Positions 1-64,000 of a stretch of 64,000 nucleotides of DNA are shown here, piece after piece. This DNA is from an uncultured Cohaesibacter sp. (GTDB lineage Bacteria; Pseudomonadota; Alphaproteobacteria; Rhizobiales; Cohaesibacteraceae): positions 829,001-893,000 of the forward strand of contig NZ_OY782764.1 in NCBI RefSeq assembly GCF_963678225.1, written 5' to 3'. A program made the translations under genes and the position numbers. The notes below the pieces were generated by a model that saw nothing but the letters and a program-made list of their open reading frames with translations, was not told where the DNA came from and ran no database searches. Position 1 is the stretch's first letter. Each line of letters begins with the position of its first letter.

Positions 1-488
1 GCATCCGGATTGATCGGCACGGTGAGGATCTTGTCCGGTGTCTCTTCGGCAACAGCTTCGATATCCATGCCGCCTTCGGTCGAAACCACGAAGGCAACGC
101 GACCGCTTGTACGGTCGACAAGGATGGATAGATAGAGCTCTCGGTCAATATCGGCACCATCTTCGATATAGATGCGATTGACCTGCTTACCGGCTTCGCC
201 GGTCTGGTTCGTTACCAGGGTTGACCCCAGCATCTGTCCGACAAACTCGACAACTTCCTCTTTCGAGAAAGCGAGTCGAACACCCCCTTTTTCGCCAGCA
301 GACTCTTCTTTGAATTTGCCTTTGCCGCGACCGCCCGCGTGAATCTGGGATTTAACCACCCAGAGCGGACCGCCCAGTTTTTCTGCAACAGCACCTGCTT
401 CATCAGCGGAAAAGATGGGCAAACCGTCAGCGACGGGCGCACCATATTCCTTAAGCAAGGCCTTAGCCTGATACTCATGAATATTCAT
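1..488 (-). CDS. sucC: Succinate-CoA ligase (ADP-forming) beta subunit, 3' end outside window
   Basis: This is the N-terminal 162 residues of the beta subunit of succinyl-CoA synthetase, which makes ATP or GTP from succinyl-CoA in the TCA cycle. The protein begins [16 protein letters not shown] and continues into the ATP-grasp fold, with the nucleotide-site stretch [16 protein letters not shown], as in all SucC proteins. The ATG is preceded by a strong AGGGGAG ribosome site. mdh lies upstream on the same strand, and mdh followed by sucC and sucD is the usual alphaproteobacterial order, so sucD is expected just outside the window. The rest of the gene is cut by the window edge. Identity is secure from the N-terminus. 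Confidence 0.96.
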
Positions 489-750
489 GGGATCTCCCCT
501 AATCTTTGGATCGGCCTGATGAACACCGTGAGCAAGCGCCACCAGACTGGTCTTTGCTTGTGGTCTTAATGCACCACTCCCGCGCGCTTCCCGATCCATC
601 CCCATGGGCCGTTTCACGCTTGGAAGTGATGCAAAAATTTAGGCCGGGGAATTCCTGAGCCGTAAGCCAGGAGCACAGGAAAGCCCGGTATCAATCCCTC
701 TCGATTGTTCAAGCCGTCTCAAGAGGGGGGATCTCAATCGCCTATCTTAC
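489..750. other. mdh-sucC intergenic region
   Basis: These 262 bases separate mdh from sucC, both on the minus strand. I see no convincing gene and no clear T-tailed hairpin. The spacing is long enough for a separate sucC promoter, but I cannot point to one. Confidence 0.4.
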
Positions 751-1734
<984 letters not shown>

Positions 1735-1842
1735 GGTTCTCCCAAAACTGGGAATGGATGGCTGTGTGAGTACCGCGAATCCGGTGCGCTTTCAAGTCGC
1801 AGATAGTTTTAAATGCATAAAAAACCCGAGACTTTTGGCGAA

Positions 1843-1864
1843 CTTAACCTTTACGTTAAGGGAA
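1843..1864 (+). promoter_or_regulatory. Copy 2 of the 14-bp motif with its own inverted repeat, upstream of mdh
   Basis: Positions 1851-1864 on the plus strand read TTACGTTAAGGGAA, identical to the minus-strand reading of 1721-1734. The block 1843-1860 is also an inverted repeat, CTTAAC-N6-GTTAAG. It abuts the zapE stop codon. It could be an operator for mdh or a weak stem after zapE, but no T-tract follows on either strand. Confidence 0.4.
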
Positions 1865-3010
1865 TTATAACCTTGAACAATCTTCCAGATATTCGTCTGA
1901 TTGCATTTCGGTGAGACGGGAGGCCGTACGATCAAACTCGAAGGCCTCTGTTCCGTTCATATTATGCGCCAAATCGAACTGGGAAACCTTGGCCAACGCG
2001 ATGACGCGCACATGATTGTCATAGAGCGTATCGATCAGGATGATGAAGCGCTTGGCCTCATTGCGCATTGACCGCTCGAATGGCGGAATACCGTCGATAA
2101 AGATGGTATGATAGACCTCACACAAGCGCAGATAGTCCGAGGCACCCAAGGGGCGAGCACAAAGATCGTCGAACGAAAAACGGGCCATTCCGTGGTAAGC
2201 CTCGGGCACATGGATGCTGCGCCCCTGATTTTCCACCGCGTCGCTGGGCGCGCGCGGGGCCTCAATCACCGTCTCCCACATCGACTGGAAACGGGCCTCG
2301 GTTTCTGCATTCTTCGGAAACAGATAAACCGGTTGACCGCCCAGTTTTTCCATTCGGAAATCGGTCCGCGACGAGAGCCGAACCACCTCGCACCGCTCTT
2401 TCAAAAGCGCAATGAAGGGCAAGAATAGCTGCCGGTTCAACCCGTCCTTATACAGCAGATCCGGATCAACGTTGGACGTGGCAACCACCACCACACCATC
2501 CGCAAACAGGCGGGAGAAGAGACGCCCCAGAAGCATCGCATCGGCAATGTCCGTGACGCTAAACTCATCAAAGCACAACAGACGCATTTCCTGACACAGA
2601 GCGTCAGCCACGGGCTTTATCGGATCATCGCCCTTGATCTTGCCACTGGCGATGTCGGCCCGCGCCTGTTTGATGCGCGCATGCATGTTGCGCATGAATT
2701 CATGGAAGTGATAGCGCCCCTTGCGCCGAACCGGGGCCACCTCGAAAAACAGGTCCATGATCATGGTTTTGCCACGACCGACCTCACCCCAGATATAGAG
2801 CCCCTTTACGGGCTCAACTGGCTGGCGCTTTGCAAACAGCCATCCAAGGGAGGAGGTCTTCCGAGAGAGCCTCTTTTCACTCACCTTTTCAAGCAATTGG
2901 TCGAAACGAACGGCCAGCGCCCTCTGATCAGCATCCGCATCGATATCGCCGCGCCGCACTTTGCTGTCATATAGATCCGATACCGAAATGTTGCCCAATT
3001 CACTGTTCAA
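1865..3010 (-). CDS. zapE: Cell division protein ZapE (AFG1-like ATPase)
   Basis: This 381-residue protein is an AFG1/ZapE family P-loop ATPase. In E. coli ZapE is tied to division-ring stability; the mitochondrial relatives (AFG1/LACE1) act in respiratory-complex quality control. The Walker A motif GEVGRGKT is at about residues 75-82. A Walker B-type segment LLCFDEFSVTD follows, and later come the family-typical GRLFSRLF and ATSNVDPDLLYKDGLNRQLFLPFI stretches. Location immediately upstream of mdh is common in alphaproteobacteria. The length is normal and the protein intact. Confidence 0.93.
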   Translation of the reverse strand: MNSELGNISVSDLYDSKVRRGDIDADADQRALAVRFDQLLEKVSEKRLSRKTSSLGWLFAKRQPVEPVKGLYIWGEVGRGKTMIMDLFFEVAPVRRKGRYHFHEFMRNMHARIKQARADIASGKIKGDDPIKPVADALCQEMRLLCFDEFSVTDIADAMLLGRLFSRLFADGVVVVATSNVDPDLLYKDGLNRQLFLPFIALLKERCEVVRLSSRTDFRMEKLGGQPVYLFPKNAETEARFQSMWETVIEAPRAPSDAVENQGRSIHVPEAYHGMARFSFDDLCARPLGASDYLRLCEVYHTIFIDGIPPFERSMRNEAKRFIILIDTLYDNHVRVIALAKVSQFDLAHNMNGTEAFEFDRTASRLTEMQSDEYLEDCSRL

Positions 3011-3322
3011 TTGCTTGCCTCATCAAGATCCGGCATGAAATGCCCTGAATATACGCCACAATGCCCTGCCTGCCGTAGCCTCAACCAGATCGCAAGAAGA
3101 GACATCGAAACAAAGAACAAACAGCACTGACTTTATCCGCACACGCTGACCAAAAGCGACATACGGATGAAACGTAAATAAGAATGGTTCTGCTTTAGGG
3201 GAAATGACGGCGCAAGGAAATGATCCCTAAGACGGATGAAGAGCATAAAGCCCCGCTTCATGCTCTCCCACATACACCATCACGCTTAAAGGGCTCTCTC
3301 AGATCGAGGAAGACTACCCAGC
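3011..3322. other. Gene-free region between the zapE start and a lipoprotein gene
   Basis: About 310 bases contain only short, unconvincing reading frames. The region should hold the zapE promoter (minus strand) and the 3' end of the lipoprotein mRNA. I see no clear T-tailed hairpin or known motif. Confidence 0.4.
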
Positions 3323-3913
3323 TCAGCGGGTGAAGGACAAATTACGCCCATCCATCGTTGCCTGACCGGCGAAACGCCCCGGCGCATTCGAATGGAACCG
3401 TCCAAGAATGGTCGATCCGTCTTCAGCCAGGAAGACAACCAGCTTTTCGCCATCCAGACGCCATGCGTTGATCCTCTGCAGATCGGAGGAACTACAGCCA
3501 CGCGACGATGCCCGATATCCGCCGGTCCAGTTGGTCAAATTGATATTCAATTTGCACTGCTCGGCTCCAGAGGTCAGCGTCCAGGCCCCCAGCAGATCGG
3601 TTCTCTTCAAGCTACGCGCCGAAGACGGCACGGGCTGAGATAACGCCGACATGTCATTCTGAACCGGAGGAGCCAGTTCGGCCTCAGCCCCCATCGCGTT
3701 GTTGATCGGCTGTCCGGACTGCTGCCCCGTCGAATAGGACTGGTTCGGATACTGATCATTGGGAATAAGAGATCCAAGCGCCTGACTCTCGACAGGCGAC
3801 GTCGGAGCTGGGTTCAATGGGGATGCGTCATTGCCACCAAACCGGTCAAAGCCAGCGGATGAACAAGCTGTCAGCAACAAACCGGCACACAAAAGCGCGG
3901 AATAGCGAATCAT
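3323..3913 (-). CDS. AprI/Inh-domain lipoprotein (Omp19-like), copy 1
   Basis: This is a predicted outer-membrane lipoprotein of 196 residues. A signal peptide ends in the lipobox LTAC (cysteine at residue 17). A low-complexity Pro/Ser/Gln-rich linker of about 85 residues follows, then a C-terminal AprI/Inh-type beta-barrel domain (about 105-196: LLGAWTLTSGAEQCKLNI, NAWRLDGEKLVVFL). The fold is that of metalloprotease inhibitors and of Brucella Omp19, which protects against host proteases. A second gene of the same architecture lies just upstream on the same strand. Protease inhibition is inferred from the family. Confidence 0.8.
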   Translation of the reverse strand: MIRYSALLCAGLLLTACSSAGFDRFGGNDASPLNPAPTSPVESQALGSLIPNDQYPNQSYSTGQQSGQPINNAMGAEAELAPPVQNDMSALSQPVPSSARSLKRTDLLGAWTLTSGAEQCKLNINLTNWTGGYRASSRGCSSSDLQRINAWRLDGEKLVVFLAEDGSTILGRFHSNAPGRFAGQATMDGRNLSFTR

Positions 3914-4010
3914 ACCACTCTCCTTACGTCACACAGATAAGAGTTTTGATTCTTATTGGTAAATATTCAAGGACCAACTGAAAGATCCGTTAATTTCAAG
4001 CAGAAACTGG

Positions 4011-4655
4011 TCAAGATTTCTTCAGAACCAGCATATTGCCTTCTTTATTCACACCAACCCAGACACCGCGCCCATCAGACCGCAGTTTGACAATGTCGTC
4101 GCCCATATGGTCGCGCAACACCAAACGGTCATCAAAGGCCACCCAGCTGTCCAGCATGAACAGGCTCGTCGGGCAAGCAGAATTCCCCGAGGCCTTGTAA
4201 CCATAATCCCTGCGGGCATCCTCAAGAACCAGTTCACAACTCTCTGAAAGCCCTAAGGAGGAGCCCAGTTGCCTGAGCTTTTCCCTTGAGTTCTTCGGCT
4301 GTAACTTCCAACGACCAACATAGGGCTTGAGTTCCGCATGGGTCGTGCCTGCAGGCACAAAATTCTGCGAAGCTTCGGCATAGGCCTGCCGGAATTCAGC
4401 ATCTACGGCATCAAACGCCGCGCCCGGCTCGGCAACACCCAGAGAGCCTTCATTAGGTTTGGAAAATTTATCTGCCGCTGACGCGAGCGCAAGATCAGCG
4501 CTTTGGTCTGGCATGGCCACAGGGCCACGATCCACCTTGCTGGCTGTTTGCTGAGGGCTGCTCTGGCTTGATGAAAGCCCTCCGGAAGACACCGCACAGC
4601 CCCCAAGCGCCAAGGCGAAGAGAGAGATGGTCATGAGTGTTCCAGATCGTTTCAC
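4011..4655 (-). CDS. AprI/Inh-domain lipoprotein (Omp19-like), copy 2
   Basis: This is a second lipoprotein with the same plan as its downstream neighbour: signal peptide, lipobox LGGC, a variable linker of about 80 residues, then an AprI/Inh-like domain (PYVGRWKL, ESCELVLEDARRDYGYKA, LDSWVAFDDRLVLRD). I chose a GTG start at 4655 because it gives a normal signal peptide (VKRSGTLMTISLFALALGGC) with GGGG upstream. An ATG at 4634 would remove the positive N-region, and an ATG at 4730 would add an unlikely hydrophobic extension. The two copies differ a lot in sequence, so any duplication is old. The inhibitor role is inferred. Confidence 0.75.
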   Translation of the reverse strand: MKRSGTLMTISLFALALGGCAVSSGGLSSSQSSPQQTASKVDRGPVAMPDQSADLALASAADKFSKPNEGSLGVAEPGAAFDAVDAEFRQAYAEASQNFVPAGTTHAELKPYVGRWKLQPKNSREKLRQLGSSLGLSESCELVLEDARRDYGYKASGNSACPTSLFMLDSWVAFDDRLVLRDHMGDDIVKLRSDGRGVWVGVNKEGNMLVLKKS

Positions 4656-4900
4656 AATCAGCCCCAAAAGCGCATAAAGAAGGAATGCGGCCCCGCCTTG
4701 TACGCCCCAAAACCACACCAAACCAGCCAAAAGCCGGAAGAATCAGTAATTTGCGCAAAGCGGATACCCGATACGTATCAACGGATAACAGGGAAATGTG
4801 GCAAAGACAAAAGTTTTTTGCCCAAGCCTGCGTACCATAAGACCAATTCACAGGACCACATCGAATAACAGCCACTCCGGGACGCAATATACCCCAAAAC
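4656..4900. other. Gene-free region upstream of the second lipoprotein
   Basis: These bases lie between the lipoprotein start and the fbaA terminator. I see no supported gene. They presumably hold the lipoprotein promoter on the minus strand. Confidence 0.35.
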
Positions 4901-4935
4901 AAAAAGCCCTCCGAGGACACTCGGAGAGCCTTGTT
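4901..4935 (-). terminator. Rho-independent terminator of fbaA
   Basis: On the minus strand the stem CTCCGAG/CTCGGAG, extended by GGCTC/GGGC-type pairs, is followed by TTTTTGTTTT. It begins about 25 bases after the fbaA stop codon. Confidence 0.85.
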
Positions 4936-4958
4936 CTTAAAGCAACAGTGCTCGCCTG

Positions 4959-6041
4959 TTACTTGTCAGCAACAGAACGGCCAGCCGAACCAAGATCCTG
5001 CATGGCTTCTTCGAGGCGGGCAATCATGCCCTCTTCGCCTGCACGCAGCCATTTGCGCGGATCGTAGAATTTCTTGTATGGCGTGCCGTCTTTCGGATCC
5101 ACCTGATGTTTGAAAGCAACCGGATTTTCATCAACTTTCGCACCAACAGCCTCAGCAAAGGCAAACTGGATGTCGGTGTCGATGTTCATCTTGAACACAC
5201 CATAGGACACAGCCTCGGAAATCTGCTCTTTCGGAGACCCAGAGCCACCGTGGAACACCAGGCTCAATGGCTTGTCGGCCAGATTGCGTTCCTTGGCAAC
5301 CAGCTCCTGAGAATGTTTCAGGATTTCCGGACGCAGCTTGACGTTGCCCGGAGCATAAACGCCATGCACGTTACCGAAGGATGCAGCCACAGTGAAGTGA
5401 CCGATCTTGGACAGGATGTCATAGGCATAAAGAACATCTTCAGGCTGGGTGTAGAGACGTGGATCGGCTGCATCGCCTTCTTCCAGCTCTTTACCGATGC
5501 CATCTTCTTCACCGCCGGTAACACCAAGCTCGATCTCAAGGCTCATGCCCATCGGCGCCATGCGTTCTAGATATTTGGCGCTGATCGCAACGTTGTCTTC
5601 CAGAGATTCTTCGGACAGATCGATCATGTGGGAGGTGTAAAGCGGACGACCGTTCGCCTTGTAGTATTTTTCACCTTCGTCCAGCAGACCGTCAATCCAA
5701 GGCAGCAGCTTCTTGTTGCAGTGGTCGGTGTGAAGGACGGCACAGATGCCATATTCTTTTGCCAGCAGATGTACATGCTGCGCAATGGATACAGAGCCCA
5801 AAACACGCGCGCGCATCGCATCAGGAGCACCCTGACCAGCGAAGAACTGTGCGCCGCCGTTCGACATCTGAATGATGATATCGGATTTTGCTTTGGCAGC
5901 TGCTTCCATTACCGCATTGAGACTGTTGGTGCCGGTAACGTTGACGGCTGGCAGAGCATATCCACCTTCTTTGCATGCTTCCAGAAGCTGCAAATACTCT
6001 TCGCCAGTGATGACGCCCGGGCTCAATTTGATTCCGCTCAC
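4959..6041 (-). CDS. fbaA: Fructose-bisphosphate aldolase, class II
   Basis: This zinc-dependent aldolase interconverts fructose-1,6-bisphosphate with glyceraldehyde-3-phosphate and dihydroxyacetone phosphate. The 360-residue protein is of the FbaA (E. coli) type: catalytic Asp and zinc His in LHTDHCNK (about D106, H107), EIELGVTGGEEDG, the zinc histidines in FGNVHGVYAPG and VFHGGSGS, and the phosphate-binding NIDTD near residue 290. The start is GTG (6041), preceded by AAGGGAGATC. It is a single gene with its own terminator. FbaA-type rather than FbaB or Calvin-type aldolase is clear from the length and motifs. Confidence 0.97.
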   Translation of the reverse strand: MSGIKLSPGVITGEEYLQLLEACKEGGYALPAVNVTGTNSLNAVMEAAAKAKSDIIIQMSNGGAQFFAGQGAPDAMRARVLGSVSIAQHVHLLAKEYGICAVLHTDHCNKKLLPWIDGLLDEGEKYYKANGRPLYTSHMIDLSEESLEDNVAISAKYLERMAPMGMSLEIELGVTGGEEDGIGKELEEGDAADPRLYTQPEDVLYAYDILSKIGHFTVAASFGNVHGVYAPGNVKLRPEILKHSQELVAKERNLADKPLSLVFHGGSGSPKEQISEAVSYGVFKMNIDTDIQFAFAEAVGAKVDENPVAFKHQVDPKDGTPYKKFYDPRKWLRAGEEGMIARLEEAMQDLGSAGRSVADK

Positions 6042-6336
6042 GCTGATCTCCCTTAAAGTTTCGAGACTAAATTAATTCTCGATAGTCAAATAAAACATTC
6101 CTTCTCCAACGTCCAGAAAATAGCAAAGAAAGAAGCGATATCGGCACTATCGGTTAGTATTTTTCCTGTGTTAGCACAAATCATTGAACAGCTTCAATGT
6201 TTACCCGCAAACGCAGAAAGGCAAATGCCAATCAGTGGCATTTCATTGCCTATATCAGCCTTTTTACATGGGCTGACATGCAGACACAGCAGACCAGACG
6301 CAAAGATGATCCTGATCTGACAGGCTTTCCAGTGTA
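6042..6336. other. fbaA upstream region
   Basis: About 295 A/T-rich bases between the fbaA start and the 3' end of the phosphatase-like gene. This is the expected location of the fbaA promoter. No recognised operator was found. Confidence 0.35.
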
Positions 6337-6792
6337 TCAAGCAGCCATGGAACCGGGCAACAACCCTGACGCAACGGCCCGATCTATGGCTAGGCGCAGA
6401 TCCGCATAGGTTTCCCTTACCGCCCTCTTGCGATGCCCCGGAAGATCAAGCCTATCAAAAGAGCCTGGCACCTTAAGATAGGTAACAGGGGGATTGTAGG
6501 GAAAGATCGGGCGCTTGTGCGCCCCTCTTGCCGGTTCAAATCCAACCACCAGATCAATGCGTGGCGAATAGGCCTGCAAGAAAATATCGACCGGTTTAGG
6601 ACAATAGTCCTCCGGCGCAATGCCATTCCCTCTGAGCACGTCAAACACATGCCTGTCCAGTCGATCCGCAGGTTCGAATCCGGCGCTGAATGCACGCACG
6701 GCATTATTGAGCCCCCGATTGAAATAAGCTTCAGCCATGATGCTTCGATCATTGTTCGTTTCATCAAGGAACAGGATATTCGTTTGCAGCAT
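6337..6792 (-). CDS. Low-molecular-weight phosphatase / arsenate-reductase-fold protein lacking the catalytic Cys
   Basis: The 151-residue protein has the fold signature of low-molecular-weight tyrosine phosphatases and thioredoxin-coupled arsenate reductases. An N-terminal beta strand leads into a phosphate loop followed by RSIMAEAYFN. The usual loop is V-C-x5-R-S, but here it reads ILFLDETNNDRS, so the nucleophilic cysteine is an aspartate while the arginine is kept. A later DLVVGFEPA segment sits where the general-acid Asp region would be. It is therefore probably not a working phosphatase or reductase and may bind anions or another protein. The start at 6792 has GGAGGG upstream; an earlier ATG at 6876 is less likely. 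Confidence 0.7.
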   Translation of the reverse strand: MLQTNILFLDETNNDRSIMAEAYFNRGLNNAVRAFSAGFEPADRLDRHVFDVLRGNGIAPEDYCPKPVDIFLQAYSPRIDLVVGFEPARGAHKRPIFPYNPPVTYLKVPGSFDRLDLPGHRKRAVRETYADLRLAIDRAVASGLLPGSMAA

Positions 6793-7079
6793 GAAACCCT
6801 CCGTTCTGCCAACGCTCAGGCAGCCAACTAAACAAACTTTCCGACAACTCCGTGACAATTCCGCAAGAATTGTCATTCTCTCCCCCGAAGCCGGCCGGAA
6901 ATCAGGAATGGTGTTTGGTTGACAATGTCACTCTTCACATGGCCTCACACCAACAGCATTTCAAGAATGCAAATTTCTTTTTTATTTCAACAACTAAGAT
7001 GACCCCTTCTCGCATTCTCGCCACATTCCCTATCATCCACAATTGGACACTTTCGCTTAAAAGCGGTTACGGCAAAGAC
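6793..7079. other. Gene-free region upstream of the phosphatase-like gene
   Basis: A/T-rich stretch with no supported gene. It should contain the promoter of the phosphatase-like gene. The sdhB terminator follows directly. Confidence 0.35.
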
Positions 7080-7117
7080 AAAAAAACCGCCCACCAGATC
7101 TCTCTGGAAGACGGTTC
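7080..7117 (-). terminator. Rho-independent terminator of the sdhCDAB operon
   Basis: On the minus strand ACCG...CCAG pairs with CTGG...CGGT around an AGAGAT loop, with an internal mismatch, followed by seven T residues. It lies about 45 bases after the sdhB stop. Confidence 0.8.
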
Positions 7118-7162
7118 TGATTCACGCTATTTCCGGCTCAGAGCCAGAAACGACACACCATA

Positions 7163-7945
7163 TTAAACAGCGCGTTCAAGCAGCATACGCTTGATTTCGG
7201 CAATTGCCTTGGCCGGGTTCAGGCCTTTCGGGCAAACCTTGGTGCAGTTCATGATCGTGTGACAACGATAGGCACCGAAGGCATGATCGAGCTGGTCAAG
7301 ACGTTCACCGGTATATTCGTCACGACTATCGATGATCCAGCGATAAGCCTGAAGAAGAGCCGATGGGCCGATGTAACGATCGCCATTCCACCAGTAGGAT
7401 GGGCAGGAGGTCGAGCAGCAGGCACACAAGATACATTCATAAAGGCCGTCCAGTTTCTGACGATCTTCATGAGACTGCAGCCATTCGGTGTCTGGAGCCG
7501 GCGTATCGGTTTTCAGATAAGGCTCGATGGAAGCATGCTGGGCATAGAAATTGTTGAGGTCAGGCACAAGGTCTTTGACCACTTTCATATGCGGCAGCGG
7601 ATACACATTCACAGACTTGGACTTGCATTCGTCCATACCGAAGGTACAGGCGAGATTGTTTGCCCCGTCGATGTTCATGGCGCAGGAACCGCAGATGCCT
7701 TCACGGCAAGAACGGCGCAACGTCAGGGTCGCATCGATATTGTCTTTAATGTAGAGCAGCCCATCGAGAACCATCGGGCCACAATCGTCACGATCGACAT
7801 AATATGTGTCAATCTGGGGGTTTTTGCCGTCATCAGGATTCCAGCGATAAACGCGGAATTCGGTCAAGTTGGTCGCACCTTCAGGCTTTGGCCAAGTCTT
7901 GCCTTCTTTAATCCGTGAATTTTTCGGCAGCGCAAGTTCAACCAT
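7163..7945 (-). CDS. sdhB: Succinate dehydrogenase iron-sulfur subunit
   Basis: SdhB carries electrons from FAD in SdhA to ubiquinone through three Fe-S clusters on the inner face of the cytoplasmic membrane. The 260-residue protein has the [2Fe-2S] ligands [10 protein letters not shown] (C80, C85, C88) plus C100. The [4Fe-4S] and [3Fe-4S] ligands are in [11 protein letters not shown] (171-181) and in C228, C234 and CP at 238. This is the last gene of sdhC-sdhD-sdhA-sdhB. It is separated from sdhA by 103 bases that hold a small hairpin. Confidence 0.98.
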
Positions 7946-8015
7946 CTTTTCGCTCCGTATTCGGGTCGCGCCCTTATCGCATCAAGGCGAGCTCGGGCTT
8001 TAATTTCGAAAAGGC

Positions 8016-8036
8016 CGGGCAACGTCATGCTGCCCG
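8016..8036 (-). other. Intercistronic hairpin between sdhA and sdhB
   Basis: CGGGCA pairs with TGCCCG around a short loop, starting 12 bases after the sdhA stop. No T-tract follows, so it is not an obvious terminator. It could be an mRNA-stability or processing element; that is inference. Confidence 0.4.
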
Positions 8037-8048
8037 ACTTGAAAGACA

Positions 8049-9896
8049 TTAGTAGACGCGAGCTTTCGGCGCGATCTTGGCAAGGTCGATGCCGCCTTCT
8101 TCCTCAGAAGTGAGCGGATCGAGAATAACCGGACGATAGTCAAGTTTGACATCGCCATTTTCAGCTACCCAAGCCAGCGTGTGCTTACGCCAGTTTTCGT
8201 CGTCACGACCACCCAGAGGACCATCTTTATAGTCTTCACGAGCGTGTGCACCGCGGCTTTCCTTACGAGCTTCAGCACCAACGACCGTTGGAAGGGCGTT
8301 GATCATCAGGTTCTGAAGTTCGAGGGATTCCATGAGGTCGGAGTTCCAGATCAGTGACCGGTCTGTCACTTTCATTTCACTCATTTCGCCCCAAAGAGCG
8401 GCCATTTCCTTGCAGCCCTGTTCCAGCGTTTCCTGAGTACGGAAGACGGCGGCGTTGTTCTGCATGCTCTTCTGCATCTTCAGGCGCAACTGAGCAGTGG
8501 TCTGTGAGCCGTTTGCATGACGGACCATGTCGAAGTTGGCCATGATCTTGTCAAAGCAAGCCTGGTTCGGCGTCGGCATCGGAGCTTCGCGGTCGATAAC
8601 CTTGCCAGCCTTGATAGCTGCTGCACGGCCAAAGACCACAAGGTCGATGAGCGAGTTGGAGCCAAGACGGTTGGCACCGTGAACCGAGGCACAAGCAGCT
8701 TCACCAACAGCCATGAGGCCCGGCGCAACTGCGTTCGGATCGTCCTTGGTCGGGTTGAGCACTTCACCCCAATAGTTGGTCGGAATACCACCCATATTGT
8801 AGTGAACGGTCGGCAGAACCGGAATAGGTTCCTTGGTCACGTCAACACCAGCAAAAATCTCGGCTGATTCGGAGATACCCGGCAGACGCTCTGCCAACAT
8901 GTCCGGATCAAGGTGATCAAGATGCAGGAAGATATGGTCTTTGTTCGGGCCAACACCGCGACCTTCGCGAATTTCGATGGTCATGCAGCGGGAAACCACG
9001 TCACGGGAAGCTAGGTCCTTGGCGCTCGGAGCATAACGCTCCATGAAACGTTCGCCTTCAGAGTTGACCAGATACCCGCCTTCACCACGAACACCTTCGG
9101 TGATCAGGCACCCAGCGCCGTAGATGCCGGTCGGGTGGAACTGAACGAATTCCATGTCCTGCAGCGGCAGACCAGCACGGGCGATCATGGCATTACCGTC
9201 ACCGGTAATCGTGTGGGCAGACGTTGCGGAGAAGTAGCAACGACCATAGCCACCGGTCGCCAGAACAACCATTTTGGCGTTGAAGCGATGGATGGTACCG
9301 TCATCAAGGTTCCAGGCAACCAGACCTTCACAGGTACCGTCTTCGTTCATCAGCAGATCAAGACCGAAATATTCGATATAGAACTCAGCCTTGTTGCGGA
9401 TGGACTGACCATAAAGCGTATGCAGGATAGCGTGGCCGGTACGGTCGGCAGCAGCGCAGGTACGCTGCACAGCAGGCCCTTCACCATAATTCTGCATGTG
9501 GCCACCGAACGGACGCTGGTAGATCTTGCCTTCTTCGGTACGCGAGAAAGGAACACCATAATGTTCCAACTCATAAACCGCAGCCGGAGCCTCACGCGCA
9601 AGATATTCCATGGCATCGGTATCACCGAGCCAGTCAGAGCCTTTGACGGTGTCATACATATGCCACTGCCAGCTGTCAGGCCCCATGTTTTCAAGTGATG
9701 CTGCGATACCGCCCTGTGCGGCAACCGTGTGCGAACGAGTTGGGAAAACCTTGGTTACGCAAGCGGTACGCAGACCCTGCTCGGCCATGCCGAGGGTTGC
9801 GCGCAGACCAGCGCCACCGGCCCCCAAAACGACAACATCGTGATAGTGGTCGTGAACTTCGTAGGCACGACCATTGATATTATAAGTATTGGCCAT
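8049..9896 (-). CDS. sdhA: Succinate dehydrogenase flavoprotein subunit
   Basis: SdhA oxidises succinate to fumarate and holds covalently bound FAD. The 615-residue protein has the dinucleotide motif GAGGAG (25-30). The flavinylated histidine is in [11 protein letters not shown] (H56). It also has the substrate residues HPTG, RGEGG and the catalytic Arg region, plus [18 protein letters not shown]. Length is standard. It lies 6 bases downstream of sdhD. An SdhAF4-like assembly factor, which helps the flavinylated SdhA join SdhB, is encoded at 63048-63344. Confidence 0.98.
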
Positions 9897-9902
9897 CTGA
9901 TC

Positions 9903-10277
9903 TTACCCTCCAAATGCCACTTTAAGCACCGCAAAGAAAAGGGCGGCACAGACGACGATAGCCGCGAAGCTGTTCAGGATCTTGGACAGCGTGCGATATA
10001 GCTGATTCTGGAAATAGTCTTCCGGAATGGTGATAGCGCCCAGATAAGCGTGATATCCGGACACGGCGATAACCAACAGAAGGAAAATCGCGACAAGCGG
10101 ATGCCCAACAAGCGCTCTGGCCTGCTCATAGTCGGATCCTGCAGCGGCCATTACAAAAATAACGAAACCGATTGTGAGGAAAACCAGAGCAAAAGCGGTA
10201 AGCCGGATCATCCAGTGATGTTCCGTGCCGTGATGAGTTTCACCAAGGCCACGAATGATTTTGGTAGATGTTTTCAT
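9903..10277 (-). CDS. sdhD: Succinate dehydrogenase membrane anchor subunit
   Basis: This 124-residue inner-membrane protein anchors SdhAB and helps bind haem b and ubiquinone. Three hydrophobic helices are visible (about 27-48, 58-82 and 99-122). The heme-ligand region is likely in the second helix, around SGYHAYLGAITIPEDYF. The N-terminus KIIRGLGETHHGTEHHWMIRL is typical of alphaproteobacterial SdhD. It sits between sdhC (16 bases upstream) and sdhA. Confidence 0.93.
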   Translation of the reverse strand: MKTSTKIIRGLGETHHGTEHHWMIRLTAFALVFLTIGFVIFVMAAAGSDYEQARALVGHPLVAIFLLLVIAVSGYHAYLGAITIPEDYFQNQLYRTLSKILNSFAAIVVCAALFFAVLKVAFGG

Positions 10278-10293
10278 TTCTCTCTCCCCGTCC

Positions 10294-10698
10294 TCACATC
10301 ACAGCATAACCGATGATCCAGATAACGACCGTCAACAGGAAGCCGCCCAGGATGGTTGCGCGATAAAGGAATTCAATCTGGGGCTTCTCGATCATCACAG
10401 GAATATCCCACAGGAAGTGACGGATACCACCAAGCATGTGATGCATGAGTGACCAGGTAAAGCAGAACAACACAAAGCGCCCCAGAATGGAGCCCCAGAG
10501 GGTCTGCGCGGTTTCAAAAGCTTCAGGCCCGATTGCCAGAGCAATCAGCCAGTACGCCAAAAAGAATAAGCCGATGTAAGCACCAACCCCGGTTACACGA
10601 TGGCTAATGGAAGTCGCCATCGACAGGGTGATCTTGTAGGCAAAGTTTTGGACATGGGGAGATGTAGGGCGTTTACCCTTCAGGTCGACGTCTGTCAT
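10294..10698 (-). CDS. sdhC: Succinate dehydrogenase cytochrome b556 subunit
   Basis: The 134-residue membrane anchor begins with the family signature RPTSPHVQNF and the quinone-site stretch ATSISHRVTGVG. Three transmembrane helices follow, with the haem-ligand region WSLMHHMLGGIRHFLWD. It is the first gene of sdhCDAB. A perfect 15-bp palindrome sits 26 bases upstream of its start codon. Confidence 0.96.
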   Translation of the reverse strand: MTDVDLKGKRPTSPHVQNFAYKITLSMATSISHRVTGVGAYIGLFFLAYWLIALAIGPEAFETAQTLWGSILGRFVLFCFTWSLMHHMLGGIRHFLWDIPVMIEKPQIEFLYRATILGGFLLTVVIWIIGYAVM

Positions 10699-10723
10699 AT
10701 TTTCGGTCCTCGACAGCTGACAC

Positions 10724-10738
10724 TTACGTATTACGTAA
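10724..10738. promoter_or_regulatory. Perfect 15-bp palindrome upstream of sdhC (candidate operator)
   Basis: TTACGTA-T-TACGTAA is a perfect inverted repeat of 7-bp arms around one base, at the sdhC promoter or 5' leader. It shares the core TTACGT with the 14-bp motif at mdh. A binding role is inference; no regulator can be named. Confidence 0.45.
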
Positions 10739-11146
10739 AAATAACCAGGTTTTGGTCTGCATGTCTGTTGTCATAGCGAGATTTCTGGATCTGGTCAAAG
10801 CGACCAACCCGCTAATTCGATGAAATTTGTCCAAACTGCGCCTAACGGACAGCATCACATTTGAACAATAATGCCATTATCTCGATCAAGATTAAGATCA
10901 AGTAAGCAATATCTTAGCGGACGTGACGAAACTTAATTGCAATAATGGGGATGATATATGATATTTCGCAAATCCTCCCGACTTTTGGCTAACTAGCCAC
11001 AAGACATTTATAAAAAGACACACCAAGTGGCTTCTAACCGCAAACGCAAGACAGAATCCTAGTGCCTTTTCCTCCAATTGATTCCAGCTGGTCGGGGTCG
11101 AACAAACGGCCCCTCAACCAAACCGGTTCCCTTTCTTGTACCATGT
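10739..11146. other. Gene-free region upstream of the sdh operon
   Basis: About 400 bases, clearly A/T-rich in the middle (10850-11030), between sdhC and the 3' end of mch. No gene is supported. It must hold the sdh promoter. I did not recognise a known operator beyond the palindrome listed separately, and I saw no clear terminator for mch. Confidence 0.4.
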
Positions 11147-12196
11147 TCAGCGCGGAAGCACCAACCACAGATCCGTGTCCAGGATAACAGAAGGTTCATA
11201 GCCAGCCTCATTTTTCCCCGGATATGCACTGCATGGCGCGTCTTTGGTCGCATAGAGCCGGATTCGCAAGGCCCCGACATCATCGCGAGCGGGTAGCGCC
11301 GCCTTGTCAACAATCTCCGACCAGGCGAATACGGTTTCCCCGGCGAACAGGGGTGCGACATGTCGCCCTCCATTGATGGCAGCAATGTGGAAAGCATTGG
11401 ATAACCCGTTGAAAGACAAAGCGCGGGCAAGCGAGATGACATGCCCGCCATAAATGAGTCGGCGCCCGAATCGCCCCTTACCCTCCGTAAACTGGTTGAA
11501 ATGCACCTTGGCTGTATTCTGATAAAGACGGGTCGCCATCTGGTGCTCGGCTTCCTCGACCGTCATACCATCCACATGATCGATTCTTTCGCCCACCTCA
11601 TAGTCATCCCACTTGTAGGGAGAGCCGGAGAGGTCGGTGTCGAAGTCCTCAACATCGAGAATGGGCACCGCATCCCCCAGCGCATCAGGCGCCAGAGCGG
11701 CAGGGAGCGAGGGGACCGTGTCATGCCCGGTCGGCGTTGATGGGTCCTTCTTGCGCACCATCACCCAGCGAACATAATCCAGCACCGTGTCCCCGTGTTG
11801 ATTGACCCCGCAGGAGCGCACATAAACAACACCGGTCTTGCCATTGGAATTTTCCTTGAGACCAATCACCTCCGACGTTGCAGTCAGGCTATCGCCGGGA
11901 AAGACGGGCACAAGAAACCGACACCCGGCATAGCCAAGATTGGCCACGGCATTGAGCGAAATATCCGGTACGGTTTTGCCAAAGACAATATGAAAGACCA
12001 ACAGGTCATCCAGTGGGGCCCTTTCATAGCCGATGGAACGCGCAAAAGCATCCGAACTCTGCACCGCAAAACGGGATCCATAGAGCGCAGTGTAAAGCGA
12101 GACATCGCCCTCGGTCACAGTGCGCGGCGTTGCATGCCGGATAACTTGACCGACTGAAAAATCTTCAAAAAAGTTACCAGGATTGGTCTTGCTCAT
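11147..12196 (-). CDS. mch: Mesaconyl-C1-CoA hydratase-like double-hotdog (MaoC) protein
   Basis: This 349-residue protein has two MaoC-like hotdog modules (about 8-150 and 185-345). It resembles mesaconyl-C1-CoA hydratase (Mch, MeaC), which hydrates mesaconyl-CoA to beta-methylmalyl-CoA in the ethylmalonyl-CoA pathway. Visible signatures are FFEDFSVGQVIRHATPRTVTEGDVSLY, with tolerance for a known relative, and RLIYGGHVISLARALSFNGL in the second module. A CitE-family CoA ester lyase is encoded 2 kb away on the same strand, which fits the pathway. Other MaoC dehydratases are shorter, single-module proteins. The exact substrate is inferred from family. Confidence 0.85.
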   Translation of the reverse strand: MSKTNPGNFFEDFSVGQVIRHATPRTVTEGDVSLYTALYGSRFAVQSSDAFARSIGYERAPLDDLLVFHIVFGKTVPDISLNAVANLGYAGCRFLVPVFPGDSLTATSEVIGLKENSNGKTGVVYVRSCGVNQHGDTVLDYVRWVMVRKKDPSTPTGHDTVPSLPAALAPDALGDAVPILDVEDFDTDLSGSPYKWDDYEVGERIDHVDGMTVEEAEHQMATRLYQNTAKVHFNQFTEGKGRFGRRLIYGGHVISLARALSFNGLSNAFHIAAINGGRHVAPLFAGETVFAWSEIVDKAALPARDDVGALRIRLYATKDAPCSAYPGKNEAGYEPSVILDTDLWLVLPR

Positions 12197-12353
12197 CGTC
12201 CCCTCCCCTTACACACCACTCGAGCAGAGCGGCAGACTGTGCAGGCAATATATTGCACCGCAGCAAAGCTGTCATTTGGAGGAAAGGCGGATAAGCAAAA
12301 GGGATGCCGCCTTGGACATCCCTCATAGTACCACGCATCAAGAAACGAATAAT

Positions 12354-13148
12354 TCAGGCCGGCTTGGCAGGCGCATCACTGATGGATTTTTCCGAGCTGT
12401 CCGCCTGACCGTGCACCCAATAGCCAGCGGCTTTCATCCATTGCAGCGGATGGCCCTTCTCTTCAAGAAAGAAGGTCCGAATCGCCTTGGCAACGCGTGC
12501 TTCAGCGGCAATCCAGATATAAGTACCCTCGCCGCAAGAGACATCCTTGATGCTTTCAAGGAAAGGTGTCGAACTGGCAGCCTCTTTCTCAGAGCGATGA
12601 ATCCAGTGCATCGTGAGCTCGGCGTCAGTCTGAAAATCCTGCTCATCCTCAGAGCCGGGGATCGCCGCAAAAGCTACCACCTCTGTGTTCGGCCCCATTT
12701 CTTCCACCCAGCGCCCTAGTGCAGGCAAACCCGTTTCATCCGCGATCAGCACATAGCGCGCGATATCCCCCTTGAGGACGGCAGAGCCGCGCGGGCCACC
12801 GATCTGCAGATGGTCACCCGGTTTGACAGAAAGAGCCCACGCCGTCGCCGGTCCTGCATCATGCACAGCAAAATCGACCGTCAACGTCCGCGCCTCATTG
12901 TCATAGGCGCGCGGCGTATAATCCCGCATCACCATCATGCCGCTGGGGTCAGGCACAAACAGCTTCATGTGATCATCGGCTGCCAGACTGGTAAAATCCG
13001 CCAATTCGTCACCGATCAGCGTGACCCGGATCATCGATGGCGTCAGCCGCTCGACCGTCTTCACCTCCAGATCCCGCTTCTTCAGCTCATGGCGCACGCG
13101 TTCAAGCGTCGGGGCGAGGGTCGAGGCATTGGTGTTTTCTGAAGTCAT
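12354..13148 (-). CDS. Siderophore-interacting protein (FAD-binding ferric-siderophore reductase)
   Basis: This flavoprotein is of the ViuB/YqjH (SIP) family, which reduces ferric siderophores in the cytoplasm to release iron. The N-terminal FAD-binding barrel contains RDYTPRAYD. A linker GPATAWALSVKPGDHLQIGGPRGS follows, and a C-terminal NAD(P)H-binding domain ends near YWVHG. I chose the start at 13148 (264 residues); an upstream ATG at 13229 would add 27 residues of unlikely composition. Transcribed as a single gene. No siderophore transporter is nearby, so the substrate is unknown. Confidence 0.87.
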   Translation of the reverse strand: MTSENTNASTLAPTLERVRHELKKRDLEVKTVERLTPSMIRVTLIGDELADFTSLAADDHMKLFVPDPSGMMVMRDYTPRAYDNEARTLTVDFAVHDAGPATAWALSVKPGDHLQIGGPRGSAVLKGDIARYVLIADETGLPALGRWVEEMGPNTEVVAFAAIPGSEDEQDFQTDAELTMHWIHRSEKEAASSTPFLESIKDVSCGEGTYIWIAAEARVAKAIRTFFLEEKGHPLQWMKAAGYWVHGQADSSEKSISDAPAKPA

Positions 13149-13382
13149 GCTTTCATCACTCAATCTGTTTTTTAAAATATCTGAACCATATCGGAAGCAA
13201 ACGAGATAATTCAAGAGTTTCCAACTCAACTTTTATGCATCAATGCCAGAAAAGCCGCACCCTTTTCAACCCTGCCATTTCAATCCGTATGTGTATTTTC
13301 TACTATGCGGAGCGCCCAGTCGAATCAGACACGCGCGGAGCGAGGTGCAACCAACCAGACCCGAGCCATCAGAGACCCAGTC

Positions 13383-13919
13383 ATGCCCCACACCAACGCC
13401 TCTAAAGAATCAACCACACCAGACACCCACTCGACAGCGAAGGTAAGCCTGGCCCCTTTTGCCGAGGCCGATTTCCAGAGCTGGTTTGATCATTGCACCG
13501 AAGAATATGCCAAGGACAAGCAGAAGACCTTTGGCTGCACACTGGAGGCAGCCCGCACCTATGCCCAATCCAGCATGCAGAATGCCCTTGCCGATGGTTT
13601 GCAAACCAAAGACAACCATTTGTTCAAGGTGATTGATGAAAAAGGCGACAGGATCGGCGCAATCTGGATTGCGGTGCAAACCCAATTCAATCAGAAGAGC
13701 GCCTTCATTTACGACATCGAGATTGAGGGTAATGAGCGCGGCAAAGGATATGGGCGCGCTGCGATGCTGGCTCTGGAGGCGGAAGTTGCCAAAATGGGTC
13801 TCCCCTCTATCGGCTTGCATGTCTTTGCCTTCAACGAGCGGGCCTTTGCCCTTTATCAATCCCTCGGCTTTGAAGTCACCGATTACACGATGCGCAAAAA
13901 AATACAGCCTCAAAAATGA
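13383..13919 (+). CDS. GNAT family N-acetyltransferase
   Basis: The protein belongs to the GCN5-related acetyltransferase superfamily, which transfers acetyl from acetyl-CoA to an amine. The acetyl-CoA pyrophosphate loop is visible as NERGKGYGRAAML (matching R/Q-x-x-G-x-G/A), followed by the conserved FNERAFALYQSLGFEV. Substrate cannot be told. The start at 13383 is a choice; an in-frame ATG at 13305 has no ribosome site and would add an odd N-terminus. The stop codon lies inside a terminator hairpin shared with the gene on the other strand. Confidence 0.82.
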   Translation: MPHTNASKESTTPDTHSTAKVSLAPFAEADFQSWFDHCTEEYAKDKQKTFGCTLEAARTYAQSSMQNALADGLQTKDNHLFKVIDEKGDRIGAIWIAVQTQFNQKSAFIYDIEIEGNERGKGYGRAAMLALEAEVAKMGLPSIGLHVFAFNERAFALYQSLGFEVTDYTMRKKIQPQK

Positions 13920-13930
13920 GGCTGTTCAAT
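13896..13930. terminator. Bidirectional terminator overlapping a stop codon
   Basis: ACAGCCTCA-AAAA-TGAGGCTGT is a perfect 9-bp stem. The TGA of the acetyltransferase gene forms the start of the right arm. On the minus strand the stem is followed by ATTTTTTT, which would terminate the DUF1737 gene arriving from the other side. Confidence 0.8.
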
Positions 13931-13971
13931 TCACTCTTTGGTCAGATGAGCGCCGTTGAAACGCAATCTGA

Positions 13972-14190
13972 TTATAGCTCACCCAGAACCACGTCCCGGC
14001 TATACTCAAACGGCTCGACAAGCTTGGTCACCGCCTGCCCACATTTCATCACTCGTGCTTCGGCATCATAGGCATAACTGGGAGAGCCATGCAGCTCCCA
14101 CCCCTTGGAGAGAGCCTCGGTGACCCGGTGACAGAAGTTGGCGTCGTCGGCGCCTGTGAGAAACCGGTATACTCTTTGTTTTTCGTTCAT
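13972..14190 (-). CDS. DUF1737 domain-containing small protein
   Basis: This 72-residue protein matches DUF1737: RFLTGADDANFCHRVTEALSKGWELHGSP, given here only to show its hallmark GWELHGSP, then a C-terminal GQAVTKLV. The function of the family is unknown. It starts 2 bases after the stop of the CitE-like lyase and must be co-transcribed with it, which suggests a link to CoA-ester metabolism or a translational coupling. It ends at a bidirectional terminator. Confidence 0.82.
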   Translation of the reverse strand: MNEKQRVYRFLTGADDANFCHRVTEALSKGWELHGSPSYAYDAEARVMKCGQAVTKLVEPFEYSRDVVLGEL

Positions 14191-14192
14191 GA

Positions 14193-15080
14193 CTATTCCT
14201 CATCCCGAGCCGCAATGGCTTCGGCAATATCCACCAGACGACGGGCCATCTCTGCGTGCAGCCGTTCGACCATTTTACCATCAATCGTCATGACATTCTT
14301 TGACTGATTCTCCGGTGCATCGAAAGCCTCGATCACCTTGCGGCCCCAAGCCACCGCGTCAGCATCCGGTGAGAAGATGCGGTTGCAGTCGGCAATCTGT
14401 TTGGGATGGATCAGCGTCTTGCCATCCATGCCCATTTCCACACCCTGCTCGCACTCGGCAACGAACCCATCCAGATCGTTGAAATTGTTGAACACCCCAT
14501 CAATGATATCCAGATCAAAGCTTCTGGCGGCGGCCTGACAATTCATCAACCAGCTATAGACCGGCGCCCGTCCGGGCACCATCGCAACGCGGGTTTCCTT
14601 GACCAAGTCATTGGTTCCCAAGACAAAACAGCTCAAGCGGCGACCATGATACTCTTTTGTTGCTTCAGCAATTTCCAGCGCCCGCAACATCCCTTGCGGG
14701 GTCTCCATCATGGCCCAAATCTTGATATCCTGATCGGCGCCTGCATCATTCATCTTGCGCCCGACCATATAGACATCTTCTGCGCAATTGACCTTGGGAA
14801 CAAGAATGGCATCCGGCTTGGCTTCAATCGCAGCAGCCAGATCATCCGGCCCCCATTGGGTCTCAAGACCGTTGATGCGAATGACCACTTCACGGTGCCC
14901 GAAGCCCCCTTCCTTGACAGCTTCGGCAACCTGGGTCCGGGCCATTTCCTTCATGTCAATCGCAACGGCATCTTCCAGATCCAGAAGCAGCACATCCACA
15001 TCAAGGCTGCGGGCTTTTTCAAGAGCACGGGCATTGGATCCGGGCATGTAAAGAGCTGTTCGGCGCGGACTGAAAGACAT
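14193..15080 (-). CDS. CitE/HpcH-HpaI family CoA ester lyase (Mcl2/malyl-CoA thioesterase-like)
   Basis: This 295-residue TIM-barrel protein belongs to the CitE family. It has the signatures ALYMPGSNARALEKARSL, LLDLEDAVA (Mg ligand Glu), VIRINGL, AMMETPQGML, LGTNDL and GMDGKTLIHPKQI. Among alphaproteobacterial members it looks closer to Mcl2, a (3S)-malyl-CoA thioesterase, than to the longer L-malyl/beta-methylmalyl-CoA lyase Mcl1, because of GTNDL and the SPRRTALYMPGS start. Either way it belongs with mch (11147-12196) in the ethylmalonyl-CoA pathway. Lyase versus thioesterase cannot be decided by eye. Confidence 0.85.
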   Translation of the reverse strand: MSFSPRRTALYMPGSNARALEKARSLDVDVLLLDLEDAVAIDMKEMARTQVAEAVKEGGFGHREVVIRINGLETQWGPDDLAAAIEAKPDAILVPKVNCAEDVYMVGRKMNDAGADQDIKIWAMMETPQGMLRALEIAEATKEYHGRRLSCFVLGTNDLVKETRVAMVPGRAPVYSWLMNCQAAARSFDLDIIDGVFNNFNDLDGFVAECEQGVEMGMDGKTLIHPKQIADCNRIFSPDADAVAWGRKVIEAFDAPENQSKNVMTIDGKMVERLHAEMARRLVDIAEAIAARDEE

Positions 15081-15209
15081 TGAAATTTCTCCGATCTTTG
15101 AGGCAATATGCTGGCGCGCGACAACTTAAAACACAAAAGCGCGCCTAGCCATCCCCTTCCTTAGGCCAACCTCCCCTTAAGGAAGACAAGAAGAAAAGCG
15201 GAACAGCAA

Positions 15210-16376
15210 ATGAAACAGGCAGATCTCGTCATTATTGGTGGCGCAATCATGGGGGCTTCTGTGGCCTATTTCCTGAAAAAGGATCTCGGCTTCGAAGGCT
15301 CTGTCATTGTGGTCGAAAAGGACCCCACCTATGCCAACAGCTCAACCACACTTTCGGCGGCTTCGATTCGCCAGCAATTCTCGACTCCGGAAAATATTGC
15401 CCTGTCCAAATTCGGCCTCAAATTCTTTGACGAATTGAAAGACCGCTTCGGACCAGAGGCCGATATCGCCTATCATGAAGGTGGCTATCTACTGCTTGCC
15501 AGTGAAGAAGGCCTGCCTATTTTGGAAAACAACCACCGCATTCAGGTCGAAAATGGTGCGCCTATTGAATGGATGACTCCCGGCCAGATGGCGGACAAGT
15601 TCCCATGGCTTAATGTCGATGATCTCGCCGCCGGTACATACGGCGCCAAAGGCGAAGGTTGGTTCGACGCCCACATGTTCCTTGATCTGGTGCGCAAGGG
15701 CGCCATTGCTGCGGGAGCCGAATTCATCAAGGACGAAGTCGTCGCCATGGAAAAGAGCGGCGACAAGGTGACCGCGGTCAAACTCAAATCGGGCGAGACC
15801 ATTGCTTTCGGAGCAGCCGTCAATTGCGCCGGCGCGGCGGCCGGTCATGTCTCCTCCATGCTGGATATTGCCCTGCCGGTCGAGCCGCGCAAACGCACCG
15901 TTTTCGTCATCGACAACAAGAAGCCACATCCGAATATGCCTCTCATCGCAGACACTTCAGGCGTCTATATCCGCCCGGAAGGCGAATTCTACATCTCAGG
16001 TCTGCCACCCATTGATGATCCCGCCGCCGACATTGACGATCATGATCCTCATTATGATCTGTTTGAAGATGTGGTGTGGCCCGCGCTTTATAATCGCATG
16101 CCCGGCTTTGATGCCATCAAGATGGTCAATGCATGGGCCGGTCACTATGAATATTGCACGCTGGATCAGAATGCTTTCATCGGCGCTCATCCAGAGCTGA
16201 CCAACTTCTATTTCAATGCAGGTTATTCCGGCCACGGCCTCCAGCATGCACCCGCTGCGGGGCTTGCCATTGGAGAACTGTTCCTCTATGGCGAATATCG
16301 CACATTCGATCTTGCGATATTCGGATATGAGCGGATTGCCAACAACAAGCCAGTCCGTGAATTCAACATCATCTGA
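15210..16376 (+). CDS. FAD-dependent oxidoreductase (DAO family)
   Basis: This 388-residue flavoprotein has the DAO (D-amino-acid oxidase / glycine-sarcosine oxidase) fold. The N-terminal dinucleotide motif is VIIGGAIMGASVAYFL (residues 7-22). The FAD/substrate core includes SSTTLSAASIRQQFS, and the C-terminal motif is YSGHGLQHAPAAGLAIGEL. It resembles FOXRED1-like and sarcosine-oxidase-like proteins, so the substrate is probably a small secondary or primary amine; which one is unknown. It is divergent from the CitE-like gene, with 129 bases between. A second copy of its 3' end (the last 18 codons) survives at 17081-17137. Confidence 0.88.
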   Translation: MKQADLVIIGGAIMGASVAYFLKKDLGFEGSVIVVEKDPTYANSSTTLSAASIRQQFSTPENIALSKFGLKFFDELKDRFGPEADIAYHEGGYLLLASEEGLPILENNHRIQVENGAPIEWMTPGQMADKFPWLNVDDLAAGTYGAKGEGWFDAHMFLDLVRKGAIAAGAEFIKDEVVAMEKSGDKVTAVKLKSGETIAFGAAVNCAGAAAGHVSSMLDIALPVEPRKRTVFVIDNKKPHPNMPLIADTSGVYIRPEGEFYISGLPPIDDPAADIDDHDPHYDLFEDVVWPALYNRMPGFDAIKMVNAWAGHYEYCTLDQNAFIGAHPELTNFYFNAGYSGHGLQHAPAAGLAIGELFLYGEYRTFDLAIFGYERIANNKPVREFNII

Positions 16377-16400
16377 TCGGCATCATCGGCAACCATACTC

Positions 16401-16436
16401 AAAAAGGTGCGGCAAAACCCGCACCTTTTCTTTTTC
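16401..16436 (+). terminator. Rho-independent terminator of the FAD oxidoreductase
   Basis: AAAAGGTGCGG pairs with CCGCACCTTTT around a short loop, followed by CTTTTT. It starts 25 bases after the stop codon. Confidence 0.9.
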
Positions 16437-16570
16437 AATATCCCTTTCAGAACAATGATTTGCAGATTTTACCAATTGCAACAATCAGACATAGTGGAAA
16501 AATTCCAAAGCAGCCTGAAATAGTCAGCTAGCCAATATCATTCGCGCCACAGATATCCGAGACTTCGACC

Positions 16571-17017
16571 ATGCCCACCCCAATTGATCAATATACCCAA
16601 GACCAGATCCGCGCGGCACGAGAGACCGGCAAGCTCACCCACAAGAACCCGGCTGTGGTCGCTGCTGCACAGAATAGCGGCATCCCCATGGAACTTGATA
16701 CGTCATGGGGAAAGACAGAAGAAAAGCACGAAGCGGGCGCATTTGAAGGAGCATCCAATGCGATCGACCAGGCGTGGCGCAAAATACCGCTCTGGTTCTA
16801 TCTGGTACCCGCCATTCTATTCGGCGCTTTTCTGGCAATCAAATGGCCAGGACCTAACGACGGAACAAATGAAAGGCTGCTCGCCGCAGCCATCGGCTTT
16901 GTGGGCGGCGGGCTGCTCATCCCGGTTCTGCGCCTTATCACCAACACTGTTATCATCCTGGCCATCATCGCGGCGGTCATGTTCGCAGTCTATTTCGTCT
17001 ATCGGGGAAGCATGTAA
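16571..17017 (+). CDS. Small membrane protein of unknown function
   Basis: I do not recognise a family for this 148-residue protein. The N-terminal 70 residues are soluble and polar (IDQYTQDQIRAARETGK near the start). Three hydrophobic segments follow at about 73-90, 104-120 and 123-144, and a short cytoplasmic or periplasmic tail ends in YRGSM. It sits between the FAD oxidoreductase and the decayed second copy of that gene's 3' end, so it could have arrived in, or between, a tandem duplication. Confidence 0.6.
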   Translation: MPTPIDQYTQDQIRAARETGKLTHKNPAVVAAAQNSGIPMELDTSWGKTEEKHEAGAFEGASNAIDQAWRKIPLWFYLVPAILFGAFLAIKWPGPNDGTNERLLAAAIGFVGGGLLIPVLRLITNTVIILAIIAAVMFAVYFVYRGSM

Positions 17018-17074
17018 TCCACCATCATCGAGCATGGTATCCGGCTCTGTATCGATTAGCGCTCGATTTCGGCA

Positions 17075-17137
17075 CCCGTTTTCGGCTATGAAAAGATCGC
17101 GAATAACATACCCGTCAGAGAGTTCAACATCATCTGA
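17075..17137 (+). pseudogene. Decayed 3' end of a second FAD-oxidoreductase gene
   Basis: Reading from 17081, the sequence encodes FGYEKIANNIPVREFNII and then TGA. The intact gene ends FGYERIANNKPVREFNII and TGA at 16323-16376. Sixteen of the 18 residues match, while many codons differ at third positions, so this is an old coding duplicate, not a recent DNA copy. Upstream of about 17075 the alignment fades and an in-frame stop appears. The rest of the copy has been lost. pdxY begins 25 bases downstream. Confidence 0.8.
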
Positions 17138-17161
17138 CGCAAACGACAAAGAGATGATCGC

Positions 17162-18130
17162 ATGACCGACCTGATGGCCCAAACCGGCAATCCCAATGCG
17201 CGCGACGCCCCGTTTGTGGCAAAACCGATCATCGTCATTTCATCTCATGTCATGGCTGGCGCTGTGGGCAACCGCGCCGCTGCCTTCACGCTGGAGCGTC
17301 TGGGATTCCCGGTCTGGGAAGTCCCGACGGTCATTCTTCCCTGGCATCCGGGCCACGGCCCGGGCACGGTTCAGAAGATTGATCCGGATTTGTTTGCCAA
17401 AAGCCTCGAAGATCTGTCCCGCCATCCCGATTTTGCCTCGGTCAGCGCCATTTACTCTGGATATCTCGGCTCTCTGGAGCAGGTAGCGGCCATTGCCACG
17501 CTTGTTGACAAATTCAAACAAGCCAATCCGGAAGGCCTCTATTTCTGCGATCCCGTGGTCGGCGACAAGGGAGGCCTCTATATGGCCGAGCCGATCGCCG
17601 TTGCCATCCGCGATGCGCTGATCCCGCGTGCGGACATCATTTCGCCCAACCGCTTCGAGCTTAACTGGCTCACCGGCTCTGCTGAAGAAAACAATATCGG
17701 CCTCATCGAACAGGCCAAAAAGCTGGGACGCAAGACCACACTGATCACCAGCGCCTTTGCCCTGATGCGTAACTCCATCGCCAACCTGCTCATTCAAAAA
17801 GGCACCGCCGATAAAAAACCGTTGCCGATCATGTGCGAACATCCCGCCATTCCCAATCCGCAGAATGGCACAGGCGACATGATGGCCTCCCTGTTTCTGG
17901 GCCACAAACTGGCTGGCGCGTCCGATGAAATGGCGCTCAAGAAAGCCTCAAGCGGCGTCTTGGAAGTTGTCACCCGTTCGGCCAATCTGGGCTACAGGGA
18001 TTTGGAAGTTGCCCGTTTTGCCGACCGCTTCCACTCTCCCATGGCGATGGTCAACATGCGCCAGATCGGAGCAGGTCCCAAACTGACGCGGGTCAGACGC
18101 GCGCCCAAAAAGCCGCAGCCGCTGGACTGA
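17162..18130 (+). CDS. pdxY: Pyridoxal kinase
   Basis: Pyridoxal kinase phosphorylates pyridoxal (and possibly other B6 vitamers) in the vitamin B6 salvage pathway. This 322-residue ribokinase-fold protein has the PdxY-type features SSHVMAGAVGNRAAAFTLERLG (first part only as a guide), a conserved GYLGS, YFCDPVVGD, SPNRFELNWLTG, and the anion-hole loop NGTGDMMASLFLG. The ATP-site aspartate is D in GTGD. The N-terminal extension of about 20 residues may be partly untranslated. It follows the remnant of an FAD oxidoreductase gene. Family assignment is firm. Confidence 0.92.
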   Translation: MTDLMAQTGNPNARDAPFVAKPIIVISSHVMAGAVGNRAAAFTLERLGFPVWEVPTVILPWHPGHGPGTVQKIDPDLFAKSLEDLSRHPDFASVSAIYSGYLGSLEQVAAIATLVDKFKQANPEGLYFCDPVVGDKGGLYMAEPIAVAIRDALIPRADIISPNRFELNWLTGSAEENNIGLIEQAKKLGRKTTLITSAFALMRNSIANLLIQKGTADKKPLPIMCEHPAIPNPQNGTGDMMASLFLGHKLAGASDEMALKKASSGVLEVVTRSANLGYRDLEVARFADRFHSPMAMVNMRQIGAGPKLTRVRRAPKKPQPLD

Positions 18131-18271
18131 TGCGCGCTTTTCCCCTTGTTTTCCGCATAGCCGCTTTGACAGATCAAAAAAATCGCGCAGACTTGCGCAA
18201 CAACTCTTGATTTTTTATGCGCCCAGCGCGAGATGTCATACGGAAAAACCAGTATGCGATGAAAAGAGGAT

Positions 18272-18919
18272 ATGATGGCCCAGTTACCTGACCGCTTGCT
18301 CGAAGGCTATGCCGAGTTCAAAAAGGGGCGTTTCCCCACAGAACAGGGGCGGTATGAAAAACTGGCCGAAAAAGGCCAGAGCCCCAACATCATGCTCGTT
18401 GGTTGTTGCGACAGCCGTGCAGCACCGGAAATCATCTTCGATTCAGGGCCGGGTGAAATCTTCGTCATGCGCAACGTGGCCAACATCGTGCCGCACAAAT
18501 CCTCTCAGGATGATGGCATCCACGGCACCACGGCAGCGCTGGAATTCGCCGTCAACGGCCTCAAGGTCGAGCATATCGTTATCATGGGCCACGGGCGTTG
18601 CGGTGGCGTGAAAAGCTATATTTCCGCAGGCGATTCCGAACCCCTGTCAGAAAGCAACTATATCGGCAAATGGTCTGGCCAGCTGCAGGCTGCCGACAAC
18701 CCCATCCGCTACAAGGCGCTCAATCGCCCCGATCTGGATCATGGCGGACTGCTGGAACGCTCTTCGATCATCCATTCGCTGGAAAATCTCTATTCCTACG
18801 ATTTTGTCAAAACCCGCGTGCTGGAAGGCAACCTGACCCTGCATGGCGCATGGTTCGACATCTCGACCGGCGAACTGGAATATTACGAAGAAGAACAGGG
18901 CACCTTCCTGAAGGTCTAA
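18272..18919 (+). CDS. Beta-class carbonic anhydrase
   Basis: This zinc enzyme hydrates CO2 to bicarbonate in the cytoplasm. The 215-residue protein has the beta-class zinc ligands CCDSR (C45), MGHGRCGGV (H107, C110) and the catalytic Asp-Arg dyad (D47, R49). The start is either ATG at 18272 or the next codon at 18275; AGAGGA is better spaced for the second. It is a single gene with its own terminator, shared with asd on the other strand. Confidence 0.96.
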   Translation: MMAQLPDRLLEGYAEFKKGRFPTEQGRYEKLAEKGQSPNIMLVGCCDSRAAPEIIFDSGPGEIFVMRNVANIVPHKSSQDDGIHGTTAALEFAVNGLKVEHIVIMGHGRCGGVKSYISAGDSEPLSESNYIGKWSGQLQAADNPIRYKALNRPDLDHGGLLERSSIIHSLENLYSYDFVKTRVLEGNLTLHGAWFDISTGELEYYEEEQGTFLKV

Positions 18920-18954
18920 TCTGCCCGTCCTTCTCTAAATCTATTTGATCAATA

Positions 18955-18990
18955 AAAAACCGGCCTGGTGCTAACCAGACCGGTTTTTCA
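18955..18990. terminator. Bidirectional terminator between carbonic anhydrase and asd
   Basis: AAACCGG-C-CTGGT pairs with ACCAG-A-CCGGTTT around a four-base loop. Runs of A on the left and T on the right would serve both convergent genes. Confidence 0.9.
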
Positions 18991-19020
18991 ATTTGATGCA
19001 TCTCGCACAAGAAGCCTTAC

Positions 19021-20064
19021 TTATGCCTCAGCGCGTGGTTTAACCAGACCGCGATTGATCAGGGCTTCTGCGATCTGAACGGTGTTCAGGGCAGCGCCTT
19101 TACGCAAGTTATCGGAAACAACCCAAATATTAAGGCCGTTATCAACGGTCGAATCTTCGCGAATACGGGAGATGTAGGTCGCATCTTCACCAGCCGCTTC
19201 AACCGGGGTGATGTAGCCACCGTCTTCGCGTTTGTCGACAACCAGACAACCCGGAGCTTCACGCAGGATATCGCGGGCTTCATCAGCGGAAATCGGCTGT
19301 TCGAACTCGAGGTTCACAGCTTCACCGTGAGAAACAAAAACCGGAACGCGCACGGCCGTGCAGGTCACCTTGATTTTCGGATCGAGCATTTTCTTGGTTT
19401 CGGCCACAACCTTCCATTCTTCCTTGGTGGAGCCGTCATCCATGAATTTGTCAATATGCGGGATCACGTTATAGGCAATGCGCTTGGTGAATTTGTTCAC
19501 TTCGATCGGATCGGAAACAAACACCGCGCGGGTCTGGGTGAAAAGCTCATCCATGGCTTCCTTGCCAGCGCCAGAAACGGACTGATAGGTGGAAACAACG
19601 ACGCGCTTGATGGTTGCCTTGTCATGCAGGGGCTTCAAAGCAACCAGCAACTGAGCCGTTGAGCAGTTCGGGTTGGCGATGATGTTGATGCGATCTTCTT
19701 TCTTGATCCAGTCTTCCAGCACATGCGCGTTCACTTCCGGCACGATCAGCGGAATACGCTCGTCATAACGCCACTGGGAGCTGTTATCGATCACGATGCA
19801 GCCCTGTGCCGCGATCTTTGGTGCCCACTCGGCAGAAAGGCTGCCGCCAGCTGACATCAGGCAGAAATCAGTGTCGGAGAAATCATAGTGATCCAGCACC
19901 TGACATTTCAGATTTTTGTCGCCAAAGGACACGTCCTTGCCCTTGGAGCGGCTGGAGGCCAATGCGACAACTTCATCAGCGGGAAAACCACGCTCGGCAA
20001 GAATGTCGAGCATTTCACGACCCACATTGCCCGTAGCCCCGACAACTGCAACTTTATAACCCAT
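19021..20064 (-). CDS. asd: Aspartate-semialdehyde dehydrogenase
   Basis: Asd makes L-aspartate-4-semialdehyde from aspartyl phosphate, at the branch to threonine, methionine, lysine and diaminopimelate. The 347-residue protein has the NADP motif VVGATGNVGREM (8-19) and the catalytic cysteine in NPNCSTAQ (C134). I chose ATG 20064, which has AGGAGATC upstream; an in-frame ATG at 20088 would add eight residues. The gene is preceded by a short reading frame with seven consecutive threonine codons and two hairpins (20105-20202), which suggests control by threonine supply. Confidence 0.96.
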   Translation of the reverse strand: MGYKVAVVGATGNVGREMLDILAERGFPADEVVALASSRSKGKDVSFGDKNLKCQVLDHYDFSDTDFCLMSAGGSLSAEWAPKIAAQGCIVIDNSSQWRYDERIPLIVPEVNAHVLEDWIKKEDRINIIANPNCSTAQLLVALKPLHDKATIKRVVVSTYQSVSGAGKEAMDELFTQTRAVFVSDPIEVNKFTKRIAYNVIPHIDKFMDDGSTKEEWKVVAETKKMLDPKIKVTCTAVRVPVFVSHGEAVNLEFEQPISADEARDILREAPGCLVVDKREDGGYITPVEAAGEDATYISRIREDSTVDNGLNIWVVSDNLRKGAALNTVQIAEALINRGLVKPRAEA

Positions 20065-20095
20065 TTTCAATGATCTCCTGATCCGCAAGCTCCCC

Positions 20096-20202
20096 CTAAG
20101 GTTTCCGCTCTGCCCTGTGCTTTCGCTGGTTGGCAGGCGGTTTCGCTCCCCTCACATCCCTGGGGGAAGCCGAAGCAGGGAGCGAGAGGGGCCTAAACCT
20201 TG
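20096..20202 (-). promoter_or_regulatory. Structured mRNA leader between a Thr-rich leader peptide and asd
   Basis: On the minus strand, directly after the leader-peptide stop, TCGCTCCC (20178-20185) pairs with GGGAGCGA (20143-20150). An overlapping alternative is CCCCTC (20186-20191) with GAGGGG (20148-20153). A second hairpin pairs CCGC-CTGCC with GGCAG-A-GCGG (20105-20114 with 20132-20140). The end of the leader ORF (AAGGTTT, 20196-20202) can also pair with AAACCTT (20098-20104) just before asd. No T-tract follows any stem, so a Rho-independent attenuator is not evident; translational or Rho-dependent control is possible. Confidence 0.6.
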
Positions 20203-20306
20203 GTGGTGGTAGTGGTTGTTGTGTCTGTCATCTGGCCAGCAGTGAGAGCACCAGCGACAACGCCAGTGGTTTTGCTCATCATTCCTGTTTTCATTTCAAA
20301 TGCCAT
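20193..20306 (-). CDS. Candidate threonine leader peptide upstream of asd
   Basis: A short frame ends, before its TAG at 20193-20195, with codons for Met-Thr-Asp, seven Thr in a row (ACA ACA ACC ACT ACC ACC ACC), Lys and Val. Possible ATG starts are 20306, 20294, 20282, 20279 and 20231; the longest reading is 37 residues with 12 Thr. None has a strong ribosome site, so the start is undecided. It lies 128 bases upstream of asd, the entry enzyme to threonine synthesis, as the Thr-rich thrL peptide does in E. coli. On the opposite strand the same bases would read as seven Val codons, but no valine gene lies that way. Confidence 0.6.
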   Translation of the reverse strand: MAFEMKTGMMSKTTGVVAGALTAGQMTDTTTTTTTKV

Positions 20307-20508
20307 ATCACAGTGTCACACGCAGCAAGCGTATGCCCAACCCTCTCGGTTCACGTCATGCCTTTTGCTTTATGGGTGCCTGCAAGTCAAGACAAAATCA
20401 GCACATAACGCCCATGCGATGCGGAATCTCATGGAAAGAGCCCCCATACCGGCACTCCATACAGCATATTATCTTGAAAATCGGGCAAAAAGCAGGTTAA
20501 AGAAGCGT

Positions 20509-20781
20509 ATGACAGAACGGGAACCAAAATCACGGCAACAGCGCCAAGATGAAAAGGCCAGACAAGCCGAGCGCGCCCTTGAGCGCGTCGACGCCGAAGG
20601 CGAAGCCCTTGGCACGTCGGCATTTGCCCGCACGGCAAACCGGGCCAAGGACCATCTGGGCGCCAATGACGCAGACCCCAATGATCCAATCGAGATCTGG
20701 GGCACGCGCATTGGCCGCATTGGAGGCGTCATCTTTGCGATCTTTCTCGTTCTTTGGCTTGTCAATCATTTCACCCGATGA
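20509..20781 (+). CDS. Small single-pass membrane protein, unknown
   Basis: This is a 90-residue protein with a highly charged N-terminal half (REPKSRQQRQDEKARQAERA) and one membrane helix near the C-terminus (about 67-87, IGGVIFAIFLVLWLVNHF). I do not recognise a family. The ATG at 20509 was chosen because the charged segment begins there; longer in-frame readings run into the asd leader region and are unlikely. It is followed by argC 106 bases downstream on the same strand. Confidence 0.6.
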   Translation: MTEREPKSRQQRQDEKARQAERALERVDAEGEALGTSAFARTANRAKDHLGANDADPNDPIEIWGTRIGRIGGVIFAIFLVLWLVNHFTR

Positions 20782-20887
20782 CAAAAGCCCTTAAGTGCTG
20801 TAAAGCAGGATTCATCAACGGATCGGCACAGCAAACCATCCCCATGAAGGCATAAAAGCAGCCTCACAAGCATTCAGGCAGAAGACA

Positions 20888-21844
20888 ATGACGACAAAAT
20901 TATTCATCGACGGCGAAGCAGGCACCACCGGATTGCAGATTCGGACGCGCCTTGAAGGCCGCGACGATATCAAATTCCTGCGCTTGCCTGAAAATCTGCG
21001 CAAGGATGCCGAGGCACGGGCACAGATGCTCAACGAGGCCGACATCGCCATTCTCTGCCTGCCGGACGCAGCAGCCATCGAGGCGGTCAATCTGATCGAA
21101 GACAAGGACACCCGTGTCATTGATGCGTCCACCGCCCACCGGACGGCAGAGGGCTGGGCCTATGGATTTGCCGAGCTTGATTCCGATCAGCGCGAAAAGA
21201 TTGCCGCGTCCAAGCGGGTTGCCAACCCCGGCTGCTATCCGCAGGGCTATATCGCCATCATGCGGCCGCTTGTCGATGCAGGCATCATTCCAGCCAACTT
21301 CCCGGCCACGCTCAATGCCGTTTCCGGCTATTCGGGCGGAGGCAAGGGCATGATCGCTGAATATGAGCGCGAGGAAGAGCCCGTAACGGTGCCTTACTGG
21401 CCCTATGGCCTCACCTTGGCTCACAAGCATGTACCAGAAATGACCTTTTATGCCGGACTTGAGCATCCACCCGTCTTCCAGCCCGCTGTTGGACGCTATG
21501 CGCAGGGCATGATTGACGCCGTACCACTCAATCTGTGGGCGCTGGATTCCGCCCCCAAGCTTGCTGACCTGCATGCTTGCCTGGAACGGCGCTACCGGAA
21601 TGAAACCTTCGTCAAGGTCGCCCCTCTGGAAGCAGCAGGACGTCTTGAAGCGATCACCCCGGAAAAGCTCAACGGCACAAACTCGCTGCATCTTCATATT
21701 CACGGCAATGACGAAACCGGACAGGCCGTCTTGCTGGCTGTTTACGACAATCTGGGCAAAGGCGCTTCCGGCGCTGCCGTTCAGAATATGAACATCATGA
21801 TGGGCATAGAAGAGACCACAGGCCTCACCATCGCCGATCTTTGA
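20888..21844 (+). CDS. argC: N-acetyl-gamma-glutamyl-phosphate reductase (type 2)
   Basis: ArgC reduces N-acetylglutamyl-5-phosphate to the semialdehyde in arginine biosynthesis. The 318-residue protein is the shorter, type 2 form. It has the dinucleotide motif DGEAGTTGLQI (8-18), the catalytic cysteine in NPGCYPQG (C116), and GYSGGGKGM. The last arginine-pathway gene, argG, lies far away at 55 kb, so the pathway is scattered. A strong terminator follows. Confidence 0.95.
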   Translation: MTTKLFIDGEAGTTGLQIRTRLEGRDDIKFLRLPENLRKDAEARAQMLNEADIAILCLPDAAAIEAVNLIEDKDTRVIDASTAHRTAEGWAYGFAELDSDQREKIAASKRVANPGCYPQGYIAIMRPLVDAGIIPANFPATLNAVSGYSGGGKGMIAEYEREEEPVTVPYWPYGLTLAHKHVPEMTFYAGLEHPPVFQPAVGRYAQGMIDAVPLNLWALDSAPKLADLHACLERRYRNETFVKVAPLEAAGRLEAITPEKLNGTNSLHLHIHGNDETGQAVLLAVYDNLGKGASGAAVQNMNIMMGIEETTGLTIADL

Positions 21845-21882
21845 TTTTGTTTTCAAACGGAGTGTCAGCAATCCAAAAATTC

Positions 21883-21918
21883 AAAAAGGCTTTCCGTTTA
21901 AAATGGGAAGCCTTTTTC
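21883..21918 (+). terminator. Rho-independent terminator of argC
   Basis: AAAAAGGCTTTCC pairs with GGGAAGCCTTTTT (one mismatch), ending in a T-run, 39 bases after the argC stop. Confidence 0.9.
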
Positions 21919-22082
21919 TTTACACCACTCTCACTGAAAACAACAAAATGAAATTGCCCGGTTCGTTCTAACGACAACATGGCTCATGAATTCAGGTTGC
22001 GCCGGTTAGATAATGGTTTTAGTTTCTCATCTCATAGTCTAAATCTTTGATCATTCTGTAGTACAAATTCTGGAATTATTTT

Positions 22083-22979
22083 ATGCGTATTCTGAGCGAT
22101 GATGCACTCTATGCCGCAGATATATTCATTAAAAATACTGGTCCAATTGTTTTCGCATTCGATAACATGGCCTCAGCAGGCCCTATAGAAAATCGCAAGG
22201 GATGGGGCTATGACTTCATTCGCTCCCAATCGATCAACGTCGTTTCATTTCTGGAAACCCGATCAACTGCATGGTACAGGCCATCAAGTTTTCTTGAATT
22301 TCTTGACGAGCTTGAACAGGTAATTGATTTCAGCAAGTTCTCGTCTCGGATAAGCTATGGCGGCTCTATGGGCGGCTATGCAGCAGGAGCTTTTGCATCA
22401 CGCCTTAATTGCGATGCAGCGATTCTGCTTAACCCGGTCTCGTCATTGAGTAAAGAGCTGGCTCCATGGGAAACACGTTTCGAAATTGCGAAGAAAGTAA
22501 ACTGGTCCTCCTCCTACCATGATGCTGCAGAGGGAATAGTCGGTGTTCCTCATGTCTATCTGGTTGCCGACTCGTTGCATTCTCTGGATCTCAAACACAT
22601 CAAGCGTTTCGAGCGGGCTTGTCCAAGCTGTGAATTCTATCGTTTTCCCGGTGTGGGTCACGGAATCGCGGTCCATATGCATGCCCTAGGCGTTTTGAAG
22701 CCGTTCGTGCTGGATATTTTCAATAGCCGCACGCCAGATAAGGCCGAATTCTTCCAAGCCATTCGCCAACGTCGCGACTATGTGCGCTATTACAAACAGG
22801 TCTTCATAGAAAAGGAAGATCGCATCACCCCCGCCAGAGCCAACATATTGGCGCAAAATCTGGCACGCACCCTCAAGCGCAATCGCGTTCCCAAAAAGCT
22901 GGCAATCCAGATTTTCCAAAATATCACCGCTCTGGATCCGACTGAATTTGGCCTTGAACTTCCAGCAAGTGCCGGATAG
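22083..22979 (+). CDS. Alpha/beta-hydrolase-like protein, unknown substrate
   Basis: This 298-residue protein has a serine-hydrolase nucleophile elbow, SYGGSMGGYAAG (Ser95), and a plausible Asp (D163, VADSLHSLD) and His (H193, GVGHGIAVHMH), so a catalytic triad is likely. The C-terminal 90 residues, rich in Arg/Lys and aromatic residues, do not look like part of a standard hydrolase core and may be a separate helical module. I do not recognise the family; similar domains occur in cell-surface polysaccharide loci, but nothing else of that kind is near. The gene and its upstream region are visibly richer in A/T than neighbours, a hint of transfer. Confidence 0.65.
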   Translation: MRILSDDALYAADIFIKNTGPIVFAFDNMASAGPIENRKGWGYDFIRSQSINVVSFLETRSTAWYRPSSFLEFLDELEQVIDFSKFSSRISYGGSMGGYAAGAFASRLNCDAAILLNPVSSLSKELAPWETRFEIAKKVNWSSSYHDAAEGIVGVPHVYLVADSLHSLDLKHIKRFERACPSCEFYRFPGVGHGIAVHMHALGVLKPFVLDIFNSRTPDKAEFFQAIRQRRDYVRYYKQVFIEKEDRITPARANILAQNLARTLKRNRVPKKLAIQIFQNITALDPTEFGLELPASAG

Positions 22980-23274
22980 CCGAAACTCTTTGATGCATGA
23001 CATAAGTCAGCAAGCGTCAAAGCCGGATTTTTCGCCCAGATCTGCCAAATAGGAATGGCTGATATCCAATCCTAATCTTTCACAGAACGGTACAAGATTT
23101 TAAAAATCTCATTGAAAAGCATTATTCATCCCCGTAAACATGGCTTTGAATGCGGACTGTCTCAAGGAGACAAAAGAATTTCGATATACAAGACCGAGGC
23201 TGTTTATGTGCCGCTTGTATCGTTAGGTCAGTTGGGTTGAGCGGCTGATCGCCTATCAGAAGGACCGCCAGAGA
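22980..23274. other. Region upstream of leuD
   Basis: About 295 bases with no supported gene, presumably the leuD promoter. I looked for a leucine-rich leader peptide and did not find one. Confidence 0.4.
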
Positions 23275-23880
23275 ATGGAAAAATTCACGACCTTGACCGC
23301 TGTTGCGGCACCCATGCCCTTGATCAATATCGATACGGATATGATCATTCCCAAACAGTTCCTGAAGACCATCAAGCGCTCCGGCCTTGGCGTCGATCTC
23401 TTCTATGAAATGCGCTACAACGAAGATGGCTCGGAAAACAAGGACTTCATCCTCAATCAGGATGCCTACCGCGACGCTGAAATCATTGTGGCGGGTGACA
23501 ATTTCGGCTGCGGCTCTTCCCGTGAGCATGCGCCTTGGGCTCTGAAAGATTTCGGCATCAAATGCATCATTTCCACCAGCTTTGCCGATATCTTCTATAA
23601 CAACAGCTTCAAGAACGGCATCCTGCCGATCGTTGTGAGCGAAGAGGACCATGCCAAACTGATGGACGATGCGTCCCGTGGTTCCAACGCCACCCTGACC
23701 ATCGACCTTGAAAATCAGGTCATCAAAGGCCCGGATGGCGGCGAGATCAGCTTCGACCTTGATCCGTTCAAGCGCAAATGCCTGCTTGAAGGCCTTGATG
23801 ACATCGGCCTGACGATGGAAAAAATCGCCAATGTCGACAAATTCGAAACTGAAATGACCAAAGAGCGCCCTTGGGTCTAG
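23275..23880 (+). CDS. leuD: 3-isopropylmalate dehydratase small subunit
   Basis: LeuD pairs with LeuC to isomerise 2-isopropylmalate to 3-isopropylmalate in leucine biosynthesis. The 201-residue protein has the swivel-domain hallmarks [31 protein letters not shown] and [17 protein letters not shown]. leuC is not in this window. A terminator separates leuD from leuB, so the two are probably separate transcription units. Confidence 0.97.
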
Positions 23881-23970
23881 AGCATTTTACCTTGTCAGAG
23901 GAATACGACTATTCCCATCTGCGCGGCAGCATTGAAGGCAGCGCGCGCTCCTCTGCGACAAGCAATCAAC

Positions 23971-24000
23971 AAGCCAGGCCCCTCGGGTCTGGCTTTTTTG
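23971..24000 (+). terminator. Rho-independent terminator after leuD
   Basis: AGCCAG-G-CCC pairs with GGG-T-CTGGCT, followed by TTTTTT. It is about 90 bases past the leuD stop and 150 before leuB. Confidence 0.85.
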
Positions 24001-24150
24001 TATCAGATCGCAGTCGGCACCCGCATCTCATCGGCTTAGACCTTGCATTCGCCTCCATTCGGTATTAATCGAATGCATAACGCATCCAATCTTTTCGATC
24101 CTTGCGCGCAATACGCAAATTCGAAGAAAATCCAAACTCGGAAGTAGACC

Positions 24151-25257
24151 ATGTCCCACAAACTTTTCCTTCTGCCCGGCGACGGCATCGGCCCTGAAAT
24201 CATGAAAGAAGTAAAGGCGATCATCGACTGGATGAATGCCAATCTCGATGTGAGCTTCGAAACCGACGACGGACTGGTCGGCGGCTCCGCTTATGATGCC
24301 TATGGCGTTGCCATCTCGGAAGAAGACATGGCCAAGGCAATGGCCGCAGATGCAGTCATCTTCGGCGCAGTGGGTGGTCCAAAATGGGCCAGCGTGCCTT
24401 ATGACGCCCGCCCCGAAGCCGCGCTTCTGCGTCTGCGTAAAGATCTGGGCCTGTTTGCAAACCTGCGTCCGGCTCTGGTGTATCCGGCTCTGGCTGACAG
24501 TTCGTCCCTCAAGAAGGAACTGGTTGAAGGCCTCGACATCCTCATCGTGCGCGAATTGACTGGCGGCGTCTATTTCGGCGAGCCAAAGGAAATCGTGACT
24601 CTGGAAGATGGCCAGAAACGCGCCATCGACACCCAGCTCTATACGACGAGCGAAATCGAACGCATCACCCGCGTTGCCTTCGACCTTGCCAAGACCCGCT
24701 CCAACCGCGTGGCTTCTGCAGAAAAGCACAATGTGATGAAATCCGGCCTGCTCTGGAAGGAAGTTGTCACCAAGCTGGGTGCCAAGGAATATCCCGACAC
24801 CCCGCTTGAGCATGTTCTGGCCGACAACTGCGCCATGCAGCTGGTGCGTCGTCCCAAGCAGTTTGACGTCATCCTTTGCGACAACCTGTTCGGCGACATC
24901 CTGTCTGACGTGGCTGCCATGCTGACCGGCTCTCTGGGCATGTTGCCATCGGCATCCCTTGGTGCTCCGGATGAGAAGACCGGCAAACGCAAAGCCATGT
25001 ATGAGCCGGTACACGGCTCCGCTCCGGATATCGCAGGCAAAGGCATCGCCAACCCGATCGCCATGATCGCCTCCTTCTCCATGGCCCTGCGCTACAGCTT
25101 TGAAATGGGCAAGGAAGCCGACATGATCGACAAGGCCATTGCGACCGTGCTGGAAAAAGGCCTGCGCACCGGCGACATTGCCAAAGAAGGCGACACCGTG
25201 GTCACCACCTCCGAAATGGGTGCTGCGGTTCTGGAAGAGATCAAGGCACTGGCATAA
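24151..25257 (+). CDS. leuB: 3-isopropylmalate dehydrogenase
   Basis: LeuB oxidatively decarboxylates 3-isopropylmalate in leucine biosynthesis, with NAD and a divalent metal. The 368-residue protein begins LFLLPGDGIGPEIM. It carries VRELTGGVYFGEP and NVMKSGLLWKEV. The metal-site aspartates are in DNLFGDILSDVAAMLTGSLGMLPSASLG (listed here only by its core GDILSD), and the NAD site is EPVHGSAPDIAGKGIANP. Length and motifs are standard. Confidence 0.97.
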   Translation: MSHKLFLLPGDGIGPEIMKEVKAIIDWMNANLDVSFETDDGLVGGSAYDAYGVAISEEDMAKAMAADAVIFGAVGGPKWASVPYDARPEAALLRLRKDLGLFANLRPALVYPALADSSSLKKELVEGLDILIVRELTGGVYFGEPKEIVTLEDGQKRAIDTQLYTTSEIERITRVAFDLAKTRSNRVASAEKHNVMKSGLLWKEVVTKLGAKEYPDTPLEHVLADNCAMQLVRRPKQFDVILCDNLFGDILSDVAAMLTGSLGMLPSASLGAPDEKTGKRKAMYEPVHGSAPDIAGKGIANPIAMIASFSMALRYSFEMGKEADMIDKAIATVLEKGLRTGDIAKEGDTVVTTSEMGAAVLEEIKALA

Positions 25258-25293
25258 GCCAGTCCCGGTATTCCGACCTCCAAGAGATCAAAC

Positions 25294-25327
25294 AAAAAGC
25301 CGGATGGTTTCCCATCCGGCTTTTTTC
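25294..25327 (+). terminator. Rho-independent terminator of leuB
   Basis: GCCGGATGG-TTTC-CCATCCGGC is a perfect 9-bp GC-rich stem, flanked by A and T runs (TTTTTT). It can also serve the convergent transporter gene on the minus strand. Confidence 0.92.
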
Positions 25328-25349
25328 ATGTCATCAAAAGGCAAACGCC

Positions 25350-26585
25350 TCAGCCCTTTTTCAACCGAGAGGAAACAACCAGCGCCGCCAAGGCCAGAAG
25401 GCAGGTGAGCGCAGCAAGCCCCGGCCACTGGCCCCAATGCCAGAACCATCCACCGACATAGCCCACAAGGCTCGCGCCCATATAGTAAAATAGCAGATAG
25501 AGCGAGGAGGCATGCCCCTTGTTGCCCTTGGCGGATAGCCCGACCAGACCACTCGCCACCGAATGGCCGATAAAGAAGCCAACGGTGATAAAGGCAATGC
25601 CCACGCAGATGAAAAAGAGTGAGCCCGGCAGCGTGATCAGAACACCGACAAAGGTCAGCGCGAAAGAGAAAAGCAGCAGCCGCTTGGCACCGAACCGCAT
25701 GGTCAGAGCACCCGTATAGGAAGACGCCACTGTTCCGAACAGGAACAGCAGGAACATCAGGCTCACCGTAAAGGGGCTCATATTGTAGGGCGGCTCGAAC
25801 AGGCGGAAGGAAAGATAGTTATAGACCGTCGAGAAGACACCGGTCAGGCAGAAGCCCAGCATGTAGACTTTCTGCAGAGCCGGATTTTTCAAATGCCCCA
25901 ACCAGGTCTGCACATGAAAGCCAAGCCCGGCATGGCTGGTTTTGGTAAAATTCTTAGATGGCGGCAGCAACAGGGCAAAGCCGCCAGCGGCCATCAGACA
26001 TAGAACACCAAGCACTTCCATGGCCTGCTGCCAGGAAATGAACTCACTAAGCGAGCCCATGCCCACACGGCCCAACATGGCGCCAACCGATGTTCCCGCA
26101 ATATAGATACCCATGGCTTTGGGCAGATGTTTCGGATCGATCTCTTCGGCCAGATAGGCCATCGCAACGGCGGGCAGCCCGCCAAGCGCGATGCCTTCAA
26201 GCGCCCGAGCAATCAAAAGGGTGGTCCAGTCAGGGGCGACGGACGCCAGCAGATTGAGGGCGGCGGCCGAGACCATCGAGGTGAGCATCAACCCCTTGCG
26301 CCCCAGCTGCTGGGAGAGCGCCCCCATGATCATGATGGACACCGCAAGGCAACCCAAAGTCAGCGACAGGGGCAGCGAGCTGGTCGCGGGAAGCACGTTG
26401 AAATGCTCGGCAAATAGCGGCAGCAGCGGCTGCACACAATAAAGCAGCGCGAAGGTCGCAAAACCGGCAAGAAAAAAGGCAACGGAAATCCGGCGAAAGG
26501 TGCTGGTGCCGGACTGGACGTGAGAAACGGCATTCTCTTCAAATCCCGAACGTATGTCGCCGGGATCGGAGTAGGTCGTAGACAT
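25350..26585 (-). CDS. MFS transporter (YnfM-like drug/sugar exporter)
   Basis: This 411-residue protein has about 12 transmembrane helices and MFS signatures, including GRKGLMLTSM in the first cytoplasmic loop and a conserved GGLPAVAMAYLAEEI. It resembles the YnfM / arabinose-efflux-like group, which are mostly exporters; the substrate is unknown. The start at 26585 has AGGAAGAG upstream; a longer in-frame start at 26612 is less likely. A LysR-type regulator is transcribed divergently from a shared 110-base region and most likely controls it, as in other ynfM-lysR pairs. Confidence 0.85.
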   Translation of the reverse strand: MSTTYSDPGDIRSGFEENAVSHVQSGTSTFRRISVAFFLAGFATFALLYCVQPLLPLFAEHFNVLPATSSLPLSLTLGCLAVSIMIMGALSQQLGRKGLMLTSMVSAAALNLLASVAPDWTTLLIARALEGIALGGLPAVAMAYLAEEIDPKHLPKAMGIYIAGTSVGAMLGRVGMGSLSEFISWQQAMEVLGVLCLMAAGGFALLLPPSKNFTKTSHAGLGFHVQTWLGHLKNPALQKVYMLGFCLTGVFSTVYNYLSFRLFEPPYNMSPFTVSLMFLLFLFGTVASSYTGALTMRFGAKRLLLFSFALTFVGVLITLPGSLFFICVGIAFITVGFFIGHSVASGLVGLSAKGNKGHASSLYLLFYYMGASLVGYVGGWFWHWGQWPGLAALTCLLALAALVVSSRLKKG

Positions 26586-26694
26586 GGACTCTTCCTGAGA
26601 CTCTCTTATCAAGGTAGGAAAAAAGAGTATAGCGCAGACGCGATCAGTTATCTAATATATGGAACAGTCGAACGTCATACAAAAGAGATATAGC
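26586..26694. promoter_or_regulatory. Shared promoter region of a divergent MFS/LysR pair
   Basis: These 109 bases, A/T-rich in the middle, must hold both promoters. LysR regulators usually bind T-N11-A boxes here; I see candidates but no single convincing one. Confidence 0.5.
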
Positions 26695-27603
26695 ATGGAA
26701 CTGCGCCATATCCGCTATTTTCTCGCCGTTGCCGAAGAGGGAAACTTCACCCGCGCGGCTGAGAAAGTGGGCATCGCCCAACCGCCCCTGAGCCAGCAAA
26801 TCCGGGATCTGGAAACGGAAATCGGCGTGCAGCTGTTTCACCGCGTGCCCCACGGTGCTGAACTGACGACCGCCGGACAAGCCTTTCTGGAACGCGTCAT
26901 CGCCTTGCCCAACATCGCCAAAGAGGCCAGCGAAGCGGCAAGACGGGCCGCCCGCGGCGAAACCGGCACCCTTAATCTGGGCTTCACCGGCGCCTCTCTG
27001 CTCAACCCGACGGTTTCCCGTCTCATCCGTACCTTTCGCCGCGATCATCCCGACGTCAGCTTCAAACTGGAAGAGGGTAACTCCGTCGAATTGCGCGATG
27101 ATCTGCTCAATGGCACGCTGGACATTGCCATTCTGCGCCCCAATCACGACGACCCGAAAAATATTCGCACTCATCCGCTTTCTTCGGAAAAGCTGATTGC
27201 CGCAATCCCGACATCACGCGATCCGGAGCCCGACAGCGATGAAATCGACCTGTTTCTATTGCGGGATGAACCGCTGGTCTTGACCCCACGCCATATCGGA
27301 TTGAGCCTGCATGATTCAGCGATTTCGGCCTGTCGTCGAGCAGGGTTCGAACCACGCCTCGGCCAGCCAGCACCGCAAATCACCTCGATCATGAGCATGG
27401 TTTCTGCCGAGCAGGGCATCTCGCTGGTGCCCGAATGCATGCGCCAGCTGGCCCTCGAGAATGTCAGCTACAAGCATCTCAAGGACTTGCCGATGAAAGC
27501 CACCATCGCCACAGCGATCCTGCGCGGAACACCCTCCCCCACCGCATCGGCCTTCATCACCCTTGCGCGCACCATCCACAATCAGGATCAGGCCCCTCTT
27601 TAA
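26695..27603 (+). CDS. LysR family transcriptional regulator
   Basis: This is a 302-residue LysR-type regulator. The N-terminal winged helix-turn-helix is MELRHIRYFLAVAEEG...FTRAAEKVGIAQPPLSQQI, followed by the linker helix and a periplasmic-binding-like effector domain (about 90-290). The start at 26695 has GAGAT upstream. It is divergent from the YnfM-like transporter and probably regulates that gene and itself; the effector is unknown. Confidence 0.9.
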   Translation: MELRHIRYFLAVAEEGNFTRAAEKVGIAQPPLSQQIRDLETEIGVQLFHRVPHGAELTTAGQAFLERVIALPNIAKEASEAARRAARGETGTLNLGFTGASLLNPTVSRLIRTFRRDHPDVSFKLEEGNSVELRDDLLNGTLDIAILRPNHDDPKNIRTHPLSSEKLIAAIPTSRDPEPDSDEIDLFLLRDEPLVLTPRHIGLSLHDSAISACRRAGFEPRLGQPAPQITSIMSMVSAEQGISLVPECMRQLALENVSYKHLKDLPMKATIATAILRGTPSPTASAFITLARTIHNQDQAPL

Positions 27604-27811
27604 AAGACCACCTCCCGCCCCGATATCTCAGATTGCATAAGCCACACCCTATACCAAAGTTGGAAAGCTTTGTTTGACGCAGCCTTAAGCAAATCATCGT
27701 ATCTTCATACATCAAGATTTTGTCGCACAAGGTGGATTCGGCGACAGAATGTCAAATTGCAGTCAATAAAGTCAGGCAGATCTTGGACAAACAGGGTCGC
27801 CGGAGGAAAAA

Positions 27812-30800
27812 ATGGCAACGGATTTAAAACGCGAGCACAAAAAGCTCATGGCGGAAGCCAAGGCACTGGCGGCAAAGAACAGTGCACTGGAAGCGGAGTT
27901 TCTGGAACGTTTCTTCATTCAGGGGGATATGGAAGATCTCTCGCGCTACAGCGCTGAAGAAATCGCGTTCCTTGCCCATCATTCCTTCGAGAAGTTCCAT
28001 ACGCCCTTTGATGGCAAACACCGGATCGACATTTTCGAGCCTTCCTTCAAGGCCAACAAGGATGCTGTCTCCAACCAGATCACCATCATCGAGTTGCACA
28101 ATATCAACAAGCCGTTTCTCGTCGATTCCATCATGGGCGAATTGCAGCAGGCAGGCCTTGGCATTCATCTGGTGCTGCACCCGATCATGAATGTGGAGCG
28201 CAACGGCGATGGGGAAGTTGTAGCCTTCAAAGAGCGCAAGGATGTGCAGACCAACCCGCAACTCAAGCGCGAAAGCCTCATTCACGTCCATATCTCGCGC
28301 ATTTCCGACAGCCAGAAGAGAAAAGACCTGCAAAAGACCCTCGACAGCATCCTTGATGATGTCGATTCAGTCGTCGATGACTGGAAGCCCATGCTGCTGC
28401 GGCTGGAAGAAACCATCGCCATCCTCAAGATCACACCCCCGCCACTGCCTGAAGGAGATGTCACCGAAACGGTGGAATTCCTGCGCTGGCTGGTCGACAA
28501 CAATTTCACTCTTCTGGGCATGCGCGAATATACCTTCGATGGCACCACCGAAGAGGGCGATCTGATTCGAACCAAGCGCGACGGGCTTGGCCTTTTACGC
28601 AACCCCGAAGTGCGCGTGCTGCGCCGGGGCAATGAGCTGGTGACGATGACGCCGGAAATCCGCGATTTCCTCCTGCGCCCCGAGCCTTTATTTATCACCA
28701 AGGCCAATGTGAAGACCAAGGTACACCGCCGTACCTACATGGATTATATCGGCATCAAGCGCTACGACGATGATGGCAAGCTGACGGGTGAATTGCGCAT
28801 TGTCGGCCTGTTCACCAACACTGCCTATAACCGTTCGGTCCTAAATATCCCGTTCCTGAGACGGAAGGTGGAAAGCATTATCGACATGGCGGCGGTTGAT
28901 CCGTCCGGCCATTCAGGCAAGGCCATGCTCAACGTGCTGGAAAATTATCCACGCGACGAGCTGTTCCAGACCGACAGCGAAACCCTGCTCTATCATTCAC
29001 AGGAAATCCTGCGCCTGCATCAGCGCCCACGTGTACGCGTGCTTTCCCGCGTAGATAAATTCAACCGCTTTGTCTCCTGCCTCGTATTCGTCCCTCGTGA
29101 CCGCTACAACACATCGGCCCGCATAGAAATCGGGCATTTGCTCAAAGACGTCTATGAGGGTCGGCTCTCCGCCGTTTATCCCGAATTCCCAGACGGGCCG
29201 CTTGCCCGCGTGCATTTCATCATCGGTCGTTCGGGCGGCAAGACCCCGGCGCCCTCGCGCACCATTCTTGAAGATGCCATCAACAGCATCGTGCGCACCT
29301 GGGTCGACAGTCTGTGCAAGGTCGTCAAAGCCAAAAATTCCATCAAGACAGCCAGCCGGCTGATTGACCGCTATTGCGTGGCCTTTTCCGATGCCTATCG
29401 CGATACCTTCCCTCCGGAAACGGCCATGAATGACATCACCATCATGGAAGGCATGGATGGCATCCACGACACCGCGATCCAGTTCTATCGCAAGGAGAAG
29501 GATCAGGACCATCGCATCACTCTGAAGATTTTCCATCAGGGGATGCCGATCCCTCTTTCCGAACGCGTGCCAATTCTGGAGAATATGGGCTTCCGTGTGA
29601 TCGACGAACGCTCCTATGAAATTGCACCTCTGGATTCAAACCGCAAATATTGGCTCCATGACATGGATCTTGAACGAGCCAGCGGCAAACCGATTCCCTT
29701 CAAGGATGTGCAGGATGATCTGGAAGCCTGCTTCCTGGCCGTTTGGAACGGGCTAGCCGAAAATGATGGCTACAACAAGCTTTCCATGGCTGCCGATCTG
29801 CCTTGGCGCGACATCACCGTGCTCAGAACCATTTCGCGCTATCTGCGTCAGGTCCGCATCCCCTATGATCAAGACTATATGTGGGAAACCCTCAACACTT
29901 ATCCTGATCTGGCTGCCCTTCTGGTTCACCTCTTCCATGCAAAATTCGATCCGGCGCAAGCCAAGCGTGAGGAAGAATGCAATCGCCTGTCAAACGGCAT
30001 TCTGACGGCCCTTGAGCAGGTTTCCAACCTTGACGACGACCGCATCCTACGAAAATTCCACGGTGTTATTCAGGCTACTCTGCGCACCAACTTCTACCAG
30101 CGCACACCAGACGGGGCCTATAAGCCAACCCTGTCACTCAAGCTTGATCCGCGCGCCATGGAAGACATGCCTGAACCGAAGCCCTTCCGCGAGATCTTCG
30201 TTTACAGCCCGAGGGTGGAAGGCCTGCATCTGCGCTTTGGCAAAGTTGCCCGCGGGGGCCTTAGATGGTCTGACCGTCCGCAGGATTTCCGCACCGAAGT
30301 GCTCGGCCTTGTAAAAGCCCAGCAGGTCAAGAATGCAGTGATCGTGCCGGTTGGCTCCAAGGGTGGCTTCGTGCCCAAGCATCTGCCGACCGAAGGCGGA
30401 CGCGAAGCTTTCATGGCAGAAGGCATTGAAACCTACAAGCTGTTCATCTCGGCCCTGTTGGACGTAACCGACAATCTGGAAGGCCAGACCATTCTGCCGC
30501 CAGAGAATGTCACCCGCCACGACGGAGATGACCCTTACCTTGTTGTCGCTGCCGACAAGGGCACCGCCACCTTCTCTGATATCGCCAACGGCATTTCCGA
30601 ATCCTATGACTTCTGGCTCGGCGATGCCTTCGCCTCCGGCGGTTCAGCAGGTTATGACCATAAGAAAATGGGCATAACAGCCCGCGGCGCATGGGAAGCG
30701 GTCAAACGACACTTCCGCGAGATGGATCGCGATATCCAGAGCGAACCCTTCACCGCCGTTGGCGTGGGCGACATGTCTGGCGACGTCTTCGGCAATGGCA

Positions 30801-32641
30801 TGTTACTCTCCAAGGAAACACGGCTCATCGCAGCCTTCGACCACAGGGACATCTTCATTGATCCGGATCCCGATCCGGCCAGAAGCTGGAAGGAACGCAA
30901 GCGTGTCTTCGATCTGGGCCGTTCCTCCTGGCGCGACTATGACGAGAGCCTGATTTCCAAGGGAGGTGGCATCTTCTCGCGCACAGAGAAATCCATTTCC
31001 CTTTCCAAGGAAGCCAAGGCAGTCCTCGGGATAGCCAAAACCAAGGTCACGCCGCAAGAGCTGATGAAGGCCATTCTGATGGCTCCTGCCGATCTATTGT
31101 GGTTCGGCGGTATCGGCACCTATATTCGCGCCAGCTCGGAAACCGACGCAGATGCGGATGATCGCGCCAATGATGCCATTCGCGTCACGCCCAAGGATCT
31201 GCGCGTCAAGGTGATCGGCGAAGGTGCCAACCTCGGTGTCACCCAGCGGGCTCGAATCGAGTTCGACCATCTGGGCGGGCGCTGCAACTCCGACGCCATC
31301 GACAACTCCGCAGGCGTCAACAGCTCCGATATGGAGGTCAATATCAAGATCGCCTTCGGTGCTGCTATCCGCGAGAACAAGATCAATCTGGATGGCCGCA
31401 ACAAGCTGCTTGTCGAAATGACAGAAAATGTCTCCGAGCTGATCCTGCGCAACAACTATCTCCAGACCCTCTCCATCTCGCTCACCGAGCTGCGCGGCAT
31501 GGAAGACTTCGGCTATCAACGCCGCCTGATGGAACGGCTCGAAGAAGCCGGTGAGCTGGACCGTGTGGTTGAGTTCCTGCCCGACAATGAAGCCCTCAAG
31601 GAGGCCCGCAAGAAGGGCCAACCCCTCAGCCGTGCCGAAGTGGGGCTACTGCTGGCCTATGCCAAAAACTCGCTCTATGAAGAGCTGCTGCATAGCGACT
31701 TCCCCGACGAGAGCTATCTCGAACATGAGCTGATGCATTATTTCCCAGAGAAAATGCGTGAAGCCTATGCCGAGGAAATCAAGAGCCATCGCTTGCGCCG
31801 TGAAATTATCTCGACGGTTATTTCCAACTCGATGATCAACCGAGGCGGAGCAACGCTCATCCCGCGCATTGCCGACAAGACGGGCGCGTCTGCCAAAGAC
31901 ATTGCCAGAGCCTATGTGACGGTGCGCGATTCCTTCGATCTGCCTGCCCTCAACGCAAGCATCGACGCGCTCGACAACAAGATCTCCGGAGCCGTACAGC
32001 TGGAGCTGTATGGAGAAATCCAGAAGCTGCTGCTGGGCAACATCCAGTGGTTCATGCGCAATATCCCCGCATCCACCCCGATTGCAGAAACCGTAGCTCT
32101 TTATAAAAAAGGCATCAGCGCGCTTTCTGGCAATATGGATCAATATCTGCCCACCTACCTTACGGACCTCGTACAAAGCGACACCCGCAAGTTCGAGCAG
32201 AAGAATATTCCATCTGATCTGGCCGCGAGAATTGCGCGCCTCTTCCTGATCGCGGATATTCCGGACATGGTGCAGATTGCAGAAAAATCCCAACATTCGC
32301 TCAATGAAGTTGCAGAGGCCTATTTTGCTGTGGCAGGCCACTTCAATATCGGCCGCATTGATGCGATCGCCGAGGATCTTGATGTGTCCGACTATTATGA
32401 AGGGCTGGCTCTGGATCGTGTCCGCGATTCCATCTCCTCCGCTCATAATCAGATGACCGCTTATGTTCTGGGGCTGGCAACCAAGGAGAAAAGCGGTATG
32501 GAAATCTGGCTTGAGCAGGAAGGTGCTGCCATCAAACGCACGGTCAAGTCTGTCAACATGATCACCCAGAGCGATGATCTGACAGTTTCGAAATTGTCCG
32601 TTGCCGCTGGCTTGCTGGAGGATCTGGCAAGACTGGTCTGA
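27812..32641 (+). CDS. gdhB: NAD-specific glutamate dehydrogenase, large (180-kDa) class
   Basis: This 1609-residue enzyme interconverts glutamate and 2-oxoglutarate with NAD, mainly for glutamate catabolism. It belongs to the large GDH class found in Pseudomonas, Caulobacter and Streptomyces. The N-terminal half carries ACT-like regulatory domains (for example HNINKPFLVDSIMGELQQAG near residue 95). The catalytic core starts near 800 (GKVARGGLRWSDRPQDFRTE, VPVGSKGGFV). The Rossmann part includes GVGDMSGDVFGNGMLLS and IGEGANLGVTQRARIEF. An unusually large C-terminal helical domain follows. The ATG has GGAGG upstream. It is a single gene. Confidence 0.95.
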   Translation: MATDLKREHKKLMAEAKALAAKNSALEAEFLERFFIQGDMEDLSRYSAEEIAFLAHHSFEKFHTPFDGKHRIDIFEPSFKANKDAVSNQITIIELHNINKPFLVDSIMGELQQAGLGIHLVLHPIMNVERNGDGEVVAFKERKDVQTNPQLKRESLIHVHISRISDSQKRKDLQKTLDSILDDVDSVVDDWKPMLLRLEETIAILKITPPPLPEGDVTETVEFLRWLVDNNFTLLGMREYTFDGTTEEGDLIRTKRDGLGLLRNPEVRVLRRGNELVTMTPEIRDFLLRPEPLFITKANVKTKVHRRTYMDYIGIKRYDDDGKLTGELRIVGLFTNTAYNRSVLNIPFLRRKVESIIDMAAVDPSGHSGKAMLNVLENYPRDELFQTDSETLLYHSQEILRLHQRPRVRVLSRVDKFNRFVSCLVFVPRDRYNTSARIEIGHLLKDVYEGRLSAVYPEFPDGPLARVHFIIGRSGGKTPAPSRTILEDAINSIVRTWVDSLCKVVKAKNSIKTASRLIDRYCVAFSDAYRDTFPPETAMNDITIMEGMDGIHDTAIQFYRKEKDQDHRITLKIFHQGMPIPLSERVPILENMGFRVIDERSYEIAPLDSNRKYWLHDMDLERASGKPIPFKDVQDDLEACFLAVWNGLAENDGYNKLSMAADLPWRDITVLRTISRYLRQVRIPYDQDYMWETLNTYPDLAALLVHLFHAKFDPAQAKREEECNRLSNGILTALEQVSNLDDDRILRKFHGVIQATLRTNFYQRTPDGAYKPTLSLKLDPRAMEDMPEPKPFREIFVYSPRVEGLHLRFGKVARGGLRWSDRPQDFRTEVLGLVKAQQVKNAVIVPVGSKGGFVPKHLPTEGGREAFMAEGIETYKLFISALLDVTDNLEGQTILPPENVTRHDGDDPYLVVAADKGTATFSDIANGISESYDFWLGDAFASGGSAGYDHKKMGITARGAWEAVKRHFREMDRDIQSEPFTAVGVGDMSGDVFGNGMLLSKETRLIAAFDHRDIFIDPDPDPARSWKERKRVFDLGRSSWRDYDESLISKGGGIFSRTEKSISLSKEAKAVLGIAKTKVTPQELMKAILMAPADLLWFGGIGTYIRASSETDADADDRANDAIRVTPKDLRVKVIGEGANLGVTQRARIEFDHLGGRCNSDAIDNSAGVNSSDMEVNIKIAFGAAIRENKINLDGRNKLLVEMTENVSELILRNNYLQTLSISLTELRGMEDFGYQRRLMERLEEAGELDRVVEFLPDNEALKEARKKGQPLSRAEVGLLLAYAKNSLYEELLHSDFPDESYLEHELMHYFPEKMREAYAEEIKSHRLRREIISTVISNSMINRGGATLIPRIADKTGASAKDIARAYVTVRDSFDLPALNASIDALDNKISGAVQLELYGEIQKLLLGNIQWFMRNIPASTPIAETVALYKKGISALSGNMDQYLPTYLTDLVQSDTRKFEQKNIPSDLAARIARLFLIADIPDMVQIAEKSQHSLNEVAEAYFAVAGHFNIGRIDAIAEDLDVSDYYEGLALDRVRDSISSAHNQMTAYVLGLATKEKSGMEIWLEQEGAAIKRTVKSVNMITQSDDLTVSKLSVAAGLLEDLARLV

Positions 32642-33120
32642 CGCTATACCGACAAGACCACAGAAATACAGAACAGCCCTTTGGCATCCGTCATCGGGCT
32701 GTTTTTCTTTTATGGTCTTTGCATTTTGCGTTTTGAGGTCTATCCCTATGGCAACGAGCCTACCATCCGGCCCTCGCCATTCCGCAAAGTCATGATCATC
32801 GAATATTTCCTCAAAGGCGAAAGCCTTGCCTGATCCACGACTTTGGACCATGGTTTTCTCAAGTCTCCGGCGGCTCCGCCAGAGGGATGGTGCAGGACGC
32901 TCCCGGCACTGTCACTTCCCAATATAACCTGCCTTTAACATCTGTGATGGATCGATCCGGTCATGAAACAAGGCAAGCTGAAATGGTTAACAACCATCCA
33001 AGGCGTGCAATTTGCGTCCCTTTCCGCTTGCAAGAGTTAAAACTGCCTTAACCAAAAGCCAGCTAAAATGATCGCCGATTTACCACAACACCCAAGGCTT
33101 TCGAAAGGCCCAGATTCCCA
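32642..33120. other. gdhB-aminotransferase intergenic region with an orphan coding-like stretch
   Basis: Apart from the gdhB terminator, the stretch 32726-32833 reads as 35 codons (from a TTG) with native-looking codon use, including EVYPYGNEPTIRPSPFRKVM and ending in TGA. There is no good start codon or ribosome site, so it may be a very small gene or the tail of a lost one. The remaining 290 bases show no gene and should hold the aminotransferase promoter. Confidence 0.35.
32673..32710 (+). terminator. Rho-independent terminator of gdhB
   Basis: ACAGCCC pairs with GGGCTGT around a 16-base loop, followed by TTTTTCTTTT, 31 bases after the stop. Confidence 0.8.
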
Positions 33121-34323
33121 ATGCAAGACGAACGTTCCCCTTTCCAGAAACTCGCAGATCTGCTGGATGGTGTTGTACCGGTCAATGAAAAAGACGCCCA
33201 GCCAATCAATATGACCATTGGCGAGCCGCGCCATGCCCTTCCTGATTTCATCCCCGATGTGATCATGAAAAACGCGCAGTATTTCCGCCCCTATCCGCAG
33301 ATGCGTGGTACCGACGAGTTCCGCAAGGCGGTAGAAGACTGGTTGAACTGGCGCTATGATCTGGGTGGTCTGCCGCTGGGAGAGAAGAATATCCTGCCGC
33401 TCAATGGCACCCGCGAAGGGCTGTTCCATGCCTGCGTTGGCGCGCGCGACTATGCCCGCTCCCAGTTTGGCAAAGACACGAGCAATGCCGCTGTCCTGCT
33501 GCCAAACCCTTTCTATCACACCTATAAGGGTGCCGCTGCGGCAATTGATGCGGAACAGATTTTCCTCAATGGCACCGCAGAAACCGGCTTTCTGCCAGAT
33601 CTGGATGAACTGGCCAAGGAAACAGATCTACTCGAGCGAACCATCGCCTTCTATTATGCCTCGCCAGCCAACCCGCAAGGCAATGTGGCTGACATCGCCA
33701 CATGGAAAAAGCTTATTGCCCTTGCGCGCAAGCATCGCTTCTTTATCTTTGCGGACGAGTGCTATTCCGAGCTTTATCGTGAGACGCCCCCTGCCGGTAT
33801 CCTTCAGGCTTGCGAAGGCGATTTCTCGAATGTTGTGACTTTCCACTCGCTCTCCAAGCGCTCCAACCTTGCTGGCATGCGCTGTGGCTTTGCCGCAGGG
33901 GACGGTGCCTTCATGACCCAGTGGACGAAATACCGCAACCTGGTTGCCCCTCAGGTATCCATGGCGATACAAGCAGCAGCGGCGGCGGCCTATCGCGATG
34001 AAGAGCATGTGAAGGAAAACCGCAGGCTCTATAATGAAAAATTCGATGCGGCCCGCCGTATTTTGGGCAAAGAGCTGCCTTATGAAACGCCCCCTGCAGG
34101 CTTTTTCCTCTGGCTTGATGTCAGCGCCTTTGGCGATGACGTCTCAGTTACGCAAAAGCTCTGGAAGGAAGTCGGGGTAAAAGTCATTCCGGGCTCCTAT
34201 CTTGCGCGCGAAGACCGCTCCGGTGTCAACCCCGGCGACGGGTTCCTGCGCCTTGCACTGGTGGGAGACCTTGCAGAAACAGAAGAAGCCCTGACGAGAC
34301 TGCGCACCTGCCTGATCAACTGA
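33121..34323 (+). CDS. Class I/II aminotransferase (DapC-like)
   Basis: This is a PLP-dependent aminotransferase of fold type I, 400 residues. The Schiff-base lysine is in HSLSKRSNLAGMRCGF. The cofactor residues are NPFYHTY, ASPANPQGN and FADECYSELYR. It resembles N-succinyl-LL-diaminopimelate aminotransferases (DapC) of alphaproteobacteria, which act in lysine and peptidoglycan precursor synthesis, but other substrates are possible. No good ribosome site precedes the ATG. It is followed by ftsK 101 bases downstream. Confidence 0.87.
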   Translation: MQDERSPFQKLADLLDGVVPVNEKDAQPINMTIGEPRHALPDFIPDVIMKNAQYFRPYPQMRGTDEFRKAVEDWLNWRYDLGGLPLGEKNILPLNGTREGLFHACVGARDYARSQFGKDTSNAAVLLPNPFYHTYKGAAAAIDAEQIFLNGTAETGFLPDLDELAKETDLLERTIAFYYASPANPQGNVADIATWKKLIALARKHRFFIFADECYSELYRETPPAGILQACEGDFSNVVTFHSLSKRSNLAGMRCGFAAGDGAFMTQWTKYRNLVAPQVSMAIQAAAAAAYRDEEHVKENRRLYNEKFDAARRILGKELPYETPPAGFFLWLDVSAFGDDVSVTQKLWKEVGVKVIPGSYLAREDRSGVNPGDGFLRLALVGDLAETEEALTRLRTCLIN

Positions 34324-34424
34324 TCAGGCATCCACCAACCGGCGACCGGCCGCGTCTTTTTCAGGGTGAACAGGAAAGCCACACAAGTTGAAATGGGGCA
34401 AATGAAACTGGAACTGAGCAGATC

Positions 34425-37235
34425 ATGACCACATTCGACGACTATCGAACCGCACCCTATGAAGGCGGAGCAATGGGAAGACGAGATCGCGATGGAGCTT
34501 TGAAACATGCCTTGCGCCGCAATGCCTATGCAGGCCTTGGGCTGCTGGGGCTATTGCTTTGCGCCGTCGTGGCCACCAGTCTGGTCACATGGCATGTGGC
34601 CGACCCGAGCTTGTCCAACGCCACGGAAGTCAGCCCGCGCAATGCATTCGGGCTGGCAGGCGCCATCATTTCCGATCTCAGTTTTCAGGGGTTGGGGCTG
34701 GCTTCAGCCTTCCTGATCATCACCCCAACGGTCTGGTTCTGGCGGCTCGTGCTCATGCGTCCGGCCCGCATCAGTCGCAACCGCTTCATGGGCTGGTTTG
34801 CCGGGCTGTGCATGCTTGCCATTGCCTGCTCAACCATTCCCGTGCCTGACAGCTGGCCACTGCCACTCAGCCTTGGCGGCATGGTGGGCGACGCCTTTCT
34901 TTCGGTCGTAAGCCGCTTTGACACTGAGGTCATGCAGGGGCTTGGTGCCGTGCTTGTGGGCGCAGGCACCGCCTTTCTGGGCGTTCTCATTCTTCTCGCT
35001 TCCATGGATATGGGCCTCAAGGATCTGACCTTCCGCCGCAAACCGGCTGCCACGTTCGAGCAAGAAGAAGCTGAACCCTACGACGAAGCCGATTATGAAG
35101 AGGACGACTGGGACGAAGAAGATAGCGAAGCCTATGCCCAAGCCCCCGATGGCTCCGGCACGCTTGATCGCACCAAGGGCCCTGCGTCAAAACGCGGCTC
35201 CTTCTTCTCGGTGCCGATCGGTGCTTTGAACCACTGGTATCTCTCACGCCGCGCCAACAAGGCCCGCAAGGCAAGAGAACGCGAGATTGAGCGGCAGGAA
35301 AAGGCCAAGAAGCCATCCTTCTTCTCGCGCCTTCTGGCCGATGACGATGATGGTCTGGACGCCCTGACCGATCGCATGGAACCACGCCTTGAGCGCTCGG
35401 CCCAACCGGGCTACCAGCAGCAAAAACCCGGGCCAGCCCCGGACATGGGCTACTCCGGACCTGAAGATTTTGCGCCGCAGTCTGCGGCAGGCTATGAGGA
35501 CTATGACGAGGAGGACGACTGGAACGACGATGGCCCTTATCAGTCTTCCCCTGTCGGCATTGCGCCTCCCGAACTGAACCGACCCTCCAGCCAGCCGGGC
35601 AACCGCGCCGAGACCAACGAGAGAGCCCAGACCAAACCCGCAGGCGTTCCGGCCCGAGGCGGCAAAGGCAAGGGCAAACGCATGGTCAAGGCGGGGCAGG
35701 GCAATCTGTTCAGCCGTCAGGATGAATATCAATTCCCGTCTCTGGATATCCTTTCCGAGCCGGAAAGTCTGGGCCCCAATGCAGGCCTTACCGCTGACCA
35801 ACTCGAGCACAATGCCCGTCTTCTGGAAGGTGTTCTCTCGGATTTCGGCATCCGCGGCGAAATCATCAAAGTACGCCCCGGCCCTGTAGTCACGCTTTAT
35901 GAGCTTGAACCGGCGCCGGGCATCAAATCATCCCGCGTTATCGGCCTTGCTGACGATATCGCCCGTTCCATGAGCGCTATCTCCGCGCGTGTGGCCGTGG
36001 TTCCGGGCCGCAATGCCATCGGCATCGAATTGCCGAACGCCAGACGGGAAACCGTCTATTTGCGTGAAATGCTGGCCTCCAAGGATTTCGAGAAATCCAA
36101 GGCCAAGTTGCCCATCTGCCTTGGCAAGAATATCTCCGGCGATCCGGTGGTCGTCGATCTGGCCCGCATGCCCCACGTGCTGGTGGCCGGCACCACCGGT
36201 TCGGGTAAGTCGGTCTCGATCAACACCACCATTCTCTCGCTGCTATACCGGCATCGCCCGGAAGAATGCCGCCTGATCATGATTGACCCGAAAATGCTGG
36301 AGCTCTCGGTCTATGATGGCATCCCGCATCTGCTGACCCCGGTTGTGACCGACCCGTCCAAGGCGGTTGTCGCCCTCAAATGGGCCGTGCGCGAGATGGA
36401 ACAGCGCTATAAGAACATGTCCAAGATGGGCGTGCGCAACATCGACGGCTTCAACAAGCGCGTGCGCGATTCGCTGGCCAAGGGCGACGATGTGACCCGC
36501 ACCATCCAGACCGGCTTTGATCCGGACACCGGCGAACCGATCTACGAGCAGGAAACGCTCGACCTCGAACCGATGCCATTCATCGTCATCATCGTTGACG
36601 AGATGGCCGACCTGATGATGGTCGCAGGCAAGGACATCGAAGGCGCCATCCAGCGTCTGGCCCAGATGGCCCGTGCCGCCGGTATCCATTTGATCATGGC
36701 CACCCAGCGCCCGTCTGTCGACGTCATCACCGGTACCATCAAGGCCAACTTCCCGACCCGTATGTCCTTCCAGGTGACCTCCAAGATCGACAGCCGCACC
36801 ATTTTGGGTGAAATGGGCGCAGAACAGCTACTCGGCATGGGCGACATGCTCTATATGGCCGGTGGCGGCCGCATCCAGCGTGTCCATGGCGCCTTTGTTG
36901 CCGATGAGGAAGTCGAGGAAATCGTCGCCCATCTGAAACTACAGGGCACGCCGGATTATCTGGAAGCCGTAACGGAAGAAAGCGACGCTGATCAGGGAGA
37001 CAGTTCCTCAGCCGGAGGCAGCTCCAGCGACGCAGAAACCCTATATGACAAGGCCGTCGATATCGTTCTGAGAGATCGCAAAGCCTCGACAAGCTACATC
37101 CAGCGCCGCCTATCCATTGGCTACAACCGGGCCGCAACACTCATCGAGCAGATGGAACAACAGGGCGTGATCAGCCCGGCGAACCATGCCGGAAAACGCG
37201 AAATTCTGGTTCCCGAAGAGGGCGCAACCATGTAG
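34425..37235 (+). CDS. ftsK: DNA translocase FtsK
   Basis: FtsK pumps chromosomal DNA through the division septum and directs XerCD recombination at dif. The 936-residue protein has N-terminal membrane helices (about 35-55, 75-102, 120-140, 160-190). A long acidic, Pro/Gln-rich linker follows (about 200-440). The motor domain has Walker A GTTGSGKS near residue 590 and Walker [11 protein letters not shown] near 720, then [13 protein letters not shown]-terminal gamma winged-helix domain (about 870-930, [20 protein letters not shown]) binds KOPS. An ATG at 34473, with GGCGGAG upstream, is an alternative start. Confidence 0.97.
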
Positions 37236-37409
37236 CCTCGCTACACGCCCCTGCGGGTGGCGCAGAGAGAAGAAGACACCCTTGCGGCGCCGAAAACAAA
37301 CAATCGTCAGATTTGTTTCGTCATTCTGCCGCATTGGCTTGCTATTGAAATATGCAGGGCAGACCGTACATTGATGCGGAGAAATATTAAAAAGAACGAA
37401 GGCAAGCTT

Positions 37410-38105
37410 ATGGACGACTATTATTCTGATGGCCCAACCACCGCGCAAAACAAAAAACTGATGGCAAAAACTGCTCATTCGTTCCGCTTGGGAGCCCTGC
37501 TTGTTGCCAGCCTTTTCATGGTGTTGGCTTCTGGCTTTGCCCCTTCCGCGCAAGCGGCTCTCAATGAAACCTCGGTCAAAGCGCTGGACACCATCTCCAA
37601 GGCCTTCAACGCGACCAAAACCATGAATGGTGAGTTCATTCAAACCGCCCCAAATGGTGACACGCTGCAAGGTTATTTCTTCATCGAGCGTCCGGGCAAG
37701 ATCCGTTTCTATTATTCGAAACCCTCTTACACGGACATCATTTCCGACGGCAAAACCCTGTCCATTGAAGACCGCAAGCTCAAGACACAAGACATCTATC
37801 CCCTGAGCAAAACCCCCTTGCGCGTTCTTTTGTCAGAAAATCTGGATCTCGCCCGCGATCCGCGCGTGCGTCAGGCCAGCATCGCTGATGATATCGTCTC
37901 GGTGGTAGTGGAACAGGAAAGCCTGTTTGGGGACGGCATCCTGACCCTCATCTTCGACAGGGAACAGTCCCTTCTGCGCCAGTGGACCATTCGGGATGCC
38001 AACGGCAATGATACCACCGTTACCGTTTTCAATGTGGAAACCGGCAAACCGATCAAACCCTCTGTTTTCGAAATCAAATATGATCTGAGCCCGTCAAACG
38101 ACTGA
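37410..38105 (+). CDS. lolA: Outer-membrane lipoprotein carrier protein LolA
   Basis: LolA is a periplasmic chaperone that takes lipoproteins from LolCDE to the outer membrane. A Sec signal peptide (hydrophobic core LGALLVASLFMVLASG, cleavage after AQA) leads into the mature protein. The LolA beta-sheet signature is visible: FNATKTMNGEFIQTAPNGDTLQG (opening part), FYYSKPSYTDIISDGKTLSI. The start at 37410 has GAAGG upstream, but ATG 37461 would give a more usual signal peptide. It follows ftsK, an arrangement common in alphaproteobacteria. Confidence 0.92.
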   Translation: MDDYYSDGPTTAQNKKLMAKTAHSFRLGALLVASLFMVLASGFAPSAQAALNETSVKALDTISKAFNATKTMNGEFIQTAPNGDTLQGYFFIERPGKIRFYYSKPSYTDIISDGKTLSIEDRKLKTQDIYPLSKTPLRVLLSENLDLARDPRVRQASIADDIVSVVVEQESLFGDGILTLIFDREQSLLRQWTIRDANGNDTTVTVFNVETGKPIKPSVFEIKYDLSPSND

Positions 38106-38156
38106 CCCGTTGGCAGACAGCCCGGACCTTTAGAGATTCAGCAAAAGTGAATGATT

Positions 38157-38189
38157 TAAGCACCGCAGCCCATTGCGGTGCTTTTTTTG
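38157..38189 (+). terminator. Rho-independent terminator of lolA
   Basis: AAGCACCGCA pairs perfectly with TGCGGTGCTT around GCCCAT, then TTTTT. It lies about 50 bases after the stop. Confidence 0.93.
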
Positions 38190-38282
38190 TCGAAATCGCC
38201 TGCTATAAAGGAAAACAAAGTCGATTCCCGCTATGTCTATCGGCATTCTTTTTCAGTCCAATCCCTTTACAAGGCGCTGCCC

Positions 38283-39098
38283 GTGACCATCACTCTTGCC
38301 ACCTGGAACATCAATTCCATCCGCCCCAGACTTCACCATGTCGAACAGTTCAATGCCGATCGAGCGCCGGATATTCTCTGCCTGCAGGAAACCAAGGTGA
38401 TCAACGATCAGTTTCCCACGGCAAGCCTGAAAAAGCTGGGCTATGAGCATTATGCGATCAACGGGCAGAAGAGCTATCACGGGGTCGCCATCCTCTCGCG
38501 CATTCCCTTCGCCAAGGTCGATATGCGCGGTTTTTGCGACAAGGGCGATGCACGCCATGTGGAAGTGACCATCGACACAGACAAGGGGCCTTTGCGCATT
38601 CATAACTTCTATGTCCCTGCAGGTGGCGATATTCCAGACCCGGCAGTCAATGACAAATTCCAGCACAAGCTGGATTTCCTTGAGGAAATGAAGAGCTGGC
38701 TGACCGGCGAGGAAACCGACAATGCGTCCATTCTGGTGGGGGATTTGAACATCGCGCCGCATGAGAATGACGTCTGGAGCCACAAACAGCTGCTCAAGGT
38801 CGTCAGCCACACCCCCATCGAGGTTGAAGCACTGGCAGCTGTGCAAGCCGCTGGTCCATGGCAGGATGTGGTGCGCAACCATATCCCGGTGGAGCATCGT
38901 CTTTACAGCTGGTGGAGCTATCGCTCTCGTGATTGGTCCAAGGCAGACAAGGGCCGCCGCCTCGATCACATCTGGGCAACGGATGCAGCCGCAGACAAGG
39001 TGAGCGGTGTGGAGGTTTATCGCGACGCGCGCAGCTGGGAAAAACCATCCGACCACGCCCCTGTCATTGCCAAACTGGATATGACCCCGCTCGCATAA
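38283..39098 (+). CDS. xthA: Exodeoxyribonuclease III
   Basis: This AP endonuclease / 3'-5' exonuclease works in base-excision repair. Reading from GTG 38283 (AAGGCG upstream) gives 271 residues starting TITLATWNINSIRPRL, as in the family. The metal and catalytic residues are visible in LCLQETKV (Glu), GDLNIAP, and RRLDHIWAT ... SDHAPVIAKL at the C-terminus. The order lolA-xth is typical of Rhizobiales. Confidence 0.95.
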   Translation: MTITLATWNINSIRPRLHHVEQFNADRAPDILCLQETKVINDQFPTASLKKLGYEHYAINGQKSYHGVAILSRIPFAKVDMRGFCDKGDARHVEVTIDTDKGPLRIHNFYVPAGGDIPDPAVNDKFQHKLDFLEEMKSWLTGEETDNASILVGDLNIAPHENDVWSHKQLLKVVSHTPIEVEALAAVQAAGPWQDVVRNHIPVEHRLYSWWSYRSRDWSKADKGRRLDHIWATDAAADKVSGVEVYRDARSWEKPSDHAPVIAKLDMTPLA

Positions 39099-39222
39099 AG
39101 CGGCAAGAGACGATTAAAGAACGCCAACAGATTTGGCTCTTCAAGGAAAGGGCGGGACACAGAGCCCAACCTTTTCCTTGCATCCATGGCACTGATATGA
39201 TGTATACCCATCCACGCGAACC

Positions 39223-39236
39223 GTCCGCATGCGGAC
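39223..39236. promoter_or_regulatory. Perfect 14-bp palindrome between xthA and rsmB
   Basis: GTCCGCATGCGGAC is a perfect palindrome about 140 bases upstream of the rsmB start. It could be a small hairpin in an untranslated region or a protein site. No T-tract follows. Confidence 0.3.
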
Positions 39237-39375
39237 CGTTGACCGGGGTTTGAGCGGCGCCCGCAAGCATCGTGCCGGACAGTGCGGTTTTTCGGTTTGA
39301 CACAGCAACATCCAAGGCACTTTGCCGCACGCTTCCATGAGGCGTCGCCCCAAGATGCACCGTAAGGCCAGAAAC

Positions 39376-40716
39376 ATGGAAAAATCCCAATCCTCCGGAA
39401 AAAGCGGAATGGCTGCACGCGCTGGCGCCCTGCGCCTTATCCATGCGGTGCTCAGCGAAAAAGCCCTTTTGGACGAAGCCTACGCCCATGAACTGGCAGA
39501 GGGCCCCTTGCGCAAACTCAACGGCAGCGACCGCGCCTTTGCCAAGCGCATCGCCACCACGGTTCTGCAGCATCTGGGAGAAATCGACACCATTCTGAGC
39601 CGCTTCATGGAGCGTGGCATCCCCAAAAAGTCCGGCCCCTTGCGCAACATCCTGCGCATTGGTACCGCCGAGCTTCTGTTTTTGAATACTCCGCCCCATG
39701 CGGTGGTCGATTGTGCCGTGTCGCATTATCGCACATGGCGCAAATATGCCGGCTTCAAGGGGCTGACCAATGCCGTTCTGCGCCGCATCAGCCGCGATGG
39801 CGCTGATGAGCTGGCGACCATCGATCCGGCCAAGGCAACCCTGCCCGACTGGATGTATCAATCCCTCAGCACCACCTATGGGCAAGACAGCACCAACGCC
39901 ATGATGGCGCAATTCCAGAAGGCGCAGATCCCGCTCGATCTGACCCTGAAAGATCCAGCCTCAGCGGACGAGTGGGCCGAGCGTCTTGGCGCAGAAAAAA
40001 TGCCGTCCGGCAGTTTGCGTCTTGCCAGCCACGACAAGGTGGACACACTGGAAGGCTTTGCCGAAGGGGCCTGGTGGGTGCAGGATGCCGCGGCCACGCT
40101 GCCCGTGCAGATGCTGGGCGAGGTTTCCGGTCAAAAGGTTCTCGATCTCTGCGCCGCGCCGGGCGGGAAGACCATGCAGCTAGCCGCAGGTGGTGCGGAT
40201 GTCACCGCACTGGATATTTCGGCCAAACGCCTTGAACGCATCGATCAGAATCTAAAGCGGGTTGGTCTTTCAGCAGAGCTGGTAAAAGGCGACCTGCTCA
40301 AGAGAAGCTTCGACGAAAAATGGCCTTTCATCCTGCTTGATGCCCCCTGCTCGGCCACCGGCACCATGCGCCGCCACCCTGAGCTCATCCATCAGCGGAC
40401 ACCTGCTGACATAGGCCATTTCGCCAAATTGCAGGCAAAGATGCTCAATCATGTTGCCGACATGCTCGCTCCGGGCGGCTTGATGGTTTTCTGCACTTGC
40501 TCCCTCCAGCCCGAAGAAGGGCCCGAGCTAATCGCAGATTTCCTCATGCAGAACCCGACATTCGGCATCGAGCCGCTCACACCGGAAGAAACACCCGCTC
40601 TCGCGCCCTTCATCCAGCCTGATGGCAGCCTGAGAACAAGGCCTGACTACTGGCCTGAAGCGGGCGGCATGGATGGATTCTTTGCGATCCGGCTGCGCAA
40701 CCACGCCCCTTCCTGA
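39376..40716 (+). CDS. rsmB: 16S rRNA (cytosine967-C5)-methyltransferase RsmB (Sun)
   Basis: The enzyme methylates C967 of 16S rRNA with SAM. An N-terminal NusB-like RNA-binding domain (about 10-140) is followed by the Fmu/Sun catalytic domain. Its SAM loop is LDLCAAPGGKTMQLA, the acidic binding site is ALDISAKRLERI, and the two catalytic cysteines are in LDAPCSATGTMRRHPE and VFCTCSL. The start at 39376 gives 446 residues with AAGG upstream; in-frame ATGs at 39322 and 39337 are possible. It precedes the heparinase-like gene and purH, a conserved rhizobial order. Confidence 0.93.
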   Translation: MEKSQSSGKSGMAARAGALRLIHAVLSEKALLDEAYAHELAEGPLRKLNGSDRAFAKRIATTVLQHLGEIDTILSRFMERGIPKKSGPLRNILRIGTAELLFLNTPPHAVVDCAVSHYRTWRKYAGFKGLTNAVLRRISRDGADELATIDPAKATLPDWMYQSLSTTYGQDSTNAMMAQFQKAQIPLDLTLKDPASADEWAERLGAEKMPSGSLRLASHDKVDTLEGFAEGAWWVQDAAATLPVQMLGEVSGQKVLDLCAAPGGKTMQLAAGGADVTALDISAKRLERIDQNLKRVGLSAELVKGDLLKRSFDEKWPFILLDAPCSATGTMRRHPELIHQRTPADIGHFAKLQAKMLNHVADMLAPGGLMVFCTCSLQPEEGPELIADFLMQNPTFGIEPLTPEETPALAPFIQPDGSLRTRPDYWPEAGGMDGFFAIRLRNHAPS

Positions 40717-41019
40717 CCCTGACAAAGCTTTGTGTAAATCGGGACCGGATGGACTCGGATAGACCTTGTTAACCATAGCTTGATAAAATTGTAACCAATC
40801 GATTACCAAAAAGCGCCTACATCCGGTGATTCGCCATGATCGGATGACAGAGCGCTTGGACCATTCATGAATCGGATGACGCGCGGCAAAGACCTGCAAG
40901 GTTTGAAGCCCGCACCAATCCTGGCCATCAGCTCCCTTTCACAGAAGCCCTGCTTGAAGGGAGCCCTTAACACGGACGACTATTGCGTGTCACAAAACTG
41001 GCAAAAACTGCGAATCTCC
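40717..41019. other. rsmB - heparinase-like intergenic region (start uncertain)
   Basis: If the heparinase-like protein starts at 41020, these 303 bases are non-coding. If it starts at 40867, only the first 150 are. I see no terminator and no other gene. Confidence 0.35.
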
Positions 41020-42675
41020 ATGGCGACTCTTTTGCGCCGTGCCAAGCGCATCCCGGTTAGGCGGCCAGCCTGCAACACGCGTTATGTTCCGCGCTGCCCG
41101 GAGCGGTTGCTCATCGCGCCACAGGATTTACGCACCTCTGATCCGACCATCGCAGAGGATATCTATTCGGGTCTTTTCATTTTTGCCGGTCAGGTGGAAA
41201 ATTGTCAGGGCCACTCCCCCTTTGTGCATGCTGCTCCAAGCAAGGAATGGGCGCGCGAGCTGCATGGCTTCCGCTGGCTGCGCCATTTGCGCGCTTCCAA
41301 TGCCACCCTGCCGCGCTCCAATGCACGCGCTCTGGTGGAAGACTGGATCAAGAATTCCGGCAAACTGGATTATGAAGCATGGGCTGCTCCCGTGGTGGCA
41401 AACAGGGTGCTGGCTTGGCTCAACAATTCGCCCCTGATCCTTCAGGATGCAGACCATGTCTTCTATCGCGCCTTTTTGCGCGCGCTTTATCTGCAGGTGC
41501 GGTATTTGCGAGCGACATATTCGGGCATGCCGAACAATCTAGACAGGTTGCTTCTTCTGATTGCCGAATTGGCTGGTTGGCTTTGCTTTTCGGATAAGGA
41601 GCGCCTCGTGCGCTCGGTTTCCAAACGGTTGGTCCATGAGCTCAACGACCAGATCCTGCCAGACGGGGGCCATGTTTCGCGCAACCCGCTGGCCATCGTG
41701 TCCATCCTGCTGGAGCTGCTGCCTTTGCGCCAGACCTTCATGTCCCGCGACATGGTGCCGCCCGAAGGCATGAATCTGGCCATCGAACGCATGATGCCCA
41801 TGCTGCGCTTTTTCCGCCATCCCAATGGCAGTTTTGCCCATTTCAATGGTACCGGGGCCACACCGGCGGATTCTCTGGCCACCATTCTGGCCTATGATGA
41901 CACCCGCGGCACCCCAGTATCGGATGCCTCCTTCTCGGGCTATCAACGCATGGAAGCAGGCCAGTCGATCCTCATCATGGATACCGGCGCCCCGCCGCCG
42001 ACCGAGCAATCCACACTGGCCCATGCAGGCGCGCTGTCCTTTGAAATCTGCTCTGGCACAGCCCCAATGGTGGTCAACTGCGGCACCCCTGCGCCACAAC
42101 ATGAAGGCTGGCGCGAATTGGCCCGCAGCACGGCAGCGCATTCCACCCTCATCGTGCAGGACCATTCGACTTGCAAGATCGCCCCAAGGAGCTTTGATCT
42201 GGATGGTCGCCCGCTGATTTGTGGGGATAGCCATGTCAGATATGAGCGTTTTCTTGAACGTGGGCAGGAAACGATCCATGCCAGCCATGATGCCTATGGC
42301 TCGAAATTCGGCATTCGGCACACGCGCCAGATCTGGCTTGCCATCGACGGACGCCGACTGGATGGGCGTGACGAAATGGATGCCATCGGCAAAGGCATCA
42401 CCAAGGGACAGGACAGCTACGCCATCCGCTTCCATCTCCATCCATCGGTGCAAGTGGAATTCTCCGAAGACAGGGATGCCGCCTATCTGGGGCTTGCCAA
42501 CGGCGAGATCTGGAAATTCGTCTGCCAGGAAATCGATCCCGGCGTCGAAGAGAGTGTTTATCTCTCCGATATACACGGCATCCGCCCGACCACGCAGCTC
42601 GTCATTTATGGCCATGCCAGCCACGTACCGACCGTCAACTGGTTCTTTGAGCGCGTCGCGATTGCTCCTCTCTAG
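41020..42675 (+). CDS. Heparinase II/III family protein
   Basis: The protein belongs to the heparinase II/III-like lyase family found beside purH in rhizobia; the true substrate is unknown, probably a uronic-acid polymer of the cell's own envelope. The N-terminal part is an alpha/alpha toroid (LHGFRWLRHLRA, WIKNSGKL...). The C-terminal half is a beta-sandwich with the lyase motif HAGALSFEI and ARSTAAHSTLIVQ. I chose the 41020 ATG (551 residues) because the family N-terminus aligns there (RLLIAPQDLRTSDPTIAEDIY); an ATG at 40867 gives 602 residues. No signal peptide is evident. Confidence 0.85.
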   Translation: MATLLRRAKRIPVRRPACNTRYVPRCPERLLIAPQDLRTSDPTIAEDIYSGLFIFAGQVENCQGHSPFVHAAPSKEWARELHGFRWLRHLRASNATLPRSNARALVEDWIKNSGKLDYEAWAAPVVANRVLAWLNNSPLILQDADHVFYRAFLRALYLQVRYLRATYSGMPNNLDRLLLLIAELAGWLCFSDKERLVRSVSKRLVHELNDQILPDGGHVSRNPLAIVSILLELLPLRQTFMSRDMVPPEGMNLAIERMMPMLRFFRHPNGSFAHFNGTGATPADSLATILAYDDTRGTPVSDASFSGYQRMEAGQSILIMDTGAPPPTEQSTLAHAGALSFEICSGTAPMVVNCGTPAPQHEGWRELARSTAAHSTLIVQDHSTCKIAPRSFDLDGRPLICGDSHVRYERFLERGQETIHASHDAYGSKFGIRHTRQIWLAIDGRRLDGRDEMDAIGKGITKGQDSYAIRFHLHPSVQVEFSEDRDAAYLGLANGEIWKFVCQEIDPGVEESVYLSDIHGIRPTTQLVIYGHASHVPTVNWFFERVAIAPL

Positions 42676-42806
42676 GACACCTTTTCTTTGATGCCAAAAA
42701 GGCAACGCGATGATGCCGTTTTGTGCTAAATGGATTGTTTCCCTCAAAGCCGATTCGTGCTATCGGAATGTCGAAATTTCCCATATCAAACGCAGCAGGA
42801 TAACCG

Positions 42807-44420
42807 ATGTCCGTAGCTCCTCTTTCTGTTTCCGCGCCGGAAGTTGTTTCCGTCAAGCGCGCTCTCATCTCCGTTTCTGATAAAACCGGCATTGTCGACT
42901 TTGCCAAGGCCCTCGCCGATAAGGGCGTCGAGCTTGTCTCGACCGGCGGCACCTGCAAAGCCATTGCTGACGCTGGCATTCCGGTCAAAGACATCTCCGA
43001 GGTTACCGAATTCCCGGAAATCATGGATGGCCGCGTCAAGACCCTGCATCCCCGCGTGCATGGCGGTCTTTTGGGCGCCCGTTCGGTGGAAGCCCACAGC
43101 GCAGCAATGAAAGAGCATGGCATTCCGGAAATCGACCTGCTGGTGGTCAACCTCTATCCCTTCGAGGAAACCATCCTCAAGGGCGCCGACTATGCCACCA
43201 CCGTTGAAAATATCGACATCGGCGGCCCGGCCATGATCCGCGCTGCGGCAAAGAACCACGCTTTCGTCACCACCTTGGTTGATCCGGCCGACTATGCCGA
43301 GATCCTTGCCCAGATCGAGGAAAAGGGTGGCATCAGCTATGACGTGCGCAAGAAATTCGCTGCCAAGGCCTATGCCCGCACCGCCGCTTACGATGCAGCC
43401 ATCTCTGGCTGGTTTGCTGCAGAGCTGGAAATCGAATCTCCAACCTTCCGTGCCTTTGGTGGCGAGCTGGCTGAAGTGATGCGCTACGGCGAAAACCCGC
43501 ACCAGAAAGCCGGCTTCTACAAGACCGCCTCTTCCCGCCCCGGCGTTGCCACCGCAACCCAGGTTCAGGGCAAGCAGCTTTCCTACAACAACATCAACGA
43601 CACCGACGCCGCCTTCGAATTGGTCTGCGAGTTCGATCCGGCCATCTCTCCAGCCGTTGCCATCATCAAACATGCCAACCCATGCGGTGTGGCAATGGGC
43701 GCCACGCTCAAGGATGCCTATGTCAAGGCGCTGGCCTGTGATCCGGTTTCCGCATTTGGCGGCATCGTGGCACTGAACGGCACACTGGATGAAGCCGTCG
43801 CAGAAGAAATCACAAAGATCTTCGTTGAAGTGATCATCGCCCCCGATGCAACGGAAGGCGCCAAGGCGCTTGTTTCCAAAAAGAAGAACCTGCGCCTGCT
43901 GCTCACTGGTGGCCTTGCCGACCCACGCGAAGAAGGCGTGACCGTCAAATCCGTTTCCGGCGGTCTCTTGGTACAGAACCGGGACAACGGCAACATCGCC
44001 GATCTTGACCTGAAGGTAGCCACCGAGCGCCAGCCTTCCGAGCAGGAAATGGCCGACCTCAAATTCGCCTTCCAAGTTTGCAAGCATGTCAAATCCAACG
44101 CCATCATCTATGTGAAAGACGGCGCGACCGTCGGCATCGGTGCTGGCCAGATGAGCCGCGTGGATTCTGCCCGCATCGCAGCCCGCAAAGCTGAAGACGC
44201 AGCCGAAGCCGCAGGCATGACCGAACCACTCACAAAGGGATGCGTCGTGGCCTCCGATGCCTTCTTCCCCTTCGCCGATGGTCTTCTGGCAGCCGCCGAA
44301 GCCGGAGCAACTGCCGTTATCCAACCGGGCGGTTCCATGCGCGATCAGGAAGTCATCGATGCGGCCAACGAAGCCGGCCTTGCCATGGTCATGACCGGCA
44401 TGCGCCACTTCCGCCACTAG
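42807..44420 (+). CDS. purH: Bifunctional AICAR transformylase / IMP cyclohydrolase
   Basis: PurH performs the last two steps of IMP synthesis. The 537-residue protein has the IMP cyclohydrolase domain at the N-terminus ([39 protein letters not shown]-type [10 protein letters not shown]). The transformylase domain follows ([13 protein letters not shown], the catalytic [19 protein letters not shown], and the terminal GMRHFRH). AGGATAA precedes the ATG. A terminator follows. Confidence 0.98.
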
Positions 44421-44473
44421 GAACCGGCAGCGTCTCCTGCGCCAGAGATGCAGCCAGAGCCTGACCAATATAC

Positions 44474-44506
44474 AAAGCCCGGAGCGACCGTTTCGGGCTT
44501 TTTCCT
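44474..44506 (+). terminator. Rho-independent terminator of purH
   Basis: AAAGCCCG pairs with CGGGCTTT around a 12-base loop, followed by TTTCC, about 55 bases after the stop. Confidence 0.85.
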
Positions 44507-44887
44507 TGCTTGCACAGCGCCTCAAACAAGGAAAAAGCCTAACGTAAAAACACGTATCAACAGCTTGACATCAGGTCTGAAAGAAATTCTTGATACAGAA
44601 AGCTTGATAGTTCGCGTATAATAGGCAATTGGAAAAATTTTTAAATATCTGTTTTAAAAGACAAAATCCATGTAGATATGCAAAAATAGTCTGCCTAAAA
44701 AATAATCATCACCATAAATGCAATGCCAACAAAACAGCCATGCAATTTTGTGCGATGTAAAATCGAGAGCCATGAACTATATTCATGGTCAAGGAAGCGA
44801 TGAAGAGTTTGAAAGACAAAACCAAGTAAACGCTTCCGAAACGCAGTTGAAGATAAACAGCCACATAGCAACAAAGGAATGACACCG
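44507..44887. promoter_or_regulatory. A/T-rich region upstream of the DUF1127 gene, with CTTGAYA repeats
   Basis: About 380 A/T-rich bases with no gene. CTTGACA at 44564 and CTTGATA at 44589 and 44603 resemble -35 elements, and TATAAT is at 44617-44622. Spacing does not give a clean sigma-70 or RpoH promoter, but this is where the promoter of the DUF1127-sRNA unit should lie. In Rhodobacter the equivalent unit is driven by heat-shock-type sigma factors. Confidence 0.4.
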
Positions 44888-45043
44888 ATGATCAATACTG
44901 TTGTTGAAAACTATCGCCAGTGGCGCAACTACCGTGACACGGTTGATGAACTTGCCCGCCTGAGCAATCGCGATCTGGGCGAACTGGGAATTTCCCGCGG
45001 CGACATCACCGAAATCGCACGTGAAGCTGCTACTGCAAAATAA
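44888..45043 (+). CDS. DUF1127 small protein
   Basis: This 51-residue protein has the DUF1127 core: an N-terminal WRNYRDTVDELARLSNRDL helix leading to GELGISRGDI. AAGGA lies upstream of the ATG. Members in alphaproteobacteria (for example Agrobacterium and Rhodobacter CcaF1) bind RNA or affect phosphate and RNA metabolism. Three CCTCCTCCC-loop hairpins follow directly, which matches the Rhodobacter arrangement of a DUF1127 gene (RSP_6037/ccaF1) with CcsR sRNAs. CcaF1 is known to act on RNA turnover; the same role here is inferred. Confidence 0.9.
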   Translation: MINTVVENYRQWRNYRDTVDELARLSNRDLGELGISRGDITEIAREAATAK

Positions 45044-45049
45044 AAAAGT

Positions 45050-45079
45050 CTTTCGCTGACAGAAATGTCAAAGCGAAAG
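45050..45079 (+). other. Hairpin between the DUF1127 stop codon and the first cuckoo-type RNA
   Basis: CTTTCGCT-GACA pairs with TGTC-AA-AGCGAAAG around a GAAA tetraloop. It starts 7 bases after the stop. It has no CCTCCTCCC loop and no T-tract, so it may be a processing or stability element before the sRNAs. Confidence 0.55.
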
Positions 45080-45097
45080 CCACGAGTTTCAAGGAAT

Positions 45098-45125
45098 TCA
45101 GGCTTTTCCTCCTCCCAAAGCCTGA
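45098..45125 (+). ncRNA. CcsR/cuckoo-type sRNA hairpin 1
   Basis: TCAGGCTTT pairs perfectly with AAAGCCTGA (9 bp). The loop is TCCTCCTCCC, containing the conserved CCTCCTCCC (anti-Shine-Dalgarno) motif. It is the first of three such hairpins in tandem after the DUF1127 gene. The likely RNA is processed from the 3' UTR of that mRNA. Confidence 0.8.
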
Positions 45126-45127
45126 TG

Positions 45128-45159
45128 GATTCAAAACTACCTCCTCCCAGTTTTGAATC
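45128..45159 (+). ncRNA. CcsR/cuckoo-type sRNA hairpin 2
   Basis: GATTCAAAACT pairs perfectly with AGTTTTGAATC (11 bp) around the 10-base loop ACCTCCTCCC. The stem differs completely from hairpin 1 and hairpin 3, so the loop, not the stem, is conserved. Confidence 0.82.
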
Positions 45160-45163
45160 ACCT

Positions 45164-45204
45164 AACAAAGCCCTCCGGACCTCCTCCCCCGGAGGGTTTT
45201 TGTT
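45164..45204 (+). ncRNA. CcsR/cuckoo-type sRNA hairpin 3, also the transcription terminator
   Basis: CCCTCCGG pairs with CCGGAGGG around the same 10-base loop ACCTCCTCCC. The stem is extended by A/T pairs (AACAAAG with TTTTTGTT, one bulged base), so the right arm forms a T-tract and ends the whole DUF1127-sRNA unit. Confidence 0.82.
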
Positions 45205-45319
45205 ATCTGCTTGTCTTCGACACTCCCCAAATCTGCCCGACATTCCCGTCAAACGCTGCTTGCTTTCCGCATATTCTGCCCCATATCAAGGAGGCAAGAC
45301 ATTCTTGGGGGAAGGACGC

Positions 45320-45745
45320 ATGGCTGATAAACACTATTCCGAAGACGACATCGAACTGCTTCCGCCAGAGAAAGCAGCCGAGGATGAGCAGGGCCATCGC
45401 GATTCTTCCATGGCCAAAAAGGCTGCCAATGTGCGCAAGAAATTCTGGTCTGTGGTCAGAAAAGCAGCCAAACAGATGCCCATCATCGAGGATGTGGTCG
45501 CCGCCTATTATTGTGCATTTGATCCTGAGACGCCGGTCAAGGTACGCCTCACGCTGATCGGGGCGCTCGCCTATTTCGTTTTGCCACTGGATGCCATCCC
45601 CGACATGATTTTCGGCCTCGGCTTTGCCGACGACATCGCGCTGCTGACCTATGTCATCAAGACCGTACACGGCAACATCACCGACAAACACCGGCTGCGC
45701 GCCAAACAGGCCATGGCCGAGCATGATGTGCATGTAGAGCGCTAG
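45320..45745 (+). CDS. DUF1232 (YkvA-type) membrane protein
   Basis: This 141-residue protein has the DUF1232 core, CAFDPETPVKVRLTLIGALAYFVLPLDAIPD (hallmark YFVLPLDAIPD), followed by a small hydrophobic hairpin GFADDIALLTYVI. The N-terminal 70 residues are charged. GAAGGA precedes the ATG. The family's function is unknown. It lies just after the sRNA cluster but is probably a separate unit, since a terminator intervenes. Confidence 0.87.
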   Translation: MADKHYSEDDIELLPPEKAAEDEQGHRDSSMAKKAANVRKKFWSVVRKAAKQMPIIEDVVAAYYCAFDPETPVKVRLTLIGALAYFVLPLDAIPDMIFGLGFADDIALLTYVIKTVHGNITDKHRLRAKQAMAEHDVHVER

Positions 45746-45770
45746 CCAAAACCTCTTTTGGCCACTCGGC

Positions 45771-46745
45771 CTAAAGCGTAATCACCACCTTGCCCTTGGC
45801 TTCCCTGTTGGCAATAGCCTTGATCGCCTCTGGCGTTTCTTCAAGAGGATAACGACGATCAATATATGGTTTGAGCTGACCGCTTGCGACCCAGGTCATG
45901 ATCTGCTTCATATTCTCCGCATGATCAGCAGGCTCCCGCCCGATCGCCTCTCCCCAAAAGACCCCGAGCAGATCGACACCCTTCAGCATCACCAGATTGA
46001 GCGGCATTTTGGGGATGGTGCCTGACGCAAAGCCGATAACCAGAAACCGCCCATACCAGCCCGTAGCCCTGAGCGCAGCTTCGGACAGATCGCCACCAAC
46101 CGGATCATAGACCACATCGACACCATGGCCGTAGGTCATGTCTTTCAGCGTTTCCTTAAGGTCATCTGTCTTGTAGTTGAGAAGGTCATCTGCGCCATGG
46201 GTCTTGCAAAGATGCAGCTTCTCATCCGATGACGCACAGGCGATGACCCGAGCCCCCATCAGCTTGCCGATTTCCACTGCAGCAAGCCCAACGCCCCCAG
46301 CAGCCCCAAGCACAGCAAGGGTTTCCCCCGGCTGCATGCGGGCGCGGCTGCGAAGGCCATAAATGGTGGTGCCATAGGTAATCATCAGACCGGCGGCATG
46401 CTCAAAGCCGAGTTTGGACGGCATCGTGATCGCTTCATCCTGCTGGACAACGACATAGTCGCGTGCGCCCCCCCAACGGATATAGGCAATTGCCTTTTCA
46501 CCAACGCGGTGCGGGTCCACCCCTTCCCCAACCGCCTCGATAATACCGGCGATCTCTCCTGCAGGAGAAAAAGGAAGCTCAGGTGTGAACTGATATTTGT
46601 CGTGCAGAATCAACGTGTCGAAGAAATTAAGCGCGGCCGCCTTCACCCGGATCAAAACCTCACCCGGCCCGGCAGAAGGTTTCTTCATGTCAACCAGCTT
46701 GAGATTATCAACGCCTTCAAAGGCATCGCACACAATTGCCCGCAT
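45771..46745 (-). CDS. NADPH:quinone oxidoreductase family protein (MDR superfamily)
   Basis: This 324-residue protein is a zinc-free medium-chain dehydrogenase/reductase of the quinone-oxidoreductase group. It has the N-terminal GroES-like barrel (VLIRVKAAALNFFDTLILHDKYQ, core NFFDTLI), then a Rossmann domain with LGAAGGVGLAAVEIGK. Usual reaction: NADPH-dependent reduction of quinones or enones. The start at 46745 has GGGGGAACC upstream. An earlier ATG at 46787 is unlikely. Convergent with the DUF1232 gene, 25 bases apart. Confidence 0.88.
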   Translation of the reverse strand: MRAIVCDAFEGVDNLKLVDMKKPSAGPGEVLIRVKAAALNFFDTLILHDKYQFTPELPFSPAGEIAGIIEAVGEGVDPHRVGEKAIAYIRWGGARDYVVVQQDEAITMPSKLGFEHAAGLMITYGTTIYGLRSRARMQPGETLAVLGAAGGVGLAAVEIGKLMGARVIACASSDEKLHLCKTHGADDLLNYKTDDLKETLKDMTYGHGVDVVYDPVGGDLSEAALRATGWYGRFLVIGFASGTIPKMPLNLVMLKGVDLLGVFWGEAIGREPADHAENMKQIMTWVASGQLKPYIDRRYPLEETPEAIKAIANREAKGKVVITL

Positions 46746-46861
46746 ACTCGGTTCCCCCTTCTGCAACCATCCCCATAGCCCTAGCATGAGAAAACGGCGT
46801 CACAAAGATGCAAACACGCGCAATAAGACAAAAGGTGGCAGGGAGAGAGCCCTCTCCGGAC

Positions 46862-48043
46862 CTATCTCGCACGCTTATATACTCCACCACCGTTTTCTCT
46901 CAGCGTGTCATGATCTAAAAACTTATAGACTAAAATGCGATCAATATTGGGAATATTGCTCTTAGATACATGCAACGTTACGCCGTCACCATCATTCGAA
47001 TAGGTACCGACGACAGTGCCAAACCCCATCTCGAAGAGAGAGCCACCACCCATTTGGCGGTCTTGTTGCGTCATCCGCATTTGAAAAGCTCTGTTTGGCT
47101 GAAGAGACAGAATTATGCGGAATAAATAGCCGCTACGTCGAACAACCTGAACATAAACTCCTGGCACATCTCTTACAACAACGCCTCGATGCACGGCCCG
47201 AGCCATCGCGGCGCAGCGGTCGGAGCCGGATCCTTGTTCGGCCCTTGTCCTGCGCAACACCCTGACAAACTGATCCGTTATCATACCCGAGGTCTCGGTC
47301 TTGGCTGTCCATTCCCGCCGGTTACGCTTGAAGGATGCAATGGCATCACGCGTCTTGCGGCCCATAATTCCGTCGACCGGCCCGACACAGAAGCCCAGAT
47401 AGTTGAGCGCTGACTGGATTTCCCGCACATTCGGAGGCGGACTTGGCCGGGCGTCGGGTTGCGCTCCCCAGCCTGATGCAGGGTCGGACGATGCTGAAGA
47501 GGGAGAGGCCTGCTGCTCTCTTAGATTCTTAACATGCTGATATTCTTGGCCATCAAACGCCCAGATGGCGTCGCCCCTGCTGCCGCCAAGCATCAGCCCT
47601 TTCATGCCATTCCGAGATTGATCCTCAATCAGTTCTATTGAATGGGTGACAATGTCCAAAAGCTTTGTCACCTTCCTGTTGCGAACCTGCAAGACTTCAT
47701 GGGAACAGCCTGCGGTCCCGCAATATATCGAACCCCTGAAGGAGACGATATATTCATCACTTCTGTCCCCATGGGCTTCCAGATTGACCTTTTTCACCGT
47801 GAAGAGGCCAAGATCAGGGCCATTTTCAGCTTTGAGATACTGCACCACGAGATCTTCGCGCGCCATGGATGAAGGGCAGGAGGCCATAAAGAACGCAAAA
47901 GCGCAGACGATAAGGCCAGCCAGATATAAGTGTTTCAAGAGACTAGTCCATTTGCAATAAATTTGCCCGCCAACCGGGCCGAAAGAATGATCTGCAAATG
48001 ATAGGGTTTCAGAAAAAATATTATCAACCCGAAATTTCATCAC
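46862..48043 (-). CDS. Peptidoglycan-binding domain protein, exported
   Basis: This 393-residue protein has a membrane-targeting segment (about 38-56, LYLAGLIVCAFAFFMA) that may be a signal peptide, ending in an ASC that resembles a weak lipobox. A conserved N-terminal domain of unknown function follows, with two cysteines (YCGTAGCSHEVLQV). Then come a Pro/Ser linker and a PG_binding_1 domain (about 205-275, IQSALNYLGFCVGPVDGIMG). The C-terminal 110 residues are unassigned. A start further downstream (a TTG near residue 37) would give a better signal peptide. The function is unknown. Confidence 0.72.
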   Translation of the reverse strand: MMKFRVDNIFSETLSFADHSFGPVGGQIYCKWTSLLKHLYLAGLIVCAFAFFMASCPSSMAREDLVVQYLKAENGPDLGLFTVKKVNLEAHGDRSDEYIVSFRGSIYCGTAGCSHEVLQVRNRKVTKLLDIVTHSIELIEDQSRNGMKGLMLGGSRGDAIWAFDGQEYQHVKNLREQQASPSSASSDPASGWGAQPDARPSPPPNVREIQSALNYLGFCVGPVDGIMGRKTRDAIASFKRNRREWTAKTETSGMITDQFVRVLRRTRAEQGSGSDRCAAMARAVHRGVVVRDVPGVYVQVVRRSGYLFRIILSLQPNRAFQMRMTQQDRQMGGGSLFEMGFGTVVGTYSNDGDGVTLHVSKSNIPNIDRILVYKFLDHDTLRENGGGVYKRAR

Positions 48044-48220
48044 TGCGCTTATTGTCTAGCTCATCAGCGGGCTTTTGCGCTGTGAAAAGCCAGACGGTTC
48101 CATTTTGGCGCATTCTGGTCTAGAAAGGCGCATCTGCGGCCATTGCGCCAAGGGCCTTACCAGAGCAGCAAACCGCAGATACAAAAACAAAGAACAACAA
48201 AAGCGGAAGACAGGAAACAA

Positions 48221-48763
48221 ATGCGCGGATATTTCGCAGTCGGCGTACAAGGGCTATCCAAAGAGGGCAACTTCGGAAATCTGGTCAGAACGGCCCATGC
48301 CTTCGGCGCCAGCTTCTTTTTCACGATTGCGGCGGAAAGAACATTCGCCAAGCCGGGAACGGACACCTCCAACAGCGGCGACCATCTACCCTATTATCCT
48401 TGGGCCAATGAAGACGAGCTCATACTGCCCAAGGATTGCCGCCTTGTCGGCATTGAGCTGACCGACGACGCTGTGGATCTGCCCAGTTTCAGACACCCGA
48501 CCAAGGCAGCCTATATTCTGGGGCCCGAGCGGGGTAACCTGACCAAGTCGATGCAGGACAAATGCGAATTTATCGTCAAGATCCCGACGCGCTTCTGCTT
48601 GAATGTCGCAACGGCGGGCGCCATCATCATGTATGATCGAGTGCAATCGATGGGCGGTTTTACCGATCGCCCGGTGCGCGCTGGCGGCCCGCGTGAAGCC
48701 CGTGTGCATCAACATGGCCAGCCAAGATTCCGCTCCGGCACACCGGACGCTCTCAAAGGCTGA
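48221..48763 (+). CDS. TrmH (SpoU) family RNA methyltransferase
   Basis: This SPOUT-fold methyltransferase, 180 residues, contains the family motifs NFGNLVRTAHAFGA (motif 1), ILGPERGNL (motif 2) and IPTRFCLNVATAGAIIMYDR (motif 3 knot). Its target, a 2'-O-ribose of a tRNA or rRNA, cannot be named. CAGGAAAC precedes the ATG. It lacks the extra substrate-binding N-terminal domain of RlmB, so it is closer to the small TrmH/TrmL-like group. The gene is single and starts 178 bases from a divergent neighbour. Confidence 0.88.
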   Translation: MRGYFAVGVQGLSKEGNFGNLVRTAHAFGASFFFTIAAERTFAKPGTDTSNSGDHLPYYPWANEDELILPKDCRLVGIELTDDAVDLPSFRHPTKAAYILGPERGNLTKSMQDKCEFIVKIPTRFCLNVATAGAIIMYDRVQSMGGFTDRPVRAGGPREARVHQHGQPRFRSGTPDALKG

Positions 48764-49030
48764 AAACTGGCCTGAAGGCCTTCCTTTCATAGGTGGGTCT
48801 TTAGACAGCAGACAAGATGGCATCTGCCTATCTCTTGCCGCATTTGCGGTGAATCTTGCCTGCAATCGCATCAGAATCGCGGAAATCCGGCCGGTGAACG
48901 GCAAACGAGCAAAAAAAATCAAAATTTGCTGCAACTTCACTGTTTGGTAACCCTGACTTTGGTAAATGTTAAATGAATGAATTGGAGCCTGAGGCTCCTG
49001 TTGGCATCCAGTCGAAAGCGACAGGTAGAG

Positions 49031-49543
49031 ATGAAAAGCGTAAAAATCCTCGGAGCAGCCACCCTTCTCGCACTTTCCGCCACTGCAGCAAATGCTCAGG
49101 GCGCGGCCACTCGCGTCGAACAATTCCAAGATTGGGGTGCTTATGTTTTTAACGATCCTCAACGTGGCAAGATGTGCTTTGCGGTTAGCCAACCCAAAGA
49201 CATGGAGCCAAAGAATGTGAACCGCGATCCGGTCTATTTCTTCATCACCACGCGCCCGCGCGAAGGTGTTCGCGAAGAAGTGAACGTGATCACCGGCTAT
49301 CCTTACAAAGAGGGGTCAAAGACCTCCATTCAGGTCGGTTCGGATACATTCTCTCTTTATACGTCCGGCGATGGCGCCTGGCTTGAGAATGCAGCTGAAG
49401 AAGCCCGTTTGGTCAATGCAATGCGCGCTGGCGCAAGCATGGTCGTCAAAGGCACCTCGTCTCGCGGCACCCTGACGGTTGATACCTACTCCCTCTCGGG
49501 CGTTACGGCGGCAACCCGCAAGGCTCTGGCCGAGTGCCAGTAA
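49031..49543 (+). CDS. Invasion-associated locus B (IalB) family protein
   Basis: This 170-residue protein has a Sec signal peptide (about residues 1-22, ending ANA). The mature domain is of the IalB family (WGAYVFNDPQRGKMCFAVSQPK, core KMCFAVSQP; VYFFITTRPREGVREEV; SLSGVTAATRKALAECQ). Bartonella IalB supports erythrocyte invasion, but the family is widespread in free-living rhizobia, where the role is unknown. Two cysteines near the ends (C57 region and C169) may form a disulfide. AGGTAGAG precedes the ATG. Confidence 0.88.
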   Translation: MKSVKILGAATLLALSATAANAQGAATRVEQFQDWGAYVFNDPQRGKMCFAVSQPKDMEPKNVNRDPVYFFITTRPREGVREEVNVITGYPYKEGSKTSIQVGSDTFSLYTSGDGAWLENAAEEARLVNAMRAGASMVVKGTSSRGTLTVDTYSLSGVTAATRKALAECQ

Positions 49544-49567
49544 GATAAAGTGACCAGAAAAATCAAC

Positions 49568-49595
49568 AAAAGCGGCTGACAAGGCCGCTTTTTTG
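49568..49595 (+). terminator. Rho-independent terminator of the IalB gene
   Basis: AAAGCGGC pairs with GCCGCTTT around TGACAAG, then TTTT, 25 bases after the stop. Confidence 0.9.
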
Positions 49596-49831
49596 CTTTA
49601 TACACCCGCCAATTCGTACAGCATTCAACCGGATTGCCCCCTGATGGACAGCACTTGCTGAAAAAAGGGCAAGGATCGGGCCACCCATAGCCAATGCGCG
49701 GTGGTCGTTCTGGAATGGCAGTCTACAAGGATCGCGCCACACCTTACGCCTTTGCCAATCGGCAAGCGAAGGAACAGACGTGATCGGCCTTGAAAAGAGG
49801 AACCGCGCCAACCCGCGGCTTTGAAAATTAC

Positions 49832-51148
49832 ATGACGCACGCATCCGCTCTGGACACAGCACAGGAGACCCCTGTTCTGGACACTGTCGCTATTGAAACA
49901 AGCCACAATTACACCTGGCCTGCCCTTGATCCCGACAAGCTCAATCTTGTGGGCATGAATCGCGAAGACCTCTCGGAGGCGATGCGCCGGGTCGGCGTGG
50001 CGGAAAAGCAGATCCGCATGCGCGTCAACCAGCTCTGGCACTGGATCTATGTGCGCGGCGCCACCTCCTTTGATCAGATGACCAATGTGTCGAAGGATCT
50101 GCGCGCCAAGATGGATCTGGTCTACACCATTACCCATCCAGAACTGGTCGCCGAACAGATCTCGGTGGACGGCACCCGCAAATGGCTGCTGCGCTTTCCG
50201 CCCCGTGGCGCCGGACGCCCGGTGGAAGTGGAAACTGTCTATATTCCAGATGAAAACCGGGGCACGCTTTGCGTTTCCTCACAGGTTGGCTGCACGCTCA
50301 ACTGCACCTTCTGCCACACAGGCACCCAGAAGCTGGTGCGTAACCTGACAGCGGAAGAAATCGTCGCTCAGCTACGCGTTGCCCGCGAAATTCTCAACGA
50401 TTTCCCAGATCGCGAAGCAAAAGTCGGCACCATTGTTCCCAAAATGGGCCGTTTTGTTTCTAACGTCGTCATGATGGGCATGGGCGAACCGCTCTTCAAT
50501 TATGACCATGTGAAAACCGCGATGCTGATCATGTCCGATGGAGAAGGTCTGTCCATCTCCAAACGCCGCATCACGCTGTCGACCTCCGGGCATGTACCAA
50601 ACATCCGGCGCGCTGGCGAGGAAGTCGGCTGCATGCTGGCCATTTCCCTTCATGCCACCAATGATGAGCTGCGCGACGAAATCGTGCCCATCAACAAGAA
50701 GTGGCCACTCAAGGAACTGCTTGAAGCATGCCGCACCTATCCCGGCGTTTCCAACGCCAAGCGCATCACCTTTGAATATGTGATGCTCAAGGGTGTGAAT
50801 GATTCCATCGAGGATGCCCGCAACCTCGTAAAGCTGCTGCGCGGCATCCCGGCAAAAATTAACCTCATTCCCTTCAATCCATGGCCGGGCAGCCAGTATG
50901 AATGCTCTGACTGGGACCAGATCGAGGAATTTGCTGATTTCATCAACCGTGCCGGTTATGCGTCACCGGTTCGCACACCACGCGGACGTGACATCTATGC
51001 TGCCTGTGGCCAGTTGAAATCCGAATCCGAACGCCTGCGCAAGGTTGAGCGCGAAAAACTGGAAGCCGAGTTGGCCGCCCTTGAAAGAATGCGCTTGGCA
51101 AACCTTGTCGGCGACGGCTCCAACGACGATATGGAAGAAGAGGAATAG
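49832..51148 (+). CDS. rlmN: Dual-specificity RNA methyltransferase RlmN (23S A2503 / tRNA A37)
   Basis: RlmN is a radical-SAM enzyme that makes C2-methyladenosine in 23S rRNA and in some tRNAs. The radical-SAM cysteines are in [11 protein letters not shown] (C154, C158, C161 from this start), with GEPLFNYD and the SAM-binding GMGEPL. The methyl-carrying cysteine is in AACGQL near the C-terminus. The 49832 ATG gives 438 residues; an ATG at 49790 adds 14. The acidic tail (MEEEE) is not part of the core. Confidence 0.95.
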
Positions 51149-51211
51149 GGAAGAGCCCAAACACTCCCCTTTTCTCACGCGCAAGATACCTGTAAGCCCA
51201 AGGAGCCTGCC

Positions 51212-51670
51212 ATGAGCCTGTCCCGCCTGATTGCCCGCATCATCATGGTGCCAATCGGTCTGTTTCTGGCCATCATGGCAGCCAGCATCTTCTTGGGCTT
51301 TGCCCTCAATTCCATGGCGCCCAGCCCCGGCATGTATCATGATCCGGCAGCGGAAAATATGTTCGCCATCTTTTCCGGCTTTGTGCTGGCCTTCCCACTG
51401 GGGCATTTCGCCTTCTATCCGGCCATTCTGGGCCTGATCATCGCGGAAATCTTCTCATGGCGCAGCATCTGGATCTATTTGGCCTATGGGTTGGCGTTGT
51501 CTTTCTTCATCACCCATTCTCCCAATGAGCCGGTTGATGCCATGGCAATCGCCATAGATATTCGAGCCATGGCGGCGGGCCTCATCGGAGGGTTTGTCTA
51601 TTGGCTGATTGCAGGCAGAGGCGCAGGCATCGTGAGGCGCTCCCTCGACAACAAGCCCAAATCACTCTGA
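51212..51670 (+). CDS. Small four-helix membrane protein, unknown
   Basis: This 152-residue protein has about four hydrophobic helices (10-32, 50-74, 75-100, 118-136). It begins SLSRLIARIIMVPIGLFLA. Similar proteins often sit next to rlmN in Rhizobiales, but I know of no function. AAGGAGCC precedes the ATG, giving a good ribosome site. The gene is 63 bases after rlmN and probably in its operon. Confidence 0.7.
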   Translation: MSLSRLIARIIMVPIGLFLAIMAASIFLGFALNSMAPSPGMYHDPAAENMFAIFSGFVLAFPLGHFAFYPAILGLIIAEIFSWRSIWIYLAYGLALSFFITHSPNEPVDAMAIAIDIRAMAAGLIGGFVYWLIAGRGAGIVRRSLDNKPKSL

Positions 51671-51707
51671 AGTCACGAAAACTCTTGGGACATCTCTGCT
51701 CGTCTCA

Positions 51708-51740
51708 TAAAAAAAGGCGCGATCCAGCAGGAACGCACCC
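51708..51740 (-). terminator. Terminator for the small membrane protein on the minus strand
   Basis: On the minus strand GGTGCG pairs with CGCGCC (one G-T pair) around a 12-base loop, followed by TTTTTTT. It lies downstream of the gene at 51772-52014. Confidence 0.65.
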
Positions 51741-51771
51741 TTCAGATTCGGCTTGTCACAATAGAAGCCGA

Positions 51772-52014
51772 TTAGGCCGCAGCCTTGCGCACGGCTGCCT
51801 TGAAAGCAATCATTGCCAGCAGCAATCCTGCCACGGCAAGAATTCCTGCAGCCGGCATACTGCCTACCTTGGCAACAAGCCAATTAACCAGATCAGCGAT
51901 CGCGCGACCGCGCCGACCACTCACGCCCAGAGTTTCTCCGCTATAGGCGACATAGGCGAGATATTCACAGACGGCAAAGACCAGCGCTCCGATAACAAAC
52001 GGTTTTACGGACAT
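51772..52014 (-). CDS. Small two-helix membrane protein, unknown
   Basis: This is an 80-residue protein with two membrane helices (about 3-24 and 53-74) joined by a charged loop, GRRGRAIADLVNWL. I do not recognise a family. The start at 52014 has a purine-rich AAGAAGAAA upstream; an in-frame ATG at 52068 would add a polar, unlikely N-terminus. It points away from the neighbouring LysR gene on the same strand. Confidence 0.6.
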   Translation of the reverse strand: MSVKPFVIGALVFAVCEYLAYVAYSGETLGVSGRRGRAIADLVNWLVAKVGSMPAAGILAVAGLLLAMIAFKAAVRKAAA

Positions 52015-52196
52015 TTTCTTCTTCTCTTCCTTACAAAACTGAATACCCGGCAAACCAAATAATGGCAACTCTGCCGGGTTGGCATCTCTTTTCGAGAGCT
52101 TCTAATAATAGACATGAATGTCAAAAAAGAGCGGTATGGAGGAATAGTGGCGAAGATGCGGCACGATACAGGCTGCAAGCAAGCGAAGATGTCGAC

Positions 52197-53060
52197 TCAA
52201 GCGCCGCCGCGACCGGCGAACAGCTCGGCGTGATCGCTAAGCAGACCTGCCACGCGATCCATCATCATGCGCACTTCGGGACGGCGGCGGTCATCATCAT
52301 TGACCACGATATAGAGCCGTGTGGTCAAATCCTCGATCATATCGCCTTCCCGTATCATAGAAGGCTGCGCGTCACCGATAAAGCAGGGCAGAACGCCCCG
52401 CCCCTGCCCACTCACGATGAGATGCAGCAACATATGCGCCTTGTTGGTCCAACTGTAGACTTCCCTGTCATAATGCTCGAACACCCAACGATCAGCGGGA
52501 AAACGCGACGTTTCCTTGCCCAGAGAAATCCACGGCACATCTTCAGTCTGGGCTAGCTCGATGCTTTTATAGACCGCATAGCGCATCACGACTGATTGCA
52601 GGATGGCATAATTGCCTGACGTGGGTGGCGCAATCGTCAGAAACACGAGTCTGTCGCGATTGATATGTTGGGTCGTTTCATGACAGTCGGTAAAGCCGAC
52701 ACGGATATCGCCCGGCCCCTTCGAAAGGGCCTTGCCATGATGCGCAAAAAACATTGCCAACCATGTATCGGCAGCGACTTCCACCACAGGATCCTTAAAG
52801 GCGCCGCCATGCCAGTCCGTTATCTCGGTTGAGATCTTCTGCATCTGCTTGACCTGCTCAAGCAGAATCTCGCCGTCCTTTGCCAGAACATAGCCACGCC
52901 TGCTGCGCTCGAATAGCAGACGATTCATCGTCCGCTCAAGCGCCAGAATGCGCCGTCCAATCGTCGGCGCGCTAAGCCCCGTACGCACCGCTGCACCAGA
53001 CAAACCACCGCACTCGGCCACGATCATAAAGAGCCTGAGATCATCCCAACTTGCTTCCAT
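52197..53060 (-). CDS. LysR family transcriptional regulator (orphan)
   Basis: The 287-residue protein has an N-terminal LysR helix-turn-helix (WDDLRLFMIVAECGGLSGAAVRTGL; core SGAAVRTGLSAPTIGRRI). The effector domain is degenerate compared with the classical type but of normal length. No divergent target gene is adjacent: the nearest gene on the other side of its promoter is 560 bases away. The target and effector cannot be told. Confidence 0.85.
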   Translation of the reverse strand: MEASWDDLRLFMIVAECGGLSGAAVRTGLSAPTIGRRILALERTMNRLLFERSRRGYVLAKDGEILLEQVKQMQKISTEITDWHGGAFKDPVVEVAADTWLAMFFAHHGKALSKGPGDIRVGFTDCHETTQHINRDRLVFLTIAPPTSGNYAILQSVVMRYAVYKSIELAQTEDVPWISLGKETSRFPADRWVFEHYDREVYSWTNKAHMLLHLIVSGQGRGVLPCFIGDAQPSMIREGDMIEDLTTRLYIVVNDDDRRRPEVRMMMDRVAGLLSDHAELFAGRGGA

Positions 53061-53621
53061 GACCTTTCTTTCCTACGGAGCACGAACGGGCGCAACGCAT
53101 AAGAATGAAAAACAACTTTCAAACTCTAATCTACATCGCTCATGCGAGTGATGCTATATCTTAAGGTGTCCCCAAGGACCGGTGCGCGATTTTTCAATGG
53201 ATCAACACCGAGCCATTCCAAGGGAACCATCAGTCACAATCGGCGTATAACATCATCCGTTCCTGCCCCCGCAGGTCAACGGCAGGGATATTTATGCGCA
53301 TAATGCAGGAGTGTAGAAAATGACACATATGCAAACACTGCTCATGTGGGATTCTGCAACAAAAACCAGCCATAACAAACATGACGCCTTTCAGGATCCG
53401 TTTGAACGCCCTGAATGGCAGCCTTTTATGCCATGGGTCAATATACTTCAGGCCCTTTCGCGCAAACACTAAGGCCCACATTTCAAACAAAAACAATCCA
53501 TTGATAGGCCCTATCCTCCCATAGATAATGAGCCAGAGCCGGTGCAAGAAATCACAGCCCTTGCGTCGGCTCTTTTCATGTCACCATGAAGCGACAAGCC
53601 CCATAGTCGCACCCGCAAAGC
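53061..53621. other. Region upstream of the orphan LysR gene
   Basis: 560 bases without a convincing gene. A 105-codon minus-strand frame at 53230-53547 has no family, no good ribosome site and unusual Cys/His/Met content, so I do not call it. The region should hold the lysR promoter. Confidence 0.4.
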
Positions 53622-53972
53622 CTATCTAAGCCTTTCTGATGGCTTGGGATTACGCGTGATACTGCCCCGCTTCTTGCTGGGGATCCGCGTGACGGTAGTG
53701 GAGGATTTTTCGCCATTGAGCAATTTATTGATGGCAGAGCTTTTGCTGTGGTTCTTGGCCAAACAATGGGCACGAATGAGCTCACCCGTCTTGGTCTTGT
53801 AGCTCTTCACCCAAATACATTGGGACGTCGCATCACACCGCATTATGGACAGAGCTCCGCAACTGTCAGCCCGGCTTTGTGTTACGCCGGAAACGCTGCT
53901 GACACCAAGAAGTCCCGCACCAAGAATGGCAACAAGACCAAAGCGCATCAGACTTACCCATAAATGCGTCAT
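53622..53972 (-). CDS. Small secreted protein of unknown function
   Basis: This 116-residue protein begins with a signal-like segment (hydrophobic FGLVAILGAGLLGVSSV). The mature part has a cysteine-bearing motif SCGALSIMRCDATSQCIWVKS and a very basic C-terminal tail (KKRGSITRNPKPSERLR). I do not recognise a family. AAAGGATCG precedes the ATG at 53972; an in-frame ATG at 54080 would add 36 residues. Its 3' neighbourhood shows no terminator. Confidence 0.55.
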   Translation of the reverse strand: MTHLWVSLMRFGLVAILGAGLLGVSSVSGVTQSRADSCGALSIMRCDATSQCIWVKSYKTKTGELIRAHCLAKNHSKSSAINKLLNGEKSSTTVTRIPSKKRGSITRNPKPSERLR

Positions 53973-54097
53973 CGAATCGATCCTTTCCCCACTCAGAGGG
54001 ACATAAATCACCACCACGATGCAACCGTCCGCAGTCCCTTTTCTTTGCCCGACAAATAGGCTAGAGCAGGCAAAGACCAAGCGATCCGGACCCGCTC

Positions 54098-54880
54098 ATG
54101 CGCAAGACTTTTATAACCGAAGCATACTGTTACCCTGTCTATTGGGCGACTATGGCAATTTTGCTACTGTCAGCCCTCTTTCTGGTCCTGCCGGAGCTGG
54201 ACATCTGGGTCAGTCAGATCTTTTATAACCCGGCAGACGGCTTTTGGCTCAAGGCCCACTATGTGCCACTCCGTTTGCGCAAACTGGGACTGTTCCTGCC
54301 CCGCGCCGCCATTCTGCTCTTGCTTGGCTTCGCTCTTGCGCGACTCTTTTGGCCATCTCTCAAAAAGCTGTTTCCCCTCCCAACGGTTTTATTTCTGGGA
54401 GCAAGCGCTCTATTGGGGCCGGGACTACTGATCAATGGCCTGCTCAAGGCCAATTGGGGCCGCGCCCGCCCGATCCAGACAGATCTGTTTGGCGGCGACT
54501 GGCCCTTCTCTGAAGTCTGGGTGGTGACCGATCACTGCCAGAGCAACTGTTCCTTCGTATCAGGTGAAGCCTCAATGAGCTTCTGGCTGCTGGGGTTGGT
54601 ATTACTCTTGCCAATTGGCTGGCGCAAGGCATCGGGTTGTCTCCTTGCCACTCTGTGTGTGCTGATCTCGCTTAACCGCATCGCCTTTGGTGGCCATTTC
54701 CTCTCCGACATTCTCCTTTCGTGGGCGCTCACAGGCTGGGTGATGCTCATCCTTTATCGCCTCATGCAGCTGGCCGGATGGTTTGGCGACAGGGCACAGA
54801 GGATCGAGGAAAACTGGGATCATACGGGACAACAAATCCGCGCCCGCCTTGCAACGCTCTGGCGCATTCTGAGCCAATAA
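54098..54880 (+). CDS. PAP2 family phosphatase (LpxE-like)
   Basis: This 260-residue membrane protein has about five helices and the three PAP2 motifs: KANWGRARP (K117-P125), a variant second motif around FVSGEA, and RIAFGGHFLSD with the catalytic His. Family members dephosphorylate lipid-linked phosphates such as lipid A (LpxE), undecaprenyl pyrophosphate or phosphatidylglycerol phosphate; which one is unknown. No lipid A genes are adjacent. The start is the only ATG in this frame before the first helix. Confidence 0.85.
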   Translation: MRKTFITEAYCYPVYWATMAILLLSALFLVLPELDIWVSQIFYNPADGFWLKAHYVPLRLRKLGLFLPRAAILLLLGFALARLFWPSLKKLFPLPTVLFLGASALLGPGLLINGLLKANWGRARPIQTDLFGGDWPFSEVWVVTDHCQSNCSFVSGEASMSFWLLGLVLLLPIGWRKASGCLLATLCVLISLNRIAFGGHFLSDILLSWALTGWVMLILYRLMQLAGWFGDRAQRIEENWDHTGQQIRARLATLWRILSQ

Positions 54881-55110
54881 CCCAGCCAAATGCCAAGAGA
54901 CCTTGGCAGTGTGGAAGGAGCTACGCTGTCATAAGCACAAAACCCGGCGGATAACTCGCCCCCCTCGGGAGGAAATTCTCCCCTCTCCCTCTTGCGCAGA
55001 ATTATATAGCGCCTATAGTGCCGCCAGATATATTAAAGAGAGCAGTCTCTTCCCAATGACTAAGGCGCAGACATTGCATCAGGCGCCTCCAGACAATCAG
55101 GTGAAATCGC

Positions 55111-56340
55111 ATGGCGAAAAAAGGCGATATCAAAAAAGTCGTATTGGCCTATTCAGGGGGCCTAGATACATCCATCATTCTCAAATGGCTGCAGACCGAA
55201 TATGGCTGCGAAGTGGTTACCTTCACCGCCGATCTCGGTCAGGGTGAAGAGCTGGAACCAGCCCGCAAGAAAGCCGAAATGCTCGGCATCAAGGATATCT
55301 ATATCGAAGATGTCCGTGAAGAATTCGTGCGCGACTTCGTTTTCCCGATGTTCCGCGCCAACGCCCTTTATGAAGGCGTATACCTGCTCGGCACCTCCAT
55401 CGCCCGCCCGCTGATCTCCAAACGTCTTGTCGAGATCGCCAAGGAAACCGGCGCCGATGCCGTCGCTCATGGCGCAACCGGCAAGGGCAACGACCAGGTC
55501 CGTTTCGAGCTGGCCGCCCGCGCCCTCAATCCGGACATCAAGGTCATCGCGCCTTGGCGTGAATGGGACCTGACCTCGCGCACCAAGCTTCTTGAGTTCG
55601 CAGAGCAGAACCAGATCCCCATCACCAAGGACAAACGCGGCGAAGCCCCCTTCTCGGTGGATGCCAACCTGCTGCACACCTCTTCTGAGGGCCGTGTTCT
55701 GGAAGATCCGGCCATCCCGGCTGAGGAATATGTCTATTCCCGCACCATCAGCCCGGAAGCGGCTCCAGACAAGGCCACCATCATTGAGGTTGGCTTTGAA
55801 AAGGGCGACGCTGTTTCCATTGATGGCGTCAAAATGACCCCAGCCGAAATCCTCACCAAGCTCAACGAGCTGGGTCATGACAATGGCATCGGTCGTCTTG
55901 ATCTGGTGGAAAACCGTTTCGTCGGCATGAAATCCCGTGGCATCTATGAAACCCCGGGCGGCACGATCCTGATCGCAGCGCACCGCGGCATCGAATCCAT
56001 CACCCTTGATGGCGGCTCGGCGCACCTGAAGGATTCCATCATGCCGCGCTATGCAGAACTGATCTATAACGGCTTCTGGTACAGCCCGGAACGTGAAATG
56101 CTGCAGGCTCTGATCGACAAATCTCAGGAATATGTCACCGGCACCGTTAAACTGAAGCTCTACAAGGGCAATGTTGACGTCATCGCCCGCGACAGCGAAT
56201 ACAGCCTCTATAGCGAAGATCTGGTGACCTTCGAAGAAGGCGCGATCGATTATGATCACAATGACGCTGCCGGCTTTATCGAGCTGCAGGGACTGCGCCT
56301 AAGGACCATTGGCTATCGCAATCGCAAGGCCAAAGGCTAA
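55111..56340 (+). CDS. argG: Argininosuccinate synthase
   Basis: ArgG joins citrulline and aspartate, using ATP, in arginine biosynthesis. The 409-residue protein has the N-type PP-loop [13 protein letters not shown] (residues 11-23), [10 protein letters not shown], the citrulline/aspartate residues near [14 protein letters not shown], and the C-terminal tetramer helix. AGGTGA precedes the ATG. A terminator follows. Confidence 0.98.
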
Positions 56341-56365
56341 GTTGAAGCCTCCAATCTGGAATGAC

Positions 56366-56398
56366 AAAGTGGCGGGGTTACAACCTCGCCATTTTTTA
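56366..56398 (+). terminator. Rho-independent terminator of argG
   Basis: GTGGCG-GGG pairs with CCTCGCCA-type sequence around TTACAA, with one mismatch, followed by TTTTTT. Confidence 0.8.
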
Positions 56399-56491
56399 TG
56401 GATGAGACAGATTGCTCCTTAGTCGATTTGCACCCGCAAACCAGCCGCGATCCTGTATCCATAAGGCTTTTATGTGATTGGGAACCATCCA

Positions 56492-56935
56492 ATGCTTAGA
56501 AATATCAATCCACTTCTCTCCCCAGACCTTCTTCATATTCTCGCCGCCATGGGACATGGCGATGATCTGGTGATTGCCGACGCGAACTATCCCGGCGAAC
56601 AGATTGCCCGCACCAACGGCTGCCGCTACGTGCGCCTTGACGGTATATTGGCAACGGACGTTTTGAAAGCCGTGCTGGAGCTGATGCCACTGGACGACTT
56701 CGTGGAAGATCCGGCCTATGTGATGGAAGTGGTTGGCGATGCCGCCGAAATTCCGCCCGTTGTGACCGAATTCCAGTCCGTCATCAAAGACGCAGCTGAC
56801 AATCCCGCAGACATTGCATCGATGAACCGCTTTGCCTTCTATGAGCGCTCCCAGAACGCCTATGCAATCGTCCAGACCGGCGAACGGCGGCTCTATGGCA
56901 ATATTATCGTCAAGAAGGGCGTTGTGCGTCTCTAA
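56492..56935 (+). CDS. fucU: L-fucose mutarotase (FucU/RbsD family)
   Basis: This 147-residue protein belongs to the RbsD/FucU mutarotase family, which interconverts sugar anomers (fucose, ribose). It has GHGDDLVIADANYPGEQI near the start and a terminal ERRLYGNIIVKKGV. The conserved His in MGHGDD and the YGN segment near the C-terminus fit the FucU subfamily. No fucose or ribose catabolic operon is adjacent, so the sugar is inferred. The start at 56492 is chosen; ATG 56474 adds six residues. Confidence 0.87.
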   Translation: MLRNINPLLSPDLLHILAAMGHGDDLVIADANYPGEQIARTNGCRYVRLDGILATDVLKAVLELMPLDDFVEDPAYVMEVVGDAAEIPPVVTEFQSVIKDAADNPADIASMNRFAFYERSQNAYAIVQTGERRLYGNIIVKKGVVRL

Positions 56936-56976
56936 CGCGCATGGAACAAAGCATATTGCCCTCTTTGGAAACGCAT

Positions 56977-57510
56977 ATGACCGAAACACTTTTGATCAGA
57001 CAGCATATCGAAGAGGGCAAGATCTCCAGGGCCCATTACTCGCTATGCGAAACCTATCGCTACGCCCTCAAGCGGGTCTGGGACGACACGGCCCCCAAAC
57101 TCCTGTTCATCATGCTCAATCCGTCCACGGCAACCGAGCTGAAGAATGATCCCACCATCGAGCGCTGCGAACGACGCGCCCGCGCACTGGGCTATGGCGG
57201 TTTCAAGGCTTGCAACCTCTTTGCCTATCGCGCCACAGATCCGAAAGACCTAAAACGGGCAAAGGAGCCGATAGGGCCGGACAATCTAGCCACCCTGATG
57301 AAATCCGCCCGTCTTGCCGACACGATCCTGTGTGCATGGGGCACCCACGGAGCCTATCTGGGCATGGGACCTGCAGTTTTCCGGCTGCTGGCCTCGGAAG
57401 GATTGGTGTTGCATCATCTTGGCCTCTCCCGCGACAATCATCCAAAGCACCCGCTTTATGTCTCCTACCAGACAACTTTTCAGGTCTGGCCGACTGAGCC
57501 CTCGCCATAA
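56977..57510 (+). CDS. DUF1643 domain-containing protein
   Basis: This 177-residue protein matches DUF1643, typically YRYALKRVWDDTAPKLLFIMLNPSTA near the start (core FIMLNPSTA) and a later CNLFAYRATDPKDL. The function of the family is unknown; it is widespread in bacteria and phage. The start is ATG 56977 with GGAAAC upstream; ATG 56941 would add 12 residues and nearly abut fucU. It is 41 bases after fucU and probably co-transcribed. Confidence 0.85.
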   Translation: MTETLLIRQHIEEGKISRAHYSLCETYRYALKRVWDDTAPKLLFIMLNPSTATELKNDPTIERCERRARALGYGGFKACNLFAYRATDPKDLKRAKEPIGPDNLATLMKSARLADTILCAWGTHGAYLGMGPAVFRLLASEGLVLHHLGLSRDNHPKHPLYVSYQTTFQVWPTEPSP

Positions 57511-57511
57511 G

Positions 57512-57553
57512 CAGAAAGTAGAAAGTAGAAAGCAGAAAGCAGAAAGCAGATTG
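57512..57553. repeat. Six tandem copies of a 7-bp unit (YAGAAAG)
   Basis: The units read CAGAAAG, TAGAAAG, TAGAAAG, CAGAAAG, CAGAAAG and a diverged CAGATTG. The array starts just after the DUF1643 stop codon. Such short arrays often vary in copy number. No gene is interrupted. Confidence 0.85.
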
Positions 57554-57917
57554 CATAGCAATCTCCACTGTCTTGACCAAAAATCAGGATTGCCCCATTG
57601 TCAAAATTAGGAAGGCCTCCAACGGCGAGAGGATAAACGCACGGCAATGCAAATGCCGTTCGAGAGAGTGTATGCGTCCCATCACCAGCCTCAGCGTTGT
57701 GGGGGATGATGAGCTGGTGAGGGACTCAAGAAAGAAAGAACGTAAATTTGGGGGTCTCGTCTTTCGATCTTGAAGTTGTTCCTGACGAAGCGTCAGGGTA
57801 ACCGCATCTCTTTTTCTTATTGTCAGAATTCTCTTATTGCTGGTTATGGAAGAATTCTAATTACAGCGATTAATATCGAACCCGCAGGAATGCGTCTGTC
57901 CACCAAAATGGAGGACA
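57554..57917. other. Gene-free region upstream of the LuxR-type gene
   Basis: About 365 bases with no supported gene. A perfect stem CCTGACG-AAG-CGTCAGG (57781-57797) lies in the middle, without a T-tract. It could be an untranslated-leader hairpin or a protein site. The LuxR-type gene's promoter should lie here. Confidence 0.45.
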
Positions 57918-58667
57918 ATGTGGACAAACATCATGCCGAATGAACGTCAAAGCCATCTTTTGAAAAAATGCGAAGCCGCTTTGGGGCGACAGGAATTCTT
58001 TTCATTTTACCAGGAGCTGATCAAAGAATTGAAATCCATTCAGGTCGGTGTCTGGTCCTTTGATGACGACATCCCCCGGTGCCTGTTCATCAGACACTTG
58101 CAGAATCCACTCTTCGGAGAAGTGGCAAAAACGATCTATCTAGCCGGTTGGTACCAACACGATCCTGTGCTCAAAGAGGTGAAGGCCCTTGAGGTGGGCA
58201 CCCGCATCATTGAGAGCTTCCGCGAGACAAAAGATAAATATCCAGAAGAATTTTTGCGTGCCTTCTCCTCGATTTTCAAGGAAAACAACCCAGAATTTGG
58301 CTTTTCTGATCGCATCACACTTCTTGCTGCAACCCCAACGCTACGCATGGTCATGCATCTCTATTTCGACGACACCAGAGAGATCGATCAGGAACTTTTC
58401 CCTACCTTCGTGGATCTATCCATCAGGCATTTTTCGGCGGCTCCCCAACTCACAGCAACCTATGAGCCAGAACCACACCCAGTCCTTGCCAAGCTATCGG
58501 ATCGCGAAAGAGAGGTCTGCCTTGGCATCCTCTCGGGCAAGAAGGCCGAACGCATTGCCGCCGACATGGATATTGCCGCGTCCACGGTTGTGACTTACCG
58601 CAGACGCGCCTATGAAAAACTCGGAATAAACACGCGCGCATCGCTGTTCGAGCTTTGCCAATTCTGA
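57918..58667 (+). CDS. LuxR family transcriptional regulator
   Basis: This 249-residue protein has a C-terminal LuxR-type DNA-binding domain (about 188-249, LSDREREVCLGILSGKKAERIAAD, core SDREREVCLGIL; then STVVTYRRRAYEKLGINTRASLFEL). The N-terminal 180 residues are not a clear autoinducer or receiver domain; no phospho-acceptor Asp pattern is evident. GGAGGAC precedes the ATG; ATG 57933 is an alternative. Its target and signal are unknown; it has no adjacent LuxI. Confidence 0.83.
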   Translation: MWTNIMPNERQSHLLKKCEAALGRQEFFSFYQELIKELKSIQVGVWSFDDDIPRCLFIRHLQNPLFGEVAKTIYLAGWYQHDPVLKEVKALEVGTRIIESFRETKDKYPEEFLRAFSSIFKENNPEFGFSDRITLLAATPTLRMVMHLYFDDTREIDQELFPTFVDLSIRHFSAAPQLTATYEPEPHPVLAKLSDREREVCLGILSGKKAERIAADMDIAASTVVTYRRRAYEKLGINTRASLFELCQF

Positions 58668-58885
58668 TCCAGCAATAAGCTTCATTCCCCTGTCACAGGA
58701 ACGCTTTAGGGAGCTATGCATTACTGCAACGCAGCCAATTTGCCGTTTTTCCGCATGAACAAGGCTTTTCAACTGGGGAAAATTCGTATAGAGCTTGCGC
58801 CAACTTCCTGAATAAGTCGGGCCGAAAGGGTGCGTCGGCATTTGCCGAGGCCGTTTGCTATGCCCGTAAAACATGAGAAACAGAC

Positions 58886-60706
58886 ATGAATCTGCGCAAC
58901 ATTGCGATCATCGCACACGTTGACCACGGCAAGACCACTCTGATCGATGAACTGCTCAAAGCCTCTGGCATGTTCCGGGCCAACCAGCAAACCGAAGAAC
59001 GGATGATGGATTCCAACGATATCGAACGTGAGCGCGGTATCACCATTCTGGCCAAAGTGACCTCGCTGGAACATGACGGCACACGCATCAACATCGTTGA
59101 CACCCCGGGCCACGCCGACTTTGGCGGCGAAGTGGAACGTATCCTCAACATGGTCGATGGCGTTATCGTGCTAGTGGATGCGGCTGAAGGCCCGATGCCT
59201 CAGACCAAATTCGTGGTCTCCAAGGCATTGAATCTTGGCCTGCGCCCAATCGTGGCCATCAACAAGATCGACAAACCCGAGCAGCGCGCTGACGAAGTGC
59301 TCGACGAAGTCTTTGACCTGTTCGCCAATCTGGATGCCGATGAGCATCAGCTCGACTTCCCCGTTCTTTACGGCTCCGCCAAGAACGGCTGGATGGCGAC
59401 CGATCCGGACGGCCCCAAGGATAGCCTTGAGCCATTGTTCGATATGGTCATCAAGCATGTGCCTGCCCCCAAGGTGGAAGAAGGTGAATTCCGTCTGTTG
59501 GCAACCACCATTCAGTCGGACAACTTCCTTGGCCGCATCCTGACCGGTCGTATCATCGCAGGCGAAGTCACCCCGAACATGGCCGTCAAGGCTTTGTCCC
59601 GTGATGGTTCGCTGATCGAACAGGGTCGTGTGTCCAAGGTTCTGGCTTTCCGCGGCCTTGAACGCGCCGCCATCGAAAAGGGCGAAGCAGGCGACATCGT
59701 TTCCATCGCCGGCCTGCAGAAGGCCACCGTTGCCGACACCATCTGCGCGCCAGCCGTGACCGAAGCCATTCAGGCCCAGCCGATTGACCCGCCAACCCTG
59801 TCCATGACCTTCCGCGTCAATGATAGCCCACTGGCTGGCCAGGAAGGCGACAAGGTGCAGAGCCGCGTCATCCGTTCCCGCCTGCTGTCTGAAGCCGAGG
59901 GCAACGTTGCCCTGAAAGTGGAAGAAGCCCAGGGCACAGACGCCTTCATCGTATCGGGCCGTGGCGAGCTGATGCTCTCCATCCTCATCGAGAATATGCG
60001 TCGCGAAGGCTTCGAGCTTGGCGTCGGCCGTCCGCAGGTCGTCATGCAGAAGGACGAAAATGGAAAGCGCCTCGAGCCAATCGAAGAAGTGACCATCGAC
60101 GTGGATGACGAATATTCGGGCATCGTTGTGCAGAAGATGCAGGAACGCAAAGCCGAAATGGTCGAAATGCGCCCATCCGGTGGCGGTCGTACACGCCTGA
60201 TGTTCCACGCGCCGACCCGTGGCCTGATCGGCTACCAGTCCGAACTGCTCAGCGACACGCGCGGCACGGCCATCATGAACCGCATTTTCCATGAATATCA
60301 GCCGCACAAGGGCGAGATCGCCTCGCGCAACACCGGCGTATTGCTTTCCAACGGCAATGGCGAAGCCGTGGCCTATGCCCTCTGGCAGCTGGAAGACCGT
60401 GGCCCGATGATGATTGATCCGGGCACCAAGGTCTATGAAGGCATGATCGTGGGCGAGCATACCCGTGGCAACGATCTGGACATCAACGTGCTCAAGGGCA
60501 AGCAGCTGACCAACATCCGCTCTTCAGGCAAGGATGACGCCATCAAGCTGACCACGCCGCTAAGGCTGAGCCTTGAAGCTGCGCTGAGCTACATCGCCGA
60601 TGATGAGCTGGTGGAAGTGACGCCACAGTCCATCCGCCTGCGCAAGATCCTGCTGGATCCCAATGATCGCAAGCGGGCCATGCGCGCTTCCAAAAAAGCC
60701 AGCTGA
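58886..60706 (+). CDS. typA: GTP-binding translation factor TypA (BipA)
   Basis: This 606-residue ribosome-binding GTPase is related to EF-G/LepA and assists ribosome assembly and stress adaptation. The G1 motif is [12 protein letters not shown] (11-22), followed by the switch [17 protein letters not shown] and NKIDKP. Domains II, III and the C-terminal BipA module are complete ([14 protein letters not shown]). A strong terminator follows. Confidence 0.97.
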
Positions 60707-60730
60707 TAGGCTGACACTTTTTATGCAATC

Positions 60731-60767
60731 AAAAAGCCGCCTCGGGAATCCCGCAGGCGGCTTTTTC
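60731..60767 (+). terminator. Rho-independent terminator of typA
   Basis: AAAAAGCCGCCT pairs with AGGCGGCTTTTT around CGGGAATCCCGC, itself a small inner stem. It also lies near the end of the minus-strand gene at 60793. Confidence 0.92.
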
Positions 60768-60792
60768 ATGAGTAGCTTTTACCGAGCAGCTG

Positions 60793-61152
<360 letters not shown>

Positions 61153-61261
61153 CTAAACCCGGATTGTCACTAGAAAAAAGCAGCGTCAGCTTGAGCAGAC
61201 AAGCCTTTCCTGCCCTTACAGGCGCTCTATCAAACATAGATCAATAGAAATCGCCAATAAA

Positions 61262-61290
61262 AAACCCGGATCTAGATCCGGGTTTGAAAG
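61262..61290 (-). terminator. Bidirectional-looking terminator, perfect 24-bp palindrome
   Basis: AAACCCGGATCT pairs with AGATCCGGGTTT, all 12 positions matching, at 61262-61285. On the minus strand a run of T follows, which would end transcription from the gene at 61341. Confidence 0.88.
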
Positions 61291-61340
61291 TTACACGGCT
61301 TACGCGATCGATATTCACAAAACCAATGCAGACAATCTCT

Positions 61341-61682
61341 TTAGCCAGCGAACAGAGAAAAGACGCTGATACCGAGAGCCACAACAGTAATAATGACAAG
61401 CAGATAGAACCAGAAACGAACTGGAATGAAAAACAGGCTGTCGCCCCGCTTCAAGAGAAGCTCCTCTCCACTATCCTTGTCGATAACCACTTTGCCCTTA
61501 TCCGTGCGGCCGAGCAGCGCGACAACGCCATAGGCCCCGATTGTCGCAAAAAGCGAAATAATGACAGGAGCAAAACCAGACTGAGGGCCAAGAAGGCTAC
61601 CGGATACGAGAAAACCGATAAATGCACCGGCGAAGACACCAAGAGGAAGAAGAAGGCCCCAGCCTCTCCAGATCAAAAACAT
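61341..61682 (-). CDS. Small membrane protein of unknown function
   Basis: This is a 113-residue protein with three hydrophobic segments (about 5-26, 35-58 and 90-112). A polar loop carries GKVVIDKDSGEELLLKRG, a pattern seen in NfeD-like or OB-fold loops, but I do not assign a family. The start at 61682 has AAGGAAT upstream; ATG 61775 would add a doubtful hydrophobic extension. It is followed by a strong palindromic terminator. Confidence 0.65.
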   Translation of the reverse strand: MFLIWRGWGLLLPLGVFAGAFIGFLVSGSLLGPQSGFAPVIISLFATIGAYGVVALLGRTDKGKVVIDKDSGEELLLKRGDSLFFIPVRFWFYLLVIITVVALGISVFSLFAG

Positions 61683-61871
61683 CGAATATTCCTTTTTCTT
61701 TTTCGTAGAGCCCCGTTTAGAACATGCCAATAAAGGCAAAAAAGGGGTCAACAAAAGCGAAATGGCAACTCTCAAGGAATTATGGGAACCTCCTAAGGTC
61801 CATCACGGGAAAACCACCTGTTGCACAATGCCCCATAGTTGCTTGGAACGCACAGCCTATATCGGAGAAAT
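61683..61871. other. Region upstream of a small membrane protein gene
   Basis: About 190 bases between the small membrane protein start and the htpX terminator. Nothing is recognised; it presumably holds that gene's promoter. Confidence 0.35.
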
Positions 61872-61898
61872 CAAAAAGCCCGGCTTGACCGGGCTCTT
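61872..61898 (-). terminator. Rho-independent terminator of htpX
   Basis: On the minus strand AGCCCGG pairs with CCGGGCT around a TCAAG loop, followed by TTTTTGA. It is about 55 bases after the htpX stop. Confidence 0.85.
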
Positions 61899-61951
61899 CC
61901 TATATTCTGGATGATTCGTCTCGAGTTGCAGCACAGCAGCCAATCTATCCC

Positions 61952-62938
61952 CTAGCCCCAAGGCCCTGGCTGATTGTCATCCCTTGGGGAAGAACTGCGC
62001 CCCCAGGGACCGTCTGCGCCCGCATCCAGTTGCATCTGGCTGCGACGCTGGGAAGCACCGAGCGTCCCGCCACCACTTACCTTGAGAGGGCTCTGTCCGC
62101 CATACCATTCAGACTGCAGCGACTGCAGCGCATCGATCCGGTTCTGCGTATCCGGGTGGGTGGAGAAGAGATTATCCATCTTCTGCCCCGATAGCGGATT
62201 GATAATAAACATATGGGCCGTTTCAGGATGCTGTTCCGCGGTTACGTTGGCCGTGCGACCCGCCGCATTGGCAATCTTGGCCAGCGCTGTGGCCAGCCAC
62301 ATGGGCTGACCGCAAATTTCCGCACCGGTCTTATCGGCCGCATATTCCCGCGTCCGGCTGATGGCCATCTGCACGATGGACGCTGCCAGCGGAGCCAAAA
62401 TCATGATGGCAATCGTACCGATGATACCGCCCCTTTCCCTGCTACCGCCAAAGAACATCGCAAAGTTGGCAAGCATGGAAATGGCACCCGCAAAGGTCGC
62501 CGTCACGGTCATGGTCAGAATGTCGTAATTCTTGATATGCGCCAGCTCATGGGCCATCACTCCAGCCACCTCTTCATAGGTCAGCCGGTTGAGCAGGCCT
62601 GTCGAGGCAGCAACAGCGGCATGCTGCGGACTGCGTCCGGTGGCGAACGCATTGGGCTGATCGGAATTGATGACATACACCTTGGGCATGGGCAGCCCGG
62701 CTGACTGGGCCAGCTTCTGCACAATCTCGTAATATTCAGGAGCCGTACGCGCATCCACCTCCATGGCGTTGTGCATGCGCAGCACCATCTTGTCCGAATT
62801 CCAGTAGCTGAACACATTCATGCCCAGCGCAAAGATGAAGGCAATCATCATGCCTCCCGAGCCACCGAGCAAATAGCCGATGGCCATGAACAGGCCCGTC
62901 ATGGCGGCCAGCAATAATGTGGTACGGAAGAAATTCAT
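61952..62938 (-). CDS. htpX: Zinc metalloprotease HtpX
   Basis: HtpX is an inner-membrane zinc protease that degrades misfolded membrane proteins. The 328-residue protein has two N-terminal helices (about 5-25 and 28-45), the metal motif HELAH (130-134), a further pair of helices, and the third zinc ligand Glu in a later [14 protein letters not shown]. The C-terminal 50 residues are low-complexity and Gly/Ser/Pro-rich ([12 protein letters not shown]...). I chose ATG 62938; an ATG at 63043 would overlap the next gene's start. It is divergent from the SdhAF4-like gene. Confidence 0.94.
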
Positions 62939-63047
62939 GCCAAATCTATCCTTCTTTATGGCGCACAGCGATTGGATCGCATTATAATATCCTATATGGT
63001 GCCGCACGAGACCCATTTTCAAGATAGGAAAGCAAGGGAGCAAATTT

Positions 63048-63344
63048 ATGGCAGACGAAGCCCCGAAAAGACAGACCGTTGATGTCGACTCCCCTCAGTT
63101 CAAGAGCACGGAAGAACGCGTCGCCGATACTGCCAAGCCTAAAGAAGAGCCAAGACCACGCCGCAAATTCGAGGATCTGCCCCCCGCAGCCCAGCGCGCG
63201 CTCATGGAAGCGGAACAGCGCCGCAAGGAACGCGATGCGCTGAAGGTAAGCGCAGAGCGACCAAAAGAACTCAATGGACGCGGTGGTCTCGATCCATCAC
63301 GCTATGATGATTATGAAATCGACGGTCGTGCCATCGATTTTTGA
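63048..63344 (+). CDS. SdhAF4-like succinate dehydrogenase assembly protein (DUF1674)
   Basis: This 98-residue charged protein ends in the DUF1674/SdhAF4 signature [22 protein letters not shown] (core [15 protein letters not shown]). In mitochondria, SDHAF4 binds flavinylated SdhA and shields it until it joins SdhB. The structural genes sdhCDAB are about 55 kb away in this window. The charged N-terminal half ([20 protein letters not shown]) is a variable linker, and length is normal for bacterial members. The promoter region is shared with htpX, starting 110 bases upstream. The function is inferred from family. Confidence 0.87.
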
Positions 63345-63365
63345 TACGATCACAAAGCAATCAAC

Positions 63366-63403
63366 AAAAGGGCGAACGGCTTGGCCGCTCGCCCTTTTGG
63401 TTT
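63366..63403. terminator. Bidirectional terminator after the SdhAF4-like gene
   Basis: AAAAGGGCGA-ACGGC pairs with GCCGC-TCGCCCTTTT around a short loop, with T-runs in both directions. It serves both this gene and the convergent aldo/keto reductase. Confidence 0.9.
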
Positions 63404-63429
63404 TCATTCCGACACAAAGATCAGATCAA

Positions 63430-64000
63430 TCACAGATCGGATGATTTCTTCCAGATATTGATGTCCTCATCCTGCGCATAAAGATCAATCTCAGCCAGTT
63501 CTTCCGCTGTGAAATCGAGATTTTCAACCGCGCCTACGCAATCAACGATCTGCGACGCACGAGACGCCCCGATCAGCGCCGTGGTGATGCCCTCATCGCG
63601 CAACACCCACGCAATCGCCATCTGTGCCAACGTCTGACCGCGACGAGCGGCAATCTCGTTGAGCTTCTTGAGATGCTCGACAGCGCGTTCCGTGATCATT
63701 TCCTTCTTGAGGAAGCGACCCGAAGCAGCACGCGAATCAGCCGGAATGCCGTTAAGATACTTGTTGGACAACATGCCCTGAGCCAATGGCGTAAAGGCAA
63801 TCGAGCCCACACCAAGCTCCTTGAGTGTATCCTTCAGTCCATCGCGTTCAACCCAACGATTGAGCATATTGTAGCTCGGCTGGTGGATAAGGCATGGCGT
63901 ACCGAGCTCATCAAGAATCTTGACCGCTTCCCGCGTACGCTGGGAATTGTAGGACGAAATGCCCACATAGAGCGCCTTGCCCTGACGCACCAGCGTATCA
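63430..64000 (-). CDS. Aldo/keto reductase (YghZ-like), 5' end outside window
   Basis: This is the C-terminal 190 residues of an NADPH-dependent aldo/keto reductase of the YghZ / L-glyceraldehyde-3-phosphate reductase type. The visible part has the later half of the TIM barrel: ALYVGISSYNSQRTREA, HQPSYNMLNRWVE, GSIAFTPLAQGMLSNKYL, and the cofactor loop TALIGASRASQIVDCV. The catalytic Tyr and the N-terminus lie beyond the window edge. Family is firm from the visible half. Confidence 0.9.
   Translation of the reverse strand, partial: DTLVRQGKALYVGISSYNSQRTREAVKILDELGTPCLIHQPSYNMLNRWVERDGLKDTLKELGVGSIAFTPLAQGMLSNKYLNGIPADSRAASGRFLKKEMITERAVEHLKKLNEIAARRGQTLAQMAIAWVLRDEGITTALIGASRASQIVDCVGAVENLDFTAEELAEIDLYAQDEDINIWKKSSDL

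Follow-up and report, generated by a model that had tools for sequence, protein, structure and literature searches.

What kind of RNA lies behind the DUF1127 gene at this locus of a marine Cohaesibacter, what switches it on and what does it act on? The window, by which we mean the whole 64,000-nt stretch of DNA that was analysed, carries the gene and its hairpins in the setting listed here, with coordinates counted from the first letter of the window.

42807 to 44420: gene upstream of the unit, with Pfam AICARFT_IMPCHas and MGS matches, which we take to be purH
44731 to 44743, minus strand: LsrB/VtlR-type box that fits the published consensus GCAT-N3-TG-N3-T exactly (PMC7486931, PMC8844928)
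44777 to 44782, plus strand: probable -10 element, CTATAT, conserved or nearly so in the alignment
44793 to 44837, plus strand: 5' leader stem-loop, GGAAGCG...CGCTTCC, from the alignment and the folding of single leaders
44888 to 45043, plus strand: DUF1127 gene, 51 aa (Pfam PF06568, E 9.8e-12)
45050 to 45079, plus strand: fourth (spacer) hairpin, CTTTCGCT-loop-AGCGAAAG, just past the stop codon, from the fold, a genome search and family comparison
45093 to 45204, plus strand: ar14/cuckoo sRNA whose three hairpins carry anti-Shine-Dalgarno loops (Rfam RF02344 at 88.9 bits, matched from end to end)
45098 to 45125, plus strand: hairpin 1, loop TCCTCCTCCC, from the fold and the motif position
45128 to 45159, plus strand: hairpin 2, loop ACCTCCTCCC, from the fold and the motif position
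45167 to 45200, plus strand: hairpin 3, loop ACCTCCTCCC, then a T-tract, a probable terminator, from the fold and the motif position
Downstream of the unit: DUF1232 gene

Anatomy and family of the hairpin array

A sequence-only reading had described three tandem hairpins with nearly identical loops, a motif-free fourth hairpin before them, a third stem running into a T-tract and a DUF1127 gene directly upstream. The fold and a sequence check found all four hairpins in place with the loops as described, and the Pfam match (E 9.8e-12) identifies the upstream gene. Uninterrupted pairing covers 9, 11 and 8 base pairs in hairpins 1, 2 and 3. The third stem continues beyond a bulge, and TTTTTGTTAT, the T-tract that had been described, follows hairpin 3 directly. 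Only 2 nt separate hairpins 1 and 2. A 163-nt region reaches -59.4 kcal/mol compared with -33.8 (sd 3.9) for shuffled sequences (z -6.56), and 0/200 shuffles folded as well. The nonamer CCTCCTCCC occurs four times in the 64-kb window (0.62 expected; 0/100 shuffles reach four), and three of these copies lie in the array.

A terminator scan allowing loops of 3-8 nt reported, on the plus strand at hairpin 3, short alternative hairpins at 45180-45196 only. The same scan found hairpin 3 terminator-like on the minus strand too (45171-45196), and it may stop transcription from both sides.

The RNA matches the Rfam ar14 model (RF02344) at 88.9 bits against a gathering cut-off of 58.8, over model positions 1-123 of 123. 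The CcsR1 model (RF02791) reaches 27.4 bits at 45120-45205, below its gathering cut-off of 65.3, and this score rules out CcsR membership. A weak match to Rfam RNAI (25.7 bits, cut-off 47) was taken as chance. ar14 is described as the family of NfeR1, with three hairpins of differing stems that each carry the anti-Shine-Dalgarno motif CCUCCUCCC (PMC10746234). The RNA here likewise has three hairpins, CCUCCUCCC in every loop and variable stems. Short DUF1127 genes are reported to be associated with CcsR-like RNAs in what was named the CIN1 locus (PMC10253847), and this locus has the same layout, a short DUF1127 gene with CCUCCUCCC hairpins behind it. Judged by model score and by these traits, the RNA belongs to the ar14/cuckoo (NfeR1) family and is not a CcsR RNA in the strict sense. 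The earlier label of a CcsR/'cuckoo' cluster thus stands for the cuckoo-type anti-Shine-Dalgarno RNA in the CIN1 arrangement and fails for CcsR, whose model stays below its cut-off. RNA and gene are a pair of known kinds, and the association of DUF1127 with ar14 is already in print as the CIN1 locus.

These results bear on whether the locus could be a strictly CcsR-like cluster, driven by RpoH, in which the DUF1127 protein helps to excise every hairpin as a separate stress sRNA. Its gene order is that of ccaF1-CcsR1-4, and in R. sphaeroides CcaF1 is reported to assist RNase E in maturing CcsR (PMC10253847, PMC8625941). The CcsR1 score and the 2-nt gap between hairpins 1 and 2 both argue against such a cluster, which we consider unlikely. 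The related proposal that each hairpin is a separate sRNA found no support, given that narrow gap and the description of the relative NfeR1 as one RNA of 115 nt (PMC8844928).

Linkage to DUF1127 and selection on the array

A covariance-model search of the genome for cuckoo RNAs, which had been proposed as a check, returned three ar14 loci over the cut-off, each with a DUF1127 gene upstream. There are four DUF1127 matches in this genome; the fourth is a longer paralogue (open frame of 179 aa) and lacks hairpins of this kind. The third DUF1127 copy (at L003), a 63-aa frame on the minus strand, has lost one residue and changed others in its DLGxLGISR part. This copy is at the Pfam limit (22.7 bits) and adjoins a degraded middle loop, so it is possibly decaying. 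At the window locus, an upstream in-frame ATG at 44879 would extend the DUF1127 frame to 54 aa. The nearest named relative in the best 80 of 109 loci, from Cohaesibacter marisflavi, is identical over 51 aa.

Across the Cohaesibacteraceae, ar14 is present in 20/20 genomes with 40 matches over the cut-off, all but two of which (38/40) closely follow a DUF1127 gene. The order was represented by 249 genomes, including nine Cohaesibacteraceae, under stricter filters than in the family search. Here 78/249 genomes have an ar14 match at E 0.001 and 42/249 have one over the cut-off. Outside the family, a DUF1127 stop codon lies at most 450 nt upstream of 55 of the 81 over-cut-off matches, some of which overlap and every one of which falls in a fetched locus. 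The other 26 have no DUF1127 within 1200 nt upstream; 21 of these are from one family, and two (L163, L164) have only 788 and 145 nt of upstream sequence.

Counted from the gene, a hairpin of this kind lies within 130 nt after the stop codon in 65/130 DUF1127 genes of the best 80 of 109 named loci, the 130 being those that passed score and edge filters, with genes near locus ends dropped. Four control motifs gave 0 to 5/130 in the same loci, and elsewhere in them such hairpins number 16 in 484,928 nt, both strands together. The other 65 genes have no hairpin within 130 nt, and some are first genes of a two-gene unit. The reversed motif CCCTCCTCC was rejected as a control: at 59/130 compared with 65/130 it is not independent, which we attribute to its overlapping the true motif at one mismatch.

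At two loci of relatives (L031 in genome G016 and L032 in G004), three perfect hairpins stand with no DUF1127 frame within the fetched stretch. The flanks match those of L003, the third locus of this genome, and of L018, both of which keep DUF1127. On one side the match is a 206-to-228-aa frame, and the flanking gene on the other side is presumably uvrA. Because most relatives keep the gene, loss of DUF1127 at these two loci is the simplest reading. The protein is not gone from the cells, because both genomes keep another DUF1127-ar14 locus (L017, L016). A short inverted repeat, read by eye, lies directly before hairpin 1 at both loci. That the hairpins persist here with no linked DUF1127 is a further point against the strictly CcsR-like cluster, although the other locus could help in trans.

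The same counts weigh on a role mainly in cis, in which the hairpins would act as a 3' stabiliser or terminator of the DUF1127 mRNA and a C-rich-RNA-binding protein would keep the loops fixed. Hairpin 3 with its T-tract is terminator-like, and the array ends the predicted mRNA. What DUF1127 proteins do is contested in print: CcaF1 is reported to bind RNA (PMC10253847), which would suit a cis role, and contact with PhoR is reported in A. tumefaciens (PMC12501420). However, no DUF1127 gene was found upstream in 26/81 ar14 matches outside the family (two with short upstream sequence) or in 2/40 inside it. A cis role also leaves unexplained why the loop mirrors the Shine-Dalgarno sequence, and we regard it as quite improbable.

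The sequence-only reading had further held that the stems vary freely and that selection acts on the loop alone. We compared 24 distinct family copies over 126 columns, drawn from the 40 family ar14 matches and leaving out near-identical copies and later-fetched loci. Pairing is kept in 95.5% of 669 cells, and 12/28 pairs have changed on both sides. Neither measure was equalled in 500 shuffles; the structure was taken from the window sequence, which favours the paired-cell measure. When the partner was slid by one column, pairing fell to 61.5% or 52.8%. Pairwise identity among relatives is 0.77, 0.76 and 0.90 for stems 1 to 3, 0.94 for loop 2 and 0.905 for loop 3; the low value of 0.67 for loop 1 is attributed to shifted alignment. 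The TCCTCCC core occurs three times in 23/24 rows. The full nonamer occurs three times in 12 rows, twice in 8, once in 3 and never in 1. The stems differ from one another, are recognisable across relatives and covary, and therefore they are not free. By this alignment each array position has its own stem, kept partly by covariation, and selection acts on the structure as well as on the loop.

These data also bear on whether the array is decaying, or a chance product, with no function. The middle loop is indeed degraded in several copies next to the presumed uvrA. Set against this are the covariation (0/500 shuffles), the motif enrichment (four in 64 kb compared with 0.62 expected) and the presence of ar14 in 20/20 family genomes, which together make a functionless array very improbable.

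Two Tabrizicola MAGs hold long arrays after a DUF1127 gene: 12 perfect-motif hairpins, 11 of them in one cluster (L115:1652-2291), and eight hairpins, six of them perfect (L114:964-1344); the known CcsR RNAs of R. sphaeroides number four. In Roseibium suaedae (L053:20-419), an array of eight cuckoo hairpins begins right at the start of the fetched locus and looks like a three-hairpin unit repeated; two further DUF1127-linked hairpins follow the array. Weak ar14-like matches (31-36 bits) in Cohaesibacter relatives (L127, L128, L130) are C-rich-loop hairpins directly behind other genes, with no DUF1127. The gene ahead was read as a solute-binding protein at L127 and as a chemotaxis receptor at L130, and L131 looks like a relative's copy of L130 on the other strand. 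Two motif hairpins with no DUF1127 (L129:1508 and L132:1507 onward) are common to two genomes, with an AT-rich promoter-like stretch before them and a G+C-rich inverted repeat after.

Promoter, leader and spacer hairpin

On the plus strand the box reads A-N3-CA-N3-ATGC, within a longer conserved block at about 44716-44760. In the upstream regions of the family DUF1127 genes, this block ends in CAGCYATGCA or nearly so, and CTATAT or a variant follows about 33 nt later. Box position is nearly constant among close relatives. We saw no good -35 element; a poor -35 is common for activator-dependent promoters. Transcription is predicted to start near 44789, which would put the box at about -58 to -46. 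The same consensus is described at -61 to -49 in S. meliloti PabcR1 (PMC8844928). There is published confirmation of it in B. abortus and a proposal for A. tumefaciens (PMC7486931), and a CTATAT -10 is also described for the NfeR1 and AbcR1 promoters (PMC10746234, PMC8844928). The plus strand at 44400-45400 yielded no sigma-70-like promoter, so the RNA has none of this type to itself.

We counted the exact consensus within 260 nt upstream of whole units, with expectations from crude doublet shuffles; the units are related sequences, some from near-identical genomes. The box is present in 36/40 linked units of the Cohaesibacteraceae, the window included, compared with 2.0 expected. These 40 are distinct upstream regions, including units of genome G019 below the cut-off, and are not the same set as the 40 ar14 matches. 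It is also present in 32/57 linked units from the best 80 of 109 named loci outside the family (2.4 expected), in 28/39 linked units of the order sample (1.6 expected) and in 14/23 free-standing hairpin clusters of that sample (0.6 expected). Linked units with no exact box number 4/40, 25/57 (best 80 of 109 loci) and 11/39 in the family, the named loci outside it and the order sample. Unlinked DUF1127 units carry the box in 8/50 (2.3 expected) and 7/14 (0.2 expected) cases, so it is not specific to the RNA. Within the family the exact box was found in 0/2 unlinked DUF1127 units and 0/2 free-standing clusters. At L031 and L032 the promoter region is similar, and its core has one mismatch (CTGCTATGCA) and no exact consensus.

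The CAGCYATGCA core was counted as well. It has 29 sites in the genome compared with 3 for the reversed pattern, and only the three ar14 loci among them fit a longer promoter matrix, which was trained on those loci. With one mismatch allowed, the core lies within 350 nt upstream of 38/44 linked clusters in the family (reversed core, 4), 20/58 in the order sample (reversed core, 0) and 53/69 in the best 80 of 109 named loci (reversed core, 1). Free-standing clusters of the order sample have it in 5/24 cases. Among DUF1127 genes of the best 80 of 109 named loci, the core is within 250 nt upstream of 43/65 linked and 22/65 unlinked genes.

A 296-aa LysR gene (Pfam HTH_1 and LysR_substrate; L231:456-1346) in the same genome adjoins an ar15/AbcR-like RNA, and the frame on its other side is presumably the end of trxB. 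The gene order reported for vtlR is the same (PMC7486931). That AbcR-like RNA (L231:1501-1637; C1:1215457) scores 33.2 bits with ar15, below the cut-off of 40, and contains CCTCCTCCC.

The exact box in 36/40 family units points to LysR-type control, and the unit looks to be under redox-linked, LsrB/VtlR-like control rather than control of the heat-shock type. The control looks different from that in R. sphaeroides, because an RpoHI/RpoHII promoter is described there and a LysR-type box is found here. Box and CTATAT together argue against the RpoH-driven, CcsR-like cluster.

The leader stem-loop folds in many of 26 copies folded one by one, with z from -0.2 to -5.3; several z values are weak and some copies fold otherwise. 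Its arms change together, as GGAAGCG/CGCTTCC, GAAAGCG/CGCTTTC and CAACGGAGCG/CGCTTCGTTG. At L034 the leader stem-loop upstream of DUF1127 has CTCCTCCC in its loop, which places a hairpin of cuckoo-like form at the operon's 5' end. The leader stem-loop of the window contains a short frame, MKSLKDKTK (44800-44829), with AAGGA before it. An upstream ORF with attenuation is reported for the leader of an S. meliloti DUF1127 gene (PMC12218461); the frame here was dropped as a candidate, its conservation in the family alignment being too poor.

The spacer sequence CTTTCGCT-loop-AGCGAAAG has two sites genome-wide, both at ar14 loci. The hairpin precedes the ar14 hairpins in 23/53 family records examined, some of them from near-identical genomes. 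Its 8+8 stem is constant while 17 distinct loops, of 4 and 13-16 nt, are found, the reverse of the pattern in the ar14 hairpins. None was found in the fetched loci outside the family, and it is absent from the copies next to the presumed uvrA and from some other types. The variable spacing favours a hairpin in the RNA over a palindrome in the DNA. The hairpin may be a processing or protein-binding element.

Predicted targets, mechanism and known systems

Strong ribosome sites that would fit the loops exist in this genome. The pattern GGGAGGA-N4-11-ATG has 111 genome sites compared with 13 for the reversed pattern. Among the 100 of these 111 sites that were listed, 17 carry GGGAGGAG; 11 of the 17 start a frame of at least 120 aa and 6 do not. 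Ten of those 11 frames were scanned for families and nine matched: FGGY sugar kinase, malate/lactate dehydrogenase, response regulator, acyl-CoA mutase, crotonyl-CoA carboxylase/reductase, DctP, TctC, ABC permease and universal stress protein. The transport and carbon-metabolism genes among these predicted targets agree with reported NfeR1 and AbcR targets (PMC10746234, PMC8844928). Two FGGY kinase gene copies are widely separated on one contig (L264, G000 C2:16953; L275, C2:2180249). They agree in their strong ribosome site and in their first 40 residues; the family scan covered L264.

Predicted loop duplexes have energies of -17.0 to -22.8 at the 17 GGGAGGAG sites and of -4.4 to -5.1 at the three linked DUF1127 starts of the genome. 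We do not claim that DUF1127 ribosome sites avoid their own RNA, as the linked/unlinked control is mixed. Duplexes of -10 or lower occur at 4/49 linked and 18/62 unlinked DUF1127 starts in the best 80 of 109 named loci, at 4/32 and 0/16 in the order sample and at 0/21 and 0/1 in the Cohaesibacteraceae. Among window genes they occur at 10/50 when the first start is taken and at 16/50 for the best of four.

We favour, as the likely reading, one LysR-controlled operon that yields a DUF1127 mRNA and a terminating ar14 silencer RNA that blocks ribosome sites of the GGGAGGA type. It builds on the anatomy, the family match, the covariation, the linkage, a conserved operator and the ribosome sites found that would fit the loops; LsrB/VtlR binding, co-transcription, processing and silencing are the steps it predicts. 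An LsrB/VtlR-type activator would bind 44731-44743 and start a transcript near 44789. This transcript would consist of the 5' stem-loop, the DUF1127 frame, the stem-conserved spacer hairpin and the terminating ar14/cuckoo RNA, and DUF1127 would be translated from it. The ar14 part of about 110 nt would be released by a cut in the unpaired segment that separates hairpin 1 from the spacer hairpin. Its three redundant C-rich loops would pair with the strong Shine-Dalgarno sequences (GGGAGGA type) of other mRNAs and block ribosome entry, with mostly transport and carbon-metabolism genes as targets.

Published relatives offer precedents for both ends of this operon. VtlR binds the atu1667 promoter by EMSA, and atu1667 is described as the orthologue of two VtlR-activated Brucella small-protein genes (PMC7486931). 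LsrB activates NfeR1, whose loops mediate the silencing of ntrB and ABC-transporter mRNAs, and a loop-mutant NfeR1 no longer represses ntrB (PMC10746234). The loop mutant is also a point against a mainly cis role. By analogy with NfeR1, the RNA here probably occupies the ribosome-binding sites of other genes and so keeps them silent.

Within its published family this is an ordinary locus. It is useful because it connects two topics, the control of DUF1127 genes by LsrB/VtlR and the anti-Shine-Dalgarno cuckoo/NfeR1 RNAs. In our literature search no paper linked the LsrB/VtlR box with a DUF1127-cuckoo operon, and none dealt with Cohaesibacter and sRNA together. The link may be in print in central papers of the field, namely Reinkensmeier and Giegerich 2015, del Val 2012, Robledo 2017, Sheehan 2015 and Eisfeld 2021. 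Separately, VtlR with DUF1127 genes (PMC12595884) and LsrB with NfeR1 (PMC10746234) are both in print.

Whether the VtlR target atu1667 acts as protein or as RNA was left open by the 2020 paper (PMC7486931). Loci such as this one make the question testable, because units with both halves exist alongside units with the RNA half alone in two relatives. As a tentative proposal, somewhat less probable than not on our own estimate, the DUF1127-ar14 operon may be the ancestral LsrB/VtlR output across the Hyphomicrobiales, with small-protein mRNA and silencer in one transcript. Free-standing NfeR1-type RNAs would then have arisen by loss of the protein frame, as at the presumed uvrA locus of the two Cohaesibacter relatives. 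If so, part of the effects ascribed to LsrB/VtlR-activated DUF1127 'small proteins' would be the work of 3' RNAs.

Among known systems, NfeR1 of S. meliloti, the ar14 type member, shares the three CCUCCUCCC-loop hairpins, the LsrB-type box upstream and the CTATAT -10. Published accounts treat NfeR1 as an sRNA gene that has a promoter to itself, whereas the RNA here sits behind a DUF1127 gene. The box here is also closer to the predicted start, at about -58 to -46 compared with -72 to -60 for the NfeR1 motif (PMC10746234). AbcR (ar15) has anti-Shine-Dalgarno motifs, LsrB/VtlR control and transport targets in common with the locus (PMC7486931, PMC8844928), but it is a separate Rfam family, described as Hfq-dependent and with two distinct motifs in S. 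meliloti (PMC8844928). The atu1667 gene of Agrobacterium and three Brucella DUF1127 genes are reported to be directly activated by VtlR through the same consensus (PMC7486931). Compared by their descriptions, these are treated as protein genes or as a 'putative sRNA', and the parts of the source consulted make no mention of a 3' hairpin array. The ccaF1-CcsR1-4 locus of R. sphaeroides has a DUF1127 gene, RNAs with the same motif after it and an end terminator, and Rfam titles CcsR1 (RF02791) 'Conserved CCUCCUCCC motif stress-induced RNA 1'; its promoter is of the RpoHI/RpoHII type (PMC10253847), in contrast to the LysR-type box and CTATAT here. The CIN1/cuckoo arrangement (Reinkensmeier and Giegerich 2015, via PMC10253847, PMC10746234), known from Alphaproteobacteria as CCUCCUCCC hairpins behind a short DUF1127 gene, shows, as judged through these citing papers, no difference in kind from the locus described here.
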